A DNA stretch of 53,280 nt from Gammaproteobacteria bacterium (GTDB lineage: Bacteria > Pseudomonadota > Gammaproteobacteria > Ga0077536): assembly GCA_030429865.1 (NCBI GenBank), contig JAUIFX010000005.1:1-53280 (forward strand). Reading direction: 5' to 3'. The notes beneath the pieces are model-generated. The model did not search any database. It saw only the letters and a program-made list of their open reading frames with translations, and had not been told where the DNA came from. Shown one piece after another: positions 1-53,280 of this stretch. A program made the translations under genes and the position numbers. Positions within the stretch are counted from its first letter, which is position 1, and each line of letters opens with the position of its first letter.

Positions 1-995
1 AACGGGCGCGCCAGCGGCTCGCCGACGAAAACGCCCTGGCCGGGCCACTGCACGCTCTTCCAGTAGGCTTCGATCAGCGTGTCACCATTGATGTAGCGCC
101 CCATCACGATTGCCGGGTCGGGGAACTTCTGCGGGTAGTTGCACGGTTCGACCACGGTGCCATAGGTGCCGGTCGCGCCGGCCTCGATCCAGGCCAGGAT
201 GCTCATCTGCCTGGTGCCGTCGAGCACGCCGCCGGTCGACGTCAGGTGATCGGCAATCGCACCCGGGCGGAAGCTCACGGTGTCGAGTGCGGGTACCCGG
301 CGCGCGCCGATGAAATAGAACAGGATGTCGTGACGGTCGCGCACGGCGTCGTCGTGCAGCAGCACCGTATTCTGCCAGCGTCCGAACAGGCGGTGCGCGA
401 GCTCGAAGCGCGGTGCCCGCGTGTTGCGATGCCGGTCCGGGGTGATGATCAGGTAGGCCGTTCCCGGTGGGTTGGTACCGTCGGCGGCGACACCGCGGTC
501 GACCAGTTCGCGCGCGCCAGGCCGCGAGCGCGCGGCGAGCAGCATCGCCGGACGCATGCCGTGATCGCGCCAGGGCGTCGCCGAGCTCGAGCCGAAATAG
601 GCACTCGGCGCGGTCGCCTTGCAGCCGACGGCGCAGTAACGCTCGTCGAAGCCGAGGGCGAACGCGCTGGTGACCGACATGCAACCGACGCGGTAGGGCC
701 GCGTCCAGGCCAGTGCCAGCGCCTGGATGTCGTCGCCGAGACGCGTTTCGAGGTCGCGCTGCACGCGGCGGAAGCGGTCGACGGGCATGGTCGCCTGCCC
801 TGTATCGACATCGACGGCGATGACGTTGTCGCGCGGGATGCCGCGGCGGGTCGCGTAGTAGCCGGCGAGCACGCGGCTGTCGTTGTCACCGGCAGCGTAG
901 AGCACGGCGAGACTGCCCGTATCGACGGCCGCGCCGGGACGCGCCAGCACCGCGAGCAGCAAGCCGCAACACAGTCGGACCCGGCGCCACGTCAC
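1..995 (-). CDS. TIGR03790-type exported protein of exosortase genomes (3' end outside window)
   Basis: Function unknown. About 331 codons are visible and the C-terminus lies outside the window. The GTG start at 995 is chosen because GAGGGA (1007-1002) sits 6 bases upstream. It gives a signal peptide (Arg-rich start, then CCGLLLAVLARPGAA) followed by a globular domain. Visible features are YYATRRGIPRDNVIAVD near residues 47-63, a Cys pair in RYCAVGCKAT, and a late stretch ending VFVGEPLARP. These match my recollection of TIGR03790, a family seen only in species that also carry exosortase (the PEP-CTERM sorting enzyme). Two PEP-CTERM-like proteins elsewhere in the window (25532-30802, 46083-46718) support that setting. 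It follows the VWA gene by 43 bases on the same strand and is probably co-transcribed with it. The family assignment is from recall of motifs, not a search. Confidence 0.75.
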   Translation of the reverse strand, partial: MTWRRVRLCCGLLLAVLARPGAAVDTGSLAVLYAAGDNDSRVLAGYYATRRGIPRDNVIAVDVDTGQATMPVDRFRRVQRDLETRLGDDIQALALAWTRPYRVGCMSVTSAFALGFDERYCAVGCKATAPSAYFGSSSATPWRDHGMRPAMLLAARSRPGARELVDRGVAADGTNPPGTAYLIITPDRHRNTRAPRFELAHRLFGRWQNTVLLHDDAVRDRHDILFYFIGARRVPALDTVSFRPGAIADHLTSTGGVLDGTRQMSILAWIEAGATGTYGTVVEPCNYPQKFPDPAIVMGRYINGDTLIEAYWKSVQWPGQGVFVGEPLARP

Positions 996-1038
996 CTGCA
1001 GTCCCTCGGAGCGGCCAGGGGGAGGGCGGGCAGCGCGC

Positions 1039-2223
1039 TCAGTGCGCTTTCTTCAGGGCCTTCATCGCGCGCTCGAGGCCGTCCATGGTGAGCGGGAACA
1101 TGCGGTCCGACATCAACTCCTTGACCATGCCGATGGACGGGATGTGACCCCAGTATTCCTCGGGCTGCGGGTTGAGCCAGACGGCGTAGGGAAACACCGC
1201 CATCAGCCGTGCCATCCAGGTCGCACCCGCTTCCTCGTTCCAGTGCTCGACGCTGCCGCCGACGGCCATGATCTCGTAGGGGCTCATGGTCGCATCGCCG
1301 ACGAACACCATCTTGTGATCGGCGCCGTAGGTGTGCATGACCTGGCTGGTCGGCACCCGCACGTTGGCGCGCAGGTTGTTGTCGCGCCACACGGATTCGT
1401 AGAGGAAATTGTGGAAGTAGTAGTGTTCGAGGTGTTTGAACTCGGCGCGTGCGGCGGAGAACAGTTCCTCGCACACCTTGACGTACGGATCCATCGAGCC
1501 GCCGACGTCGAGGAACAGCAGCACCTTCACCGCGTTGTGGCGCTCCGGCACCATCTTGATGTCGAGCAGCCCGGCATTGCGTGCCGTCGAGCGGATGGTG
1601 TCGTCGAGGTCGAGCTCTTCGGCGGCGCCGTCGCGCGCGAAGCGGCGCAGCTGGCGCAGGGCGATCTTGATGTTGCGCGTGCCGAGCTGGACGGAATCGT
1701 CGAGGTTGCGGAAATCGCGGCGGTCCCACACTTTCACGGCGCGCCCCTGGCGGCCTTCCTCCTGGCCGATGCGCACGCCCTCGGGGTTGTAACCGTGGGC
1801 GCCGAACGGCGAGGTGCCGCCGGTGCCGATCATCTTGTTGCCGCCGTGGTGTTCCTTCTTCTGTTCGGCGAGACGCTCGCGCAGCGTCTCCATGAGTTTT
1901 TCCCAGCCGCCGAGCGACTCGATCTGCGCCTTCTCCTCCTCGGTGAGGTTGAGTTCCTTCTGCGCGCGCAGCCATTCGAGGGGAATTTCACCGAAGATTT
2001 CGTCGAACAGCATCTCCTGGCCGCGGAAGTGTTCGCCGAAGACCTGGTCGAACCGATCGAAGTAGCGTTCGTCCTTGACCAGCGCGGCGCGCGCGAGGTA
2101 GTAGAAGCTGTCGATACTGAATCCGGCAACGCGCGCTTCGAGCGCGCCGAGCAGGCTCAGGTACTCGGTGATCGAGACCGGGATGTCGACCTTGCGCAGC
2201 TTGTAGAAGAGCTCAGTTAGCAC
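1039..2223 (-). CDS. CoxE-like VWA-domain protein, partner of MoxR ATPase
   Basis: A 394-residue cytoplasmic protein. The N-terminal helical part (LTELFYKLRKVDIPVSITEY) is typical of CoxE-like proteins. The C-terminal half is a von Willebrand A fold with the metal-site sequence LFLDVGGSMDPY, the Gly-containing MIDAS variant seen in this family. A charged middle segment contains the Gly-rich stretch GGNKMIGTGGTSPFG. The GTG start at 2223 overlaps the 3' end of the MoxR gene by 11 bases, so translation is probably coupled. MoxR-VWA pairs are known as chaperone-like systems that activate or insert metal cofactors into client proteins. The client here is not identifiable, and the next gene downstream (TIGR03790-type) is one candidate. 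Family assignment is secure; the role is inferred. Confidence 0.9.
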   Translation of the reverse strand: MLTELFYKLRKVDIPVSITEYLSLLGALEARVAGFSIDSFYYLARAALVKDERYFDRFDQVFGEHFRGQEMLFDEIFGEIPLEWLRAQKELNLTEEEKAQIESLGGWEKLMETLRERLAEQKKEHHGGNKMIGTGGTSPFGAHGYNPEGVRIGQEEGRQGRAVKVWDRRDFRNLDDSVQLGTRNIKIALRQLRRFARDGAAEELDLDDTIRSTARNAGLLDIKMVPERHNAVKVLLFLDVGGSMDPYVKVCEELFSAARAEFKHLEHYYFHNFLYESVWRDNNLRANVRVPTSQVMHTYGADHKMVFVGDATMSPYEIMAVGGSVEHWNEEAGATWMARLMAVFPYAVWLNPQPEEYWGHIPSIGMVKELMSDRMFPLTMDGLERAMKALKKAH

Positions 2224-3070
2224 CCGTACGCCTCGACATGAACACGAGCCGCTCGAACAGGTGCATGTCCTGTTCGTTCTTCAGCAGCGCGCCGTAGAGT
2301 TTCGGAATCGCCTTGCGCGAGTCCTTGTCGCGCAGCGCTTCCGGCGGGATGTCCTCGGCCACGAGCAGCTTGATCCAGTCGAGCAGCTCCGAGGTCGAGG
2401 GGCGCTTTTTCAGGCCCGGGATGTCGCGCAGTTCGAAGAAGCATTCGAGCGCTTCGGCGAGCAGGCGCTTCTTGATGTCCGGGTAGTGGACCTTGACGAT
2501 GGAATCCATCGTCTCGGCGTCCGGGAACGCGATGTAGTGGAAGAAGCAGCGGCGCAGGAAGGCGTCGGGCAGCTCCTTCTCGTTGTTGCTGGTGATGATG
2601 ATGATCGGGCGGTGCTCGGCCTTGATGGTCTGCTTGGTCTCGTAGACGAAGAACTCCATGCGGTCGAGTTCCTGCAGCAGGTCGTTCGGGAACTCGATAT
2701 CGGCCTTGTCGATCTCGTCGATCAGCAGCACCGGCTGCACGTCCGACTCGAATGCCTCCCACAGCTTGCCGCGCACGATGTAGTTGCTGATGTCGTGAAC
2801 CTTGTCATCGCCGAGCTGCGAATCGCGCAGGCGTGCGACGGCATCGTATTCGTAGAGGCCCTGGGCGGCCTTGGTGGTGGACTTGATGTGCCATTGGATG
2901 AGCGGACGGTCGAGCGAGCGCGCGACTTCCTCGGCGAGCATCGTCTTGCCGGTGCCTGGCTCGCCCTTGACCAGCAGCGGCCGCTGGAGGGTGACGGCAG
3001 CGTTGACCGCCATCATCAGATCTTCAGTTACGATGTACGTGTCCGTACCGGTGAAGCGTTGGTTAGACAT
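2213..3070 (-). CDS. MoxR-family AAA+ ATPase
   Basis: 285 residues from ATG at 3070; a GTG three codons upstream (3079) is possible but has no better ribosome site. A single AAA+ domain shows Walker A GEPGTGKT, Walker B VLLIDEIDKAD, and the sensor-1 region IIITSNNEKELPDAFLRRC. MoxR ATPases remodel client proteins, usually together with a VWA-domain partner, and that partner is encoded immediately downstream with an 11-base overlap. The start codon lies only 40 bases from that of the divergent Sel1-repeat gene, so the two promoters must overlap. Length and motifs are normal for the family, with no sign of damage. Confidence 0.93.
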   Translation of the reverse strand: MSNQRFTGTDTYIVTEDLMMAVNAAVTLQRPLLVKGEPGTGKTMLAEEVARSLDRPLIQWHIKSTTKAAQGLYEYDAVARLRDSQLGDDKVHDISNYIVRGKLWEAFESDVQPVLLIDEIDKADIEFPNDLLQELDRMEFFVYETKQTIKAEHRPIIIITSNNEKELPDAFLRRCFFHYIAFPDAETMDSIVKVHYPDIKKRLLAEALECFFELRDIPGLKKRPSTSELLDWIKLLVAEDIPPEALRDKDSRKAIPKLYGALLKNEQDMHLFERLVFMSRRTGAN

Positions 3071-3110
3071 GGGGTCCACGATTCAGAAGGGCCAAGGGGC
3101 ATTGTAAAAC

Positions 3111-3962
3111 ATGGCCGCTCGCTTGACTCAAACGCGGGCCGCCCGGCGCGCCGCTGCCGCGGCACTGGTGTTGCTCGCGCTCGCGGCCGCGGCGGGTACG
3201 GACGCCGGCACGCCGGCGGACGAGGAGACCGCGGCGGCCATCGCCGCCTTTCGTGCCGGCGACCACGGCGGCGCGGTCGCGCGCCTGCGCGGGCCGGCCG
3301 CGCAAGGGGATGCCGACGCGCAGTTCTATCTCGGCCTCGCCTACGCCAAGGGCTGGGGCGTGATCGCCGACGTCGAGCGCGCGCGTCTCTACTACGAACG
3401 CGCGGCAGCGGCCGGGCACGCCAAGGCCCAGGTCAACCTCGCCCTGTCGCTGGCCGAGGCGGGCGAGGCGGAGGCCGCGCGCGCCTGGCTCGAGCGCGCC
3501 GCGCAACAGGGCGATGGGCGCGCCGCCCACCAGCTCGGCCTGATGCACTACCGCGGCGTCGGCGGCCCGCGCGACTTCGCCGCGGCGCGGCTGTGGTGGC
3601 AGCAGGGCGCCACGCAGGGCAGTGCCGAAGCCGCGTTCAACCTCGGCATCGTGCACCGGCGCGGACTCGGCGTGGCGCCGGACCGCGAGGCAGCGCTCGA
3701 ATGGTGGCTCAAGGCCGCCTACGGCGGTTTGCCCGCGGCGCAGAACGCGGTCGGCGCCGCGTACCAGAACGGGGACGGCGCGCCCTTCGACCTGCGCGAA
3801 GCCTGGGCCTGGTTCCGCCTCGCCGGCGCAGGCGGTCTGGACGTCGCGCGCCTCAACGCGGAACTCGTCGCGGCGCGTCTCGACGCCGCGGCGCAGGCGC
3901 AGGCCGAGGAGCGGCTCGCCGCGCTGCGGGCGCGCATCACCGCGATCGACGGCGTCCCTTAG
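3111..3962 (+). CDS. Exported Sel1-like repeat protein
   Basis: 283 residues. An Arg-rich N-terminus and Ala/Leu hydrophobic core (AAAAALVLLALAAAAG) form a probable signal peptide. The rest is a solenoid of Sel1-like (SLR) repeats. Repeat signatures include AQFYLGLAYAKGWGV, AAHQLGLMHYRGVG, AAFNLGIVHRRGLG and AQNAVGAAYQNGDG, about 36 residues apart, giving roughly five repeats. SLR proteins act as protein-protein adaptors, often in envelope or signalling complexes; the partner is unknown. ATG at 3111 has AAGGGG (3094-3099) upstream at a somewhat long spacing. The gene is divergent from moxR and convergent with the coiled-coil gene at 4018-6297, with a hairpin between. Confidence 0.88.
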   Translation: MAARLTQTRAARRAAAAALVLLALAAAAGTDAGTPADEETAAAIAAFRAGDHGGAVARLRGPAAQGDADAQFYLGLAYAKGWGVIADVERARLYYERAAAAGHAKAQVNLALSLAEAGEAEAARAWLERAAQQGDGRAAHQLGLMHYRGVGGPRDFAAARLWWQQGATQGSAEAAFNLGIVHRRGLGVAPDREAALEWWLKAAYGGLPAAQNAVGAAYQNGDGAPFDLREAWAWFRLAGAGGLDVARLNAELVAARLDAAAQAQAEERLAALRARITAIDGVP

Positions 3963-3970
3963 CCGCTGCC

Positions 3971-3991
3971 GGCGCGGCGCTTCGCGGCGCC
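3971..3991. terminator. Hairpin between convergent genes
   Basis: GGCGC (3971-3975) pairs with GCGCC (3987-3991), and GCG (3977-3979) pairs with CGC (3983-3985), around a single G-G mismatch and a CTT loop. It lies in the 55-base gap between two convergent stop codons. There is no U-tract, so it may end transcription only weakly or protect 3' ends. Confidence 0.4.
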
Positions 3992-4017
3992 CGACGAGAC
4001 GATCTCCCGGCGCTGGT

Positions 4018-6297
4018 TCAGCGCCCGCGCAGCTGGGCCTCGATGTCGTCGAGGAGGCTGCGCGTGTTGGACGCGTGCTCTTCGCGAGCCGCGTCGGCGC
4101 GTGCCCGGATGCGCGCGATCATGTCTTTCTGGCGGGCCAGGGCATCGCGCTGCTGGGTGGATTGCTGCAGGCGATCCTGTTCTTCGACCCAGTCCGCCAG
4201 CTCGCGTTGCAGCAGCAGGTCGATGTCTTCGGCAGTGCCGTAGGTTCGCTCGAGCTCCTGGCGGTTGTCGTGCGCCGCCGCCGCGGCTGCCGACTCGGCG
4301 GCGCGGGCCTGTTGCAGTTCGCGCTGTGCGGCGTTCGCGCGCTGCTCGACTTCGACGAGGCTCGGCCCCGTAGCCGGGCTGGCCGCGGATCGCGCCGCGG
4401 ACAGCGCTCGTTCGGCCTCGGCACGGGCGGATTCCGCGGCTTCGCGTGCCCGCACGGCCTCGGCGCGCTGGGCGTCGAGGCGCAGCGCCTCGGCCTGCAG
4501 GCGTGCACGCTCCTGTTCCAGCGCGGCCTGGTAGGCCTGCTTGAGACGCTGCTGTTCGGCTTCGAACTGGGCCTGCAGCGCTGCCGCCTCCGCGCGCGCG
4601 GAGCGTTCCGCACTGCGCGCCGCCTCGCGCTCGACGCGTGCTTGCTCGAGTTCCTCGGTGGCGCGCAGAAACGCCTGTTCGAACTTGCGCCGCTCGCGCG
4701 CGAGTTCCTCGCGCAGCTGTTCGCGCAGCGCAGCCTCGCGGTCTACGCGGCTGGCCTCGAGGCGCTCGGTCTGGTCCTGGTAGAGGGCTTCGAGACGGCG
4801 ACGTTCGGCCTCCATGCTGGCCTGTGCACGCGCTTCCGCCGCGCGCAGACGTTCCTCCGCGTCGGCTTCGAGGCGTGCGGCATCGGCGCTGATCGCCTCG
4901 CGTTCGGCGTCAACGGCCTCGCGCTCGGCGTCGAGCGCCTCGCGCACGCGTGCCGTTTCGGCAAGCTGGTCGTGCAGCCGCGCTGCTTCGGCGGCGAGGC
5001 GTTCGCGCTCCGCGTCGAGCTTCTCGCGGACCACGCGCTCGGCGTCCGCCTTCATGCTCGCCGCCTCGGCCATCATGCGGCGCGCCGTCGCGATGGTCTC
5101 CTCGGCGGCACCGCTCGCCGGCGGGGGCGCCGCTGCGGGAGCGTCGTGCGCGGCGGGGGTGCCGGTCTCGGGGGCGGATGCGCCGGTGCCGGCGGCGTCC
5201 GGAATGGCCGCGTCGCGCAGCGGCGCCGCCGCCGGCCGGGCGCCGCGTTCGGCGACCGCGCCATCGACCACGTAGCAGGCGTCGAAACCGTGGCCGGCAA
5301 GCAGGAAAGCGGCCGATGAGCTGCGGCCGCCGGTATCGCAGTAGGCCACGTAGGACACGGCCGGGTCGAGTTCGGACATGCGCATGCGCAGCATGCCGAG
5401 CGGGATATTGAGGCTGTCGGGCAGGCCGTTGTGGGCGTGCTCGTCCTCGAAGCGCACGTCGAGCCAGCGCGCCCCGGCCGCCACGCGCCGTTCCGCCTCG
5501 GCGAGGTCGACGGCGTCGAGCAGCGGCGCCTTGATCAGGCGCGCGAAGTCCTCCTTGGTCAGGCGCGCGAGCGCGCCGTCGCTGAGCATGCGCACCGTGG
5601 CGTTGCGGGTGGCGTCGGAGACCAGCGCCTCTTCGCCGAAGGTGTCTCCGGGGCCGAGCTCGGCGAGCTTGATGGGGCGCCCGCGTGCGCCGGCACGCAC
5701 GACCTCGCAGTGGCCCGACTGGACGACGTAATAGTAGTCCCCCGGCTCGCCCTGGCGGACGATGTCCTGGCCGGCCGTCACGTCAATCGATTCGAGCGTG
5801 TCGAGCAGGGTCTGCACGTTCGACGGCGGAACGCGCGTGAAGAGATCCGATTGCAGCAGCGTGACCAGCCAGTCGTCAGTGCTGTCGACTTCCACCACCT
5901 CGATGTCCGCGGCGCCGGTACCGGTCGCCGGCAGCGCTGGGCTGTCGGTGCTGAGCAGCTGCTCGAGCAGGCTGCGGCGCAGCCCGAGAACCAGCGCCGG
6001 CCCGGTCGCGACGGCCGACATCTGGCGGGGCTGCAGCTGGGCGAGCGGTTGGAACGAGGCTGCCTCGCCGCCGACCACGCGTTTGATCAGCGAGCCGTCG
6101 GCGTGCATCTCGATGGTGCCCTCGAGCACGTAGTAGGTGTAGTCGTCGCGATCGCCCTGCGCAAAGAGCTGTTGCTTCTTGCGCAGTTCGAACAACGCCG
6201 CCTGCGCGAGCAGGCGGCGCTGGCGTTCGGCCGGCAGCTTGTTCAGGGGCACGAGGTACCCGGCGCGAGATTCGAGCAGGGCGTTTTCGGCAGCCAT
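4018..6297 (-). CDS. Double cNMP-binding / rhodanese / long coiled-coil protein (paralog 1)
   Basis: 759 residues, cytoplasmic (no signal or membrane segment). Two cyclic-nucleotide-binding (Crp-like) domains lie at about 15-115 and 150-255. The second has a near-canonical phosphate-binding cassette, FGEEAL (220-225) with TRNATV (Arg231). The first is degenerate and carries PLAQLQPRQMSA (84-95). A rhodanese domain (about 265-350) has a Cys320 loop CDTGGRS, so the catalytic Cys is present. A Pro/Ala linker follows, then about 350 residues of Ala/Glu/Arg-rich heptads predicted as one continuous coiled coil. The C-terminal 70 residues resemble those of the divergent paralog at 6846-9758. No DNA-binding HTH is visible, so this is not a Crp-type transcription factor. 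It lies 31 bases downstream of the DUF465 gene on the same strand. Domain calls are solid; function is unknown, perhaps a second-messenger-responsive scaffold. Confidence 0.88.
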   Translation of the reverse strand: MAAENALLESRAGYLVPLNKLPAERQRRLLAQAALFELRKKQQLFAQGDRDDYTYYVLEGTIEMHADGSLIKRVVGGEAASFQPLAQLQPRQMSAVATGPALVLGLRRSLLEQLLSTDSPALPATGTGAADIEVVEVDSTDDWLVTLLQSDLFTRVPPSNVQTLLDTLESIDVTAGQDIVRQGEPGDYYYVVQSGHCEVVRAGARGRPIKLAELGPGDTFGEEALVSDATRNATVRMLSDGALARLTKEDFARLIKAPLLDAVDLAEAERRVAAGARWLDVRFEDEHAHNGLPDSLNIPLGMLRMRMSELDPAVSYVAYCDTGGRSSSAAFLLAGHGFDACYVVDGAVAERGARPAAAPLRDAAIPDAAGTGASAPETGTPAAHDAPAAAPPPASGAAEETIATARRMMAEAASMKADAERVVREKLDAERERLAAEAARLHDQLAETARVREALDAEREAVDAEREAISADAARLEADAEERLRAAEARAQASMEAERRRLEALYQDQTERLEASRVDREAALREQLREELARERRKFEQAFLRATEELEQARVEREAARSAERSARAEAAALQAQFEAEQQRLKQAYQAALEQERARLQAEALRLDAQRAEAVRAREAAESARAEAERALSAARSAASPATGPSLVEVEQRANAAQRELQQARAAESAAAAAAHDNRQELERTYGTAEDIDLLLQRELADWVEEQDRLQQSTQQRDALARQKDMIARIRARADAAREEHASNTRSLLDDIEAQLRGR

Positions 6298-6328
6298 GAT
6301 CCGTGTGGGGCGCGGCGCGGGCCCGGCC

Positions 6329-6535
6329 TCAGGCGTCGAGATCCGGGATCAGCCGACTCTTCAGACGCGTGATCTGGTCCTTGAGCAGCAGCTTGCGTTT
6401 CTTCATGCGTGTCACCATCAACTGGTCGACCGCGCCCCCCAGCGTCAGGTTCGCGACCACCTCGTCGAGCTCGCGATGTTCGCTCTGCAATTCGATGATG
6501 CGACGCTGAATGGATTTGACGTCTTCGTCCGACAC
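6329..6535 (-). CDS. DUF465 (YdcH-like) small helical protein
   Basis: 68 residues from a GTG start at 6535. The sequence is a helical hairpin of charged heptads (VKSIQRRIIELQSEHRELDE, then RMKKRKLLLKDQITRLKSRL). The conserved LKKRKLxLKDxI-like segment is the signature of the DUF465/YdcH family. The biochemical role of the family is not established. It is the first gene of a two-gene minus-strand unit with the cNMP-rhodanese-coiled-coil gene 31 bases downstream. Its 5' side faces the promoter region of the divergent paralog. Because it is itself a short coiled coil, it could associate with the long coiled coils encoded on either side, but that is inference. Confidence 0.88.
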   Translation of the reverse strand: MSDEDVKSIQRRIIELQSEHRELDEVVANLTLGGAVDQLMVTRMKKRKLLLKDQITRLKSRLIPDLDA

Positions 6536-6652
6536 CCTGGCCAGAACTCCGCTGCCTTGCTGGGAGGTCGCATTCTACGCCGATTCGTCGTGTTGCGGCG
6601 CGTCGGATCGGGGCGCTCCGTGCGATCCCTGCCGGGCAGGTGGCGCCGGCCG

Positions 6653-6668
6653 GGTGACGCCGGTCACA
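6653..6668. promoter_or_regulatory. CRP-like box, distal
   Basis: GGTGA-N6-TCACA matches 9 of the 10 conserved positions of TGTGA-N6-TCACA. Its centre is about 102 bases before the inferred start of transcription of the gene at 6846. It also contains the shorter dyad GTGAC-N4-GTCAC. No footprint or matrix score is available. Confidence 0.5.
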
Positions 6669-6695
6669 TTCGCCGCACCGCGCCCGGCGCGCTTG

Positions 6696-6711
6696 CGTGA
6701 CGGCCTTCACA
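6696..6711. promoter_or_regulatory. CRP-like box, proximal
   Basis: CGTGA-N6-TCACA matches 9 of the 10 conserved CRP/Vfr positions. Its centre is 43 bases from the distal box, close to four helical turns. It lies about 59 bases before the inferred transcription start at about 6762, near the class I activation position. Confidence 0.5.
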
Positions 6712-6725
6712 CTTGCCGCGGCCGG

Positions 6726-6755
6726 TTCATGAATCGTTCAGGCAAGGCTTATAGT
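6726..6755 (+). promoter_or_regulatory. Candidate promoter of the 970-residue cNMP protein gene
   Basis: TATAGT at 6750-6755 is a good -10 element. The matching -35 region (TTCATG, 6726-6731, 18-base spacer) is poor. This is what is expected of a promoter that depends on an activator such as CRP. Confidence 0.4.
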
Positions 6756-6845
6756 CTGGACAGGGTACAGCCGACAACGCACTCATCGGCAACCCTGGCG
6801 GCACGATGACCCGGTAAGCCGGCATGCCCCCAAGTGCGAGGATTC

Positions 6846-9758
6846 ATGTCCGCCCTCAAATCTGAACTCGACGGCCTGCCCGACAGCCTGACCCCGCTGT
6901 GTCAGCTCTCGGCGCACAGCCAGGCCCGCCTGCACGAGGTCGCGGAGTTCGTGCATTACGAGCGTGGCAACATCGTCTTCCGCGAGGGCGAGACGGACGG
7001 GTACACCATCTACCTGCTCGAAGGCACGCTCGAGCTCGGTAGTGGCGACCAGGTGCTGCGCCGCATCAGCGGCGGTACCGCCGAGGCGAACAGCCCGCTC
7101 GCCCAGCTGCAGCCCCGCCAGATGTCGGCACGCGCGCTGTCCGAGGTCGCGGTGCTGCGCCTGCCGCGGGAACTGCTCGCCGAATGCGTGGCGCGCGAGC
7201 TCGGCGCCGTCGAGGGCGCCGCGTTCCAGGTCGACGAAATCGACAGTGCCGAGCAGGACGACTGGATGACGCGCATGCTGCGCTCGAAGCTCTTCGCGCA
7301 GTTGCCCGCATCGAACATACATCGGATCTTCAGCCTGCTCGAAAGCATCGAGGTTCCGGCCGACGAATACGTCGTGCGCCAGGGCGAGCCGGGCGAGTAC
7401 TACTACATCATCGTCAACGGCCGTGCCGAGGTGACGCGCGCCGCGGGGCCGGGTGCGCCGAACTACCGCCTTGCGCTGATCGGGGCCGGTGACGCCTTCG
7501 GCGAGGAGGCGCTGGTCGGCGACGGCACGCGCAACGCCTCCGTGCGCATGCTCACCGCGGGCCAGATCGTGCGCCTCGCCAAGCAGGACTTCGTCGATCT
7601 CATCCGTGCCCCCTTGCTGAACGCGGTGACCCTGCCACAGGGGCGCGATCTCGTGGCGACCCGGGACGCGCAGTGGCTGGACGTCCGTTTCCCCGAAGAA
7701 CATGCCAGGAAGGCCATTGCCGGCAGTCTCAACCATCCCCTGAGCACACTGCGGATGCATTCCGGCCGGCTCGATACCGCCACGACCTACCTCGTCTACT
7801 GCGACGACGGCACCCGCAGCGCGGTAGCGGCTTTCCTGCTCGCCGAACGCGGCTTCGACGTGCACTACCTCGCGGGCGGGTTGGCCGCCCATACGGAGGT
7901 CGGTGCGGACGAACTCGACCTGAGCCTGCACGAGGACGACCAGCAGGCGCCGGTGGCACGGGGACCGGCACCGATCCCTTCGTCGCACCGCAGCGATCGC
8001 GACAACGATGTCGAGCCGGCGGTCAAGGCCGCCGCGCTCAGCGTCGAATCGGCCGTGGCGGCGCTGTCGGTCGACGATGCGGCGTCGGCGGCCGCGCCGC
8101 GTGCAGCGCAGGCACCGGCCGTGACCGACCCCGCGGCGGACGAGGCGCAGGCGCTGGCCGTGCGCGAAGCAGCGGCCAAGGCACGTGCGCAGATACAGCG
8201 CCAAGCCGCCAAGCGCATCGCCGCCGAGCGCGAGCGCGCCCGGGCAGCCCTCGAGCAGGCGCGGGCCGCGGCCGAGCGCGAGGCGCGCGAACGCCTCGAG
8301 GCCGAGCGCGAACGTGCCCGGATCGAGGTCGAGGCGCGCCTCGAGGCCGAACGCGAGCGGGCGCGCGCCGATGCCGAGGCCCGCCTGGAGGCGGAGCGCG
8401 AACGCGCCGGCCGCGCGGCGCGCGAGCAGCTCGAGGCCGAGCGCCGGCGTCTCGAGGCCGAGGCCGCCGAGGCGCGCGCCGAGCTCGCCGAGGCGCGCCG
8501 CTTGAAACTGGAGGCCGAGCAGGCGCAGGCAGCACAGGCCCAGGCCACGGCCGAGGCGGAGACGCGCCGCGAGCAGGAGGCGGCGCAGAAGCTGCAGGCC
8601 GAGCGCGAGCGTCTCGAGGCCGAGGCGGCCAAGGCGCGCGCGGAACTCGCCGAAGCGCAACGCCTCAAGGCCGAGATAGAGCAGGCTCGCGCAGCCGCCG
8701 AGGCCGAGGTGCAGCGCGAGCGCGAGGCGCAGGCGCGTCGCGTCGAGCAGGTCCGCGCGGAGATGCAGCGCCGGCTCGAGGAGGAAGAGCGCAAGATCAA
8801 GGAAAGCTATGCCTGGCAGGCCGAAGAGCTCAAGCGCCTGCAAGCGCAGAAGCAGCAGGCCGAGGCACGCCTGCGCGAGGAGCAGGCACGCGTACGCCGC
8901 CAGTCGGAGGAAGCGAGCGCGCGTCTCGCCGAGGCCCGCGATTACCAGCAGCGCCTCGAAGAAGTGAAGAAAGCGAGCGCCGCCGAGGCCGCGATGCGCG
9001 AGCGCCAGCAGCTCGAACTCGAGCGGCGGCTACGCGAAGAGCTCAAGCACAAGGTCCACTCGGAGCGCGCGCAGCTCGAGCAGGAACTGGCCCGCAATGC
9101 GGCCGAACTGGGGCGCGCGCGCCAGGAGCTGGACGCGGCCGAGGCCGCGCGCAAGGCGGCGGCCGAGGAAGCCCAGCAGATTGTCGCCGACGTCAAGGCA
9201 GCCCACGCACGGCGGCGCCTGCAGGAAGAATCGGAGATGCAGCTCGAGCGTGCGCGGCTCGAAACCGAGGCGAAGCGCCTGCGCCTCGCGCTGGAACTGG
9301 CCGAACGCGAGAAAGCCTCGGCGTTGGAAGAGCAGGAGCGCGTACGTGCGGAGATCGCCGAGCTACGCCGCAACGGCGCGCCTACGGGCCATGACCTGGC
9401 GCACGACCTCGAGGCCCTCGAAGCGCGCGCCGACGAAGCCGCGCGGCATCTTGCCGATACCGAGCGTGTACGGGCCGACGCCCAGGCCGCCGCAGTGGCC
9501 TCGGCGGGCGACCTCGCGGCGCACCGCGTGCACGAGGACCAGGTGCGCAGCTCGCTCAAGGACGAACTCGACGAGTGGCTGCGCGAGCAGACCGAGCTCG
9601 AGTCGAGCGACGTTCAGCAGAGCATCCTGGCCAACCAGAAAGCGCACCTCGAGCGCATCAAGAATCGCGCCGCGGCGGCCCGCGAAGCAGCCAAGGCGCA
9701 CAACCAGGCGCTGATCGACGAGCTCGCCGCGCGGTTGCGCGAGCCCGACGAAGACTGA
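6846..9758 (+). CDS. Double cNMP-binding / rhodanese / long coiled-coil protein (paralog 2)
   Basis: 970 residues. ATG at 6846 is preferred over the in-frame GTG at 6834 because GCGAGGA lies directly before it. The order of domains is the same as in the divergent paralog. Domain cNMP-1 is degenerate, with the same PLAQLQPRQMSA motif at 84-95. Domain cNMP-2 has FGEEAL at 218-223 and Arg229. The rhodanese Cys319 lies in CDDGTRS. A Pro/Ala linker is followed by about 520 residues of coiled coil dominated by RLEAERERAR-type heptads. The last 70 residues match the paralog (EL-x-E/D-W-x2-EQ, QK, RI, AARE, LR). There is no membrane segment, HTH or enzymatic output domain. Divergent placement and shared architecture indicate an old local duplication, and the two proteins could co-assemble. 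Two CRP-like boxes lie upstream. Confidence 0.88.
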   Translation: MSALKSELDGLPDSLTPLCQLSAHSQARLHEVAEFVHYERGNIVFREGETDGYTIYLLEGTLELGSGDQVLRRISGGTAEANSPLAQLQPRQMSARALSEVAVLRLPRELLAECVARELGAVEGAAFQVDEIDSAEQDDWMTRMLRSKLFAQLPASNIHRIFSLLESIEVPADEYVVRQGEPGEYYYIIVNGRAEVTRAAGPGAPNYRLALIGAGDAFGEEALVGDGTRNASVRMLTAGQIVRLAKQDFVDLIRAPLLNAVTLPQGRDLVATRDAQWLDVRFPEEHARKAIAGSLNHPLSTLRMHSGRLDTATTYLVYCDDGTRSAVAAFLLAERGFDVHYLAGGLAAHTEVGADELDLSLHEDDQQAPVARGPAPIPSSHRSDRDNDVEPAVKAAALSVESAVAALSVDDAASAAAPRAAQAPAVTDPAADEAQALAVREAAAKARAQIQRQAAKRIAAERERARAALEQARAAAEREARERLEAERERARIEVEARLEAERERARADAEARLEAERERAGRAAREQLEAERRRLEAEAAEARAELAEARRLKLEAEQAQAAQAQATAEAETRREQEAAQKLQAERERLEAEAAKARAELAEAQRLKAEIEQARAAAEAEVQREREAQARRVEQVRAEMQRRLEEEERKIKESYAWQAEELKRLQAQKQQAEARLREEQARVRRQSEEASARLAEARDYQQRLEEVKKASAAEAAMRERQQLELERRLREELKHKVHSERAQLEQELARNAAELGRARQELDAAEAARKAAAEEAQQIVADVKAAHARRRLQEESEMQLERARLETEAKRLRLALELAEREKASALEEQERVRAEIAELRRNGAPTGHDLAHDLEALEARADEAARHLADTERVRADAQAAAVASAGDLAAHRVHEDQVRSSLKDELDEWLREQTELESSDVQQSILANQKAHLERIKNRAAAAREAAKAHNQALIDELAARLREPDED
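8448..8771 (+). repeat. Two imperfect 54-residue tandem units inside the coiled coil
   Basis: A unit beginning RLEAEAAEARAELAEARRLK (from 8448) recurs 162 bases later as RLEAEAAKARAELAEAQRLK (from 8610). About the first 27 residues of each unit are nearly identical and the rest diverges. Upstream, at about 8300-8420, shorter RLEAERERAR modules repeat three times. The coiled coil seems to have grown by internal duplication. Confidence 0.65.
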
Positions 9759-9782
9759 GCGTGGCCGGCCGCGCGCCGCGCC

Positions 9783-10121
9783 TCAGCGGTGCGCCCGCGC
9801 GAGGTCGACATGCAGCGCGCCGTCGGGATGCTGCAGGAGCGCCCACAGCGGGCGCAGGTTGAGCAGAGCGACCTCGCCCGTGCAGCGATCGGCGCCATCG
9901 GTGCTGAACTCGAAGCGGTAGACGCGCTCGAGGGCCAGCGCGCCGCCATCGCGAAGCAGGCGTACGCGCGCCAGGACGACGGTCTCGTCGAGGCGTTGGC
10001 AGCCAATCTCGTCGCATACGCGTCGCGCCAGGGCATCGACCCGCTCGCGCGCCTGGGCCGAGTACCACCAGGCAGTGAGCAGCAGCGCACCGGCAGCCAG
10101 CCACAAAAGCTCGGTGTCCAC
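9783..10121 (-). CDS. DUF3301 membrane-anchored protein
   Basis: 112 residues. An N-terminal hydrophobic helix (LLWLAAGALLLTAWWYSAQ, residues 5-23) anchors the protein. A small domain follows with the DUF3301 hallmarks: RACxxxGxQxLDxTV-like (RVCDEIGCQRLDETV), LRRDGGALALERVYRFEFSTDG, and a closing LNLRP segment. This family is typical of Gammaproteobacteria and has no established function. It lies 7 bases downstream of the CPXCG gene on the same strand, so the two are probably one transcript. It is convergent with the 970-residue coiled-coil gene, 24 bases away. Confidence 0.88.
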   Translation of the reverse strand: MDTELLWLAAGALLLTAWWYSAQARERVDALARRVCDEIGCQRLDETVVLARVRLLRDGGALALERVYRFEFSTDGADRCTGEVALLNLRPLWALLQHPDGALHVDLARAHR

Positions 10122-10128
10122 CGGTCGT

Positions 10129-10320
10129 TCAGTCGTCGCCGCGCCGGGCGTCGACGGCGATCCGTCCGCCGGCGTCGATCGTGCAGTCCAGCAGCATGGG
10201 CTGGCAGCAGACTTCGCAGTCCTCGACGTAGCGTTGTGATTCGATGCTCATGTCGACCAGCACGCTGATCGGTTCGCCGCAGTAAGGGCAGACGATGGAC
10301 ACCTCTTCCTGGCCGTTCAT
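10129..10320 (-). CDS. CPXCG-motif zinc-ribbon protein
   Basis: 63 residues. Two Cys pairs, CPYCG (11-15) and CEVCC (35-39), form a probable zinc ribbon. The order CPxCG, acidic spacer, DCxVCC(Q)PM is diagnostic of the small CPXCG-containing cysteine-rich family (Cys_rich_CPXG), whose function is unknown. The extra Cys at residue 45 (LLDCTID) is also usual. It sits between yajQ and the DUF3301 gene, all on the minus strand with gaps of 29 and 7 bases, so the three are likely an operon. Confidence 0.9.
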   Translation of the reverse strand: MNGQEEVSIVCPYCGEPISVLVDMSIESQRYVEDCEVCCQPMLLDCTIDAGGRIAVDARRGDD

Positions 10321-10349
10321 GGCGGTGCGGCGTGCGCGCGCGGCCGTGC

Positions 10350-10832
10350 TCAGTCGCGGAAGTTGGTGAACTGCAGCGGGTAGCCCAGCTCGGCCTGCTT
10401 GAGCATGGCGATGACCTGCTGCAGGTCGTCGCGGCTCTTACCCGTCACGCGCACCTGGTCCTGCTGCATCTGCGCCTGGACCTTGAGCTTGCTGTCCTTG
10501 ACCAGCTTGACGATGCGACGCGCGAGATCCTTGTCGATACCCTCGCGGACGGTGATCGGCTGGCGGCTCTCGGCGACGTTGCTGCTCACCTCGCCGGCTT
10601 CCATGCAGTCGATGTCGATACCACGCTTGGCGCACTTGCCCTGCAGGATCTCGAGCATCTGCCTGAGCTGGAACTCGGACTCGGCAACGAGCGTAATGAC
10701 GTTGTCGGTGCGCTCGAAGCGCGCCTTGGTACCCTTGAAGTCGAAGCGGGTGCCGAGCTCGCGCACGGCCTGGTCGTAGGCGTTGGTGAGTTCGTGTTTG
10801 TCGACTTCCGAGACGGCGTCGAAAGATGGCAT
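10350..10832 (-). CDS. yajQ: YajQ family cyclic di-GMP/nucleotide-binding protein
   Basis: 160 residues, full family length. Diagnostic sequences are MPSFDAVSEVDKHELTNAYD at the start, RFDFKGTKA, QGKCAKRGID, VREGIDKDLARRIVKLVKDS, VQAQMQQDQVRVTGKSRDDL, and the C-terminal LQFTNFRD. YajQ proteins bind nucleotides. Some (XC_3703, and the Pseudomonas homologue) bind cyclic di-GMP and modulate transcription factors, and E. coli YajQ binds tRNA and nucleotides. ATG at 10832 follows a GGAGGG ribosome site. A strong promoter (10917-10945, minus) lies about 80 bases upstream. It is first in a likely operon with the CPXCG and DUF3301 genes. Confidence 0.96.
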   Translation of the reverse strand: MPSFDAVSEVDKHELTNAYDQAVRELGTRFDFKGTKARFERTDNVITLVAESEFQLRQMLEILQGKCAKRGIDIDCMEAGEVSSNVAESRQPITVREGIDKDLARRIVKLVKDSKLKVQAQMQQDQVRVTGKSRDDLQQVIAMLKQAELGYPLQFTNFRD

Positions 10833-10916
10833 GGGCGCCCTCCGCGGCCGCCGGCACCGAACCGGAAGGCCGGGTGCGGCGTAGTATGATGGTCACGCGC
10901 ACAAACGCGCCGCGCG

Positions 10917-10945
10917 ATTATATCGCCGCCCGTGCGGGCTGTCGG
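10917..10945 (-). promoter_or_regulatory. Sigma-70 promoter of yajQ
   Basis: Read on the minus strand: CCGACA (10945-10940), 17-base spacer, then a perfect TATAAT (10922-10917). Transcription would begin near 10910, leaving a leader of about 78 bases before the yajQ ATG. Confidence 0.6.
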
Positions 10946-11053
10946 GTACGTGGCGGCCGCACCGGCGGTGCGGCGCGCCGGAGCCCGCCGTGGCCTGCCG
11001 TGGCCTGCGCCGCGCAATCGCCTCATCCACCCCCCTCGACGCCGGAGCCGGCC

Positions 11054-11737
11054 GTGATAAAGGCCATACTGTTCGATCTCGACGACACCCTGTGGGACGC
11101 GGCGCCCGCCCTGATGCGTGCCGAGGCCGCCCAGTACGCCTGGATCGAACAGCACGCGCCGCGCGTCGCGGCGCGCTACCCCAACGAGGAGCTGCGCAAC
11201 CTGCGGCGCGATCTCGCCGAACGACGCCCCGACATCGCCCACGACTTCACCCGGCTGCGCATCGAGGCCCTTACCGAGCGCCTCCTGGAGTGTGGCTACC
11301 CAGCGACGCTCGCCGAGGACTGCATCGCCCATTTCGTCACCGTGCGCAGCCAGGTGACGCTCTACGACGACGTGCTGCCGGCGCTCGAGCAGCTGGCTCG
11401 CGACTACGCCCTGGTGGCGTTGACCAACGGCAACGCCGACCTGAGCGTAAGCGGCCTCGAAGGACATTTTCGCGCCTGTGTCTCGCCCGCCGAGGTCGGC
11501 GCACGCAAACCTGCGCCGGCGATGTTCCATGCCGCGCTGGCGCATGCCGGCGCCGATCCCACCGAAGCGGTGCACGTCGGCGATCAGCCGCTGTACGATG
11601 TCGAGGGCGCCCGCCGCGTGGGCCTGCGCACGGTATGGATCAATCGCACCCGCTCGGCCTGGCCGGCCGAGTATGCGCCCGCGCAGGCGGAAATCACGAC
11701 GCTCGGCGAACTCGGCCAGGCGCTCGGCCGGCTGTGA
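11054..11737 (+). CDS. HAD superfamily hydrolase (phosphatase)
   Basis: 227 residues from GTG at 11054, chosen because GGAG (11044-11047) lies 6 bases upstream and the HAD motif I follows at once. Motif I is FDLDDTLWD (nucleophile Asp8, acid/base Asp10), motif II is ALTNGNAD, motif III has the Lys of RKPAP, and motif IV is HVGDQPLYDVEGAR. The insert after motif I is a helical cap (C1), as in subfamily IA. The FDLDDTLW plus LTNGNA combination resembles YigB-type FMN/sugar phosphatases. Substrate cannot be set from sequence. It is divergent from yajQ and followed after 111 bases by the M16C protease. Confidence 0.9.
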   Translation: MIKAILFDLDDTLWDAAPALMRAEAAQYAWIEQHAPRVAARYPNEELRNLRRDLAERRPDIAHDFTRLRIEALTERLLECGYPATLAEDCIAHFVTVRSQVTLYDDVLPALEQLARDYALVALTNGNADLSVSGLEGHFRACVSPAEVGARKPAPAMFHAALAHAGADPTEAVHVGDQPLYDVEGARRVGLRTVWINRTRSAWPAEYAPAQAEITTLGELGQALGRL

Positions 11738-11848
11738 GGCTCCGGGTGACGAGATAATGGCCAGGTCATGGCGAGGGCAGGGCAGGAACCCGTTGCCCCG
11801 ACCTAAGCAGCCCGCTTCCCGACTCGAAACCGGAGCACCAACGACCGC

Positions 11849-14725
11849 ATGAGCAACAGCGCCTTCGAACCCGTCGCCAACGCCAGCATCGACTCGCTTG
11901 GCATCGAATTCACCGAGTACCTGCACGCGCCGACCGGCGCGCGTCACTATCACCTCGGATGCGAGGATCCGAACAACGCGTTCATGGTGGCGTTTCCGAC
12001 CCTGCCGCAGGACTCGAGCGGCGTGGCACACATTCTCGAGCACACCACGCTGTGCGGCAGCGAGCGCTACCCGGTGCGCGATCCCTTCTTCATGATGCTC
12101 AGGCGCTCGCTGAACACCTACATGAACGCGTTCACCAGCACCGACACCACGGCCTACCCGTTCGCTACGCAGAACCGCAAGGACTTCGACAACCTGCTCG
12201 GCGTATACCTGGACGCGGTGTTCTTCCCCCTGCTCGATCCGCTCGACTTCGCCCAGGAGGGTTGGCGGCTCGAGCTGGCGGAGGACGGGGCCGGGCTCCA
12301 GTACCACGGCGTGGTCTACAACGAAATGAAGGGGGCGATGAGTTCGCCCGTTGCGCAGCTCTGGCAGCACGTGCACACGGCGCTGTTCCCCGACACCATC
12401 TACCGCCACAACAGCGGCGGCGCGCCACTCGCCATTCCCGATCTGAGCTACGCGGCGCTGCGTGATTTCCACGCGCGCCACTATCACCCGTCCAACGCCG
12501 TGTTCATGACCTACGGCAGTTTTGCCGCTGCCGAACACCAGGCGCGCATCGAAGCGCTCGCCCTGGAACGCTTCACCGAGCGCCGCGCACCGCTGCTCAG
12601 CGAGGACCAGGCGCCCTTCACCGCGCCGCGTGTGAGCGAGCACGGCTTCGACGCCGACCCGGACGAGCCGCGCAACACGCACATCGTCTGGGCCTGGGTG
12701 CACGGCGAGACGGCCAACGTCGAAGATCTGATCGAGGCCCACCTGTTGTCGGGGCTGCTGCTCGAGCACGGCGCTTCGCCGCTGCGCCATTATTTCGAGA
12801 CGACGCCGTTGGCGGACGCGCCATCGGAGCTGTGCGGCGTCGACGACTCTGCATCCCAGCTCGTGTTCATCTGCGGCGTCGAGGGCAGCGAGCGTGAGCA
12901 CGCCGAAGCGCTCGAACGCGGCATGCTCGAGGTGCTCGAGCGGGTCGCGCGCGACGGCGTCGAGCGGGCCGTGTTCGAGGCCGCGCTGGACCGGCTCGAG
13001 ATGGCGCAACGCGATGTCGGCGGCGACGGCTATCCCTTCGGGCTGCAGCTGATGGGCCGCGTGCTGCCGGCGGCCATGCGGCGGCGCGACCCGCGCGCCC
13101 TGCTCGATCTCGCCCCGGTGCTCGAGCGCCTGCGCGGCGCGCTCGACGACGCCGACTACGTTGCGCGCCTCGCGCGCCGCGTGCTCCTCGACAACCCGCA
13201 CCGGGTACGCGTGGTGATGTTCCCCGAGGCCGGGCATGCCGCGCGCGACCAGGCGCTCGAACACGCGCGCCTCGTGCGCCTCCACGAGACGATGGATGCC
13301 GCGGCGCTGGAAACGTTGGCGATGTCGAGCCAGGCGCTGGCCGAGCGGCAGGCACGCGAAGACGATCCGGAAGTGTTGCCGCGCGTGACCCTGGCCGACG
13401 TGCCGCCGGCCGCGCCGTTGCTCGCCCCCGCCAGGCGCGACGCCGGCGAGGTGCCGGTGGCGGCCTACGAATGCGCCGCCAACGGGGTGTTTCGTGCCCG
13501 CGTCGCGTACCGGCTGCCCGCCCTGGATGCCACCGAGCTGGCGGCGCTGCCGCTGTTCTGCGAATACCTCACCGAGCTCGGCAGCGGGCCGGACGACTAC
13601 CTCGTGGTGCAGGAGCGCCGCGCGCGCGCTGGCAGCTTCCAGTCCTGGGCCGTGGTCCGTCCCGGCGCGGCCGATGACGGCACGCTCAGCGCCTGGTTGC
13701 TGCTCGGTGGCAAGGGCCTCGCACGCAAGCGCGAAGCGGTGCTCGATACGCTTGCCGGGATGCTCGCCGGTGCCCGCTTCGACGAGTCCGCGCGGTTGGC
13801 GGAGCTGCTGCAGCAGTCGTGCGCAGAGGCCGAGCAGTCGGTTACCGAGCGTGGCCACCAGCTCGCCGTGCTCACCGCCGCCGCGCCGCTGACGCCGGGC
13901 GCCGCGCTCGATGCGCTGTGGGACGGCCCGCCGGCGATCCGCGCGCTGCAAGCGGCGACGCACGACGAGCGCGCGATTGCCGCGTTATTCGCTGCTTTCG
14001 AGGGCATTCGCGCGAAGCTGCTCGCAATGCCGCGCGAGCTGGCCCTGATTGGCGACGCGGCGACCCTCGCCGGTCTCGCTCCGGACACGGCCGCGTTCGC
14101 GCCCGGCGGCGCGGCGGCGGCCGAAGCCTTCAGCCTCGACCTGCCCGGGCGGGCCGAGATCGACGGCTGGCTCGCGAACTCGCAGGTCAATTTCTGCGCC
14201 AAGGCGTACCGCGCGGTGCACGAGAGCCACGCCGACGCGGCGGCGCTCGCGGTACTCGGCCGTTACCTGCAGGACGGTTACCTGCACCGCGAGATCCGCG
14301 AGAAGGGCGGCGCCTACGGTTCGGGTGCAGCCTACGATGCCGACAGCCAGACCTTCCGCTTCTTCTCCTACCGCGACCCGCGCATCGGCGGCACGTTCGC
14401 CGACTTCGACGGCGCGCTGGCCTGGTTCGAGCGCGACGCTTCCCCGGAGCGTCTCGAAGAGGCCGTGCTCGGCACGATCCGCGCGCTCGACCAGCCGCGC
14501 TCGCCGGCCGGCGAGGCCGAGCGCGCGTTCATGGCCCACCTCGGCGGTCGTGACGATGCCATGCGCCGACGCTTCCGCGAGCGCGTGCTCGCGGTCGATC
14601 ATGCCGCCCTACGCGCGGTCGCGCAGCGCTACCTCGTTCCCGGGGCGGGGCGTCGCGGCATCATCGCGTCCGCGACCAGCGAGGGCGAGCTGGCGGCCGA
14701 CGGCTTCTCGCTTTCCCGCCTCTGA
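11849..14725 (+). CDS. M16C metalloprotease, presequence-protease-like
   Basis: 958 residues, cytoplasmic (no signal peptide). The inverted zinc motif is HILEH (His61, Glu64 catalytic, His65). The third ligand is Glu142 in GWRLE, exactly 76 residues after His65 as the M16 pattern demands. TTLCGSERYPVRDPFFMM and LNTYMNAFTSTDTTAYP after the motif are typical of M16C (PreP, falcilysin-type). The full two-half architecture, about 950-1000 residues, is present, including a C-terminal KGGAYGSGA substrate-binding segment. Members degrade peptides of roughly 10-70 residues inside a closed chamber. A weak GGAG lies 13 bases before ATG. A 12-bp hairpin directly downstream probably ends the transcript. 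Confidence 0.95.
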   Translation: MSNSAFEPVANASIDSLGIEFTEYLHAPTGARHYHLGCEDPNNAFMVAFPTLPQDSSGVAHILEHTTLCGSERYPVRDPFFMMLRRSLNTYMNAFTSTDTTAYPFATQNRKDFDNLLGVYLDAVFFPLLDPLDFAQEGWRLELAEDGAGLQYHGVVYNEMKGAMSSPVAQLWQHVHTALFPDTIYRHNSGGAPLAIPDLSYAALRDFHARHYHPSNAVFMTYGSFAAAEHQARIEALALERFTERRAPLLSEDQAPFTAPRVSEHGFDADPDEPRNTHIVWAWVHGETANVEDLIEAHLLSGLLLEHGASPLRHYFETTPLADAPSELCGVDDSASQLVFICGVEGSEREHAEALERGMLEVLERVARDGVERAVFEAALDRLEMAQRDVGGDGYPFGLQLMGRVLPAAMRRRDPRALLDLAPVLERLRGALDDADYVARLARRVLLDNPHRVRVVMFPEAGHAARDQALEHARLVRLHETMDAAALETLAMSSQALAERQAREDDPEVLPRVTLADVPPAAPLLAPARRDAGEVPVAAYECAANGVFRARVAYRLPALDATELAALPLFCEYLTELGSGPDDYLVVQERRARAGSFQSWAVVRPGAADDGTLSAWLLLGGKGLARKREAVLDTLAGMLAGARFDESARLAELLQQSCAEAEQSVTERGHQLAVLTAAAPLTPGAALDALWDGPPAIRALQAATHDERAIAALFAAFEGIRAKLLAMPRELALIGDAATLAGLAPDTAAFAPGGAAAAEAFSLDLPGRAEIDGWLANSQVNFCAKAYRAVHESHADAAALAVLGRYLQDGYLHREIREKGGAYGSGAAYDADSQTFRFFSYRDPRIGGTFADFDGALAWFERDASPERLEEAVLGTIRALDQPRSPAGEAERAFMAHLGGRDDAMRRRFRERVLAVDHAALRAVAQRYLVPGAGRRGIIASATSEGELAADGFSLSRL

Positions 14726-14734
14726 GTCCCTCGC

Positions 14735-14760
14735 GCGTCCGCGCGGTGCCGCGCGGACGC
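14735..14760 (+). terminator. Perfect 12-bp inverted repeat after the M16C protease gene
   Basis: GCGTCCGCGCGG (14735-14746) and CCGCGCGGACGC (14749-14760) are separated by TG only, so the real loop takes in some pairs. It begins 9 bases after the stop. No T-run follows. Confidence 0.6.
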
Positions 14761-14837
14761 CGGCGGCGCGGGATTGCAAAGCGCGCGCGGCTGCGCGAGG
14801 CTCGCCGTTTCCAGGCAGGTTGCCCGGAGGTGTCCCG

Positions 14838-15254
14838 ATGGAGATCGAGTTCGTCGCCGGCGACGCCGGCCATCGCGAAGCCGCGGCACTCGCGCGGGTA
14901 GTCGAGCGCGCGCTTGCCGACGGCCCTGACGACAGCGGCGAGCGCCAACTGCTCGAAATCCTGCGTGCCGCGGCCGACGCCAGGCTCGCCGGCGCGGGCG
15001 GGCCGCCGGACGCGGATCGCGGCGGTGCGCGCTGGTGGCATGGCTTGTTCGGCCCGACACGCCGCGAGATGCGCTTGAGCGCGCAGCGCAGCGCCGCGCT
15101 CGAACGCGCCGCGCGGGCCGAACGGTCCGCGTTCGAAGCCCTGGCCGAAACCGCCCGCGTGGCGCGCGAGCGGGATGCGGCGCTGGCCTGCCTGGCGCGC
15201 CTCGAGGGCCGGCAGGTCGATGACGACGACAGGCAGCCGCCGCGGCCGGCATGA
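14838..15254 (+). CDS. Hypothetical protein, helical
   Basis: 138 residues; no family recognised. ATG at 14838 follows an excellent GGAGG (14826-14830) at 7 bases, which decides the start. The N-terminal half is acidic with a helical character. Residues 62-75 (ARWWHGLFGPTRRE) contain an aromatic basic patch. The rest (RSAALERAARAERSAFEALAE) is an Ala/Arg/Glu amphipathic helix that could form a short coiled coil, ending in an acidic DDDD tail. No signal peptide. Its stop overlaps the next gene's ATG (ATGA), so the two are translationally coupled. The upstream hairpin separates it from the M16C protease gene. Confidence 0.7.
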   Translation: MEIEFVAGDAGHREAAALARVVERALADGPDDSGERQLLEILRAAADARLAGAGGPPDADRGGARWWHGLFGPTRREMRLSAQRSAALERAARAERSAFEALAETARVARERDAALACLARLEGRQVDDDDRQPPRPA

Positions 15255-15541
15255 CGGCGCCGCAAGTTGTCTCGACCTTGCTGGTGCCGATACTGCTGTC
15301 GTTCGCGGGCAGCGGCACGGCGTGGGCGGAGTTCCACACCTGGGTCGATAGCGCGGGGCGCCGGCACGTCAGCAACGTGGCGCCGCCCGGGCCGGACACG
15401 GCTGCTGCCGCGCAACCGTTCCGCCATCCGCACTCCATCGCGGCCCAGCACCGGCGCTTGCGCGAGACCCTGGCGCGGCGCGATGCCGAACTCGCACGCC
15501 GCGCGGCGCGCCGCGGGGAACCCGACGCAAGCTCCGAGTAG
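15251..15541 (+). CDS. Small exported DUF4124-like protein
   Basis: 96 residues. A signal peptide (VVSTLLVPILLSFAGSGTAWA) is followed by EFHTWVDSAGRRHVSNVAP, which resembles the start of DUF4124, a periplasmic domain of unknown role common in Proteobacteria (pattern Y-x-W-x-D-x2-G-x2-H-F/Y-S-x2-P). The remainder is an Arg/Ala-rich helix (RRLRETLARRDAELARRAAR). The ATG lies within the stop of the preceding gene (4-base overlap). The DUF4124 assignment rests on that short motif. Confidence 0.7.
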   Translation: MTAPQVVSTLLVPILLSFAGSGTAWAEFHTWVDSAGRRHVSNVAPPGPDTAAAAQPFRHPHSIAAQHRRLRETLARRDAELARRAARRGEPDASSE

Positions 15542-15661
15542 CGCGGGACCGGTCGGTTCGTGCCCGCCGTCGTTCGGGTTCCGGGTGCGCATCGCGTGCG
15601 GCAACCGGCCGTGGCGTGAATGCGCAACGCCGCAAACGGGCGGCGCGGGCAGCACGCTGCC

Positions 15662-15693
15662 GTGACATGGGTCGTGCGGAGATTCCCTATAAT
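15662..15693 (+). promoter_or_regulatory. Promoter of the phosphotransferase gene
   Basis: A perfect TATAAT at 15688-15693. GTGACA at 15662-15667 (5 of 6 matches to -35) is 20 bases upstream; TGACAT one base on gives 19. The spacing is long, so the -35 is uncertain. Start of transcription would be near 15700. Confidence 0.5.
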
Positions 15694-15725
15694 CGCAGCA
15701 TGCAGGCAAACCGCGATGTCCCGCG

Positions 15726-16778
15726 ATGAACGCCGAGGCGGAATGGCTGGCGTCGGCGCGGGCGGTGCTCGATCACTACGCGTTCGCGCCGCGCCATCTC
15801 AGCCGCATCACCCAGGGCCTGATCAATCTCACCGTGCAGGTGACGGCAAGTGACGGCACGCGCTACGTGCTGCAGCGCCTGCATCCCGTGTTCGGTGACA
15901 GCGTCAACGTCAACCTCGAGCGTGTGACCGCCCACCTCGCGGCTCGCGGCATGCTAACGCCGCGGCTCGTACGGACCCGCGCGGGCGCGCTGTCGGTCGT
16001 CGGCGATGGCGCCGTCTGGCGCGTTCTCAGCCACGTCGCCGGGCGCAGCTACGATGCCCTGCCCGGCCTGCCCGAGGCGGCGGCGGCCGGCCGCCTGCTG
16101 GGGCGTTTCCATGCCGCGCTGGCCGATTTCGATGAACCGCTCGTCGTCGAACGGCCGTTGGTGCACGACCTGCCGCGCCATCTCGCCCATCTCGACGCCG
16201 CACTCGAGGCCGCGGCTTCCCATCCGCTCGCGCACGCGGTCGCCGCGCAGTCGGCCCTGTTGCGCGAGCGGCTCGACGCGGTGCCGCCTTTCGCCGTGCA
16301 ACCAGAGCGCCTGGTCCACGGTGACCCCAAGATCTCGAACGTCATGTTCGATGCCGCGGGGCGCGACGCGCTGTGCCTGATCGACCTGGACACGCTGGCG
16401 CGCATGCCGCTCGCTTTCGAACTCGGTGACGCGATGCGCTCGTGGTGCAACCCGCACGCCGAGGACGCCGCCGGGGCGCGTTTCGATCTCGCGATCTTCG
16501 CCGCTGCCGTCGGCGGCTACCTCGAGAGCGCGGGAGCAGCCCTCACGGCTGCCGAGCGTGCCGCCATCGTGCCGGCGACGCGCCTGATCTGTCTCGAGCT
16601 CGGCGCACGCTTCCTCGCCGACGCGCTCGAAGAGCGTTACTTCGCCTGGGATGCGTCGCGTTACGCGTCGCGCGGCGCGCACAACCTGGCGCGAGCGCAG
16701 GGGCAGATCGCCGTCGCCGACAGCCTCGCCGCGCAGGCCGCGGCGGCCTGCGACATCGTCGCCGGCAGCACTGGGTGA
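15726..16778 (+). CDS. APH-family phosphotransferase (small-molecule kinase)
   Basis: 350 residues. The protein-kinase-like APH fold shows a nucleotide-binding N-lobe (ITQGLINLTVQV, YVLQRLHP), the catalytic loop HGDPKISNVMFD, and the metal-binding LIDLDT. The C-terminal part includes LGDAMRSWCNPH and an E-ERYFAWD helix. This pattern and length are close to N-acetylhexosamine kinase-like and other sugar or amino-alcohol kinases; the substrate is not determinable. No clear Shine-Dalgarno precedes ATG 15726. A 9-codon frame (15700-15729) ends across this ATG (ATGA) and may supply ribosomes by coupling. The stop overlaps the GTG of the next gene, so the two form an operon. Confidence 0.88.
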   Translation: MNAEAEWLASARAVLDHYAFAPRHLSRITQGLINLTVQVTASDGTRYVLQRLHPVFGDSVNVNLERVTAHLAARGMLTPRLVRTRAGALSVVGDGAVWRVLSHVAGRSYDALPGLPEAAAAGRLLGRFHAALADFDEPLVVERPLVHDLPRHLAHLDAALEAAASHPLAHAVAAQSALLRERLDAVPPFAVQPERLVHGDPKISNVMFDAAGRDALCLIDLDTLARMPLAFELGDAMRSWCNPHAEDAAGARFDLAIFAAAVGGYLESAGAALTAAERAAIVPATRLICLELGARFLADALEERYFAWDASRYASRGAHNLARAQGQIAVADSLAAQAAAACDIVAGSTG

Positions 16779-17212
16779 GGCGCCGCCGGCGGGCATGGTT
16801 CGCGAGCGGCCTGCGGCGTGGGGCCGGCTGGCGCGCGGCGCTCGGCGCCATCGCGCTGGCGGCGCTGACAGGCTGTACCACCGTCGCACTGCACTACCCC
16901 GACGGGCGCGTGGAGCGCCGCTCGCGTGACGAGTTCGCGGCCTATGTCGAGCGCGTGTTCCGCTATCACAACCGGGTGGTCGACGATTTCATCGTCGCCA
17001 CCGTGCTCTACGGCGATCCCGCGGCGGCAGACAGCGAGCTGCAGCGCGCCGAGCGCAGCATGGTGCGCGCCTGCCAACCGCTGAATGCCGTGGTCAGCGC
17101 GCGTTTCGAGCAGCGTCGCGTGGGACTGCGCACGCGTCTCGCCCTGCCGCGCACGGTGCCCGCCTGCGAGCAGGCCACGCGCCGTCTCGACCAGCTGCTG
17201 CCCGGCATGTGA
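16775..17212 (+). CDS. Small predicted lipoprotein
   Basis: 145 residues from GTG 16775, overlapping the upstream stop (GTGA). The N-terminus is strongly basic (RRRRRAWF), then a hydrophobic stretch ends in a lipobox LTGC near residue 34, predicting a lipid-anchored envelope protein. The mature part is about 110 residues with two further Cys (RACQPLN, PACEQAT) that could form a disulfide. No domain recognised. The basic N-terminus before the hydrophobic core is longer than usual, so a later start is possible but none has a better ribosome site. A promoter for the next two genes lies just downstream, so it is probably not part of the dmf-like unit. Confidence 0.72.
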   Translation: MRRRRRAWFASGLRRGAGWRAALGAIALAALTGCTTVALHYPDGRVERRSRDEFAAYVERVFRYHNRVVDDFIVATVLYGDPAAADSELQRAERSMVRACQPLNAVVSARFEQRRVGLRTRLALPRTVPACEQATRRLDQLLPGM

Positions 17213-17215
17213 CGC

Positions 17216-17243
17216 GTGACGCCGTTGCGTTGCGGCCTATACT
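17216..17243 (+). promoter_or_regulatory. Promoter of the dimethylformamidase-like operon
   Basis: GTGACG (17216-17221), a 16-base spacer and TATACT (17238-17243). Transcription would begin near 17250, with a ribosome site of the type GGGGG before ATG 17283. Confidence 0.5.
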
Positions 17244-17282
17244 CGCGGTCATCGAAGCATCGCCAACCCGGGGGATCCAGTC

Positions 17283-17642
17283 ATGTCCGATGCCACGCTG
17301 CCGGCCGATCGCCAGGCGCTCGTCGCCGCACGTTTCGACGCGAACCTGCGCCGCGAACTGCGCGCGCTGATCGACGAGGACCTCATCGACGAGCACCGGC
17401 GCCGGCCGCTCGGCCGCCACAGCGACGCGCTCGAGCGTGTACTGAACTACTTCCGCCGGCCACCGCGCTACGGGCTGTATGCGCGCGTGCCGTGCCGTGA
17501 GTTCGTCGTCATCCGCCTGCCGGTCCGGCCCGGGGCCGGACCCGAGGCTGTCGACGACGTCGTCTACACCGACGAGAACGAAGCCATGCACGCGGTGTTC
17601 ACGCTGCACGTGGCCGACCTGATGCGCGCGGACGAGGACTGA
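17283..17642 (+). CDS. dmfA1: N,N-dimethylformamidase small-subunit-like protein
   Basis: 119 residues, soluble, Arg-rich. Features: LRRELRALIDEDLIDEHRRRP, then ALERVLNYFRRPPRYGLYARVPCREFVVIRLP, and a C-terminal YTDENEAMHAVFTLHVADL. Size, the LNYFRR-x-P-x2-Y segment and the position 3 bases before a large-subunit homologue fit the small (about 15 kDa) subunit of N,N-dimethylformamidase, which caps the catalytic large subunit in the known enzyme. The call depends mainly on gene context and recalled family features. ATG is preceded by a G-rich ribosome site and a plausible promoter at 17216-17243. Confidence 0.7.
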   Translation: MSDATLPADRQALVAARFDANLRRELRALIDEDLIDEHRRRPLGRHSDALERVLNYFRRPPRYGLYARVPCREFVVIRLPVRPGAGPEAVDDVVYTDENEAMHAVFTLHVADLMRADED

Positions 17643-17645
17643 ACC

Positions 17646-19910
17646 ATGCCCATGCCCTATATCACCGGCTATGCCGATCCCCTGAGCGTGAAGCCCGGCG
17701 AGACCATCCGATTCATGCTCAGCGCCGAAGGCGCGAACACGGCCGAGGCCGCCATCGTGCGCCTCGTCCACGGCGACGAGCATCCCGAGGGCCCGGGTTT
17801 CGTCGAGGAGGAGGTCGCGACCGACATCGCGCGCGAAGTCGCACTCGAACATCAGCCGACGCAGGTCGGCAGCTTCCTCGAGGTGGACGACGCGCAGGCC
17901 CGCCTCGCTCCCACCGGGGACTTCACCTTGCATGCCTGGATCTGGCCGACGCTGACCGCCGCCGGACCCCAGGCATTGCTGTCGCGTTACGATGCGGCGG
18001 CGCGGACTGGCTACGCGCTGACCATCAATGCCGACGGCTGCCTCGCCTTTCTCAGCGGTGACGGCAAGGTGGCGGCCGAAGTCGCGCTCGACCTGCCCTT
18101 GACCGAGCGGGTGTGGTACTTCGTCGCCGCCGCTTTCGATGCCGCGAGCGGCCGCGTGCGCCTCTACCAGCGCGCCGTCGTCAACGCCTGGAACAGCCGC
18201 CTCGCGCCGCTCGTCGAGCGCCGCTACGATGCCAGCGCCGCGTTGCCCGTCGTCGCCGCGCCCGGTGTGTCGGGGACCGGCTTCCTGGTCGCCGGGCGCT
18301 ACGATACCGCGGCGCCGGCGGGCTGCCGGGTCGGGCAATGCTTCAACGGCAAGATCGACCGCCCCGGCATCGTCGCCGCGGCGCTCGACGAGGAGACGCT
18401 GACGCGGTTCGCCGCCGGTGAGCGGCCCGGCGAGCACGACGTCATCGCTTTCTGGGACACTACCGCCGGTTACCGGGACGACGGCATCGGCGATGTAGTC
18501 TACGACGTCGGGCCGCACGCGCTGCACGGCCGCGGCCGCAACCGCCCGATCCGCGCGATGACGGGCTACAACTGGCGCGGGCGCGACGACTGTTTCCGCC
18601 TTGACCCCTCGCAGTACGGCGGCGTCTATTTCCATGCCGACGCCATCACCGACTGCGCCTGGCGTCCGGGCCTCGCCTGGCGGGTACCGGAGGATCTGCG
18701 CAGCGGCGTCTACGCGCTGCGCCTGCGCGGCAACGGGCTCGAGGATCACGTGACGTTCTTCGTGCGCCCGCTGCAGGCCACGGCAAAGGTGGCGATGCTG
18801 ATGCCGACGGCGAGCTATCTCGCCTACGCCAACGAGCGCTTTGTCCTCGACGGGCCGATGGTTGCGGTCGTTACCGGCCACACGCTGATGTTGTCCGATA
18901 CCGACTACCTGCTCGGGCAGCACCCGGAGTTCGGCAGTTCGACCTACGACCACTACGCGGACGGTGACGGCGTGTGCTACTCGTCGTCGCGCCGGCCGAT
19001 TCTCAACCTGCGTCCGCGGCATCGCATGGCCGCGACCGGTGTGCCGTGGCAGTTTCCCGCCGACCTGTCGATCATCTGGTGGCTGGAACAATCGGGGTTC
19101 GATTACGACGTCATCACCGACACCGATCTTGACCGCGAGGGGCTGGCCCTGCTCGAGCCTTACAGCGTGGTCATCAACGGTACCCACTCGGAGTACTACT
19201 CGGAGCGCATGATGGACGCGACCGATGCCTACATCGCTGGCGGCGGGCGCGTGATGTACCTCGGCGCGAACGGCTATTACTGGGTGGTCGGTTTCCGTAC
19301 CGGGGAGCCGTGGTGCATGGAGGTGCGCAAGCTCAATGCCGGCTCGCGCGCCTGGCAGGCCGCGCCGGGCGAGCATTACATGACGAGCGATGGCAACCGT
19401 GGCGGCCTGTGGCGCGACCGTGGCCGTCCCCCGCAGAAATCGATGGGCGTGGGCTTCACCAGCGAGGGCATGGACGAGTGCAAGCCCTATCGCCGGCTGC
19501 CGGACAGCCACGATCCGCGGGTCGCCTGGGCGCTGGACGGCGTCGGCGAGGTGTTCGGCGACAACGGTCTCGCACTCGGCGGCGCCGCCGGTCTCGAACT
19601 CGACCGCTACGACCTCGCCTGGGGCACGCCGCCGGACACCTTCCTGCTCGCCGCCTCCGAGGGGCATTCGGACAACTATCCCCATGTCGGCGAGGAGGTC
19701 CTGTTCAACTTCCCCGGACTCGGCGGCACGCAGGATTTCCAGGTCCGCGGCGACGTCACCCTGTTCGCTGCCCGCAACGGTGGCGCGGTGTTCTCGACCG
19801 GCTCGATCGCCTGGGGCCAGGCGCTGCCCTGGAATGGCGGCGACAACGACATTGCGCGCGTTACGCGCAACGTGCTCAGCGCCTTCCTCGAGCGCAAGCA
19901 GCTGTTCTGA
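17646..19910 (+). CDS. dmfA2: N,N-dimethylformamidase large-subunit-like amidohydrolase
   Basis: 754 residues, close to the about 760 of characterised DMFase large subunits. Known family members hydrolyse N,N-dimethylformamide to dimethylamine and formate with a mononuclear iron held by two Tyr and one Glu. Residues about 70-260 form a LamG/concanavalin-like module (FTLHAWIWPTL, RVWYFVAAAFDAASGRVRLY). The catalytic part begins near 380 with AMLMPTASYLAYANERF, then STYDHYADGDGVCYSS, and INGTHSEYYSERM. By recall of the Paracoccus enzyme (Tyr399, Tyr440, Glu521), likely iron ligands here are Tyr394, Tyr434 or Tyr437, and Glu516. Several relatives act on other amides, so DMF itself is not proven. 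No signal peptide. A hairpin follows the stop. Confidence 0.85.
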   Translation: MPMPYITGYADPLSVKPGETIRFMLSAEGANTAEAAIVRLVHGDEHPEGPGFVEEEVATDIAREVALEHQPTQVGSFLEVDDAQARLAPTGDFTLHAWIWPTLTAAGPQALLSRYDAAARTGYALTINADGCLAFLSGDGKVAAEVALDLPLTERVWYFVAAAFDAASGRVRLYQRAVVNAWNSRLAPLVERRYDASAALPVVAAPGVSGTGFLVAGRYDTAAPAGCRVGQCFNGKIDRPGIVAAALDEETLTRFAAGERPGEHDVIAFWDTTAGYRDDGIGDVVYDVGPHALHGRGRNRPIRAMTGYNWRGRDDCFRLDPSQYGGVYFHADAITDCAWRPGLAWRVPEDLRSGVYALRLRGNGLEDHVTFFVRPLQATAKVAMLMPTASYLAYANERFVLDGPMVAVVTGHTLMLSDTDYLLGQHPEFGSSTYDHYADGDGVCYSSSRRPILNLRPRHRMAATGVPWQFPADLSIIWWLEQSGFDYDVITDTDLDREGLALLEPYSVVINGTHSEYYSERMMDATDAYIAGGGRVMYLGANGYYWVVGFRTGEPWCMEVRKLNAGSRAWQAAPGEHYMTSDGNRGGLWRDRGRPPQKSMGVGFTSEGMDECKPYRRLPDSHDPRVAWALDGVGEVFGDNGLALGGAAGLELDRYDLAWGTPPDTFLLAASEGHSDNYPHVGEEVLFNFPGLGGTQDFQVRGDVTLFAARNGGAVFSTGSIAWGQALPWNGGDNDIARVTRNVLSAFLERKQLF

Positions 19911-20224
19911 GGCCGCCGCAAAGACCGCGCGGCGGCGCCGGCCGGGACCGGCAGCGGCCGCGCGGCCTGTTCGTCAGGGGCTTGACGTGTTAGGGTAAGT
20001 GGCTACAGGGGTGCAGGAAGAATATCAATAGCCCGTCTCTCACCTGGCTGACCATGCCCGCACGGGGCATCCTGACTTCGCCATCCCTTCCTGAACTGAC
20101 GCGGCTCGAAGCCGCCCGTTCTGCGTCCGTTGCGCAATCTGGAGCGATGCCCGCCAGGGTCATCATCCGGGCACCCGTGCGCGCGGATCGACCTGAAAAC
20201 GCGCCACTATCTGGAGAAGAGAGC
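19911..20224. other. Intergenic, 314 bases
   Basis: Contains the hairpin at 19925-19965 and a weak promoter-like pair, TTGACG (19982-19987) and TACAGG (20004-20009, 16-base spacer), before the 96-residue gene. An open frame from 20054 joins the downstream gene in frame, but it lacks a ribosome site and coding character. Confidence 0.4.
19925..19965 (+). terminator. Nested hairpin after the dmf-like operon
   Basis: CCGCGCGGC (19925-19933) pairs with GCCGCGCGG (19957-19965), and an inner GCCGG (19937-19941) pairs with CCGGC (19948-19952). Very stable; no U-tract. Confidence 0.55.
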
Positions 20225-20515
20225 ATGAGTAGTGCAGCCCGCAAGGCGACCGAAACCGCCGCTACCGATACGCAGCCCGACCACAAGCGTCCCATCTACC
20301 ACGTCACCAAGCTCGAGAAATGCAAGCTCGACCAGAACGGTCCGAGCGGCTACCGCTACGTCATCGAGGGTGGCTACGCGCCGATCACCGGTTTTCGCGC
20401 CGGCACCAAGGAGCACGTGCACAGCCACGCCGCCGCCCTGGCGAAGGAAATGAACAATCGCCGTGGCGTCAAGGGCACCAAGCACATCGTCATCGGCAAG
20501 CCGAAACAGGCCTGA
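20225..20515 (+). CDS. Small conserved-looking protein of unknown function
   Basis: 96 residues from ATG 20225, preceded by GGAGAAGAGAG. It has a flexible N-terminus rich in Ala/Thr and Asp, then a compact basic domain: KRPIYHVTKLEKCKLDQNG, YRYVIEGGYAPITGFRAGTK, VHSHAAALAKEMNNRR, ending KGTKHIVIGKPKQA. The composition (Lys/Arg rich, pI high) and small size would suit a nucleic-acid or protein-binding accessory factor, but no family is recognised. It is monocistronic, convergent with the hybrid kinase gene, with a hairpin in between. The coding call rests on a good ribosome site and the composition of the protein. Confidence 0.7.
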   Translation: MSSAARKATETAATDTQPDHKRPIYHVTKLEKCKLDQNGPSGYRYVIEGGYAPITGFRAGTKEHVHSHAAALAKEMNNRRGVKGTKHIVIGKPKQA

Positions 20516-20528
20516 AGCCGATATGCGT

Positions 20529-20562
20529 CATCGCCGGCGCGGCGCCTGCGCCCCCGGCGATG
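20529..20562. terminator. Bidirectional hairpin between convergent genes
   Basis: CATCGCCGG (20529-20537) pairs with CCGGCGATG (20554-20562), with further GC pairing inside. Lies between the stops of the 96-residue gene and the hybrid kinase gene. Confidence 0.5.
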
Positions 20563-20627
20563 CCGTCGTCCGCAACCTCCCGCCAGCACGTCGGCACGAT
20601 TCCCTCCGGCCCCGATCCCGCGGCCCT

Positions 20628-22160
20628 TCACGCGGCCCGGGCGAGGCCCGTTATCATCTGCAACAGCGCATCGGCATCCGCCGGCTTAGCGATCACCGCG
20701 TCGACCCCCGCCTCGCGTGCCCCGGCCTCCAGGGCCGCCGTGCCGAAACCGCTCATGAGCACCGCGCGCAGCGCCGGACGGGCTTCGCGCGCGCGGCGCA
20801 CGAGGGTGATACCGTCGAGGCCCGGCAGGCTCTGGTCGGTGAGCAGGACGTCGCAGGGATAGCTGGCATCGCGCAGCCGCTCGAGCGCCGTGCCACCGTC
20901 GTGGACGACGGTCACGACGCAGTCTTCGAGACGCAGCAGCTCGGCTAGCGCCCGCGCCACGGCCGGGTCGTCGTCGACCAGCAGGACGTTCGGCAGCGCC
21001 GTTGGTGCAGCTGCCGGCGCAGCGCCTGGTGATGCCGTCTCGCTCGCCGCGCAGACCTCCGGCAGCAGCACCTCGAAGCAGGCGCCGCCGCCCGGCGCAT
21101 CCAGGATGCGAAGGTGGCCGCCGTGCTGGTGCACGATACCGTGGGCGACGGCGAGGCCCATGCCGCTGTTACCGTCGCGTGTGCCGTAGAACGGATCGAA
21201 GATGCGCGGCCGCGCCTCGGCGGCGATGCCGGGACCGTCGTCGCTGACCGTCAGTACGACCCAGTCGCCGCGTGCCTCGCGGTGGCAGGAATCGCAACGC
21301 AGCGCGTGGTCGGCGCGGCGGCTCACACCGAGCGTGATGTGCCCGTGTTCGCCGAGCGCGTCGCGCGCGTTGACGCCGAGGTTGAGCAGGACCTGCTCGA
21401 GCTGTGTCGCGTTGGCCTCGACGAAGCGGGCCGTGTCGCCGCTGTCCAGAGTCAGCGCGATGCTGGTCGGAATGCTGCCGCGCAACAGCGCGAGCGTCTC
21501 ACGCGCGACCGCGGTGACGTCGACGCGTTCGCTGGTGACGACGCCGCCGCGGCTGAAGGTCAGCATCTGCGAGACCATGTCGCGGGCGCGTTCGCCGGCC
21601 TGTGCGATCTCGCCCAGGTAATGAGGTACACGCTCGGCGCGTCCGCCGGACAGCGCACGCTCGGCGAGGCGCACGAAACCGAGCACGCTGGCGAGGACGT
21701 TGTTGAAGTCGTGGGCGATGCCCCCGGTGAGGCGGCCGATGTCCTGCATGCGCTGCGCGCGGGCGAGCTGTTCGACGTCCGCGGCACGCGCGGCAAGCGC
21801 GCTGCGCCCGGCGGTGACGTCGGCCAGCGTGACGCAGGCGAGCTTGCTGTCGCCGCCGAGGGCGAGCGGTGCCACGCTGATCTCGAAGCTGCGCGCGGAT
21901 TCGCCGTCGTCGACCGTGTACTCGAACACGCGCGAGGCGCGGGTGGCGACGGCATGCTCGATAGCCGCGCACAGCGACGGGCCGATTTCCGCCGGCACGC
22001 GGCGCGTGATCGATTCGTGGCCGAGTTCCGCGCCCGGCTGCGGCAGGGGGCCCGTGCAGGCGACGCCCTGAATGATGCCGTCGGCGTCGACGATGAGCAC
22101 CGAGCGGGTGCCGCTGCGCGCGTGTTCGGCGGGTTCGATGGCAATCGGGGTGGCACTCAA
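20628..22160 (-). CDS. Soluble hybrid sensor histidine kinase (PAS-like, HisKA, HATPase, REC)
   Basis: 510 residues from TTG 22160, set by GAGGAG about 9 bases upstream. An N-terminal PAS-like sensor (about 15-118, VLIVDADGIIQGV and FEISVAPLAL) precedes HisKA with phospho-acceptor His150 in GGIAHDFNN (NtrB-like H-box). HATPase_c follows with NLGVNARDAL (N-box), DDGPGI (G1) and GMGLAVAHG (G2). A C-terminal receiver (VLLVDDDPAVARAL, acceptor Asp in LLTDQSLPG, Lys in IAKPAD) makes it hybrid. A CDSCH motif interrupts the ATPase domain before DWVVLTVSDDG. No membrane segment, so it senses a cytoplasmic signal. It follows the response regulator by 67 bases on the same strand, probably as one operon. 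Confidence 0.93.
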   Translation of the reverse strand: MSATPIAIEPAEHARSGTRSVLIVDADGIIQGVACTGPLPQPGAELGHESITRRVPAEIGPSLCAAIEHAVATRASRVFEYTVDDGESARSFEISVAPLALGGDSKLACVTLADVTAGRSALAARAADVEQLARAQRMQDIGRLTGGIAHDFNNVLASVLGFVRLAERALSGGRAERVPHYLGEIAQAGERARDMVSQMLTFSRGGVVTSERVDVTAVARETLALLRGSIPTSIALTLDSGDTARFVEANATQLEQVLLNLGVNARDALGEHGHITLGVSRRADHALRCDSCHREARGDWVVLTVSDDGPGIAAEARPRIFDPFYGTRDGNSGMGLAVAHGIVHQHGGHLRILDAPGGGACFEVLLPEVCAASETASPGAAPAAAPTALPNVLLVDDDPAVARALAELLRLEDCVVTVVHDGGTALERLRDASYPCDVLLTDQSLPGLDGITLVRRAREARPALRAVLMSGFGTAALEAGAREAGVDAVIAKPADADALLQMITGLARAA

Positions 22161-22227
22161 GGCGGTAAGCTCCTCGTGTGGCAGGCGCGGCCGCGCGGGC
22201 TGCCGGCGTGGTGTCGGCAGCGTACGC

Positions 22228-23142
22228 TCAAGCGTTTGCCGTCAGGTCGACGCTGGCCTCGACGATGTTGCCGGCGCCGATGAACGCGAGCGCATCGAAA
22301 CTCAGGCGGCGGGCCATTGCGATGCCGCGGCCATGCGGATGCGTGGCGCGGGCCGGGTCGAAGTCGAGGTAAGGATCGGGCACGAAACCCTTGCCCTCGT
22401 CGCTGATGCGGTAGCGCACCGAAGACGCGTCCCGGGTCACCGTCACGCTGACATGGCGATCACGGTAGGGTGCCTCCGCCAGGCGCCGGGCGACTTCTTC
22501 GTGCCAGGTGCCGGCTTCGAGCAGGCGAGATTTCTCGCCGTAGCTGAGCTCGAGGTTGCCGTGCTCGACCGCGTTGAGCATCAGTTCCCACAGCCCGGTG
22601 ACGACTTTGCGCGGTTCCGGCGCCGCGTTGGCCAGCAGTCCGGCGAGAGCGCGGGCTTCTTCGTGCGAACGAAACCGGAACTCGGCCGAGCGCAACAGGC
22701 CAATGGCGCCGACGGTCGATTGCAGTTCCAGCCGCAGGTCGGCGTAAGCGCGCTTTTCCTGTATGGCGGTGCGCAGGGAAGCCACCAACAGGTCCGGGTC
22801 GTAGGGCTTGGTCACGTAGTAGTACGCGCCGGCCTCGATCCCTTCGACGATGTCGCTGGCGCCGTTCATGCCGGTCAGGAAGATGACCGGGATGTCGAAC
22901 GTCCGCGCGTCGGCCTTCATGCGGCGCAGGATCTCCATGCCGGTCATGCGCGGCATCTGGCGATCGAGGACGACGCCCGCGTAGACCCCGGGCCGGCGGC
23001 TGAGCGCCTCCCACGCGGACTCGCCGTCATCGACGAGTTCGACGGCGAAACCTTCGAGCTCGAGTATCTCGGCGGCCAGCTTGCCCGACTGCGGGTCATC
23101 CTCGGCGACGAGTACGGTGTGCAGGTTGGATTCCGGTTTCAT
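22228..23142 (-). CDS. Response regulator with C-terminal HATPase-like output domain
   Basis: 304 residues from ATG 23142, preceded by AGGGG; the frame extends further upstream but without coding character. The receiver domain is complete: VLVAEDDPQSG, acceptor Asp60 in VVLDRQMPRMTG, Thr90, and Lys112 in VTKPYDP. Residues about 130-300 are not a DNA-binding domain but a small GHKL/RsbW-like ATPase: ELMLNAVEHGNLEL (N-box), ISDEGKGFVPDP (G1), HGRGIAMARRL (G2). Such receiver-ATPase proteins are known as switch kinases or phosphatase partners in partner-switching or chemosensory circuits. No anti-sigma or STAS partner is visible nearby. Upstream in the same unit as the soluble hybrid kinase, which may phosphorylate Asp60. 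Confidence 0.9.
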   Translation of the reverse strand: MKPESNLHTVLVAEDDPQSGKLAAEILELEGFAVELVDDGESAWEALSRRPGVYAGVVLDRQMPRMTGMEILRRMKADARTFDIPVIFLTGMNGASDIVEGIEAGAYYYVTKPYDPDLLVASLRTAIQEKRAYADLRLELQSTVGAIGLLRSAEFRFRSHEEARALAGLLANAAPEPRKVVTGLWELMLNAVEHGNLELSYGEKSRLLEAGTWHEEVARRLAEAPYRDRHVSVTVTRDASSVRYRISDEGKGFVPDPYLDFDPARATHPHGRGIAMARRLSFDALAFIGAGNIVEASVDLTANA

Positions 23143-23396
23143 GACCCCTGGGCACTGCGGTGTGTGTAGCGATGGTGCTCCGAGGCGGAGCCCGGCGATC
23201 GAGTCGCCCACGGGCGGCGCGCTCGGCGGCGTGCGTCTCGAAACTATGTCGGACCGCCACGGCGATTCTTTAAGATGCGGGCGGGCGCGCACGGCGACGA
23301 GCGACCGGTTCTGGTTGCGGGTTCGCCGAACGGCGTCCGCGGTGGGCGGGGCGGCCGGGCACGCGGCGCTGTCCGCCGTCCTTGCCTGGCGCTAGC

Positions 23397-25247
23397 ATGC
23401 GCTCGATGGATGCGCGAGGACTCGACGAAGGGACGGCCGTGGACGGCGCCGAAGACCGGGCACAGCCGGTCGCCGCGGCGCCGCGCCCATCGACACCGGT
23501 GATGGCCGGTGACCGCGAGCGCGCCGTGCTGGCCGAGCGCCTGCGGATCCTCGGCCGCAACAATCCGCCGATCCTGTTCGTACACCTCGTGCTGGCCGGC
23601 ATCATGTGGGTCGCCAACCGGCCCGCCGCGTTGCCCTGGCTGTCCGATGCCTGGCTGCTGGCGATGGGCCTGATGGTGGCCGCGCGACTCGCGCTGCACC
23701 GGCGTGAGCCGGCAGCCACGGCGGCGGCGTTGCGGCGCCAGGCGCGCACCTTCGTCATGGGCAGCGGCGCGGCAGGCCTGCTGTGGGGGTCGACCGCGCT
23801 GCTGTACTTCTGGCCCGGCGCGCTCGAACAGCAGTTCCTGCTGGTGGTTGCGCTGACCGGCATGGGGGCCGGCGCCGTGACCTCGCTGATCATGTACATG
23901 CCCGCGTTCTACGCCTACCTGCTGCCGTCGCTCCTGCCGCTGGCCGGCGTGTCGCTGGTCTACGGCGACACGCCGCACGCGGCGCTCGGTATCGCCACCC
24001 TGGTCTACGCGCTCGCGCTCGGTTATTTCGGGCGCAATTTCTCGCGCGCTCTCGTCGAGTCGCTGATGCTGCGCTACGAGAATCTCGACCTGGTCGGCGA
24101 GCTGCGCGCGCAGAAGCAGCAGGCCGACGAGGCCAACGCGGCGAAATCGCGTTTCCTCGCCGCGGCCAGCCATGACCTGCGCCAGCCGGTGCACGCACTG
24201 GCCTTGTTCAACGGCACCCTGCAGACACGCCCGGTCGACGACGAGACCGCGCACGTGGTCGCGCAGATGGGTGCCGCGGTAGAAACCCTCGAGCGCATGT
24301 TCGACGGGCTGCTCGACATATCCCGGCTCGACGCGGGCGTGCTCGAAGTCCGGCCCGAAGCCTGCGATCTCGCCGTCATCGGCAACGAGCTGGTGTCGGA
24401 GTTCACGCCGCTGGCCGCCGAGAAGGGCCTGGTCATCAGCGCCCGGGACATGCGCGGCTGGGTGTGGGCGGATCGCGCACTGCTGGAACGTATCGTGCGC
24501 AACCTGTTGGCCAACGCGGTGCGCTACACGGATGCCGGCACGGTCAGCCTGCGCTGCCGCGAGAGCGCGTCGATGCTGCGCATCGAGGTTGCCGACACCG
24601 GCCCGGGCATTGCCGCCGCGGACCAGGCCGCGATCTTCCAGGAGTTCCACCAGCTCGCCGACACGCGCAGCGACCGCCGGCAGGGGCTGGGACTGGGGCT
24701 CGCGATCGTCGCGCGCGCGGCGCGGTTGCTGGGCACGCGAACCGAGGTGCGCTCGACCCGCGGGGTGGGCTCGGTGTTTGCCATCACGCTGCCGCGCGCG
24801 CGGCGGGTGCCGCGGGTGGCTGCGGCGCGCGAGGCGCTGCCGGGCGCGCCGATCGGTGACGATATCGAGCGGCTCGAGGTGCTCGTGGTCGATGACAACC
24901 CGGGTATTCTCAAGGGCATGCAGACCCTGCTCGGCGACTGGCGCTGCGTGCCGACGTGCTGCGAATCGCATGCGGCGGTGCTCGCAGTGCTGGCCGAGGG
25001 ATACCGGCCGCAGGCCGTGATCGCGGATTTTCGCCTCCCCGGCGAGCATACCGGTTACGACACGATCCTCGCCGTGCGCGCCGCGCTCGAACAGCAGGTG
25101 CCTGCCATCATCATCACCGGCGACATCGTCTCGGAGCGTCTGCGCGAAGCCGAAGCGGGCGGCATCCCGGTGCTGCACAAGCCGGCCGCCCCGGCCAAGC
25201 TGCGCAGTTTCCTGCGCAGCGCGCGGCGCGCCGGCGCTGCGCGCTGA
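23397..25247 (+). CDS. Membrane hybrid sensor histidine kinase with REC domain
   Basis: 616 residues from ATG 23397; ATG 23406 is equally possible, as neither has a clear ribosome site. About six transmembrane segments lie at roughly 57-75, 82-100, 118-138, 146-165, 168-188 and 194-211, with very short loops, so sensing is probably within the membrane. A short linker leads to HisKA with His259 in AASHDLRQP (the RQP variant). HATPase_c shows NLLANAVRYT, DTGPGI and GLGLGLAIV. A C-terminal receiver (VLVVDDNPGILKG, acceptor Asp in VIADFRLPG, Lys in LHKPAAP) completes it. Kinases of this DLRQP type often act with LuxR-type regulators, but none is encoded nearby. Divergent from the response regulator (254 bases). 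A strong hairpin follows. Confidence 0.92.
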   Translation: MRSMDARGLDEGTAVDGAEDRAQPVAAAPRPSTPVMAGDRERAVLAERLRILGRNNPPILFVHLVLAGIMWVANRPAALPWLSDAWLLAMGLMVAARLALHRREPAATAAALRRQARTFVMGSGAAGLLWGSTALLYFWPGALEQQFLLVVALTGMGAGAVTSLIMYMPAFYAYLLPSLLPLAGVSLVYGDTPHAALGIATLVYALALGYFGRNFSRALVESLMLRYENLDLVGELRAQKQQADEANAAKSRFLAAASHDLRQPVHALALFNGTLQTRPVDDETAHVVAQMGAAVETLERMFDGLLDISRLDAGVLEVRPEACDLAVIGNELVSEFTPLAAEKGLVISARDMRGWVWADRALLERIVRNLLANAVRYTDAGTVSLRCRESASMLRIEVADTGPGIAAADQAAIFQEFHQLADTRSDRRQGLGLGLAIVARAARLLGTRTEVRSTRGVGSVFAITLPRARRVPRVAAAREALPGAPIGDDIERLEVLVVDDNPGILKGMQTLLGDWRCVPTCCESHAAVLAVLAEGYRPQAVIADFRLPGEHTGYDTILAVRAALEQQVPAIIITGDIVSERLREAEAGGIPVLHKPAAPAKLRSFLRSARRAGAAR

Positions 25248-25279
25248 AACGCCGACAGGGCCGACAGGGCCGGACACGC

Positions 25280-25313
25280 GCGCCGACCCGCGGACAAGCC
25301 CCGCGGTCGGCGC
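25280..25313 (+). terminator. Long hairpin after the membrane hybrid kinase gene
   Basis: GCGCCGACC (25280-25288) plus GCGG (25290-25293) pair with CCGC (25301-25304) plus GGTCGGCGC (25305-25313), with one bulged C and a 7-base loop. No U-tract. Confidence 0.55.
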
Positions 25314-25396
25314 TCGTATCCCGCGCGGCGGCGGCAGGCGAGACCGGCTGCCGGCGCTGCGGTCCCGGCCCCGGGACGCGCGCCGCAGCGCGGGGA

Positions 25397-25412
25397 TACG
25401 ACTTTAGTCGTA
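25397..25412. promoter_or_regulatory. Perfect 16-bp palindrome, candidate operator
   Basis: TACGACTTTAGTCGTA: 7-bp arms around TT. It stands out as AT-richer than the surroundings. Two GTACGC direct repeats (25410 and 25431) follow 21 bases apart. It lies 120 bases before the start codon of the 1756-residue PEP-CTERM protein, and just after the hybrid kinase gene. A -10-like TATGCT is at 25471-25476. Confidence 0.5.
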
Positions 25413-25531
25413 CGCACGCCGGCGCGGGACGTACGCCGACCGGCCGATGCCGGTGGCGGGCCTGATCTTCTATGCTGAAGGCGTCGTGCGAGGCACCCGC
25501 CGCCCCGTCCCAGCCCGAAAGGATTCGCGCC

Positions 25532-28500
25532 ATGTCGTCAAGCATCGTCCCCCCCGAGACCCGGTCGGGCATGAGCCGCCCGCAGCGTTCCCGACGCCGC
25601 CACGGCCGCGCGGCCGCGCTCGTCCTGGCCACGGTGTTGGCAGGCCAGGCGCGCGCCGGCGACGCCATTCACCAGTTCGGTCCCAGCGGCGGTGCCGCGC
25701 TCGATTTTTCCGTCGGTGGCGGTGCGGCGCGCTACGAGTTCACGACCGGCGATTCTCTCGTCGCCCGCCTCGATGCCGGTGGCTCCATCGGCGGCATCGC
25801 CGGCAGCCGCAATGCCGTGGTGATCCCCGAGTTCCTGTTCATACCCGAGGTTCGCGCCGATACACGCAGCGGTCTCAAGCTGTCCCTCGGCGTCGATGCT
25901 TACGCGGGCATCGAACTCTCCGGCGGTTTCGATCTCGGTGGCGGTGAAATCAGCGGCAGTTACGCGCTGGGGCCGCGCCTGACGCTGCCCGAGCAGGTGC
26001 GTGCCGGCGAGTTCTTCAGCGCGCGCGGCGAGACCTGGATCAGCGGCGCCGGCCTCGACTTCAATGTCGCTCTGCCGTCGTTCGACCTCGGTATGGACGT
26101 GGTGCTCGGGGGCAGTGCCGGGGGCGCAATCGAGTACGGCCTGTTCCCGTTCGTGCCCTACAACATCGGCGCGTTCAACCTCGACCTGCCGGACATCCGC
26201 CTGCCGGTTTTCGATCTCGGGCTCGATTTCAACCTGCCCGGCCTGCCGAACTTCAGCTTCCTCGACATTCCCAACCTGATCCCGCCGGGCCAGCAGGACG
26301 ACGCCCTGTTCCGCAAGAAGCTACCCGGCATCGATCCCCTGAAACCGGGCGGGCCGGGGCCACTGCTCTCCGCCGGCGAGGTGGTGCTGGTCAACCCGGC
26401 GGCGAGCGCGAGCAGCAGCGGGCCGGTCGTCGAAGGCGGCGCCATCGTCACGCGCACCGCTGGTGACCTGATGCGCTTCGGGCTCGATCTCGACGGGATC
26501 GCGACGTTCGCGGCCACCGGCGTCTCCTTCACCGGCCTCGAGATCGACATCAAGCCCGGCTCGGTCAGCCTTGCCAAGCTCGGCTACGACCTCATCGACG
26601 TCAAGTACGGGCTCGAGATCGGCTACGAGCTGGAGAACCGCGTCGACACCTTCCTCGAGGTCGACCTGAGTTTCGTCGACGCGCTGAGCGGCGAGGCGGT
26701 CGATGTCCTGTTGCGCGAGGAGGGCGGGGTGACGTTCGCGAGCAGCTACTCGGGACGCTTCGATGCGCTGCCCGACATCGCGCTGCTCGGCTCGAGCGAC
26801 GTCGAGATGCTGATCGACTTCACCGGGCTCAAGCGCACCCTGAACCAGAAAGGCTCGCTGACGCTCAGCGACTACATGGAGATCAAGGCGCTCGCGGCGC
26901 GCGCCAGCGTGCTCGGTGGCGTAGCCGGCATCGAACTCGGCCCGCTCTACTATCGCAAGCTCGAACTGGCCGGCGACTTCGCCGCGCTGGACGTCTACGA
27001 CGTCTCGCTGACGCTGTCCGACCTCGGCCTGGTCGACGGGCTGTTCGACGGGCGCGTGCTGATCGATGCCATTCCGACCCTCGATGCCTACCTCGAGGGC
27101 ACCACGCCCGGGACGCCGGTCTTCGGCACCCTGGACCCGGCGCAGTTCACGCTGCTCGAAACGCACCAGGGGGCGGCGGCGACGCCGTCCGCCGACATCG
27201 TCTACGCCATCGGCGGTGGCGACGCGGCGACGCGCGCGCGGCACGAGCTGGAAGCGGCGAGCTATTACATCGATGCGTCGGTGACGCGGCAGCTGTCCGG
27301 CCTCTACGTGGCGCCGGGCTCCGAGTTCATCGCCGGAACGCGCACGGCGGTCGACGCCACGCTGCGCCTCAACAGCATCCAGAACGACGGTTTCATCTCG
27401 GTCTTCCTCGGCGGCACCGGGACCGGCACGTCATTGCGTTTCGAAAGCGTACAGCCTGACGGTGCGCTGATCGTGCAGGGCGAGGGCGAGATGTTCTTCG
27501 GCGAACGTGGCGGTATCGCCGCCGGGACGCTGATCAACGGGCGCGAGCACAGCATCACGTTCATGGACAACCTGTTCCAGCCGAACGTCCATCAGCGCGT
27601 GCTGCTCGGCCGCCAGAAGATCGAGAACCAGGGCCTGCTCGCCGCGCGCCGCCGCTGGGATGAGGTGATCCTGCCGGTGCGCACGCCCTGGTTCGTCAAT
27701 ACCGAGAGCGGCGTGGTGCGCGCCGGGGCGGACAGCACGATCACGTTCCGCGCACCGAGCGGCAGCGGCGCGAACCTGCAGTTCAGCAATCTCGGCCTGG
27801 TCGAGGCGCGCGGCGCCGGTGCGCGCATCGATATCGGCGCGGCAGCCATCAGCGGCGGCTTCGTACCGGGCACGGCCGACCTGGGCGATGCGAGGCGTGG
27901 CTTGTTCCGCGCGCGCGACGGTGGCCACTTCGACGTGCGTCACGTCGCCTCGGGCCCGGGGCGCTTCGACCTGCTGCTCTCCGGTGCGCTGGCTTTCGAT
28001 ATCGGTGCCGGTTCCAGCACCACGTTCCATTCGCGGATCGACCTCGATGGGGACCTCAGCCTCGTCAACGCGGCCGGCGGCACGCTGACCCTGAACGGCC
28101 TGCAGCGGCTGTCGGAGTCGGCGCAGATCGACATCGTCAATCACGGACTGCTCGACCTCGTCTCCGGCATCACCTCGTTGCGGCCGCAGGGAACGAGCTG
28201 CCCCGGCTGTCCGCCGCCGGCGCCCATCATCCGCCCCATCGACCTCGTCAATACCGGCACGGTGCGCGTGCATGCCGGCGCGGGTTTCGCCTTCGACGTC
28301 GATATCGTCGAGTACGCCGAAGGCGGCGCGAGCCTGAACAGCGGCGCGTGGGAGCTGTTCGGCCAGCGCAAGCTGTTCGACAGCCGCAGCGCCGTCGACA
28401 TCCGCGACCAGCGCAGCGATCTCGCGATCATCGACGTTCGCGTCAACGAAGTGTTCGGCAACGCGGCGAAGTTCGCCGATCTCGCGTTCGACGAAATACT

Positions 28501-30802
28501 CGATCCGGATACCGGCGAAGTGGTCTCGGTGACCTCCGACATCGGCGCGCTCGATACCCGCCTCGTCTTCAACGACGCCACCGTGCGCCTGCACGGCGCG
28601 GCGCACTTCGGTTATTTCAACACCGTCGGCGTCAACCGCGGCGAGTTCGAGATTGCCCACCTGCAGCAGTTCTACACCGACGGCAACTACGAGAACCGTG
28701 GGGGGCTTACGCGGGTCGACGAAGACGGCGGGCTGCACGTCAACGGCGCGCTCGTCATCAACGGTGGCGAGGTGCGTATCGGTGAGCACGACAGCGTTGC
28801 CGACGGCGCCCGGTTCAGCGAACTCTCCACGCAGGGTGCGGAACTCCTGCAGGCCGATGGCACGCTGGCGCGCCGCGACGTCGAGATCAACGGCGGCACG
28901 CTCTATCTCGGCAAGTATGCGAAACTCGGGGGGCAGTTTCTCCACGGCTTCGGCGGGTTGTTCGATGCCGGCAGCAACGGTGGTCACGCGCTGCGTGCCG
29001 GCCATAGCTGGGCCGTGCGGGATGTCGTCACGGACGACGGCTTGGGCAACGAGACGGTGACGCCGGGCGAGATCGTGCTCGACACTCGCGGCGGCGTGCT
29101 CGAACGCGGCAATCCGGACGCGGGCGTTGCCGAGATCCATGACAACCACGCCGAGGTGCTCATCGAAGGCACCGCGGCGCGTTTCGGTGGACTCGAATAC
29201 CTCGCCCTCAACACGGGTTCTCTGACCTTACGTGGCGGCGCGTCGTTCGAGCGGCTCGACTCGGCAGCGGTTGCCGGCAACACGCTGACCAATGCGCCCG
29301 GCGGCATGCTGCGCCTCGATGGTGCGCAGTTCCGCTTCGCCGGCGCTGACAGCCTGCTCGTCAACGCCGGCCTGCTCGACGTCGGCGCGAATGCCTATCT
29401 CGAGGTCGATCGCATCAGCGCCGGCGCCGGCGACGGCGGCCGCATCGACGTCGCGGGCGTGCTCAACGCCGCCGAGGGGGTTGCGACCCGGCATCTGGTA
29501 ATGACCGGCGGCGCGATCGTCACGCCGCAGATCGGACTCGGCGGCCGCGCCGGCGACAACGGCACGCTGTTGGTACCGACCGGCATCGACGGCCAGGTCG
29601 GCGGTGTGCTCGAACTCGCCGGCGGGCGCCTCGCTGGCAGCGCGATCGCGGCGCGTGGGGGCGACGGCGGCCGCGGTTCGACGTTACTGCTGGGGGCCAA
29701 TGGTTCGAGCGGCGGAGCCGGCGGTGACGGTGGCAGCATCACCTTGAGCGGCGGCCGGCTCGTCGCCGATGCCGGCATCGACCTGCGCGGCGGCGCCGGC
29801 GGCAACGGCATCAACGGCGTTGTCGTGGTCCTCGTTGCCGGTGCCGGTGGTGACGGCGGCGCGGGTGGCGACGGTGGTGACATCCACCTCGACGGCGGCG
29901 AACTCGTGCTCGCCGGTGGCAGCATCGACCTGCGCGGCGGTGCCGGCGGCGCGCGCGGCCTCGGCGCGACGAATGTCTTCGGCGGGCGCGGCGCCAACGG
30001 TCGCAGCGGCGCCGCGGGCGCCGACGGCCGGCTTGCCATCAACGGGGGAACGCTGACCGCGAACGCGCAGGCTTTCGACAACGCGATACTGGGTGAGGTC
30101 AGCTACAGCCACGGTACGCTGCATTTCACCGACGACCTGTTCGAGCTCGATGCTTCGAGCACGCGCCTCAATGCCCTGCTCGGAGCGGCCGGCAAGTCGC
30201 TCGGTGCCGGCCAGGCGCTCGCCGTCGACCAGGTGCTGCGCGTCGGCGCCGGCAGCGCGCTCACGCTCGCCGGTGGGCTGCTCGAAGCCGGGACGCTCGA
30301 ACTCGACCCCGCCGCGAGCCTCGCTTTCCTCGACGGCGTGCTCGACGTCGGCACGCTCGCAGGCGATCTCGTCCAGCAGGGCGGCACGCTCGCACCGGGC
30401 AACTCGCCCGGGTTGACCACCATCACCGGCGACTACACGCTTGCCGGCGGCCTGCTCGACCTCGAACTCGGCGGCGGCGAACGGGGCGTGTCCTACGACG
30501 CGCTCGACGTCGGCGGCACGGCGACGCTCGGCGGCACGCTGGCGGTGCGCCTGCTCGACGGCTTCCTGCCGGGCAATGGTGATGTTTTCGAGCTGCTCGC
30601 CGCCGAGACCATCGCCGGCACGTTCGATGCGCTGACCCTGGCACTGTTGCCGGATGGCCGGAGCTGGGATCTTGCCTACGTGCTCGATCCGCTCGGCACC
30701 GACTTCGTGACGCTGCGCGCGAGCGCGATCCCGCTGCCCCCCGCGGCCTGGCTGCTGGCGAGCGCATTGCTTGCGCTGTGCTGGCGGCGGCGCGTGGCCT
30801 GA
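25532..30802 (+). CDS. Giant secreted protein with VPLPA/PEP-CTERM-type sorting tail
   Basis: 1756 residues from ATG 25532 (AAAGGA 8 bases upstream). A basic N-terminus and AAALVLATVLAGQARA give a signal peptide. Residues about 45-560 form a unique Gly/Leu/Asp-rich region. About 560-1370 has repeated short beta-strand motifs (GSxLRFESVQPDG, NQGLL, NTGTVRVHAG, NGGEVRIGEHD) like a beta-helix adhesin. About 1370-1506 is Gly-rich, PGRS-like (GGAGGDGG). About 1600-1720 resembles autotransporter-associated repeats (GTLAPGNSPGLTTITGDYTL). The C-terminus IPLPPAAWLL, a hydrophobic helix and RRR is a PEP-CTERM/VPLPA-type sorting signal, implying processing by an exosortase and extracellular or surface display. 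No beta-barrel is present. No exosortase lies in the window. Its ligand or role (adhesion, matrix) is unknown. Confidence 0.88.
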   Translation: MSSSIVPPETRSGMSRPQRSRRRHGRAAALVLATVLAGQARAGDAIHQFGPSGGAALDFSVGGGAARYEFTTGDSLVARLDAGGSIGGIAGSRNAVVIPEFLFIPEVRADTRSGLKLSLGVDAYAGIELSGGFDLGGGEISGSYALGPRLTLPEQVRAGEFFSARGETWISGAGLDFNVALPSFDLGMDVVLGGSAGGAIEYGLFPFVPYNIGAFNLDLPDIRLPVFDLGLDFNLPGLPNFSFLDIPNLIPPGQQDDALFRKKLPGIDPLKPGGPGPLLSAGEVVLVNPAASASSSGPVVEGGAIVTRTAGDLMRFGLDLDGIATFAATGVSFTGLEIDIKPGSVSLAKLGYDLIDVKYGLEIGYELENRVDTFLEVDLSFVDALSGEAVDVLLREEGGVTFASSYSGRFDALPDIALLGSSDVEMLIDFTGLKRTLNQKGSLTLSDYMEIKALAARASVLGGVAGIELGPLYYRKLELAGDFAALDVYDVSLTLSDLGLVDGLFDGRVLIDAIPTLDAYLEGTTPGTPVFGTLDPAQFTLLETHQGAAATPSADIVYAIGGGDAATRARHELEAASYYIDASVTRQLSGLYVAPGSEFIAGTRTAVDATLRLNSIQNDGFISVFLGGTGTGTSLRFESVQPDGALIVQGEGEMFFGERGGIAAGTLINGREHSITFMDNLFQPNVHQRVLLGRQKIENQGLLAARRRWDEVILPVRTPWFVNTESGVVRAGADSTITFRAPSGSGANLQFSNLGLVEARGAGARIDIGAAAISGGFVPGTADLGDARRGLFRARDGGHFDVRHVASGPGRFDLLLSGALAFDIGAGSSTTFHSRIDLDGDLSLVNAAGGTLTLNGLQRLSESAQIDIVNHGLLDLVSGITSLRPQGTSCPGCPPPAPIIRPIDLVNTGTVRVHAGAGFAFDVDIVEYAEGGASLNSGAWELFGQRKLFDSRSAVDIRDQRSDLAIIDVRVNEVFGNAAKFADLAFDEILDPDTGEVVSVTSDIGALDTRLVFNDATVRLHGAAHFGYFNTVGVNRGEFEIAHLQQFYTDGNYENRGGLTRVDEDGGLHVNGALVINGGEVRIGEHDSVADGARFSELSTQGAELLQADGTLARRDVEINGGTLYLGKYAKLGGQFLHGFGGLFDAGSNGGHALRAGHSWAVRDVVTDDGLGNETVTPGEIVLDTRGGVLERGNPDAGVAEIHDNHAEVLIEGTAARFGGLEYLALNTGSLTLRGGASFERLDSAAVAGNTLTNAPGGMLRLDGAQFRFAGADSLLVNAGLLDVGANAYLEVDRISAGAGDGGRIDVAGVLNAAEGVATRHLVMTGGAIVTPQIGLGGRAGDNGTLLVPTGIDGQVGGVLELAGGRLAGSAIAARGGDGGRGSTLLLGANGSSGGAGGDGGSITLSGGRLVADAGIDLRGGAGGNGINGVVVVLVAGAGGDGGAGGDGGDIHLDGGELVLAGGSIDLRGGAGGARGLGATNVFGGRGANGRSGAAGADGRLAINGGTLTANAQAFDNAILGEVSYSHGTLHFTDDLFELDASSTRLNALLGAAGKSLGAGQALAVDQVLRVGAGSALTLAGGLLEAGTLELDPAASLAFLDGVLDVGTLAGDLVQQGGTLAPGNSPGLTTITGDYTLAGGLLDLELGGGERGVSYDALDVGGTATLGGTLAVRLLDGFLPGNGDVFELLAAETIAGTFDALTLALLPDGRSWDLAYVLDPLGTDFVTLRASAIPLPPAAWLLASALLALCWRRRVA
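29643..30050 (+). repeat. Gly/Ala/Asp-rich PGRS-like coding repeat
   Basis: Encodes about 136 residues of GG-x repeats. Modules such as GGDGGRG, GGAGGDGG, DLRGGAGG, GAGGDGGAGGDGG, DLRGGAGG recur, interleaved with short strand-like segments (ITLSGGRLV, IHLDGGELV, LAINGGTL). The two DLRGGAGG modules lie about 165 bases apart. Confidence 0.75.
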
Positions 30803-30811
30803 CGCGCCCTC

Positions 30812-30853
30812 CCGTGCTCGCGCCGGCCGCGGCCCCGCGGCGGGAACGCACGG
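30812..30853. terminator. Hairpin between convergent genes
   Basis: CCGTGC (30812-30817) pairs with GCACGG (30848-30853), enclosing CCGCGG-CC-CCGCGG near-palindrome (30827-30840). Located in the 85-base gap after the giant gene and before the end of the LLM gene. Confidence 0.45.
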
Positions 30854-30887
30854 TATTACCTGCTTGGCGCCGGCCCGCTCGCGCCGG

Positions 30888-31991
30888 TCAAGCGGCGGGC
30901 GGCAGACGCAACCCGCGGCGCTCGAGCAGCGGCAGCACGTCGCGTCCGAAGCGCTCGAGACCCTCGTCGTAGTCGGGCCACGACAGCGTCGCGCCGGCGA
31001 GGCCGCAGTCGGCCATGCCGGCGAGGAATTCCGCGACCTGTTGCGGCGTGCCGACGACCGGGAAGCCCGAGTAGCCGGCCATCATGTTGCGCAGGTAGGC
31101 CGCGCGCAGCGCGGGGTCGGGTGACTGGCTCGCCGACTCGACGGTGAAAGTGTCGAGCAGGTTGCCGGCGGCCTCGAAGTCGCCCTCGCGTTCGATGACC
31201 TGGTCGTAGTAGTCCTCGGCCTCGGCCTGGCTCGCGCGGCAGAACACCGCGGCGTTGCCCCACACTTCGACTTCGCGGCCGAACTCCACGCGCGCAATCC
31301 GGTGGACGTCGGCGGCGGTCTCGCGCGCGCTGTCCAGGTCGGGAGCGAGGATGAAATTCATGTCCGCGTGGCGCGCGGCGAAGCGGCGCCCGGCGGGGCT
31401 GACGCCGGCACTCATCACGGGCGGCCGCGGGTGCTGCAGCGGCTTGGGTTCGGCGTAGCAGCCGGGCGCGTCGAAATAGCGGCCGGCGAAGTCGAACGTG
31501 CCCGGCCGGGTCCACAGCTCGACGACCAGGCGCATCCACTCGTCGGCGTAGGCATAGCGCTCGGCGTGCGGCAGCTGCTCACGGCCGAACATCGCCGCTT
31601 CGTCGCTGTTCCAGCCGGCGACCACGTTGAGTCCGAAGCGCCCGCCGGAGACGTGGTCGATGGTCGCCGCCTGCTTGGCCGCGAGCACCGGATGGATGGT
31701 CGGCATGGCCGTGGTCGCGAACACGTGCATGCGGCGCGTTGCCTGGGCGAGTGCCGCGGCCCAGGTGTAGGTCTCGAAGGTCCGGTGGTTGAACGCGCTC
31801 GGCCCGCCGAAGCCCTTCCAGCGACACACCGGGATGAAGGCTTCGAAGCCGAGCGCCTCGGCGCGGCGCGCGAGCCGCAGGGATTCCGCCCAGCTCACCT
31901 CGATGCCGCCGGCGGACGTCGAGATGGTGCAGCCGTGGCTGACGTTGCAGCCGAACACGGCGAGCTGGAAAGGGTTGTCGCTGAGAGGCAT
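30888..31991 (-). CDS. LLM-class flavin-dependent oxidoreductase
   Basis: 367 residues from ATG 31991, with AGGA upstream. A luciferase-like TIM barrel: N-terminal FQLAVFGCNVSHGCTIS, then ESLRLARRAEALGFEAFIPVCRW, the typical KQAATIDHVSGGRFGLNVVAGWN flavin-site segment, HAERYAYADEWM, and SAGVSPAGRRFAARHAD. The subgroup including RutA, SsuD and related FMNH2 monooxygenases uses reduced FMN from a separate reductase; none is visible next to it. The substrate cannot be fixed. Neighbourhood (nitrile hydratase, Baeyer-Villiger oxygenase) suggests use of unusual carbon, nitrogen or sulfur sources. Divergent from copA and convergent with the giant PEP-CTERM gene. Confidence 0.92.
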   Translation of the reverse strand: MPLSDNPFQLAVFGCNVSHGCTISTSAGGIEVSWAESLRLARRAEALGFEAFIPVCRWKGFGGPSAFNHRTFETYTWAAALAQATRRMHVFATTAMPTIHPVLAAKQAATIDHVSGGRFGLNVVAGWNSDEAAMFGREQLPHAERYAYADEWMRLVVELWTRPGTFDFAGRYFDAPGCYAEPKPLQHPRPPVMSAGVSPAGRRFAARHADMNFILAPDLDSARETAADVHRIARVEFGREVEVWGNAAVFCRASQAEAEDYYDQVIEREGDFEAAGNLLDTFTVESASQSPDPALRAAYLRNMMAGYSGFPVVGTPQQVAEFLAGMADCGLAGATLSWPDYDEGLERFGRDVLPLLERRGLRLPPAA

Positions 31992-32304
31992 GGGGATGGG
32001 GTCCTCGTCTGGTCGGCCGCGCCGCGAAGCGATGATAGCGCCGCCGCGCGGCCGGCGCCGTGGCGCGCCGCGCATCGTGCGCCGCAGCGACGCGGTTACA
32101 ATACAGGCTCGTCATGGCGCACCGGCTGCGCCAATCACCGCAACACGCGAACAGGGAGTGTCGTGCCACGCGGGGCCGCCTGCAGAAGTGCGGCGCCGCC
32201 GGCGCGGACCCACCGGGATCACCGGGCGGGCCTGTCGGGAGCACGGCGAACGAACGCCCGGATGGCGATGCCAGGCACGGCCCGCACAGTGCCGAGGAGA
32301 TCCC
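31992..32304. other. Divergent intergenic region upstream of copA, 313 bases
   Basis: Contains a -10-like TTACAAT at 32096-32102 and the copA ribosome site GAGGAG (32294-32299). No CueR- or CusR/CopR-like dyad is apparent, and no coding frame is convincing. Confidence 0.35.
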
Positions 32305-34143
32305 GTGAGAATCCGCTCCCGTCCGTTTCCGCGCCGTACCGACACCACGCGCAGGCGCCTGCTGCAGGGCGCGCTGGCGGGTGGCGCCGCCTGCGCGGTG
32401 ACTGGCATGCTGCCGGCGTGGGCACGCGACGCGCGGGTGGCCGGGAACGCGGCGTTGGCCGGCACGGCGCCGCTCGCGTTCGAACTCGCGATCGGCGAGG
32501 AACGCCTCGATATCGCCGGTGGGCAGGCTCGTGCACTGACCATCAACGGCGGCGTCCCCGGGCCGCTGCTCGAATGGCAGCAAGGGCGCGAGGTGATTCT
32601 CGACGTCACCAACCACCTCGACGTGCCGACCTCGATCCACTGGCACGGCATTCTGCTGCCCTACCAGATGGACGGTGTGCCGTGGTTGTCGTTCCCGGGC
32701 ATCGCGCCGGGCGAGACCTTCCGCTACCGCTTCCCCGTCGTGCAGAGCGGCACCTACTGGTACCACAGCCACTCCGGCCTGCAGGAGCAGTCCGGCGTGT
32801 ACGGTCCGCTGGTCGTCCATCCGCGCGAAGCCGACCCAGTGCAGGTCGATCGCGACTATGTCGTGTTCCTGTCCGACTGGACGTTCGACGATCCGCACCA
32901 CGTGCTGTCGCGGCTCAAGAAGATGAGCGACTACTACAACTTCCAGCAGTTCACGCTCACCGACCTGTACGCGGTCGAGAAGATGGGTTCGGCCGAAGCC
33001 TGGGCGACGAAGCTCGCCTGGGATCGCATGCGCATGATGCCGACGGATATCGCCGACGTTACCGGTGCGGCGTATACCTACCTCATGAACGGCCTGCATC
33101 CGGCCGGCAACTGGACCGGCCTGTTCGCGCCGGGCGAGCGGGTGCGGCTGCGCTTCATCAACGGCTCGGCGATGTCGTTCTTCAACGTGCGCATTCCCGG
33201 GCTGCCAATGACGGTGGTCGCGGCCGATGGCCAGGACGTGGTGCCGGTCGAGACCGACGAGTTCCAGATCGGCGTTGCCGAGACCTACGACGTCGTCGTC
33301 GAACCCGGTGACGCCGAAGCCTACACGGTGATGGCCGAGAGCATGGATCGCAGCGGCTATGCCGCCGGTACGCTGGCCACGCGCCCCGGCCTCACGGCGC
33401 CGGTGCCGGCGCTGCGCGAGCGCCCGCTGCTGAGCATGGTCGACATGGGCATGGACATGGCCGGGCACGGTGGGCATGGCGGTCACGATGGTAGTCACGG
33501 CAGCCACGCAGGTCACGACCGCAGTGGCGGCGACGGCGGCGGCCATGCCGGTCACGGCGGGCATGACGGCATGGCGATGGGTGGCATGGCGCAGGCGGGG
33601 CCCGTCGTCGCGCGTCATGGCGACGACCACCACGGCCCCGGCAACGTCAGCGTGGCCGAGGTCCAGCGCGATCGCCTGGGCGAACGCGGCACCGGTCTCG
33701 CCGACGCGCCGCATCGCGTGCTCGTCTACCGCGACCTGCGACGGTTTGCCGAGGATTTCGACGAACGTCCGCCAAGCCGCGAGATCGAGTTGCACCTGAC
33801 CGGGCACATGGAACGCTACATGTGGTCGTTCGACGGCAAGCAGTTCCACGAGGTCGACGGGCCGATCGCGTTCCACTACGGCGAACGGCTGCGCCTGATC
33901 CTGGTCAACGACACCATGATGAACCACCCCATCCACCTGCACGGCATGTGGATGGAGCTCGAGAACGGTCACGGCTCGCGCATTCCGCGCAAGCACACCA
34001 TCAACGTCATGCCCGGCGCGCGCGTGTCCGCGCTGATCAACGCCGACGCGCCGGGGCTGTGGGCGTTCCATTGCCACCTGCTCTACCACATGGAGATGGG
34101 CATGTTCCGCGTGGTGCGGGTCGCGCCGGAGGAGACCGCATGA
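32305..34143 (+). CDS. copA: CopA-family copper-resistance multicopper oxidase
   Basis: 612 residues from GTG 32305 (GAGGAG 5 bases upstream). The Tat signal TTRRRLLQGALAGGAA near 14-29 predicts export of the folded protein to the periplasm. Copper-ligand motifs are complete: HWHG (112-115), WYHSH (152-156), HPIHLHG and HCHLLYHMEMGM. CopA oxidises Cu(I) or sequesters copper in the periplasm. Residues about 377-432 are a His/Gly/Met-rich insert (GHGGHGGHDG-type), where typical CopA has Met-rich repeats. Its stop overlaps copB (ATGA). No copRS regulator genes are in the window. Assignment is secure. Confidence 0.95.
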   Translation: MRIRSRPFPRRTDTTRRRLLQGALAGGAACAVTGMLPAWARDARVAGNAALAGTAPLAFELAIGEERLDIAGGQARALTINGGVPGPLLEWQQGREVILDVTNHLDVPTSIHWHGILLPYQMDGVPWLSFPGIAPGETFRYRFPVVQSGTYWYHSHSGLQEQSGVYGPLVVHPREADPVQVDRDYVVFLSDWTFDDPHHVLSRLKKMSDYYNFQQFTLTDLYAVEKMGSAEAWATKLAWDRMRMMPTDIADVTGAAYTYLMNGLHPAGNWTGLFAPGERVRLRFINGSAMSFFNVRIPGLPMTVVAADGQDVVPVETDEFQIGVAETYDVVVEPGDAEAYTVMAESMDRSGYAAGTLATRPGLTAPVPALRERPLLSMVDMGMDMAGHGGHGGHDGSHGSHAGHDRSGGDGGGHAGHGGHDGMAMGGMAQAGPVVARHGDDHHGPGNVSVAEVQRDRLGERGTGLADAPHRVLVYRDLRRFAEDFDERPPSREIELHLTGHMERYMWSFDGKQFHEVDGPIAFHYGERLRLILVNDTMMNHPIHLHGMWMELENGHGSRIPRKHTINVMPGARVSALINADAPGLWAFHCHLLYHMEMGMFRVVRVAPEETA

Positions 34144-34886
34144 GTGCCCCGGCCACGGCATGCGTGCTCGGCGCGCTCGCCTTGCTGACCGTGCTCGACG
34201 GCGCTGCCTACGATCCCGCCGGGACACCGGACGACTGGCCTTCGCCGATGCCGCACATGCATTACGGCATGCTGCTCGGTGACCGCCTCGAGACCCGCTT
34301 CGCCGATGGTGCCGATGCCTACGTGTGGGACGTACAGGGCTGGTACGGCAGCGGCCGGCGGCGTGCCTGGATGAAGAGCGAAGGCGAAGGCGAGATGGGC
34401 AGCTCGCCCGAGAATGCCGAGGTGCAGCTGCTCTACAGCCAGCTCTTCGCACCGTTCTGGGACTGGCAGGTCGGGGTGCGGCACGACTTCAGCCCCAACC
34501 CGGAACTGACGCACGCCGTGATCGGCGTCCAGGGCGTGGCACCCTACGAGTTCGAAGTCGACAGTGCACTGTTCGTCAACGAGTACGGTGACGTGACGGC
34601 GCGCATCGAGGCCGAGTACAACCTCAACATCACCCAGCGCCTCGTGCTGCAGCCGCGGGTCGAGTTGAACGCGGCTTTTTCGGACGTGCGCGAGGTCGGA
34701 CTCGGCAGTGGCCTGACCGCGAGCGAGCTCGGCCTGCGTCTGCGTTACCAGGTCGCGCGCGAATTCGCGCCCTATATCGGCGTGTCGTGGGAGCGTCTGC
34801 ACGGCGAGACGCGCGACATCGCACGCCGTGCGGGCGAGCGGGCATCGAGCACCGCGTTCGTCGCCGGCGTGCGCTTGTGGTTCTGA
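34140..34886 (+). CDS. copB: CopB copper-resistance outer-membrane protein
   Basis: 248 residues from ATG 34140, overlapping the copA stop. A hydrophobic N-terminus (ATACVLGALALLTVLDGAA) is a probable signal peptide, then PSPMPHMHYGMLLGDRLETRF, typical of the start of mature CopB. The rest is amphipathic beta strands ending in the C-terminal aromatic VAGVRLWF of an outer-membrane barrel. The long Met/His-rich N-terminal repeat seen in Pseudomonas CopB is absent, so this is a short form. It works with CopA in copper sequestration or export. Convergent with the Baeyer-Villiger gene across a hairpin. Confidence 0.93.
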   Translation: MSAPATACVLGALALLTVLDGAAYDPAGTPDDWPSPMPHMHYGMLLGDRLETRFADGADAYVWDVQGWYGSGRRRAWMKSEGEGEMGSSPENAEVQLLYSQLFAPFWDWQVGVRHDFSPNPELTHAVIGVQGVAPYEFEVDSALFVNEYGDVTARIEAEYNLNITQRLVLQPRVELNAAFSDVREVGLGSGLTASELGLRLRYQVAREFAPYIGVSWERLHGETRDIARRAGERASSTAFVAGVRLWF

Positions 34887-34895
34887 GCGCAGGAC

Positions 34896-34925
34896 GCGCG
34901 CGCAGGACGGGATCCCGGCGCGCGC
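34896..34925. terminator. Bidirectional GC hairpin between copB and the BVMO gene
   Basis: GCGCGCGC (34896-34903) pairs with GCGCGCGC (34918-34925); the loop holds the GGGATCCC palindrome. Confidence 0.45.
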
Positions 34926-34931
34926 CGCCGC

Positions 34932-36578
34932 CTACTGCATCGTGAAGCCTTCGTAGTCGTGCGAGGCGACTTCGTCGCACTTCGCACGGTAGGTCGGAAA
35001 GCCGCCGGCGTAGGCGACGAAGCCGGTGACCTTGTCCGGCACGTTCTCGTTGACGCCCATGATCCACGAACGGGCCGTTGGGAACAGGGTTGCCGCTGCC
35101 GTTTCGTTGACGTGCTCGGTCCAGCGGTCCTCGGCATCGACCTTGGCCTCGACACGATGCACGTGCGCGTCCTGCACGTGCTTCATGAGCCCGAACATCC
35201 AGTCGACGTTCTGCTCGATGCAGCGCGGAATGTTGCAGAACGCGGCGCCGTTGTGCGGGCCGACCAGCGTGAACAGGTTGGGAAAGCCCGCGATCTGCAT
35301 GCCGAGGTAGGTGCGCGGGCCATCGCGCCACTTGTCGCGGAGCTTGAGGCCGCCGACACCGGTGATGTCGATGCGGTGCAGCGCACCGGTCACGGCATCG
35401 AAACCGGTGGCGTAGATGATCATGTCGAGTTCGTACTCGCCGTCCGCCGTCTGCACGCCCGTCCTGGTGATGCGCTGAATGGGTGACGCCTTGACGTCGA
35501 CGAGCTCGACGTTGTCCTGGTTGTAGACCTCGTAGTAGTTCGTCTCCAGCGGCACGCGCCGCGTGCCGAAGCCGTGATCGGTGGGAATCAGCTTCTCGGC
35601 GACGGCCGGATCCTTGACCCGCTGGCGGATCTTGTTGGCGGCGAACTCGCTCATGGTGGCATTCGCCTTCGGATCGGTGAGGACATCGCGGAAGGTGCCG
35701 AGCCAGATGCCGAACCCGGGTTCGTTGTAGAGCTTTTCGAAGAACGCGTTGCGTTCCTCCTCGCTGACTTCCAGCGCCGAACGCGGGTCGAAGTCGTGGA
35801 TGAAGCTGCCGAAGGACTGGCGGCATTTTTCGAAGATCTGCGGATAGTCCGCCTTCATCTTCGCCGCGGTCGCCGCGTCGACCTTGCTGTTGAGCAGCGG
35901 CGCGCACCAGTTCGGCGTGCGCTGGAAGACGTAGAGCTGGTCGGCACTCTTGGCGACTTCCTGGATGACCTGGATGCCCGTCGCGCCGGTACCGATGACG
36001 CCGACGCGCTTACCGGTGAAGTCATTGACCGGGCTGCCGAAACCGTTCGGATCGCGCGGCCAGAGCGCGGTGTGATAGGACTCGCCGGCGAAATCGTCGA
36101 TGCCCTCGATGGCCGGCATCTGCGGCGCGGAGAGGGGACCGGTGGCCGAGATGAGGAAGGTGCAGCGCGTGCGCGAGCCGTCTTCGAACACGACTTCCCA
36201 CTGGTTGGCGGCCTCGTCGTAGCTTGCCGCCTTGACGCGCGCGTTGAAGGTGATGTCGCGGCGCAGGTCGTATTTGCGGGCGACGAAATCGAGGTATTCG
36301 AGGGTTTCCGGCTGGGGCGAGAACTGCTCCTTCCAGGTCCATTCCTCGAGCACGTCCGGGAACACCGAGTAGCCGTAGGAGTAGCTCTCGGAATCGAAGC
36401 GACAGCCCGGGTAGCGGTTCCAGAACCAGGTGCCGCCGAGGTCTTCGCCGGCCTCGTAGACGTGGAACGACAGGTCGAGTTCGCGCAGGCGGTAGGACAT
36501 GTACATGCCGCAGATGCCGGCGCCGATAATGATGACATCGTGCTGTGCACTGGCAGCGCGTGGTGCGGTGTTCGCCAT
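34932..36578 (-). CDS. Baeyer-Villiger-type flavin monooxygenase
   Basis: 548 residues from ATG 36578, with GGGAGG upstream. The first Rossmann fingerprint (FAD) is IIIGAGICG at about 16-24, followed by GGTWFWNRYPGCRFD. The Baeyer-Villiger fingerprint FxGxxxHxxxW is FAGESYHTALW (163-173). The second dinucleotide site (NADPH) is GVIGTGATG (193-201). ATGFDAVTGAL and the C-terminal GPRTYLGMQIAGFPNLF match the cyclohexanone/phenylacetone monooxygenase branch. The enzyme inserts oxygen into ketones to give esters or lactones; the substrate is not predictable. It stands alone, without the usual esterase or alcohol dehydrogenase partners. Confidence 0.95.
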   Translation of the reverse strand: MANTAPRAASAQHDVIIIGAGICGMYMSYRLRELDLSFHVYEAGEDLGGTWFWNRYPGCRFDSESYSYGYSVFPDVLEEWTWKEQFSPQPETLEYLDFVARKYDLRRDITFNARVKAASYDEAANQWEVVFEDGSRTRCTFLISATGPLSAPQMPAIEGIDDFAGESYHTALWPRDPNGFGSPVNDFTGKRVGVIGTGATGIQVIQEVAKSADQLYVFQRTPNWCAPLLNSKVDAATAAKMKADYPQIFEKCRQSFGSFIHDFDPRSALEVSEEERNAFFEKLYNEPGFGIWLGTFRDVLTDPKANATMSEFAANKIRQRVKDPAVAEKLIPTDHGFGTRRVPLETNYYEVYNQDNVELVDVKASPIQRITRTGVQTADGEYELDMIIYATGFDAVTGALHRIDITGVGGLKLRDKWRDGPRTYLGMQIAGFPNLFTLVGPHNGAAFCNIPRCIEQNVDWMFGLMKHVQDAHVHRVEAKVDAEDRWTEHVNETAAATLFPTARSWIMGVNENVPDKVTGFVAYAGGFPTYRAKCDEVASHDYEGFTMQ

Positions 36579-36825
36579 GGTTCTGACCTCCCGGGATCCT
36601 GGCGTGAGGGGATACGGCCGAGTATGGCACGCACCCCGGCAGTGCGGGCCGCGACCACCTTTGCGCTTGACCTCTGTCAACTCGAGCGCGATTTCGCCCC
36701 GGGCCGGGCACGCCGCGGTCCGCTGCCGTCCGCGCGGCGGACGGTCATGGGCCCCTCGCCGCGCGTTCGCGCGCCCGCAGCCTGCCTGGACGGGCGCCGC
36801 CGGCGTGGCAGCGTCACGTTGCCGC

Positions 36826-36854
36826 TTGTTTTTGTTAGTAAGCTAAATAAGAAT
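36826..36854 (+). promoter_or_regulatory. Promoter of the TonB receptor operon
   Basis: TTGTTT (36826-36831) and TAAGAAT (36848-36854), with a 16-17 base spacer, in the most AT-rich island nearby. The -10 lies inside the Fur-like dyad. Confidence 0.5.
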
Positions 36855-36864
36855 ACGTCGCATT
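36846..36864. promoter_or_regulatory. Fur-like operator
   Basis: Dyad AAT-N2-GA-N5-TC-N2-ATT. The left half TAAGAAT is close to the Fur half-site TGAGAAT; the right half is weaker (about 10 of 14 positions of TGAGAAT-N-ATTCTCA). It overlaps the -10 element, as expected for iron repression. Confidence 0.45.
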
Positions 36865-36930
36865 ACTTCTAGCCATTACGGATAGCGCCGCTTTGACGGC
36901 CGCCTTCAGCCTTATCGAGGAGTCCCCTTC

Positions 36931-39135
36931 ATGCTGCGCCCTTGCTTCAGCACCGACCGCCCCTGCATGTCCGCCTGCTGGCTCGCGTTCACCGCGCTCG
37001 CGGGTTTCCCGCACGTGTCCGGTGCCGCAGAGACCGCGCCGCCGGGTACCGATGACACGATGGAGGAAGTCGTCGTCTACGGTCGCGGTTCGCAGGTCGA
37101 ACTGCCGCCGCTGTATGCCGGCGAGCAGGTCGCGCGCGGCGGGCGCGTCGGCCTGTTCGGCAATCTCGACATGATGGAGACGCCGTTCACGAGCACGAAC
37201 TACAGCGCGGAGCTGATGCGCAACCAGCAATCGGTCAGCGTCGCCGACGTGCTGCGCAACGATCCCACGGTGCAGGTCGCGCGCGGCTTCGGAAATTTCC
37301 AGGAGGTCTACGTCATCCGCGGACTGCCGGTGTTCTCCGACGACATGACCTACAACGGCCTCTACGGCATCCTGCCGCGCCAGTTCGTGGCCGCCGAGCT
37401 GCTCGAACGCGTCGAGGTGTTCCGCGGCGCGAGCGCGTTCCTCAACGGCGCCGCCCCCGGCGGCTCGGGTCTCGGCGGCGCGGTGAACCTGGTGCCGAAG
37501 CGTGCCGGCGAGACGCCGCTGACCCGCTTCACCAGCGGCGTGCAGAATGACGGTCATGCCTATGTCGGGCTCGACGCCGGACGCCGCTTCGGCGCCGGCG
37601 ATGCCTTCGGCGTGCGCATCAACGCGCTCAGGCGCGACGGCGAGACCGCGGTCGACGACGAGGATCGCGAACTGACCGTGTTCTCGGCCGGTTTCGACTT
37701 CGCCGGCGAGCGCCTGCGCCTGTCGGCCGATTTCGGTTTCCAGGATCACGATGTCGATCGCCCGCGGCCGAGCGTCACGCCGCTGGCCGCGGTCCCGGGT
37801 GCGCCCGACGCCGATGGCAACTTCGCGCAGCCCTGGACCTACACCGAGGAGACCCAGCTGTTCGGCGTCGCGCGCGGCGAGTTCGATCTGACCGAGCATC
37901 TCACGCTGTGGGTGGCGGGCGGCGCGCGCGGCGGCGAGGAGGACAACGTCCTCGCCAATCCGAACGCGGCACGCAACGGCGCGACGACCGCGTTCCGTTT
38001 CGACAACTACCGCGAAGACAGCGTCTATTCGGGCGAGGTCGGCGCCCGTGCGGAATTCCGCACCGGGCCTGTGGCGCACCGCCTCGTCGTGTCGGGCTCG
38101 ATTTACGGGCTCGAATCCAGGAACGCGTTCGCGCTCTCGGACTTCCTGGCGCCCTTCGCGAGCAGCCTGTACCGGCCCGTGCCGGTCGTCGCGCCCGCGG
38201 CCAACTTCTTCACCGGCGGCGTCCTCGACGATCCGCGCGTGACCCAGGAAACCGACCTGCGCAGCATCGCGATTGCCGACATGATTGCCCTGTTCGACGA
38301 ACGCGTGCTGCTGACCGGCGGCGCCCGGTTGCAGAACATCGAGCAGCGCTCCTACGACTTCAATTCCGGGGCGCGCCTGTCCGGCTACGACGAGTCGCGC
38401 TGGACGCCGGTCGGCGGTATCGTGGTGCGCCCGCTCGAGCAGCTTGCCTTGTACGCGAATTACATCGAGGGCCTGCAGCCGGGCGAGGTCGCCCCCGCGC
38501 TCAGTGGTGGCACGCCGGTAAGCAATGCCGGCGAGGTCTTCGCGCCATTCCAGGCCGAGCAGTACGAGGTCGGCGCGAAGTACGACGGCGGCAGCTTCGG
38601 CGCGACGCTGGCCTGGTTCTCGACGCGGATCCCGAGCGCCTTCGTCGAGAACGGCGTGTTCAGTGTCGATGGGCGTCAGCGCAACCGCGGCTTCGAGCTG
38701 AGCCTGTTCGGCGCACCGCGCGAGGACATCCGCGTGCTCGGCGGTCTGACCGTGCTCGACGCCGAGCAGCGCCGCACGCAGAACGGCCAGTTCGACGGCA
38801 AGGACGTGATCGGGGTGCCCGACCTGCAGGCCAATCTCAATGTCGAATGGGACCTGCCGCTCCTGGCTGGCCTGACTGCCGACGCCCGCTTCATCTACAC
38901 CGCGTCGCAGTACGTCGACGGCGCGAACACGTTCGAAACGCCGTCGTGGGCACGTTTCGACCTCGGGGTGCGCTACGCGACCCGCGTTGCCGGGCGTGGG
39001 GTGAGCGTGCGTGCGCGCATCGAGAACCTCGCCGGCAACGACTACTGGGCCTCGGTCGGTGGTTTCCCCGGCGCCAACTACCTCGTGCTGGGTGCGCCGC
39101 GTACGTTCCTGCTCTCGGCATCGGTCGACTTCTGA
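36931..39135 (+). CDS. TonB-dependent receptor, siderophore type
   Basis: 734 residues from ATG 36931 (GAGGAG 8 bases upstream). A signal peptide ends near HVSGAAETA. A TonB-box-like EEVVVYG precedes the plug domain (SVADVLRNDPTVQVARGFGN, VYVIRGLPV, LERVEVFRGASAFLNGAAPGGSGLGGAVNLVPKR), followed by about 22 predicted strands and the C-terminal LSASVDF. The plug pattern is that of ferric-siderophore receptors (FhuA/FpvA-like). It imports ferric chelates with TonB-ExbBD energy. The Fur-like site upstream and the PepSY membrane protein downstream support an iron role; the siderophore is unknown. No N-terminal signalling domain for an ECF sigma is present. Confidence 0.94.
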   Translation: MLRPCFSTDRPCMSACWLAFTALAGFPHVSGAAETAPPGTDDTMEEVVVYGRGSQVELPPLYAGEQVARGGRVGLFGNLDMMETPFTSTNYSAELMRNQQSVSVADVLRNDPTVQVARGFGNFQEVYVIRGLPVFSDDMTYNGLYGILPRQFVAAELLERVEVFRGASAFLNGAAPGGSGLGGAVNLVPKRAGETPLTRFTSGVQNDGHAYVGLDAGRRFGAGDAFGVRINALRRDGETAVDDEDRELTVFSAGFDFAGERLRLSADFGFQDHDVDRPRPSVTPLAAVPGAPDADGNFAQPWTYTEETQLFGVARGEFDLTEHLTLWVAGGARGGEEDNVLANPNAARNGATTAFRFDNYREDSVYSGEVGARAEFRTGPVAHRLVVSGSIYGLESRNAFALSDFLAPFASSLYRPVPVVAPAANFFTGGVLDDPRVTQETDLRSIAIADMIALFDERVLLTGGARLQNIEQRSYDFNSGARLSGYDESRWTPVGGIVVRPLEQLALYANYIEGLQPGEVAPALSGGTPVSNAGEVFAPFQAEQYEVGAKYDGGSFGATLAWFSTRIPSAFVENGVFSVDGRQRNRGFELSLFGAPREDIRVLGGLTVLDAEQRRTQNGQFDGKDVIGVPDLQANLNVEWDLPLLAGLTADARFIYTASQYVDGANTFETPSWARFDLGVRYATRVAGRGVSVRARIENLAGNDYWASVGGFPGANYLVLGAPRTFLLSASVDF

Positions 39136-39161
39136 CCGCGTCGCGCGCACGCCTCGTCACG

Positions 39162-40313
39162 ATGTCACCGCGCCGCATCCGCACCTGGTCCTGGCTGCAC
39201 ACCTGGAGCAGCCTGGTGTGCACGGCGTTCCTGCTCATGCTGTGCCTGACCGGCCTGCCGCTGGTGTTCCACGACGAGATCGACGACGCGCTAAACCCCG
39301 AGCGCTGGCAGCCCGCGCACCCCGGCACCGCACGGCTCGATCTCGACGAACTGCTCGCCCGCGCGCTGGCGGCGCGTCCCGGCGAGGTGCCGCTGTTCCT
39401 GAGTTTCGACACCGATCGTCCCGTCGTCAACGTCACCTCGGGCGCGCATCCCTCGGTCAGCGAGGCGGCGATGCATTTCGCTTCCTGGGACTGGACCAGC
39501 GGCGCGCGCGTGCCGCCGGCCGACAACGGCGAGGCACTGATGCACTTCCTGTTACAGCTGCACACGGACCTCTTCCTCGGCCTGCCGGGCATGCTGTTTC
39601 TCGGCGCAATGGGCGTGTTGTTCACCGTGGCGGTCGTCTCGGGCGTCGTGCTGTACGGCCCGTTCATGCGTAAGCTCGACTTCGGCACCGTGCGCACGCG
39701 CCGCTCGCCGCGGGTGAAATGGCTCGACTACCACAACCTGCTCGGCATCGTGACGCTAGCCTGGGTGCTGCTGGTGACCCTGACCGGGGTGGTCAACACG
39801 CTGGCCGAACCCATCGTCGAGCGCTGGCGCCAGGTGGCGCTGGCCGACCTGGTCGCCGGCCGTGACGGCGAGGGTGTGCCGCGGCAGCCGAGTTCACTGC
39901 AGGCCGCGGTCGATGCCGCGCGCGCCGCGGCGCCGGGCATGGTGCTGCAGTTCGTCGCCTTTCCCGGCGTCGCGTTCACGACGAACCATCACTACGCGAT
40001 CTTCCTGCATGGCAACACCCCGCTGACCGAACACCTCGTCACGCCGGTGCTGGTCGATGCGCGCGACGGCACGCTGATCGGCCTGCGCGAGATGCCGTGG
40101 TACGCCAAGGCCCTGTCGTTGTCCAAGCCTTTGCACTTCGGCGATTACGCCGGGCTGCCGCTCAAGATCCTGTGGGCGGCACTCACGGTGATCACCCTCA
40201 TCGTGCTCGGCAGCGGCGTCTACCTGTGGCTCGTGCGCCGTGCCAATGCGGCACCGCCGCTCGTCAGCGCCGTCGCCGAACAGGCCGGCAGGCGCGAGAG
40301 CGGGGCGGCATGA
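39162..40313 (+). CDS. PepSY-associated transmembrane protein of iron uptake
   Basis: 383 residues from ATG 39162. Four transmembrane helices: about 14-34 (LVCTAFLLMLCLTGLPLVF), 135-165 (LFLGLPGMLFLGAMGVLFTV...), 190-212 (NLLGIVTLAWVLLVTLTGVV) and 345-368. A large periplasmic part lies between the first two. The family (PepSY_TM, PiuB-like) has conserved His in WLHTWSSLV, FLLQLHTDLFLG and DYHNLLG, and SKPLHFGDYAGLPLKILW near the end, consistent with heme or metal ligands. Relatives sit next to TonB receptors and are thought to reduce ferric siderophores at the inner membrane. It follows the receptor by 26 bases. Confidence 0.92.
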   Translation: MSPRRIRTWSWLHTWSSLVCTAFLLMLCLTGLPLVFHDEIDDALNPERWQPAHPGTARLDLDELLARALAARPGEVPLFLSFDTDRPVVNVTSGAHPSVSEAAMHFASWDWTSGARVPPADNGEALMHFLLQLHTDLFLGLPGMLFLGAMGVLFTVAVVSGVVLYGPFMRKLDFGTVRTRRSPRVKWLDYHNLLGIVTLAWVLLVTLTGVVNTLAEPIVERWRQVALADLVAGRDGEGVPRQPSSLQAAVDAARAAAPGMVLQFVAFPGVAFTTNHHYAIFLHGNTPLTEHLVTPVLVDARDGTLIGLREMPWYAKALSLSKPLHFGDYAGLPLKILWAALTVITLIVLGSGVYLWLVRRANAAPPLVSAVAEQAGRRESGAA

Positions 40314-40468
40314 GAACCTGGGGCACGCCTGCCGCGGTCGGGGTCATCAGCGCGGCAGGTCTCGTGAGTGCGCTGCTCGGTGACGGCGTGGTCGATGCGC
40401 TCGCGACCGCCGCCGCGGCCGCGCCGCTCGCGGTTGCCACCTGGGCGCTCCTCGCGCGCCGACGCTGA
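40310..40468 (+). CDS. Small two-helix membrane protein of the iron operon
   Basis: 52 residues from ATG 40310, overlapping the PepSY stop (ATGA). Two hydrophobic segments, AAVGVISAAGLVSALLG and ATAAAAAPLAVATWALLA, are separated by DGVVDAL, and the protein ends RRR. No annotated domain is recognised. Small proteins of this kind often follow PepSY membrane proteins in iron operons. Overlap and composition make it likely real. Confidence 0.7.
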   Translation: MRTWGTPAAVGVISAAGLVSALLGDGVVDALATAAAAAPLAVATWALLARRR

Positions 40469-40481
40469 GCGTGCGGTCGAT

Positions 40482-41159
40482 TCAGGTGGTCTCCGGCCGG
40501 TACAGGCGGCGCTCCAGAAGCGGCCCCGGCTGCAGCGGCGCGAGCGTCTTGGCGAGCGCCAGCACGGCGAGATCGACCAGGGGTTCGATCGCGATGACGA
40601 CCAGGTAGGCGGCGCCGAAGCTCAGCACGGCCGGGACGTTGGCAGCGCCACCGCCCCACAACGCCCACAACGCGACCCAGCCGACGATCCCCGCCTGGTA
40701 GGTCGTCGACAGTGCCAGCGCCTGCCGGTAGCTCACGTCGACGTAGGCCGTTTGCGGGCGGATGATGCGCCCGGCCAGCGCGGCGATGGCGAACAGCGGT
40801 ACCAGCAGCGTCGTCACGTTCATGCCGTATTGCGGCAGGTCGAACGGCGCGAAGACCAGCCCCTGCACCAGCAGGCCGAGGGCGAGGCCGAGCGCGGCGG
40901 GCGCCGCACCGAACAGCAGCAACAGTGTCGAGCCGAGGATGAAATGTACTTCGGAGACGCCGACCGGCCGGTGCGGCAGCAGCTCGAAGAAGCACAGTAC
41001 CAGCGCCGTGGTGGCGAGACTGCGTGCAACGAGCGAGAGGGCGCCGCGCTCGCGCAGGGCCAGCCACGCCTGCTGCAGTGCATACCCGGCGACACCGCCT
41101 GCCGCGGCGTAGCCCATCCACAGTTTGCCGCTCGCGACCAGGCCAGGTTCGATGTGCAT
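40482..41159 (-). CDS. CbiM-like cobalt transporter membrane component
   Basis: 225 residues from ATG 41159. The N-terminal MHIEPG matches the CbiM/NikM MHIxxG start, whose Met-His binds the metal ion. Six to seven transmembrane helices follow, with HRPVGVSEVHFILGSTLLLLFG (the CbiM-type EVHFILG region) in the middle. CbiM is the substrate-binding S-component of energy-coupling cobalt importers. No CbiN, CbiQ or CbiO partner is encoded here, so it may act alone or share an ECF module. It is the last gene of the nitrile hydratase cluster, 72 bases after the accessory gene, and presumably supplies the cobalt that enzyme needs. Confidence 0.85.
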   Translation of the reverse strand: MHIEPGLVASGKLWMGYAAAGGVAGYALQQAWLALRERGALSLVARSLATTALVLCFFELLPHRPVGVSEVHFILGSTLLLLFGAAPAALGLALGLLVQGLVFAPFDLPQYGMNVTTLLVPLFAIAALAGRIIRPQTAYVDVSYRQALALSTTYQAGIVGWVALWALWGGGAANVPAVLSFGAAYLVVIAIEPLVDLAVLALAKTLAPLQPGPLLERRLYRPETT

Positions 41160-41231
41160 ATCCTTGTCCCCTCTTTGTCGACCGGAAAGTCCGTTGCAGA
41201 AATTCGTTGCAGACGCCGCGTACCGGCCGCG

Positions 41232-41669
41232 TCAGGCTGAAGCGGCTGGCACGACGGTCACGGGCTCGCGTTTTGCCTCGTGCTTATGCTCGTGGGCCGG
41301 CGGACAGCTCGCATGGTTCAGCGAGACCGGCTGGCCGTGTGGCGTGTTCAGGTACGCCTGGTTCCATTGCTGCGCACGATCGGCGACGTCGCTTTCGGCG
41401 ACCAGCCCGAGCGTTGCGAGCAGGCGTTCCATCGCCGCGACCCATTGGCGGTAGTAGGCCTCGTTGACGGTCTCGTCCGGCCGCGCCGGTGCCATGGCGA
41501 TCTCGGCGGAAAAAATCTCCGCCCAGGTCTTCCACTCGAACAGCCCGGCCTTGTGCAGGTTGACGACCAGCGAGAAGGCCTGCGCCTGCCACGGCGCGTC
41601 GAACACCGGGCCGTCGCCGTCGATCGGCGGTTGGCCGGGCAGCGGCAGGCCCTCCGCGGCGCTGCTCAT
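41232..41669 (-). CDS. Nitrile hydratase accessory (activator) protein
   Basis: 145 residues from ATG 41669, overlapping the beta-subunit stop by 4 bases. FDAPWQAQAFSLVVNLHKAG-F/L-W, WAEIFSAEI and YYRQWVAAMERLL are the marks of the nitrile hydratase beta-N-terminus-like accessory proteins (P14K/NhlE type), which deliver cobalt and help oxidise the active-site Cys by subunit exchange. The C-terminal tail CPPAHEHKHEAKRE is Cys/His-rich and could hold metal. Order alpha, beta, accessory is that of known Co-type clusters. Confidence 0.93.
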   Translation of the reverse strand: MSSAAEGLPLPGQPPIDGDGPVFDAPWQAQAFSLVVNLHKAGLFEWKTWAEIFSAEIAMAPARPDETVNEAYYRQWVAAMERLLATLGLVAESDVADRAQQWNQAYLNTPHGQPVSLNHASCPPAHEHKHEAKREPVTVVPAASA

Positions 41670-42322
41670 GGCGCCTCCAGGTAGTCGTCCCACAGGTCGA
41701 TGCGCACCGTGTCCTTCGGTGCGGCGTCGCCACCCCACAGCTCGGTGGCGGCGAAGCTGACGCTGTAGACGTGTTGCGGATGCGGCCCCTTGCCGTGGGC
41801 GACCGTATCGGGATAGACGAACGCGCCGTGATCGAGTGCGACGGTGCCGAGCTTGCCGCGGGCGTAACGCGGAATGCGCGTGTGCCCGGAGGGATGCCTG
41901 TTGACCACGCGGACTTCGTCGCCGACCTTGAAGCGCGCGGGCTTGTCTTCGTCCATGCGCGCCGAGGCGCCGGTCGCGAGCAGGCCCGCGACCATGTCCG
42001 GCGCGAGCGCCGGGGTTGCCGTTCTGCCCGAGTCCGGCTTGCCGTTGCCGAGCTCACCCGCCGTGACCAGGCCCTTCTCGACGAGCAGGGTCTCGAAGGC
42101 GTGCAGCCAGTGTTCGTAGTAGGTGCCCCGCAGGTATTCGATCGGGCCCATGCGCTCGATCGCGTGGCGGAACTCGTCGACGTGGAACTGCCCGGTGGCG
42201 AACAGCGCGGGGAACATGCCCAGCACGCGCTGCTCCCATTCGCCGTGGAACACCGGTTCGTCGGGCTCGTAGAACACGGGACCGTAGCCCTGTGCGCCGC
42301 CCATGTCGTGGATACCGTTCAT
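41666..42322 (-). CDS. nthB: Nitrile hydratase beta subunit
   Basis: 218 residues. The N-terminal MNGIHDMGGAQGYGPV is the family hallmark, followed by FHGEWEQRVLGM, RHAIERMGPIEYLRGTYYEHWL and, in the C-terminal SH3-like barrel, FKVGDEVRVVNRHPSGHTRIPRY and YSVSFAATELWG. Normal length and both domains are present, so this is nitrile hydratase and not a split thiocyanate hydrolase. It pairs with the alpha subunit encoded 13 bases upstream. The two conserved Arg that bond the oxidised Cys of alpha are likely in the ERMGPIEYLRGTYYEHW and GHTRIPRY regions. Confidence 0.96.
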   Translation of the reverse strand: MNGIHDMGGAQGYGPVFYEPDEPVFHGEWEQRVLGMFPALFATGQFHVDEFRHAIERMGPIEYLRGTYYEHWLHAFETLLVEKGLVTAGELGNGKPDSGRTATPALAPDMVAGLLATGASARMDEDKPARFKVGDEVRVVNRHPSGHTRIPRYARGKLGTVALDHGAFVYPDTVAHGKGPHPQHVYSVSFAATELWGGDAAPKDTVRIDLWDDYLEAP

Positions 42323-42335
42323 GCCTTGCTTCTCC

Positions 42336-42968
42336 TCAGGCCTTGCCCGGCTGCCGGGGCAGGCCGGTGCCGATCATCGAATCGCGCGTGACGAGTTCGG
42401 CGAGCGCTTCCTCGCTCATGCCCTCGGTGCCCGCCGGCCGTTCGGGCAGCACCATATACCGCAGCTCCGCGGTGCTGTCCCACACGCGGATCTCCTTGTC
42501 ACGCGGGATCTTCAGACCGAACTCCGCCAGCACGCTGCGCGGGTCGATGACCACGCGCGAGCGGTACGGCGCGGCCTTGTACCAGGCCGGCGGCAGGCCG
42601 AGCGTCGGCCACGGGTAGCAGGAACACAGGGTGCACACGGTGACGTTGTGGACTTCGGGCGTGTTCTCGAGCACGACCATGTCTTCGCCCTGCACGCCGG
42701 AGAAGCCGAGTTCGGCGATGGCCGCCGTCGCGTCGCCCAGCAGCCGCGCCTTGTACTCGGCATCGACCCAGGCCTTGGCCACGACCTTGGCGCCGTTGCG
42801 CGGGCCGACCTTGTGTTCGTAGGTATCGACCACGGCGTCGATCGCCGCCGGGTCGACCAGGCCCTTCTCGACGAGCAGCGACTCGAGCGCCTTGACCCGG
42901 AGCGCGATCGCCTCGGGCGGGGCCTGGTAGCCGTCGTGTTCGTGGTCGTGGTCGTGCGAGTGTGCCAT
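42336..42968 (-). CDS. nthA: Cobalt-type nitrile hydratase alpha subunit
   Basis: 210 residues from ATG 42968. The metal claw [11 protein letters not shown] (Cys112, Cys115, Ser116, Cys117) has Thr after the first Cys, as in cobalt enzymes; Fe enzymes have Ser (CSLCSC). The motif is followed by GLPPAWYK and later [23 protein letters not shown]. The enzyme hydrates nitriles to amides in the cytoplasm, after Cys115 is oxidised to sulfinic and Cys117 to sulfenic acid. The N-terminus [15 protein letters not shown] is an unusual His/Asp-rich tail. It is the first gene of the cluster, behind a promoter at 43061-43088. No amidase or aldoxime dehydratase gene is in the window. Confidence 0.97.
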
Positions 42969-43060
42969 GGCGCTGGTTCTCCTTCGTGAACGGGTCGGTC
43001 GCAAGCGTCATGCGACGTGTCGTGCCCGGCCCGCGGCGAGTTTCGCGCGGGCGTCGCACC

Positions 43061-43088
43061 AGAATAAATCGCACGGGCGGTGAGTCAA
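43061..43088 (-). promoter_or_regulatory. Promoter of the nitrile hydratase cluster
   Basis: Minus strand: TTGACT (43088-43083), 16-base spacer, TATTCT (43066-43061). Transcription would begin near 43055, leaving an about 87-base leader with GAAGGAGAA as ribosome site. The 287-base gap 42969-43255 otherwise holds nothing I recognise, and no cobalamin riboswitch. Confidence 0.55.
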
Positions 43089-43255
43089 GCGAACAGGCGG
43101 TTTCGAGCCATCCCGGCGGCAGCGTCGCGCTGCGGCCGTGCCGCGTTTCTTACCCGGGGAGGCGTCCCGGGGACAGCTGCCTGGCCGCGCCTGCGGTGCC
43201 ACCGTGCGTGAAGCGTGCGGGGAACGAGATGACTGTCCCCCTGCCCTCCCGGTTG

Positions 43256-44140
43256 TCAGCCGACCTCGATGGGCAGCGCTTCGTCCTTCGCCCACTCGCT
43301 CATCGAGTCGTCGTAGACCGCGATGTTCTCGTAGCCGAGCTGGTGGAGCAGGAAGGCGTCGAGCGTCGCGGCGATGCCGCCGCCGCAGTAGACGATGACC
43401 CGGCCGGTCCGGCTGGTCGCGCCGCCCGCTTCGAACAGTGCCGCGGCTTCGTCGGCGGCGCGGAAGGTGTTGTCCTGCGGGTTGAGCAGGGCGAGCGCCG
43501 GCACGTTGACACTGCCCGGAACGCGGCCCCGGCGGCCGTAACGATCGTTCTCGCCCTTGTGGAGATCGGGCGGCAGGGCATTGATCGTGCAGACCGTCGC
43601 CGAGCCGATGGCGTCGCGCACTTCCTGCCTGCCGGTGAACAGCCCGTGGCGCGGTGCCACCGTGAACGTCGTCGCCGCGGCGGGTGCCGGGGCGGCCGTC
43701 GTCACCGGGCGCCCCTCGCCTTTCCACTTCTGAAAGCCGCCGTTCAGCACGGCCGCATCGTCGAAGCCGAACGCGCGCAGCATCCACCACACGCGTGTCG
43801 CCCATTGCGGGTGCGTGGTCGAATAGAGCACGACCCGCGTGCCGTCACCGACGCCGTGCCGGGCCATCGCAGCGGCGAACGCCGTGGCGTCCGGCAGGGT
43901 GAAGCTGTAGGGCGAGTCGTTGCTCGACAGCTCGCCCTGCAGATCGAGGAAGCCGGCGCCGGGGATGTGCCCGTTATCGTAATCTTCGCGGCCGCTCTTC
44001 ACCTTGTAGGGCTTCCCCGGCGGCGCTTCCGCGTACAACAGGTGTACGGTGCAGTCGAAGATGCGCAGCGCCGGATCGTCGAGATGGGCTTCGAGCCAGT
44101 CGGTTTCGACGATGGCCTCGGGATGGCGGTAGGTGGGCAT
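43256..44140 (-). CDS. Two-domain sulfurtransferase (3-mercaptopyruvate type)
   Basis: 294 residues, the normal length for tandem-rhodanese sulfurtransferases. The inactive first rhodanese domain contains DYDNGHIPGAGFLDLQGELS and THPQWATRVWWMLRAFG. The second carries the catalytic loop CGGGIAA (Cys near 250) inside VIVYCGGGIAATLDAFLL. CG-S/T/G-G-type loops are typical of 3-mercaptopyruvate sulfurtransferase, while thiosulfate enzymes have CRKG. RYGRRGRVPGSVNVP fits the substrate region. It could transfer sulfur to thiols or cyanide. It lies upstream of the nitrile hydratase cluster on the same strand but with its own gap and promoter region. Confidence 0.88.
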   Translation of the reverse strand: MPTYRHPEAIVETDWLEAHLDDPALRIFDCTVHLLYAEAPPGKPYKVKSGREDYDNGHIPGAGFLDLQGELSSNDSPYSFTLPDATAFAAAMARHGVGDGTRVVLYSTTHPQWATRVWWMLRAFGFDDAAVLNGGFQKWKGEGRPVTTAAPAPAAATTFTVAPRHGLFTGRQEVRDAIGSATVCTINALPPDLHKGENDRYGRRGRVPGSVNVPALALLNPQDNTFRAADEAAALFEAGGATSRTGRVIVYCGGGIAATLDAFLLHQLGYENIAVYDDSMSEWAKDEALPIEVG

Positions 44141-44285
44141 GGTCGAACTCTCCAGGGAAGGGAATCGTGAGTATCCGCGCGCCGCGTCAAGGCCCGGCGG
44201 GCCATCTCATGCTGCGACGGGCCGTGTCGTCAAAGCAAGCCGGCGTGTCGCCACCGGCTCTCCCGCTGCAGCGCGAACCCGCAGG

Positions 44286-44291
44286 TATACT
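44286..44291 (+). promoter_or_regulatory. -10 element before the Asp-box protein gene
   Basis: TATACT at 44286-44291, 28 bases before the start codon. No good -35 hexamer is seen at the expected spacing. Confidence 0.3.
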
Positions 44292-44318
44292 GCAGTAGAT
44301 CCGGGCGGGAGCAGTGTG

Positions 44319-45320
44319 ATGCGGGCGATCTTCGCTGGCACGAACGAGGGCATCTTCGTCCTCACCGGCGACGGTGCCGAGCGCGTCGCCGCGTGCCCGC
44401 GCGTGCGGGACGTCGCCCGCGCAGGCGAGCTGATGCTCGCGGCGAGCGCGGATGGTGTCTACCGTTCGCACGACGGTGGACGGCAGTGGCGGCGGCAAGG
44501 CCTCGAGGGCCTCGAAGTCTGGGCGTTGCGCGGCGTGCCCGGCGGCCGTCTCTACGCCGTGACACAGCCGGCCGGTCTGTACCGCAGCGATGACGCCGGC
44601 GTCACCTGGACGGCGGTCGAAACCCTCGCCGAGTTCCCCGGAGCCGCCGAGTGGTGCGTACCGATCGATCCCCCGCTGCCCGGCCGCGCGCGCGCGCTCG
44701 TCGTCGACCCGCACGATCCGGCCCGCCTGTGGGTGGGTGTCGAGGTCGGCGGCCTCCTGCGCAGCGGGGACGGCGGCGCGCACTGGCAGATGACGCGTCC
44801 CGGCGGCAATCCCGACATCCACATGCTGGTGGCGCATCCCGAGGATCCGGACGAACTCTTCGTGTCCACGGGATATGGTCGTCAAGACGGCATCGCCGAA
44901 ATGATCGAGGGCAACGCCGGCGTGTTCCGCTCGCGCGACGGAGGTACGACCTGGCAGTACGCCTGGGCCGGCATCACGCCGCGCTACACGCGGCCGCTGT
45001 GTATCGACCCGCGGCCGCCGTACCCGCTGACGGTAGCCTGCGCGCCGTCGCCGTTCTCCGCGCACACCGACACCGGCGGCGCCGGTGCGATGATTTTCCG
45101 TAGCGACGATCGCGGCGCGAGCTGGCGTTCACTGTGCGACGCGGCGCACACGCCGTCGGCGGCCAACTTCCATGGCCTGGGCCCGGCCGCCCACGGTGTC
45201 GGAGACGTGCTGGCGGGCACCGATACGGGCGAACTCTGGCGCATCGGCGCGGCGGCCGAGTGGACGTTGCTCGCGTCGGGCTTGCCCGCGGTGTTGTCCG
45301 TCTGCGACGACGTATCGTGA
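44319..45320 (+). CDS. Asp-box (sialidase/VPS10-like) beta-propeller protein
   Basis: 333 residues from ATG 44319 (GGGAG 7 bases upstream; GTG one codon earlier is also possible). Five Asp-box repeats, pattern S-x-D-x-G-x-x-W: SHDGGRQW, SDDAGVTW, SGDGGAHW, SRDGGTTW and SDDRGASW. They define a beta-propeller of the sialidase/photosystem-assembly/VPS10 superfamily. The catalytic residues of true sialidases are not recognisable and there is no signal peptide, so enzymatic activity is doubtful. Bacterial relatives are annotated only as exo-alpha-sialidase-like or glycosyl-hydrolase BNR proteins. Divergent from the sulfurtransferase gene. Confidence 0.85.
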   Translation: MRAIFAGTNEGIFVLTGDGAERVAACPRVRDVARAGELMLAASADGVYRSHDGGRQWRRQGLEGLEVWALRGVPGGRLYAVTQPAGLYRSDDAGVTWTAVETLAEFPGAAEWCVPIDPPLPGRARALVVDPHDPARLWVGVEVGGLLRSGDGGAHWQMTRPGGNPDIHMLVAHPEDPDELFVSTGYGRQDGIAEMIEGNAGVFRSRDGGTTWQYAWAGITPRYTRPLCIDPRPPYPLTVACAPSPFSAHTDTGGAGAMIFRSDDRGASWRSLCDAAHTPSAANFHGLGPAAHGVGDVLAGTDTGELWRIGAAAEWTLLASGLPAVLSVCDDVS

Positions 45321-45408
45321 GCGTGCGCAGCGGTGCCACGGTCCCGGCAGGGGAACCAATCCCGAGGGCGGCGGGACTCAGTAGCATCGGCATCAGCGGG
45401 GAATCGTC

Positions 45409-45873
45409 ATGGTCGTCTGGCTGTTGGTAGCGGCACTCGGAGTCCCGCAGTTCCTCACGGGTTTCCCGGAGCCTCCTCCGGTTGCCCCCACCGACCTCGT
45501 GGTCGGGCGCCAGTCCGTCGACCTGCGCGAGCCGCTGCTGGCGCGCACGCGCGGCGCGAAGCTGGTGCTGTTCGTGCGCGATCGCTCGTCGCTCACTGCC
45601 GCCGACAACGCAGCCTTCGAGGCCGCGGTGCCGCCGGGCTCGGTGACGGCCCGCCTCCGCGCCCGCGATGGTGACGACCTCGTGCTCGATCACACCGGCT
45701 ACGCCTACTACCGGGGCTTTGCCGGCCTGGTGCTGAGCGAGCGCGAACCGGGCAGCGACAACACGCTCTACGATGCGCTGGAAATCGAGGCCGCCAAGGC
45801 CTTGCCCCGGGTGCGCTTCATGTGGCTCGATCGTGCCGGTCGCCGCGTGCAGGACCTGCCTGCGCCGCGCTGA
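45409..45873 (+). CDS. Hypothetical protein with N-terminal hydrophobic segment
   Basis: 154 residues from ATG 45409 with GCGGGGAA 7 bases upstream. The first 17 residues (MVVWLLVAALGVPQFLT) may be a signal peptide or anchor. The rest is a small mixed domain: ARTRGAKLVLFVRDRSSLTAA, VLDHTGYAYYRGFAGLVLSE, NTLYDALEIEAAKALPRVRFMWLDRAGR. No family recognised. It sits 88 bases after the Asp-box gene on the same strand and may share its transcript. Confidence 0.65.
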   Translation: MVVWLLVAALGVPQFLTGFPEPPPVAPTDLVVGRQSVDLREPLLARTRGAKLVLFVRDRSSLTAADNAAFEAAVPPGSVTARLRARDGDDLVLDHTGYAYYRGFAGLVLSEREPGSDNTLYDALEIEAAKALPRVRFMWLDRAGRRVQDLPAPR

Positions 45874-45951
45874 CAGGGTGTCAGCCCGGCGATTGCGCCC
45901 GCTGCGCGTGCGGCACGGAATGTGAAGAATCATGGCGATCGCGCGCAGGTT

Positions 45952-45981
45952 TTGGCGCGATTGCGGGGCCCTGGCTATAGT
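45952..45981 (+). promoter_or_regulatory. Promoter of the small PEP-CTERM protein gene
   Basis: TTGGCG (45952-45957), 18-base spacer, TATAGT (45976-45981). Start near 45988 leaves a leader of about 95 bases before ATG 46083. Confidence 0.5.
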
Positions 45982-46082
45982 GGAGGCGCGACCCTCGAAG
46001 CGCCGCGCAAGCGTTCGCGCCGCAGGGTCGGGTGCGCTTTGCGAAGCGTTGGTCGCACATCACAAGGTCACCAGGGTCCGCC

Positions 46083-46718
46083 ATGTCGTCTATCTCAAAA
46101 AGGTTTTGCACCGTCATTCTGCTGTCGTTCGTCGTGGCCGGCGCGGCGAGGGCGGAACGCTACGAAATCAGCTTTTTCGGATCGGACCCGGTCGGCGTCG
46201 CTCTCACCGGGTTCGTCGATCTCGACCCGAACCCCGTCGGGATATATGCAGGCTCGGCCAGTTTCATGTCCAGCGTCGTCGACGCCTTCGAGATCCGCGT
46301 CACGGGCGATCTGCGCGGTGACTTCGTCTTCACGCCGGGTAACAGCCTGATCGGCAATCTCGGCCGCGGATGGGACCTCACCTGGGAGGTCACCGACGCC
46401 GGCATCTTCGTTTCCAGCCCGACGGCCGCGCACGGACCGAGCAGTTCGATCCTGTCCGCGTTCGGCGGCAACCAGTGGCTACGGCTGTCCTCGTCGCAAC
46501 TCGACTACCGCAATAACTCGAATGGCGGCAACCAGCTGACCGATTACGGCCCGGGGCCGCTGCCGCTGGCGTTCAACACGTATCAAGCCAACGGCGGACC
46601 GTTCGTGAGCACACTCGGTGCCGGGTCGCCGGTTCCCATACCGGCTGCGGCATGGATGTTTGGCGCTGGCGTGATGTCGCTCGCGGCAGTCGCGCGCAGG
46701 CATCGCCGCCGAGTTTGA
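46083..46718 (+). CDS. Small secreted protein with VPLPA/PEP-CTERM-type tail
   Basis: 211 residues from ATG 46083. The signal peptide is FCTVILLSFVVAGAARA. The mature domain of about 160 residues is beta-rich with many Gly, Ser and Asn (FFGSDPVGVALTGFVDLDPNP, SSSILSAFGGNQWLRLSSSQLDY), typical of PEP-CTERM substrates and with no known function. The C-terminus VPIPAAAWMFGAGVMSLAAVARRHRRR has the tripartite signal: VPxPAAxW, hydrophobic helix, basic end. It is the same variant as in the 1756-residue protein, so both are likely clients of one exosortase encoded elsewhere. It has its own promoter. Convergent with the glutaredoxin-MauE gene. Confidence 0.88.
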   Translation: MSSISKRFCTVILLSFVVAGAARAERYEISFFGSDPVGVALTGFVDLDPNPVGIYAGSASFMSSVVDAFEIRVTGDLRGDFVFTPGNSLIGNLGRGWDLTWEVTDAGIFVSSPTAAHGPSSSILSAFGGNQWLRLSSSQLDYRNNSNGGNQLTDYGPGPLPLAFNTYQANGGPFVSTLGAGSPVPIPAAAWMFGAGVMSLAAVARRHRRRV

Positions 46719-46738
46719 TACCGCAGCGCGCACGCCGC

Positions 46739-47494
46739 TCATAATGGCCAGCGCGTCGCCAGCATCCACGCGCCCATCGCCATCATCATCAGGTTCTCGG
46801 TCAGCGAGATGGCGCCGAGCGGTACGTTCGAGTTGCCGCCGACACACGCGCAGCGCAGTTCGCGCTTGTCCACGTAGACCGCCTTGACCACGGACATGGC
46901 ACCGGCGCTACCGATGAACAGCGCGAGCGGCGCAGCCGCGCCGGTGAGGACGCCCGCGACCATGAGAATGCCCGCGCCGGCTTCGGCGAACGGATAGAAG
47001 TAGGCATAGGGCACGTAGCGCTGCGCGAGCAGGTCGTAGTTCAGAAACTGCAGTGAAAAGCTTTCGAGGTCGCGCAGTTTCAGGATCGCAAGAACGCACA
47101 TCGAGAACGCGATGAACAATTCGACGAGCCGTGCGGTCCACAGGCTGCCGGTCGCGCTCCAGGCCGCCGCCACCGCCAGGAGAAAGCTGGTGGCGAACAC
47201 CGCGGCAACCGGTTGGTAGGTCGTTTCGTCCTCGACCTCGCCGCTACCGGCGCCTGCTTCGCCGAAGAAGCGGCGAACGTCGTCGTAGCCACCGATTCGC
47301 TTGCCGCCGATGAAGGTCTGCGGCGTAGTCGAGACATTCTCGCGCGTCTTGAACGCTTCCGTTTCGTCGCGCGAGGTGAGCTCGTGATCCTCGACCTCGT
47401 AACCGTGGCGACGCAACAGGTGCCGGGTCTTCAGCCCATAGGGGCACAAGTGCTCGCCGCCGGCCATACGATAAAGAACTGCGGTATCGGACAT
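46739..47494 (-). CDS. Glutaredoxin-MauE/DoxX membrane fusion protein
   Basis: 251 residues from ATG 47494. Residues 1-80 are a glutaredoxin domain with a monothiol CPYG site (17-20), the TTPQTFIGGKRIGGYDD glutathione-binding region and FFG. The rest has four to five transmembrane helices (YQPVAAVFATSFLLAVAAAW, LVELFIAFSMCVLAILKL, PFAEAGAGILMVAGVLTG, APLALFIGSAGAMSVV) and a CACVGGNSNVPLG segment typical of MauE-like redox-associated membrane proteins. MauE assists disulfide formation in methylamine dehydrogenase. The fusion suggests thiol relay across the inner membrane; the client is unknown. Confidence 0.87.
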   Translation of the reverse strand: MSDTAVLYRMAGGEHLCPYGLKTRHLLRRHGYEVEDHELTSRDETEAFKTRENVSTTPQTFIGGKRIGGYDDVRRFFGEAGAGSGEVEDETTYQPVAAVFATSFLLAVAAAWSATGSLWTARLVELFIAFSMCVLAILKLRDLESFSLQFLNYDLLAQRYVPYAYFYPFAEAGAGILMVAGVLTGAAAPLALFIGSAGAMSVVKAVYVDKRELRCACVGGNSNVPLGAISLTENLMMMAMGAWMLATRWPL

Positions 47495-47858
47495 GATCGC
47501 TCCCAGGGGGCATGTCAGAGCCCCGAACCAGTACTCGTGCCTCGCGCTGCAAAGAGCGTGCCGGCAAACGGCATCGAGCGCGCGGCGCAATGAGCCTGTT
47601 GTTCCAGTGCGAGGATGAGCGGATCTGCAAGACTAGGCAGGCTTTGCAATCAAGCGGGGTTGGCGTACTCGCGATAGCGAAAGGGCGGCATGCGGGCGGG
47701 AACAAAGAGTCAGAGGTTCCGCGCGGCAGTGGGGCGCCCGCGAAACACGCTGCAGGGGAAACGCTCGTTCGACCGCGCAAGGGCGGCACGTAGGTAGAGC
47801 CAGGTCGCCGCGCGCGCATGCGTGCAGCGCCGATAGTGACGCCGGTATCCGGAGTGCT
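47495..47858. other. Gene-poor stretch, 364 bases
   Basis: Between the glutaredoxin-MauE start and the 3' end of tRNA-Leu. Short open frames here are Arg/Ser-rich with no ribosome site. Composition looks less GC-rich than the flanks. I saw no att repeat of the tRNA 3' end and no integrase. Confidence 0.4.
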
Positions 47859-47945
47859 TGGTACCGGGAGCGGGAATCGAACCCGCACATCCTTTCGGAT
47901 ACCAGATTTTGAGTCTGGCGCGTCTACCAGTTCCGCCATCCCGGC
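47859..47945 (-). tRNA. tRNA-Leu (anticodon CAA)
   Basis: 87 nt including the encoded CCA (47861-47859). Acceptor stem GCCGGGA/TCCCGGT, with a G1-U72 wobble, and discriminator A73. The D-arm is GGCGGAACTGGTAGACGC. The anticodon stem CCAGA/TCTGG encloses loop CTCAAAA, giving CAA. A long variable arm (TCC-GAAA-GGA) is diagnostic of class II tRNA-Leu. The T-arm is GCGGG-TTCGATT-CCCGC. Its promoter lies directly upstream. Confidence 0.97.
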
Positions 47946-47964
47946 ATGGATGCGAAGGGCGCCG

Positions 47965-47993
47965 AGTATAGAGAATGACCGCGGGGCGGTCGA
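47965..47993 (-). promoter_or_regulatory. Promoter of tRNA-Leu
   Basis: Minus strand: TCGACC (47993-47988), 17-base spacer, TATACT (47970-47965). Transcription would begin about 14 bases before the mature tRNA 5' end. Confidence 0.55.
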
Positions 47994-48027
47994 CCGGCGC
48001 CGGTTGGAGGTCTGATACCATCGCGCG

Positions 48028-49083
48028 GTGCAACTTGCGGACTTCGACTACCACCTGCCCGAGGCGCAGATCGCGCAGCATCCCCTGCCCACGCGGCGTG
48101 CCGCGCGCCTGCTGGTCGTACCGCCGGGGGAGGGTGGGTGTGCCGATCGAGGCGTGGCCGAGCTGCCGCAGTTGCTGCGGGCCGGCGACCTCGTGGTGTT
48201 GAACGACACCCGCGTCATCCCGGCGCGCCTGCACGGCCGCAAGGAGACCGGCGGGGCGGTCGAGATCCTGATCGAACGGGTCCTCGACCGCGAACGGGCG
48301 CTGGCCCACGTACGCGCGAGCAAGTCACCGCGCCCGGGCAGCCTGATCGTGCTCGACGAGGACCACCGCCTGGTGGTGCGTGCGCGGCACGACGACCTGT
48401 TCGAACTCGCCGTTGCCGCGCCGGCCGGCGCGAGCATCGACGCGGTGCTCGAGGCGCGCGGCGAGGTGCCGTTGCCTCCGTACATAGACCGCGCGCCGGA
48501 GGCGAGCGATCGCGCGCGCTACCAGACGGTGTTTGCCAGCACACCCGGCGCCGTCGCTGCGCCGACGGCGGGCCTGCATCTCGACGACGCCCTGCTCGCG
48601 GAGATCGCCGCGGCCGGCGTCGACATCGGCAGGCTCACACTGCACGTCGGCGCAGGCACGTTCCGGCCGGTGCGCGGCGAGGATATCGACAGCCACGTCA
48701 TGCATGCGGAGCGTTACACCGTCTCCGGCGCGCTGTGCGAGGCGATCGCGGCGACGCGGGCGCGCGGTGGGCGCGTCGTCGCTATCGGCACCACGGTCGT
48801 GCGCGCGCTGGAGAGCGCCGCCGCGGCATCGGCCGGCGGCACGCTCGCGCCGAGCGAGGGCGAGACGCGGCTGTTCATCCGGCCCGGCTACCGCTTCCGC
48901 GTGATCGACGCGCTGCTGACCAACTTCCACCTGCCGCGCTCGACGCTGTTGATGCTGGTCAGCGCGTTTGGTGGCCACGAGCGGGTCATGGCGGCTTACC
49001 GGCATGCCGTCGCGGCCGGTTACCGGTTCTTCAGCTACGGCGACGCGATGTGGTTGGAACGGGAGGCGCCCGCGCAGGAGTAG
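48028..49083 (+). CDS. queA: S-adenosylmethionine:tRNA ribosyltransferase-isomerase
   Basis: 351 residues from GTG 48028, full length. QueA transfers and isomerises the ribosyl part of SAM onto preQ1 in tRNA, making epoxyqueuosine. Hallmarks are FDYHLPEAQIAQHPLPTRRAARLLV at the start, LVVLNDTRVIPARLHGRKETGG, VPLPPYIDRAPEASDRARYQTVFAS, VAAPTAGLHLD, LTLHVGAGTFRPVR and DALLTNFHLPRSTLLMLVSAFGG. The unusual GTG start lacks a close Shine-Dalgarno; GGAGG lies about 17 bases away. It heads the conserved queA-tgt-yajC-secDF block, with a 260-base gap before tgt. Confidence 0.97.
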   Translation: MQLADFDYHLPEAQIAQHPLPTRRAARLLVVPPGEGGCADRGVAELPQLLRAGDLVVLNDTRVIPARLHGRKETGGAVEILIERVLDRERALAHVRASKSPRPGSLIVLDEDHRLVVRARHDDLFELAVAAPAGASIDAVLEARGEVPLPPYIDRAPEASDRARYQTVFASTPGAVAAPTAGLHLDDALLAEIAAAGVDIGRLTLHVGAGTFRPVRGEDIDSHVMHAERYTVSGALCEAIAATRARGGRVVAIGTTVVRALESAAAASAGGTLAPSEGETRLFIRPGYRFRVIDALLTNFHLPRSTLLMLVSAFGGHERVMAAYRHAVAAGYRFFSYGDAMWLEREAPAQE

Positions 49084-49298
49084 CGGCGTTCGATGCGCGG
49101 CGCGCGGGTCCATGGTGCCATGGCACCATCGGCGCCGCGCGGGTATCCCGGTTACACTGCGCCGCGGTCGCGCTGCGCGCCGGGCCTCGGTCCGGGGCAG
49201 TCGGCGTGTCTCCGGAACGCTCCGGCGCGGCGCGAACAGCGCAGCGCGCATCACCCTGTCCCGGGGCCGATACCCGGGCCCGCTAGCGTGCTGAGTGA

Positions 49299-50483
<1,185 letters not shown>

Positions 50484-50507
50484 GCGCGCCATTTTGCGGG
50501 GAATTCC

Positions 50508-50837
50508 ATGGATTACCTGATTCAGAACGCGTGGGCGCAGGGTGCCGGCGGGGCCGCCGAGCCGGGTCTGGCGAGCTTCCTGCCGCTCATCATCCTGTTC
50601 GTCGTCTTCTACCTGTTCCTGATCCGGCCGCAGATGAAGCGGCAGAAGGAGCACACCAAGATGGTCGAGGCCCTGGCCAAGGGCGACGAGGCGGTCACCA
50701 GCGGTGGCCTGCTCGGGCGCGTGACCGAGGTGGGCGACAACTTCGTCAAGTTCGAAGTGGCCAAGGGCACCGAGGTCAAGGTGCAGAAGCACGCCATCGC
50801 CCAGGTCATGCCCAAGGGCACGATCAAGGACCTGTAG
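50508..50837 (+). CDS. yajC: Sec translocase accessory subunit YajC
   Basis: 109 residues. One transmembrane helix, SFLPLIILFVVFYLFLIRPQ (about 24-43), is followed by the YajC core MKRQKEHTKMVEALAKGDEAVTSGGLLGRV and KVQKHAIAQVMPKGT. YajC forms a subcomplex with SecD and SecF and binds SecYEG and YidC. It lies 60 bases before the secDF gene and directly after tgt, as in most Gammaproteobacteria. Confidence 0.97.
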   Translation: MDYLIQNAWAQGAGGAAEPGLASFLPLIILFVVFYLFLIRPQMKRQKEHTKMVEALAKGDEAVTSGGLLGRVTEVGDNFVKFEVAKGTEVKVQKHAIAQVMPKGTIKDL

Positions 50838-50897
50838 CCCTGCCATGCCGGCCGGCGCGTTTCCGCCCGACCCCACGAATCCCTTACGGACGTTTCG

Positions 50898-53280
50898 ATG
50901 AACCGATACCCGTTGTGGCGCTACCTGCTGGTTGCGCTGGTGATCGCGGCCGGCGTGCTCTACGCGCTGCCCAATATCTATGGCTCCGACCCGGCACTGC
51001 AGGTCAGCGCGCGTCGTGGCCAGGCGGTCGACGAGGCCCTGCGTGCCCGCGTCGAGGCGGCGCTGGCGGAAGCCGGCGTGACGCCCAAGCGCATCGCGCT
51101 CGAGCAGAACCGCCTGCTGGTGCGCTTCGACGATATCGAGACGCGTATCGCCGCGCGCGGCGTGGTCGAACAAGCCGTCGGCGAGCAGGATTACATCGTC
51201 GCGCTCAATCTCGCCTCGGCGACGCCCGGCTGGCTGCGTGCGCTCGGCGGCGAGCAGATGTACATGGGCCTGGACCTGCGCGGCGGCGTGCACTTCCTGA
51301 TGGAAGTCGACATGGACGCGGTGCGCGTGCAGACCGATGAACGTTTCATCTCCGAGCTGCGCACGGCTTTCCGCGAGAAAAAGGTGCGCTACCGCGCGCT
51401 GACGCGGCGTGCCGAGGGCGGTATCGACGTCGAGTTCCTGAACGCGGAGATGAAGGCGCGCGGCGCCGACGTCGTCGGAGCCGATTTTCCCGATCTCTCC
51501 AGCAGTGACGGCGCGTCGGACAGTGAGCTGACCCTGACGGTCAACGAGCAGCTGATGGAGGAGACCCGGCGCACCGCCGTCAAGCAGAACCTGACGACGC
51601 TGCGCAACCGCGTCAACGAGTTCGGCGTCGCCGAGCCGGTCATCCAGCAGCAGGGCGAGGACCGCATCGTCGTGCAGTTGCCGGGCGTGGAAGACACGGC
51701 CGAGGCGAAGAAGATTCTCGGCGCCACCGCGACGCTCGAATTCCGCATGGTCGACACCACCGGCGACGTGCAGGCGGCGGTCGGCGGGCGCGTGCCGCTC
51801 GCCTCCAAGCTCTACAAGGACCGCGACGGCAACCCGCTGCTGCTCGAGAAGCGCGTGATGCTGACCGGCGAGTACATCATCGACGCCGCTTCCGGTATCG
51901 AGCAGCAGACCGGCAGCCCCGCCGTGTTCATCACGCTCGACGGCAAGGGTGCGCGCATCTTCAGCCGCGCGACCCGCGAAGAGGTCGGCAACCCGATGGG
52001 CGTGGTCTACATCGAGCAGCGCAAGGGCCGCGCGGTGGAAGAGGTGATCAACGTCGCGACCATCCGCGACGAGCTCGGCAAGCGCTTCCAGATCACCGGC
52101 CTCGACACCACCGAGGAAGCGCGTACGCTGGCCCTGCTGCTGCGCGCCGGCGCGCTCGCCGCGCCGATCGAGATCGTCGAGGAACGCACCGTCGGACCGA
52201 GTCTCGGCCAGGACAACATCGACATGGGCGTGCGCTCCGTGGTCATCGGCATGGCCGCGGTGCTGGTTTTCATGGCGCTGTATTACAAGGTGTTCGGCCT
52301 GGTCGCCAACGTCGCGCTGCTGCTGAACCTCGTGCTCATCGTCGCGCTGCTGTCGTTGCTGCAGGCGACGCTGACGCTGCCCGGCATCGCCGGCATCGTG
52401 CTGACGGTCGGCATGGCGGTCGATGCCAACGTGCTGATCTTTGAGCGAATACGCGAGGAGCGTCGCGGTGGCCGGTCGATGATCCAGGCCATCGACGCCG
52501 GCTTCTCGCGCGCACTGGCGACGATCGTCGACGCCAATGTGACGACGCTGATCGCCGCCGTCATCCTGTTCTATCTTGGCACCGGTCCGGTGCGCGGCTT
52601 TGCCGTCACGCTGGCGATCGGCATCGTTTCAACCATGTTCACCGCGTTCACGCTGACGCGCTGGCTGATCGCCGAGTGGGTGCGCCGCCGCCGGCCTAAG
52701 GAACTGCCCCGTGCGCCGATCACGCTGGTTCCGGAGGGCACCAAGATCCCGTTCATGTGGCTGAGGCGCATGACGTTCACCGCCTCGGCGATCGTGCTGG
52801 TCGCCTCGCTGGCGCTGTTTGCCACCGTCAACATGAACTACGGCATCGACTTCAAGGGCGGTACGCTGATCGAGGTGCGCGCCAAGTCCGGCGAGGCCGA
52901 TATCGGCGACATCCGCAACCGGCTCGGCGGCCTCAACCTCGGCGACGTGCAGGTGCAGGAGTTTGGTGCCGAATCCGACGTGCTGATCCGCATCGAGGCG
53001 CAGGGCGGCGGCGAGAACGCCGAGCAGACCGTCGTCGCCAAGGTTCGCGGCGAGCTGGAGGATAGTTACGACATCCGCCGCGTGGAATCGGTCGGGCCGA
53101 CAGTCTCCGGCGAACTGGCGCGCGCCGGCACGATCGGCGTGCTCGCCTCGCTGATCGCGATCCTGATCTATATCTGGGTGCGGTTCGAATGGCAGTTTGC
53201 CGTCGGCGCCATCGTCGCCACGACCCACGACGTGATCCTGACCATTGGCTTCTTCGTGGTCACCGGCATCGTCTTCAACC
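50898..53280 (+). CDS. secDF: SecD-SecF fusion protein translocase (3' end outside window)
   Basis: About 794 codons are visible. Residues 1 to about 615 are SecD: the first helix, MGLDLRGGVHFLMEVD, a periplasmic P1 domain, and a six-helix RND-type membrane part with VGMAVDANVLIFERIREE, which carries the proton-relay Asp. With no stop, the frame continues through a short linker (RRRRPKELPRAPITLVPEGT) into SecF from about 620: MNYGIDFKGGTLIEV, the SecF P4 domain, VGPTVSGELARAG, and WQFAVGAIVATTHDVILTIG. SecDF uses the proton motive force to pull exported proteins. In most Gammaproteobacteria secD and secF are separate genes, so the fusion is notable. The C-terminal SecF helices are outside the window. 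Confidence 0.95.
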   Translation, partial: MNRYPLWRYLLVALVIAAGVLYALPNIYGSDPALQVSARRGQAVDEALRARVEAALAEAGVTPKRIALEQNRLLVRFDDIETRIAARGVVEQAVGEQDYIVALNLASATPGWLRALGGEQMYMGLDLRGGVHFLMEVDMDAVRVQTDERFISELRTAFREKKVRYRALTRRAEGGIDVEFLNAEMKARGADVVGADFPDLSSSDGASDSELTLTVNEQLMEETRRTAVKQNLTTLRNRVNEFGVAEPVIQQQGEDRIVVQLPGVEDTAEAKKILGATATLEFRMVDTTGDVQAAVGGRVPLASKLYKDRDGNPLLLEKRVMLTGEYIIDAASGIEQQTGSPAVFITLDGKGARIFSRATREEVGNPMGVVYIEQRKGRAVEEVINVATIRDELGKRFQITGLDTTEEARTLALLLRAGALAAPIEIVEERTVGPSLGQDNIDMGVRSVVIGMAAVLVFMALYYKVFGLVANVALLLNLVLIVALLSLLQATLTLPGIAGIVLTVGMAVDANVLIFERIREERRGGRSMIQAIDAGFSRALATIVDANVTTLIAAVILFYLGTGPVRGFAVTLAIGIVSTMFTAFTLTRWLIAEWVRRRRPKELPRAPITLVPEGTKIPFMWLRRMTFTASAIVLVASLALFATVNMNYGIDFKGGTLIEVRAKSGEADIGDIRNRLGGLNLGDVQVQEFGAESDVLIRIEAQGGGENAEQTVVAKVRGELEDSYDIRRVESVGPTVSGELARAGTIGVLASLIAILIYIWVRFEWQFAVGAIVATTHDVILTIGFFVVTGIVFN

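Follow-up and report, generated by a model that had tools for sequence, protein, structure and literature searches.

P1 and P2, two divergent genes with a small DUF465 gene between them, fairly probably encode a CRP-regulated module of cAMP receptors with helical rods, which resembles CbpA and acts outside transcription. Both proteins combine a tandem of cNMP-binding (CNB) domains, a rhodanese domain, a linker, a helical rod, and a family-specific C-terminal domain, and the two units share a promoter region with two CRP-type operators.

Organization of the locus

The genes lie in a 53,280-nucleotide window, by which we mean the whole stretch of DNA that was analyzed (Table 1). P1 and P2 are transcribed away from each other, their units being separated by 310 bp (6536-6845), and the DUF465 gene is located 31 bp upstream of P1 in the same unit. 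The first-pass annotation described the genes both as divergent, which is correct, with divergent promoters, and as facing each other, which is not. Both open reading frames are real, and the proposed domain order is confirmed by Pfam and the structure models; according to Pfam, each of the two proteins has a pair of cNMP stretches (E 8e-33 and 7e-29) and a single rhodanese (E 6e-9 and 7e-10). To call proteins of 759 and 970 aa giant was an overstatement. For P2, the start can be placed at the ATG at 6846, giving 970 aa, or at the GTG at 6834, giving 974 aa. The two proteins share 47% identity across the N-terminal 353 residues (E 3e-96), and their C-termini can also be aligned. The 68-aa open reading frame is a DUF465 protein (Pfam ID PF04325; E 4e-15; 56 bits versus a gathering score of 25), in agreement with the small helical protein that had been annotated in one of the units.

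TABLE 1 Features of the P1-DUF465-P2 locus (window positions) and loci of relatives ending in an FGE-sulfatase domain
Feature	Position	Strand	Evidence
P1, 759 aa: CNB tandem, rhodanese, linker, helical rod, C-terminal domain	4018..6297	minus	ORF, Pfam, AlphaFold2
P1 C-terminal ~80-residue family domain (ELxxWxxEQ ... RIRxRA)	4024..4269	minus	HMM
P1 Ala/Glu/Arg helical rod	4270..5109	minus	AlphaFold2, periodicity analysis
P1 Pro/Ala linker, predicted disordered (pLDDT <50)	5110..5250	minus	AlphaFold2
P1 rhodanese domain	5251..5505	minus	Pfam
P1 rhodanese Cys320 in CDTGGR loop	5338..5340	minus	ORF translation, residue conservation
P1 second cNMP domain, intact cassette FGEEALVSDATRNATV (G221, E222, R231, A233)	5521..5862	minus	
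P1 first cNMP domain, degenerate, FQPLAQLQPRQMSA in place of FGExAL...RxA	5950..6231	minus	Pfam, residue conservation, AlphaFold2
DUF465 (YdcH-like), 68 aa; opens the P1 unit	6329..6535	minus	Pfam
CRP-type operator 1, gGTGACGCCGGTCACA	6654..6667	.	pattern GTGAN6TCAC
CRP-type operator 2, cGTGACGGCCTTCACA, 43 bp from operator 1	6697..6710	.	pattern GTGAN6TCAC
P2, 970 aa, P1-type architecture	6846..9758	plus	ORF, Pfam, AlphaFold2
P2 first cNMP domain, degenerate	6912..7202	plus	residue conservation, AlphaFold2
P2 second cNMP domain, intact cassette	7272..7616	plus	residue conservation, AlphaFold2
P2 rhodanese domain; Cys319 at 7800-7802	7632..7901	plus	Pfam
P2 Pro/Ala linker, predicted disordered	7902..8147	plus	AlphaFold2
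P2 Ala/Glu/Arg helical rod	8148..9500	plus	AlphaFold2, periodicity analysis
P2 C-terminal family domain	9501..9746	plus	HMM
FGE-ending relatives	L046:5567-9727, L049:83-5158, L101:8951-13348; also L122, L123, L125, L129		

The tandem CNB front end

The first CNB domain (CNB1) is degenerate, as had been proposed, with PLAQLQPRQMSA in place of the Gly-Glu that belongs to the phosphate-binding cassette; it probably serves as a packing or dimerization partner. The second domain (CNB2) carries FGEEAL and RNA[TS]V, and its intact appearance is borne out by the orthologues, with G221, E222, R231, and A233 kept in 11/11 P1 and 11/11 P2 proteins. The nucleotide pocket is retained nearly throughout 99 diverse family members.

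The best Foldseek matches for the full-length model are the tandem CNB domains of PKA RI-alpha and PKG (E ~1e-18, probability 1.00), with TM-scores that are low because the query included the rod. The phmmer sequence matches to solved proteins are likewise PKG and PKA regulatory subunits. Judging from its residues, the CNB2 pocket would bind cAMP, where the choice of cAMP over cGMP or another nucleotide is suggested by the gene context, the RNAT sequence being nondiagnostic.

CNB domains that are free of nucleotide exist in other families. With CNB1 being degenerate and the rod being the most variable part of the chain, one could suppose that the CNB domains of P1 and P2 bind no cyclic nucleotide in vivo and are, together with the rhodanese, mere adaptors of structural rod proteins. 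The phosphate-binding cassette, invariant in 22/22 P1 and P2 proteins and nearly so in the 99 diverse members, argues against this, as do the CRP-type operators of the locus and the short relatives in cyclase/phosphodiesterase (PDE) operons described below, and we regard an adaptor role as unlikely.

The rhodanese domain

The catalytic-type Cys noticed in the rhodanese domain is conserved in all orthologues, where C320 and R325 of the loop are present in 11/11 P1 and 11/11 P2 proteins. The CxxGxR loop with its Cys and the Asp/Arg of the DVR motif are found in all P1 and P2 proteins and in nearly all short forms of the family, the Cys in 34/35 of them. This conservation, and the fact that some relatives come from sulfur-oxidizer genera (Thiohalophilus, Sulfuritalea, and Thiogranum), would suit proteins that are mainly sulfurtransferases or persulfide carriers, with cAMP tuning the sulfur transfer allosterically and the rod targeting the enzyme to its substrate. 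However, a subgroup of 615 to 660 aa (L103, L085, and L078-L081) has lost the Cys in 6/6 members while keeping the nucleotide pocket, which makes the pocket the more constant element. Furthermore, no recurrent sulfur-metabolism genes were found beside short or long forms, and the relatives also include methanotrophs and Lysobacterales. A main function in sulfur handling seems improbable to us on these grounds.

Linker, helical rod, and C-terminal domain

The AlphaFold2 models show a confident CNB-CNB-rhodanese core, followed by a disordered linker and near-continuous helices up to the C-terminus (P1 residues 397-757, mean pLDDT 81; P2 residues 435-965, mean pLDDT 75). No other part of the two proteins varies as much as the rod, whose length in the orthologues is 242-588 residues for P1 and 355-814 for P2. 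The first-pass annotation had described 350-520 residues of coiled coil. The long Ala/Glu/Arg helices are supported by the models, but the heptad periodicity is weak, with z scores of 0.4 and 1.6 at 3.5 residues in the Fourier analysis of the rods and a weak peak at 3.6-3.67 (z 1.3-2.3), so that coiled-coil oligomerization of the rod lacks sequence support. The C-terminal signature proposed as common to P1 and P2 stands and extends over ~80 residues; an HMM of this region matches only members of the family, apart from probable fragments of broken members.

P1, P2, and DUF465 form a conserved cassette

In a maximum-likelihood tree, built by a quick method and with moderate stem support, P1 and P2 form separate clades, each with several families (SH-aLRT 88 for both stems), suggesting ancient paralogues that were kept together. 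Genes on the loci of relatives were called with a home-made caller, which missed some genes on short contigs. DUF465 adjoins 11/11 P1 genes from several families, is located next to P2 where P1 is absent (G002 and G015), and is found at P1/P2 loci in 15 genomes overall. It also lies beside a more distant long tandem (L045), and a six-frame search of all loci found DUF465 at no short or FGE locus. The gene order is divergent in most cases, while in L040 and L112 all three genes share a strand in the order P2-DUF465-P1, and this variation indicates that the linkage is more than frozen synteny. P1, P2, and DUF465 are therefore a stable cassette across several families. Paralogues occurring alone in most genomes had been named as an observation that would speak against a joint system. 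This is what we see for the core family, which is usually a single short protein, and not for the P1/P2 clade, whose members are usually paired and always accompanied by DUF465.

DUF465 proteins are present in 71/199 genomes of the phylum, including a member in E. coli, and the source genome has only two DUF465 genes. A general association of DUF465 with coiled-coil genes was also considered and rejected, as none of 29 sampled DUF465 genes elsewhere lies beside comparable rod proteins. Among solved structures, the best match for the DUF465 protein is HP1242, which is weak (E 0.21).

The flanking MoxR/CoxE, SEL1/PilZ-like, CPXCG, and YajQ genes were rejected as partners, since they are conserved largely within the family's own chromosomal backbone. 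YajQ (window 9783-10832; L115 and L117) is found near long members in two other families, so this association may exceed backbone synteny; CPXCG is found in the window and in L115. A phage or plasmid origin was likewise discarded, with no PHROG match and no plasmid match. No kinase gene was recognized among the P1/P2 neighbors, and no cyclase is adjacent at the P1/P2 loci, the cyclase operon belonging to the short relatives.

CRP-type operators in the divergent promoter region

The CRP/Vfr consensus is TGTGAN6TCACA, and its core, GTGAN6TCAC, was used as the search pattern. The window has only two copies of it (0.45 expected), both of them inside the 310-bp divergent gap. Genome-wide (4.6 Mb), the longer GTGAN6TCACA has ~10 distinct sites, of which this gap holds two, and the reversed control pattern occurs once. 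Across the relatives, an operator is present in 13/15 cassette promoter regions versus 8/553 control intergenic regions (Fisher p 2e-19), where the p value is inflated by kinship because ~10 loci come from one family and the counts are not phylogenetically independent. Two of the 8 positive control regions are also upstream of family members.

The operator-positive cassette promoters span four families, with 10/10 consensus matches in L040 and L112. Double operators 41-43 bp apart, corresponding to about four helical turns, are found in the window, the sister genome, G007, and G016, and, judged by eye, the operator aligns between loci and the flanks align little. The operator is absent from L113 despite a DUF465-P1 pair, and a consensus scan of the gap found no sigma-70-like promoter. 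In the source genome, two proteins pass the NCBIfam cut-off as CRP orthologues, one of them with the recognition helix SREMVGR, and there are seven class III cyclase matches over the cut-off. The pair is thus apparently under CRP control, as far as can be read from the DNA. The CRP orthologues (G000 contigs C39 and C202; L170 and L171) score 341 and 311 bits, a redundancy that is unusual for a cAMP regulator.

The wider family and its gene contexts

The ~350-residue front end, composed of the tandem CNB and the rhodanese, is found in 164/364 sampled near-complete genomes of the class (45%), counted at E 1e-30 or better, with the listed matches spanning both parts. The usual form is a single stand-alone short protein of ~350 aa. 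Besides P1 and P2, the source genome has three further members, namely a short form and two proteins of ~620-650 aa, which makes five in total. The tails of the long forms differ, being a rod with the C-terminal domain, a rod with an FGE-sulfatase domain, or the tail of the 615-660 aa group. Named relatives are from Gammaproteobacteria metagenome-assembled genomes (in the GTDB sense, with betaproteobacterial orders included), Thiohalophilus, Methylomonas, Sulfuritalea, Thiogranum, Lysobacterales, and others. In the FGE-ending relatives, a cAMP-receptor-like front end, the rhodanese, and, behind the rod, the formylglycine-generating-enzyme domain are joined in one chain of 1040-1984 aa. Two diverged short paralogues lie a few genes apart in Lysobacterales (L067 and L068). 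Our literature search for the CNB-rhodanese combination found no relevant paper in the library that it covered.

PADLOC Pycsar-TIR models match P1 (E 7e-9 and 3e-10), which would fit a Pycsar-type defense effector with a cNMP-binding domain gating a toxic domain. The match is limited to the CNB domain, no toxic domain follows it, Pfam gives no TIR or transmembrane effector, and there is no adjacent cyclase. The conserved chromosomal synteny within the family and the 45% of sampled genomes that carry the core speak against it as well. CRP control is ill matched to a defense island, and we reject a defense identity as hardly credible.

In Rhodocyclales and relatives, the short protein is encoded in a same-strand run of genes for a conserved 880-aa protein, PP2C, FHA, a CHASE2-class III cyclase, a class II cAMP PDE family protein, the short core protein, a GAF-PilB-type ATPase, and a GAF-HD-GYP protein. 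The PDE and short core genes are separated by a gap of 2 to 10 bp or overlap by 4 bp. Runs of this cyclase/PDE type are seen at L055, L057, L059, L060, and L063, and the L055-type run looks like a complete cAMP signaling unit coupled to a pilus-type ATPase. A CHASE2 cyclase is also near the short form at three further loci (L042, L043, and L072). The short forms in cyclase/PDE operons tie the family to cAMP.

In the family of the source genome, the short form is located within glnK-amtB-short-aroE, and amtB-short is found in another lineage. On contig C234 of the source genome (G000; L102, 1065-6897), glnK-amtB is present twice, followed by the short CNB-CNB-rhodanese gene and aroE, an order that is kept across the family. 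Although this context could suggest that the pair serves nitrogen or ammonium signaling, only the short form is found at amtB, the P1/P2 neighbors (MoxR, CoxE, and YajQ) are unrelated, and short forms elsewhere lie beside cyclase, CHASE2, or unrelated genes. We consider a nitrogen function very unlikely.

Proposed function

For the CbpA-like cAMP-receptor module, the following sequence of events can be envisaged. cAMP-CRP would occupy one or two operators of the common promoter region and, if it acts as an activator, turn on both units. cAMP would then enter CNB2 of each protein and rearrange the CNB tandem and the rhodanese, as in a PKA regulatory subunit or CbpA. The rhodanese might act as an active-type module with a Cys able to hold a persulfide, or as a protein-docking module. 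The linker, the variable-length rod, and the C-terminal domain may position the sensor at a cellular site, where P1, P2, and DUF465 might join via the rod or C-terminal parts, as their observed genetic linkage would allow.

A further-reaching proposal, which we put forward tentatively and hold to be rather doubtful, is that the proteins represent a widespread, undescribed family of non-DNA-binding cAMP receptors, present in almost half of the class as sampled and developed in some lineages into a CRP-controlled two-paralogue DUF465 rod assembly with cAMP-gated heads and a Cys that couples cAMP to persulfide or redox state. If true, this would add a spatially organized cAMP effector layer beyond CRP. 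The divergent pair offers a testable circuit, in which cAMP-CRP would bring about the synthesis of proteins that in turn respond to cAMP, and the cassette points to a specific candidate partner of a DUF465 protein.

Comparison with known systems

The first-pass annotation saw no known pathway behind this combination of domains. That statement is weakened by the likeness to PKA/PKG and CbpA, the cyclase/PDE operons of the short relatives, and the CRP operators. P1 and P2 share the tandem CNB fold with the regulatory subunits of PKA and PKG and have a PKG-like cassette, but only CNB2 is intact, and a rhodanese and a rod are found instead of a kinase. With the CRP/FNR transcription factors they have the CNB domain in common, whereas no helix-turn-helix of that type was found, Pfam giving CNB and rhodanese only. 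The rhodanese fold and the CxxGxR loop are shared with the single-domain rhodaneses GlpE and PspE; P1 and P2 reach only 15-34 bits, far under the family cut-offs of 102-126, and unlike in GlpE and PspE, their rhodanese is embedded in a cAMP-receptor-like chain. The cassette protein matches the DUF465/YdcH family above the Pfam cut-off and differs from the 29 members sampled elsewhere, which are not beside rod proteins, in being locked to P1 genes.

The closest parallel is CbpA. Endoh and Engel reportedly described it in 2009 as a cAMP receptor other than a transcription factor, having a degenerate N-terminal and an intact C-terminal CNB domain, with its gene under the CRP homologue Vfr. To our knowledge, CbpA is the product of a single gene and lacks the rhodanese domain, the rod, and a DUF465 partner. 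Compared with this description, P1 and P2 have the same two-CNB layout, with CNB1 degenerate and CNB2 intact in all orthologues, together with CRP-type operators, and are set apart by the rhodanese, the rod, and the DUF465 partner. The conserved pockets and the cyclase/PDE operons suggest that it is common for members of the class to possess cAMP receptors in addition to CRP. According to reviews, the CbpA protein of Pseudomonas aeruginosa (PA4704) is a cAMP receptor that exists alongside CRP and has a polar location (PMC7247823, PMC3019171, PMC11139211). Most bacteria are said to have no cAMP effector other than CRP, and the Pseudomonas protein CbpA is the exception that is named (PMC7247823, PMC11139211). 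Set beside these systems, P1 and P2 look like a little-known second bacterial way, besides CRP, of reading cAMP.

What the first reader, a model, noticed from the sequence alone, without database searches (positions are those of the whole stretch)
25532..30802. 1756-residue PEP-CTERM protein with a unique N-terminal third and a PGRS-like tract
Most PEP-CTERM substrates are 150-350 residues. This one has a unique 500-residue Gly/Leu/Asp region, a long beta-helix-like body, a GGAGGDGG tract resembling mycobacterial PGRS, an autotransporter-like repeat, and then a VPLPA-type tail. It may be a very large surface adhesin or matrix protein delivered by exosortase instead of an autotransporter barrel.
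Basis: partly seen in the sequence, partly recalled or inferred. Interest (0 to 1): 0.55.

Follow-up and report, generated by a model that had tools for sequence, protein, structure and literature searches.

The report
Giant exosortase-tailed protein, shared N-terminal module
The gene encodes a very large, probably secreted surface or matrix protein whose supposedly unique front third belongs to an unannotated protein module that recurs, alone or fused to other parts, in surface-type proteins of other bacteria.

Summary
The ORF is real: 1756 aa, signal-like start, C-terminal P-x-P / hydrophobic / Arg tail. The genome has an XrtA exosortase inside an XrtA/PEP-CTERM polysaccharide cluster. The tail misses every curated cut-off (PF07589 14.8 vs 20.7 bits) but ranks first of 43 proteins under a model built from 14 related tails. 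The G043 homologue's tail narrowly misses VPLPA-CTERM (24.9 vs 25.35).
Three first-reader points change. (1) The N-terminal third is not unique: it is a ~490-aa module, unnamed in the Pfam and NCBIfam scans made, stand-alone in 521-704-aa proteins with PEP/VPLPA-like tails and present in three long proteins of other classes, two with RTX repeats. (2) The 'PGRS-like' tract is five short GGx blocks, largely missing in G043. (3) The 'autotransporter-like repeat' is one end-cap, reused in this order with VPLP tails.
The layout recurs in a C53 paralogue, G043 (shorter C-terminal part) and single-contig genome G649. A GACTT-box precedes these genes; G043 shares the nearby hybrid kinase.
Best reading: a kinase-associated, exosortase-delivered, strand-rich matrix protein or adhesin. 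Secretion and module family are well supported; adhesion is inferred. Both structure predictions failed.

The parts
25532..30802 (+). CDS, 1756 aa, giant VPLP-tailed protein
   Evidence: full-length homologues; ribosome-binding-like AAGGA
25532..25660 (+). signal peptide region, residues 1-43 (n-region RRRHGR, core AAALVLATVLAG, A-x-A before the mature start); judged by eye, no signal-peptide predictor on hand
   Evidence: similar layout by eye in homologues
25661..27121 (+). N-terminal module, residues 44-530 (66% identical to the C53 paralogue, 55% to G043); same family as the stand-alone proteins
27122..29401 (+). body, residues 531-1290, strand-rich by eye, no Pfam match; kept in C53 and G043 homologues
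29657..29953 (+). Gly-rich stretch, residues 1376-1474: five short GGx blocks; the surrounding 1291-1525 is largely missing in G043
30107..30721 (+). C-terminal cap, residues 1526-1730, recurring ahead of VPLP tails in this order; distant match to an autotransporter passenger end
30725..30799 (+). sorting-signal-like tail, residues 1732-1756: PLPP, hydrophobic stretch, RRR
25397..25412 (.). inverted repeat TACGACT-TT-AGTCGTA; core GACTTTAGTC 25400-25409 is the only match to GACTTYMGTC in the window; possible regulator site 122 bases before the start
23382..25247 (+). hybrid histidine kinase (HisKA, HATPase, receiver), 41% identical over 577 aligned columns to the kinase near the G043 homologue

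Best explanation
A large modular extracellular protein. Steps: (1) Sec export through its signal peptide; (2) temporary anchoring in the inner membrane by the PLPP-hydrophobic-RRR tail; (3) cutting and release or transfer outward by the genome's XrtA exosortase together with exopolysaccharide export; (4) the 490-aa N-terminal module displayed on a long strand-rich body closed by a C-terminal cap, acting in the exopolysaccharide matrix or as a surface adhesin. The gene is probably controlled by a two-component system bound to the GACTT-box. Shown here: gene, module homology, cap and tail cassette, exosortase cluster, box, kinase synteny with one homologue. Inferred: processing by XrtA, the fold, regulation, matrix or adhesive role.
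For: Exosortase cluster with XrtA at 315.2 bits; 17 of 32 PEP-CTERM matches over cut-off in the genome. Cap plus [VI]P[LV]P tail in 16 of 16 aligned sequences, the two prolines invariant (these are 15 of the 30 rows plus one; the other 15 rows were not examined for tails in that alignment). Tail model from 14 of those rows, without the window and C53 rows: window gene first of 43. Module in proteins with PEP/VPLPA-like tails: G160 25.9 bits, over the 20.7 cut-off; G154 17.7; G766 15.2 vs 16 for TIGR02595. Same layout in G649, 2005 aa. Module beside RTX, Ig-like or HYR repeats in long proteins of other classes. Literature: PEP-CTERM proteins tie to exopolysaccharide genes and EpsH (PMC1569441, passages and section 7); a PEP-CTERM protein is involved in floc formation in Aquincola (PMC9850573, abstract).
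Against: The tail misses every curated tail model. Of the 8 other module proteins with PEP/VPLPA-like tails scanned whole with Pfam, only G160 passes PF07589, G154 falls short and 6 give nothing at E 0.01. No sigma-54-like site (recalled consensus) within 2 mismatches in the 284 bases upstream, although such sites precede 99 of 167 proteobacterial PEP-CTERM genes (PMC1569441). NCBIfam names XrtD as specific for VPLPA tails; the exosortase here scores 125.3 of the 400 needed for XrtD. No confident structure (mean pLDDT 29.5 and 38.2). No direct evidence of adhesion.
Confidence: 0.6

Rival explanations
1. The tail is a plain C-terminal membrane anchor: the protein stays in the inner membrane facing the periplasm and no exosortase acts.
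For: All curated tail models missed; no sigma-54-like site upstream.
Against: P-x-P invariant at the same place in 16 of 16 cap-bearing sequences aligned; genome rich in PEP-CTERM tails; G043 tail at 24.9 vs 25.35 bits for VPLPA-CTERM.
Confidence: 0.15
2. A second, XrtM-like enzyme on contig C92, not XrtA, processes the VPLP-type tails.
For: The C92 protein scores 113.4 bits for XrtM (cut-off 125) and 46 for the exosortase/archaeosortase signature (cut-off 23). The genome holds two tail classes: PEP-type and VPLP-type.
Against: XrtA is the only match over the PF09721 cut-off; no test links either enzyme to either class.
Confidence: 0.15
3. A decayed autotransporter whose barrel was lost, with a chance hydrophobic end.
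For: The cap resembles an autotransporter passenger end.
Against: Tail and cap occur together in 16 of 16 sequences aligned; homologues with the same overall layout are open reading frames in two further families, G043 and G649; no barrel in the Pfam scans.
Confidence: 0.03
4. The window contig is foreign to this bin (estimated contamination 4.61%), so exosortase and gene belong to different cells.
For: Genus-mate G016 shows only the C53-type copy; contamination estimate. Base composition and coverage of the contig were not tested.
Against: A 58% identical full-length paralogue lies on another contig of the bin, and its upstream neighbour and intergenic region are also found in G016; the window carries a second VPLPA-like tail.
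Confidence: 0.07

Closest known systems
PEP-CTERM / VPLPA-CTERM exosortase substrates (PF07589, TIGR02595, TIGR03370)
   Same: Signal-like start, P-x-P motif, hydrophobic stretch, Arg cluster; XrtA cluster in the genome.
   Different: Far larger than the over-cut-off proteins of this genome; tail below all curated cut-offs.
Autotransporter passenger end-cap (Serratia extracellular serine protease, 8e7f)
   Same: Distant sequence match over about 130 residues of the cap.
   Different: No beta-barrel follows; a VPLP tail does.
RTX-repeat large proteins of other classes (G568, G720)
   Same: Carry the same module; Ig-like and RTX repeats in G568, RTX and a weak cadherin-like match in G720.
   Different: RTX repeats and no PEP-CTERM-like tail seen; module at the start in G568, at the end in G720.
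Mycobacterial PGRS proteins (recalled, no call)
   Same: Some GGx triplets.
   Different: Only five blocks of 2-4 triplets.

Membership tests
PEP-CTERM / VPLPA-CTERM substrate | tail reaches a curated tail model cut-off | tested here: not met
   PF07589 14.8 vs 20.7 bits; no NCBIfam tail model over cut-off
PEP-CTERM / VPLPA-CTERM substrate | P-x-P, hydrophobic stretch, basic end at the extreme C-terminus | tested here: met
PEP-CTERM / VPLPA-CTERM substrate | exosortase gene in the same genome | tested here: met
   XrtA 315.2 vs cut-off 208
PEP-CTERM / VPLPA-CTERM substrate | N-terminal signal peptide | tested here: inconclusive
   by eye only; no predictor on hand
PEP-CTERM / VPLPA-CTERM substrate | cleavage and relocation by the exosortase | not testable with these tools
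   needs an experiment
Autotransporter (type V secretion) | C-terminal beta-barrel translocator | tested here: not met
   no barrel family in Pfam scans; the protein ends in the tail
PGRS protein | long GGA-GGX array (definition recalled) | tested here: not met
   longest run 12 residues
N-terminal module family described here | profile similarity over most of the module | tested here: met
   hhalign 98.5%, E 2.8e-15 over 390 columns against four stand-alone proteins; controls 0.8% and 0.1%

The most novel reading that the evidence does not exclude
The N-terminal third is an undescribed extracellular module of about 490 residues that works as a plug-in functional head. It is used alone with exosortase tails, fused to giant strand-rich stalks with exosortase tails under a shared GACTT-box, and fused to RTX or HYR-repeat proteins in other classes; it may be the ligand-binding part of matrix proteins and adhesins delivered by unrelated secretion routes.
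Probability: 0.45. Interest if true: 0.65.

Novelty: new variant of a known kind. Interest (0 to 1): 0.5.

Why it matters
Many exosortase substrates match no known domain (fewer than 10% matched Pfam in PMC1569441, passage), so their roles are opaque. A domain family shared between exosortase-tailed proteins and RTX-repeat proteins would give a handle on what they bind, and the short stand-alone versions (521-704 aa) are feasible targets for expression and structure work. The box and the kinase suggest that a defined signal controls this gene, which is testable.

Tried and rejected
Structure: two AlphaFold2 jobs gave mean pLDDT 29.5 (residues 44-565, two sequences) and 38.2 (1290-1756, one sequence); too poor for a fold search, none run. 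PDB sequence profiles: the module gave nothing convincing (best E 1.3, 0.31); the whole-protein profile A5 gave viral glycoproteins and Obg GTPases at E 0.09-0.6, taken as chance. PHROGs, plasmids by tblastn and viral contigs: no relative. The genome-contig scan gave one relative, in a MAG titled 'Pseudomonadota bacterium isolate bin88' whose contig has the length of G016 C331 (7724) and reads the same over the module. Sigma-54 site: none upstream; matches in the window were no more than chance (44 vs 58 expected). Paper search for the box letters: 69 papers hold them; none of the 15 listed titles is about this. G296, listed at E 2.6e-4, reads by eye as a flagellar hook-associated protein and was dropped.

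Weak points. Members beyond G043 and G766 were found with models that included earlier members, so those E-values are not independent; G374 (8.1e-4) and G002 (0.0093) are weak, and G002's strong score is by construction because it is a row of that model. G766 was found by a model without it, at E 6.7e-6 per genome in a search of 398, i.e. about 0.003 over the search. The module is patchy: 8 of 369 class genomes at E 0.01, 6 of 398 phylum genomes at E 0.001, 1 of 12 genomes in G766's family. The box pattern was defined from the window, C53 and G043 genes, then also found before the G016 and G649 genes. In C53 and G016 the exact match sits in different halves of a tandem site pair, so the element is degenerate. 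Chance matches are not negligible (expected 0.26 in the window, 0.04-0.14 in the other stretches); matches also occur in L014, L037 and, inside an ORF, L083, and none in the loci of the stand-alone genes. The two genes upstream of the C53 copy read by eye as a dehydrogenase subunit and a lipoyl-domain hydrolase, not a kinase; a GGDEF-type gene (by eye) precedes G649.

Full report
Gene. The ORF at 25532-30802 (+) encodes 1756 residues, with coding-like codon-position GC. It starts 284 bases after a hybrid histidine kinase gene (23382-25247) and is followed by a convergent luciferase-like monooxygenase gene.

Delivery. The genome (G000, 4.6 Mb, 291 contigs, 95.7% complete) holds one exosortase over the PF09721 cut-off. 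It scores 315.2 bits for XrtA (cut-off 208) and sits among XrtA/PEP-CTERM-system genes: export protein, chain-length determinant, TIGR03016 outer-membrane protein, ATPase, deacetylase and amidotransferase over their cut-offs, and a tyrosine-kinase-like protein just under its own (220.6 vs 230.65). A second, XrtM-like protein is just under its cut-off (113.4 vs 125). Of 32 PF07589 matches at E up to 10, 17 pass the cut-off. The window tail does not: 11 bits in the whole protein, 14.8 as a 60-residue tail, 15.9 in the genome search, against 20.7. NCBIfam gives the window tail only sub-threshold hits; the C53 and G016 tails give no PF07589 match at E 10; the G043 tail scores 24.9 for VPLPA-CTERM as a 60-residue piece and 22.5 as a 206-residue piece, cut-off 25.35.

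Eight of the 17 over-cut-off tails were aligned and all read PEP; the window and C53 tails read PLPP. The PLPP form belongs to a second class in the order: a cap of about 150-200 residues followed by [VI]P[LV]P and a hydrophobic stretch, most with Arg at the end. I aligned 16 such sequences (15 of the 30 rows, one; the rest were left out); the two prolines are invariant. A profile from 14 of them, without the window and C53 rows, was run on 42 window ORFs chosen by codon-position GC plus the C53 protein: the window gene is first of 43 (24.9 bits, E 4.7e-8), then window gene 46032-46718 (18.8) and the C53 copy (18.7), nothing else above the inclusion threshold. The cap profile hits the end of a Serratia autotransporter protease passenger (8e7f) at E 0.0018.

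Close homologues. A paralogue on contig C53 is 58% identical over nearly the full length. Genus-mate G016 has that copy, on two contig ends (96% identical to C53 over the module), and no window-type copy was found. A homologue of 1456 residues lies in G043, another family of the class. By region, window vs C53 / vs G043: module 66% / 55%, residues 531-900 46% / 37%, 901-1290 57% / 53%, tail 62% / 50%; of 1291-1525, 161 of 235 residues face gaps in G043, and of 1526-1730, 103 of 205. Against G043 the module, the second half of the body and the tail are best kept, and the Gly-rich part is optional. It is not PGRS-like: five GGx blocks, the longest 12 residues.

The N-terminal module. Plain protein search of the 36 genomes of the order found matches covering the N-terminal part only in G000 and G016. 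Profiles changed that. Model A4 found G766 (the only genome of 398 beside our own, E 6.7e-6): a 571-residue protein made of the module and ending in a VPEP-type tail; hhalign 95.8%, E 7.2e-9. Model A8 on 369 class genomes gave 8 genomes at E up to 0.01: our own, G043, G154, G160, G329, G374, G002 and the rejected G296. G154, G329, G160, G374 and G002 are proteins of 521-704 residues with signal-like starts and PEP/VPLPA-like tails by eye; G007, found with A9, is another (681 aa). By Pfam, only G160's tail passes its cut-off. Long proteins against four stand-alone proteins: 98.5%, E 2.8e-15, 390 columns; controls against the cap and against the window body 0.8% and 0.1%.

Model A9 on 398 phylum genomes gave 6 genomes: our own, G766, G649, G559, G568, G720. 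G649 (4.13 Mb, one contig) has a 2005-residue protein with the module (99.2%), an Asn-rich repeat body by eye, the same cap (99.0%) and a PEP-like tail by eye. G568, G720 and G559, in other classes, carry the module (97.0%, 97.1%, 90.8%) with Ig-like and RTX, RTX, and HYR repeats respectively. In G559 the match covers only 139 columns, so it is the least certain. G006, in our own family, has a 498-aa module ORF followed after 51 bases by a 1966-aa ORF in the same direction that covers the place of the cap-and-tail match, so it may be one more case of the layout. In the 14 module proteins scanned with Pfam (the last two at E 0.01) no family's best stretch lies in the module; NCBIfam was run on the module only for the window protein and G766, with no match there.

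Regulation. GACTTYMGTC occurs once in the 53-kb window, at 25400-25409, inside a 7+2+7 inverted repeat 122 bases before the start. It occurs once in 20 kb around the C53 copy, once in 11.7 kb around G043 and once in 11 kb around G649, which was not used to define the pattern; each match lies before the gene. Expected numbers by shuffling are 0.26, 0.14, 0.06 and 0.04. Genome-wide there are 24 matches against 7 for the reversed control, two of them before our two genes. C53 and G016 show a tandem pair of sites with the exact match in different halves. The kinase before the window gene is 41% identical over 577 aligned columns to the kinase near the G043 copy, where a response regulator, read by eye as LuxR-type, lies between kinase and gene. 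The published sigma-54 signature of proteobacterial PEP-CTERM genes (PMC1569441, section 7 read) was not found upstream with the recalled consensus.

Mechanism and limits. The best reading is Sec export, exosortase-dependent release or anchoring, and a module-on-stalk role in the exopolysaccharide matrix. A PEP-CTERM protein is involved in floc formation in Aquincola (PMC9850573, abstract only). Both predicted structures failed, so the fold of the module and body stays open. Four paper searches showed no description of this module in the titles and abstract starts listed; that is not proof of absence from print.

Noticed in passing
window 46032-46718 (+): A second exosortase-type protein in the window, 228 residues from the first start codon, tail SPVPIPAAAWMFGAGVMSLAAVARRHRRRV; 18.8 bits with the local tail model.
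   Followed up: partly
L082 8732-9403 (-) and 7445-8461 (-): Beside the G649 giant protein: a small protein with a PEP-like tail and a GGDEF-type gene, both by eye.
   Followed up: no
   Followed up: partly
L046 7720-8262 (+), G000 contig C92: XrtM-like short exosortase-family protein just under its cut-off; its substrates are unknown here.
   Followed up: partly
window 42336-43004 (-), 40482-41159 (-): Nitrile hydratase alpha chain and a CbiM-type cobalt uptake gene lie close together.
   Followed up: no
window 17646-19910 (+): N,N-dimethylformamidase beta-subunit-like protein with a concanavalin-like domain.
   Followed up: no
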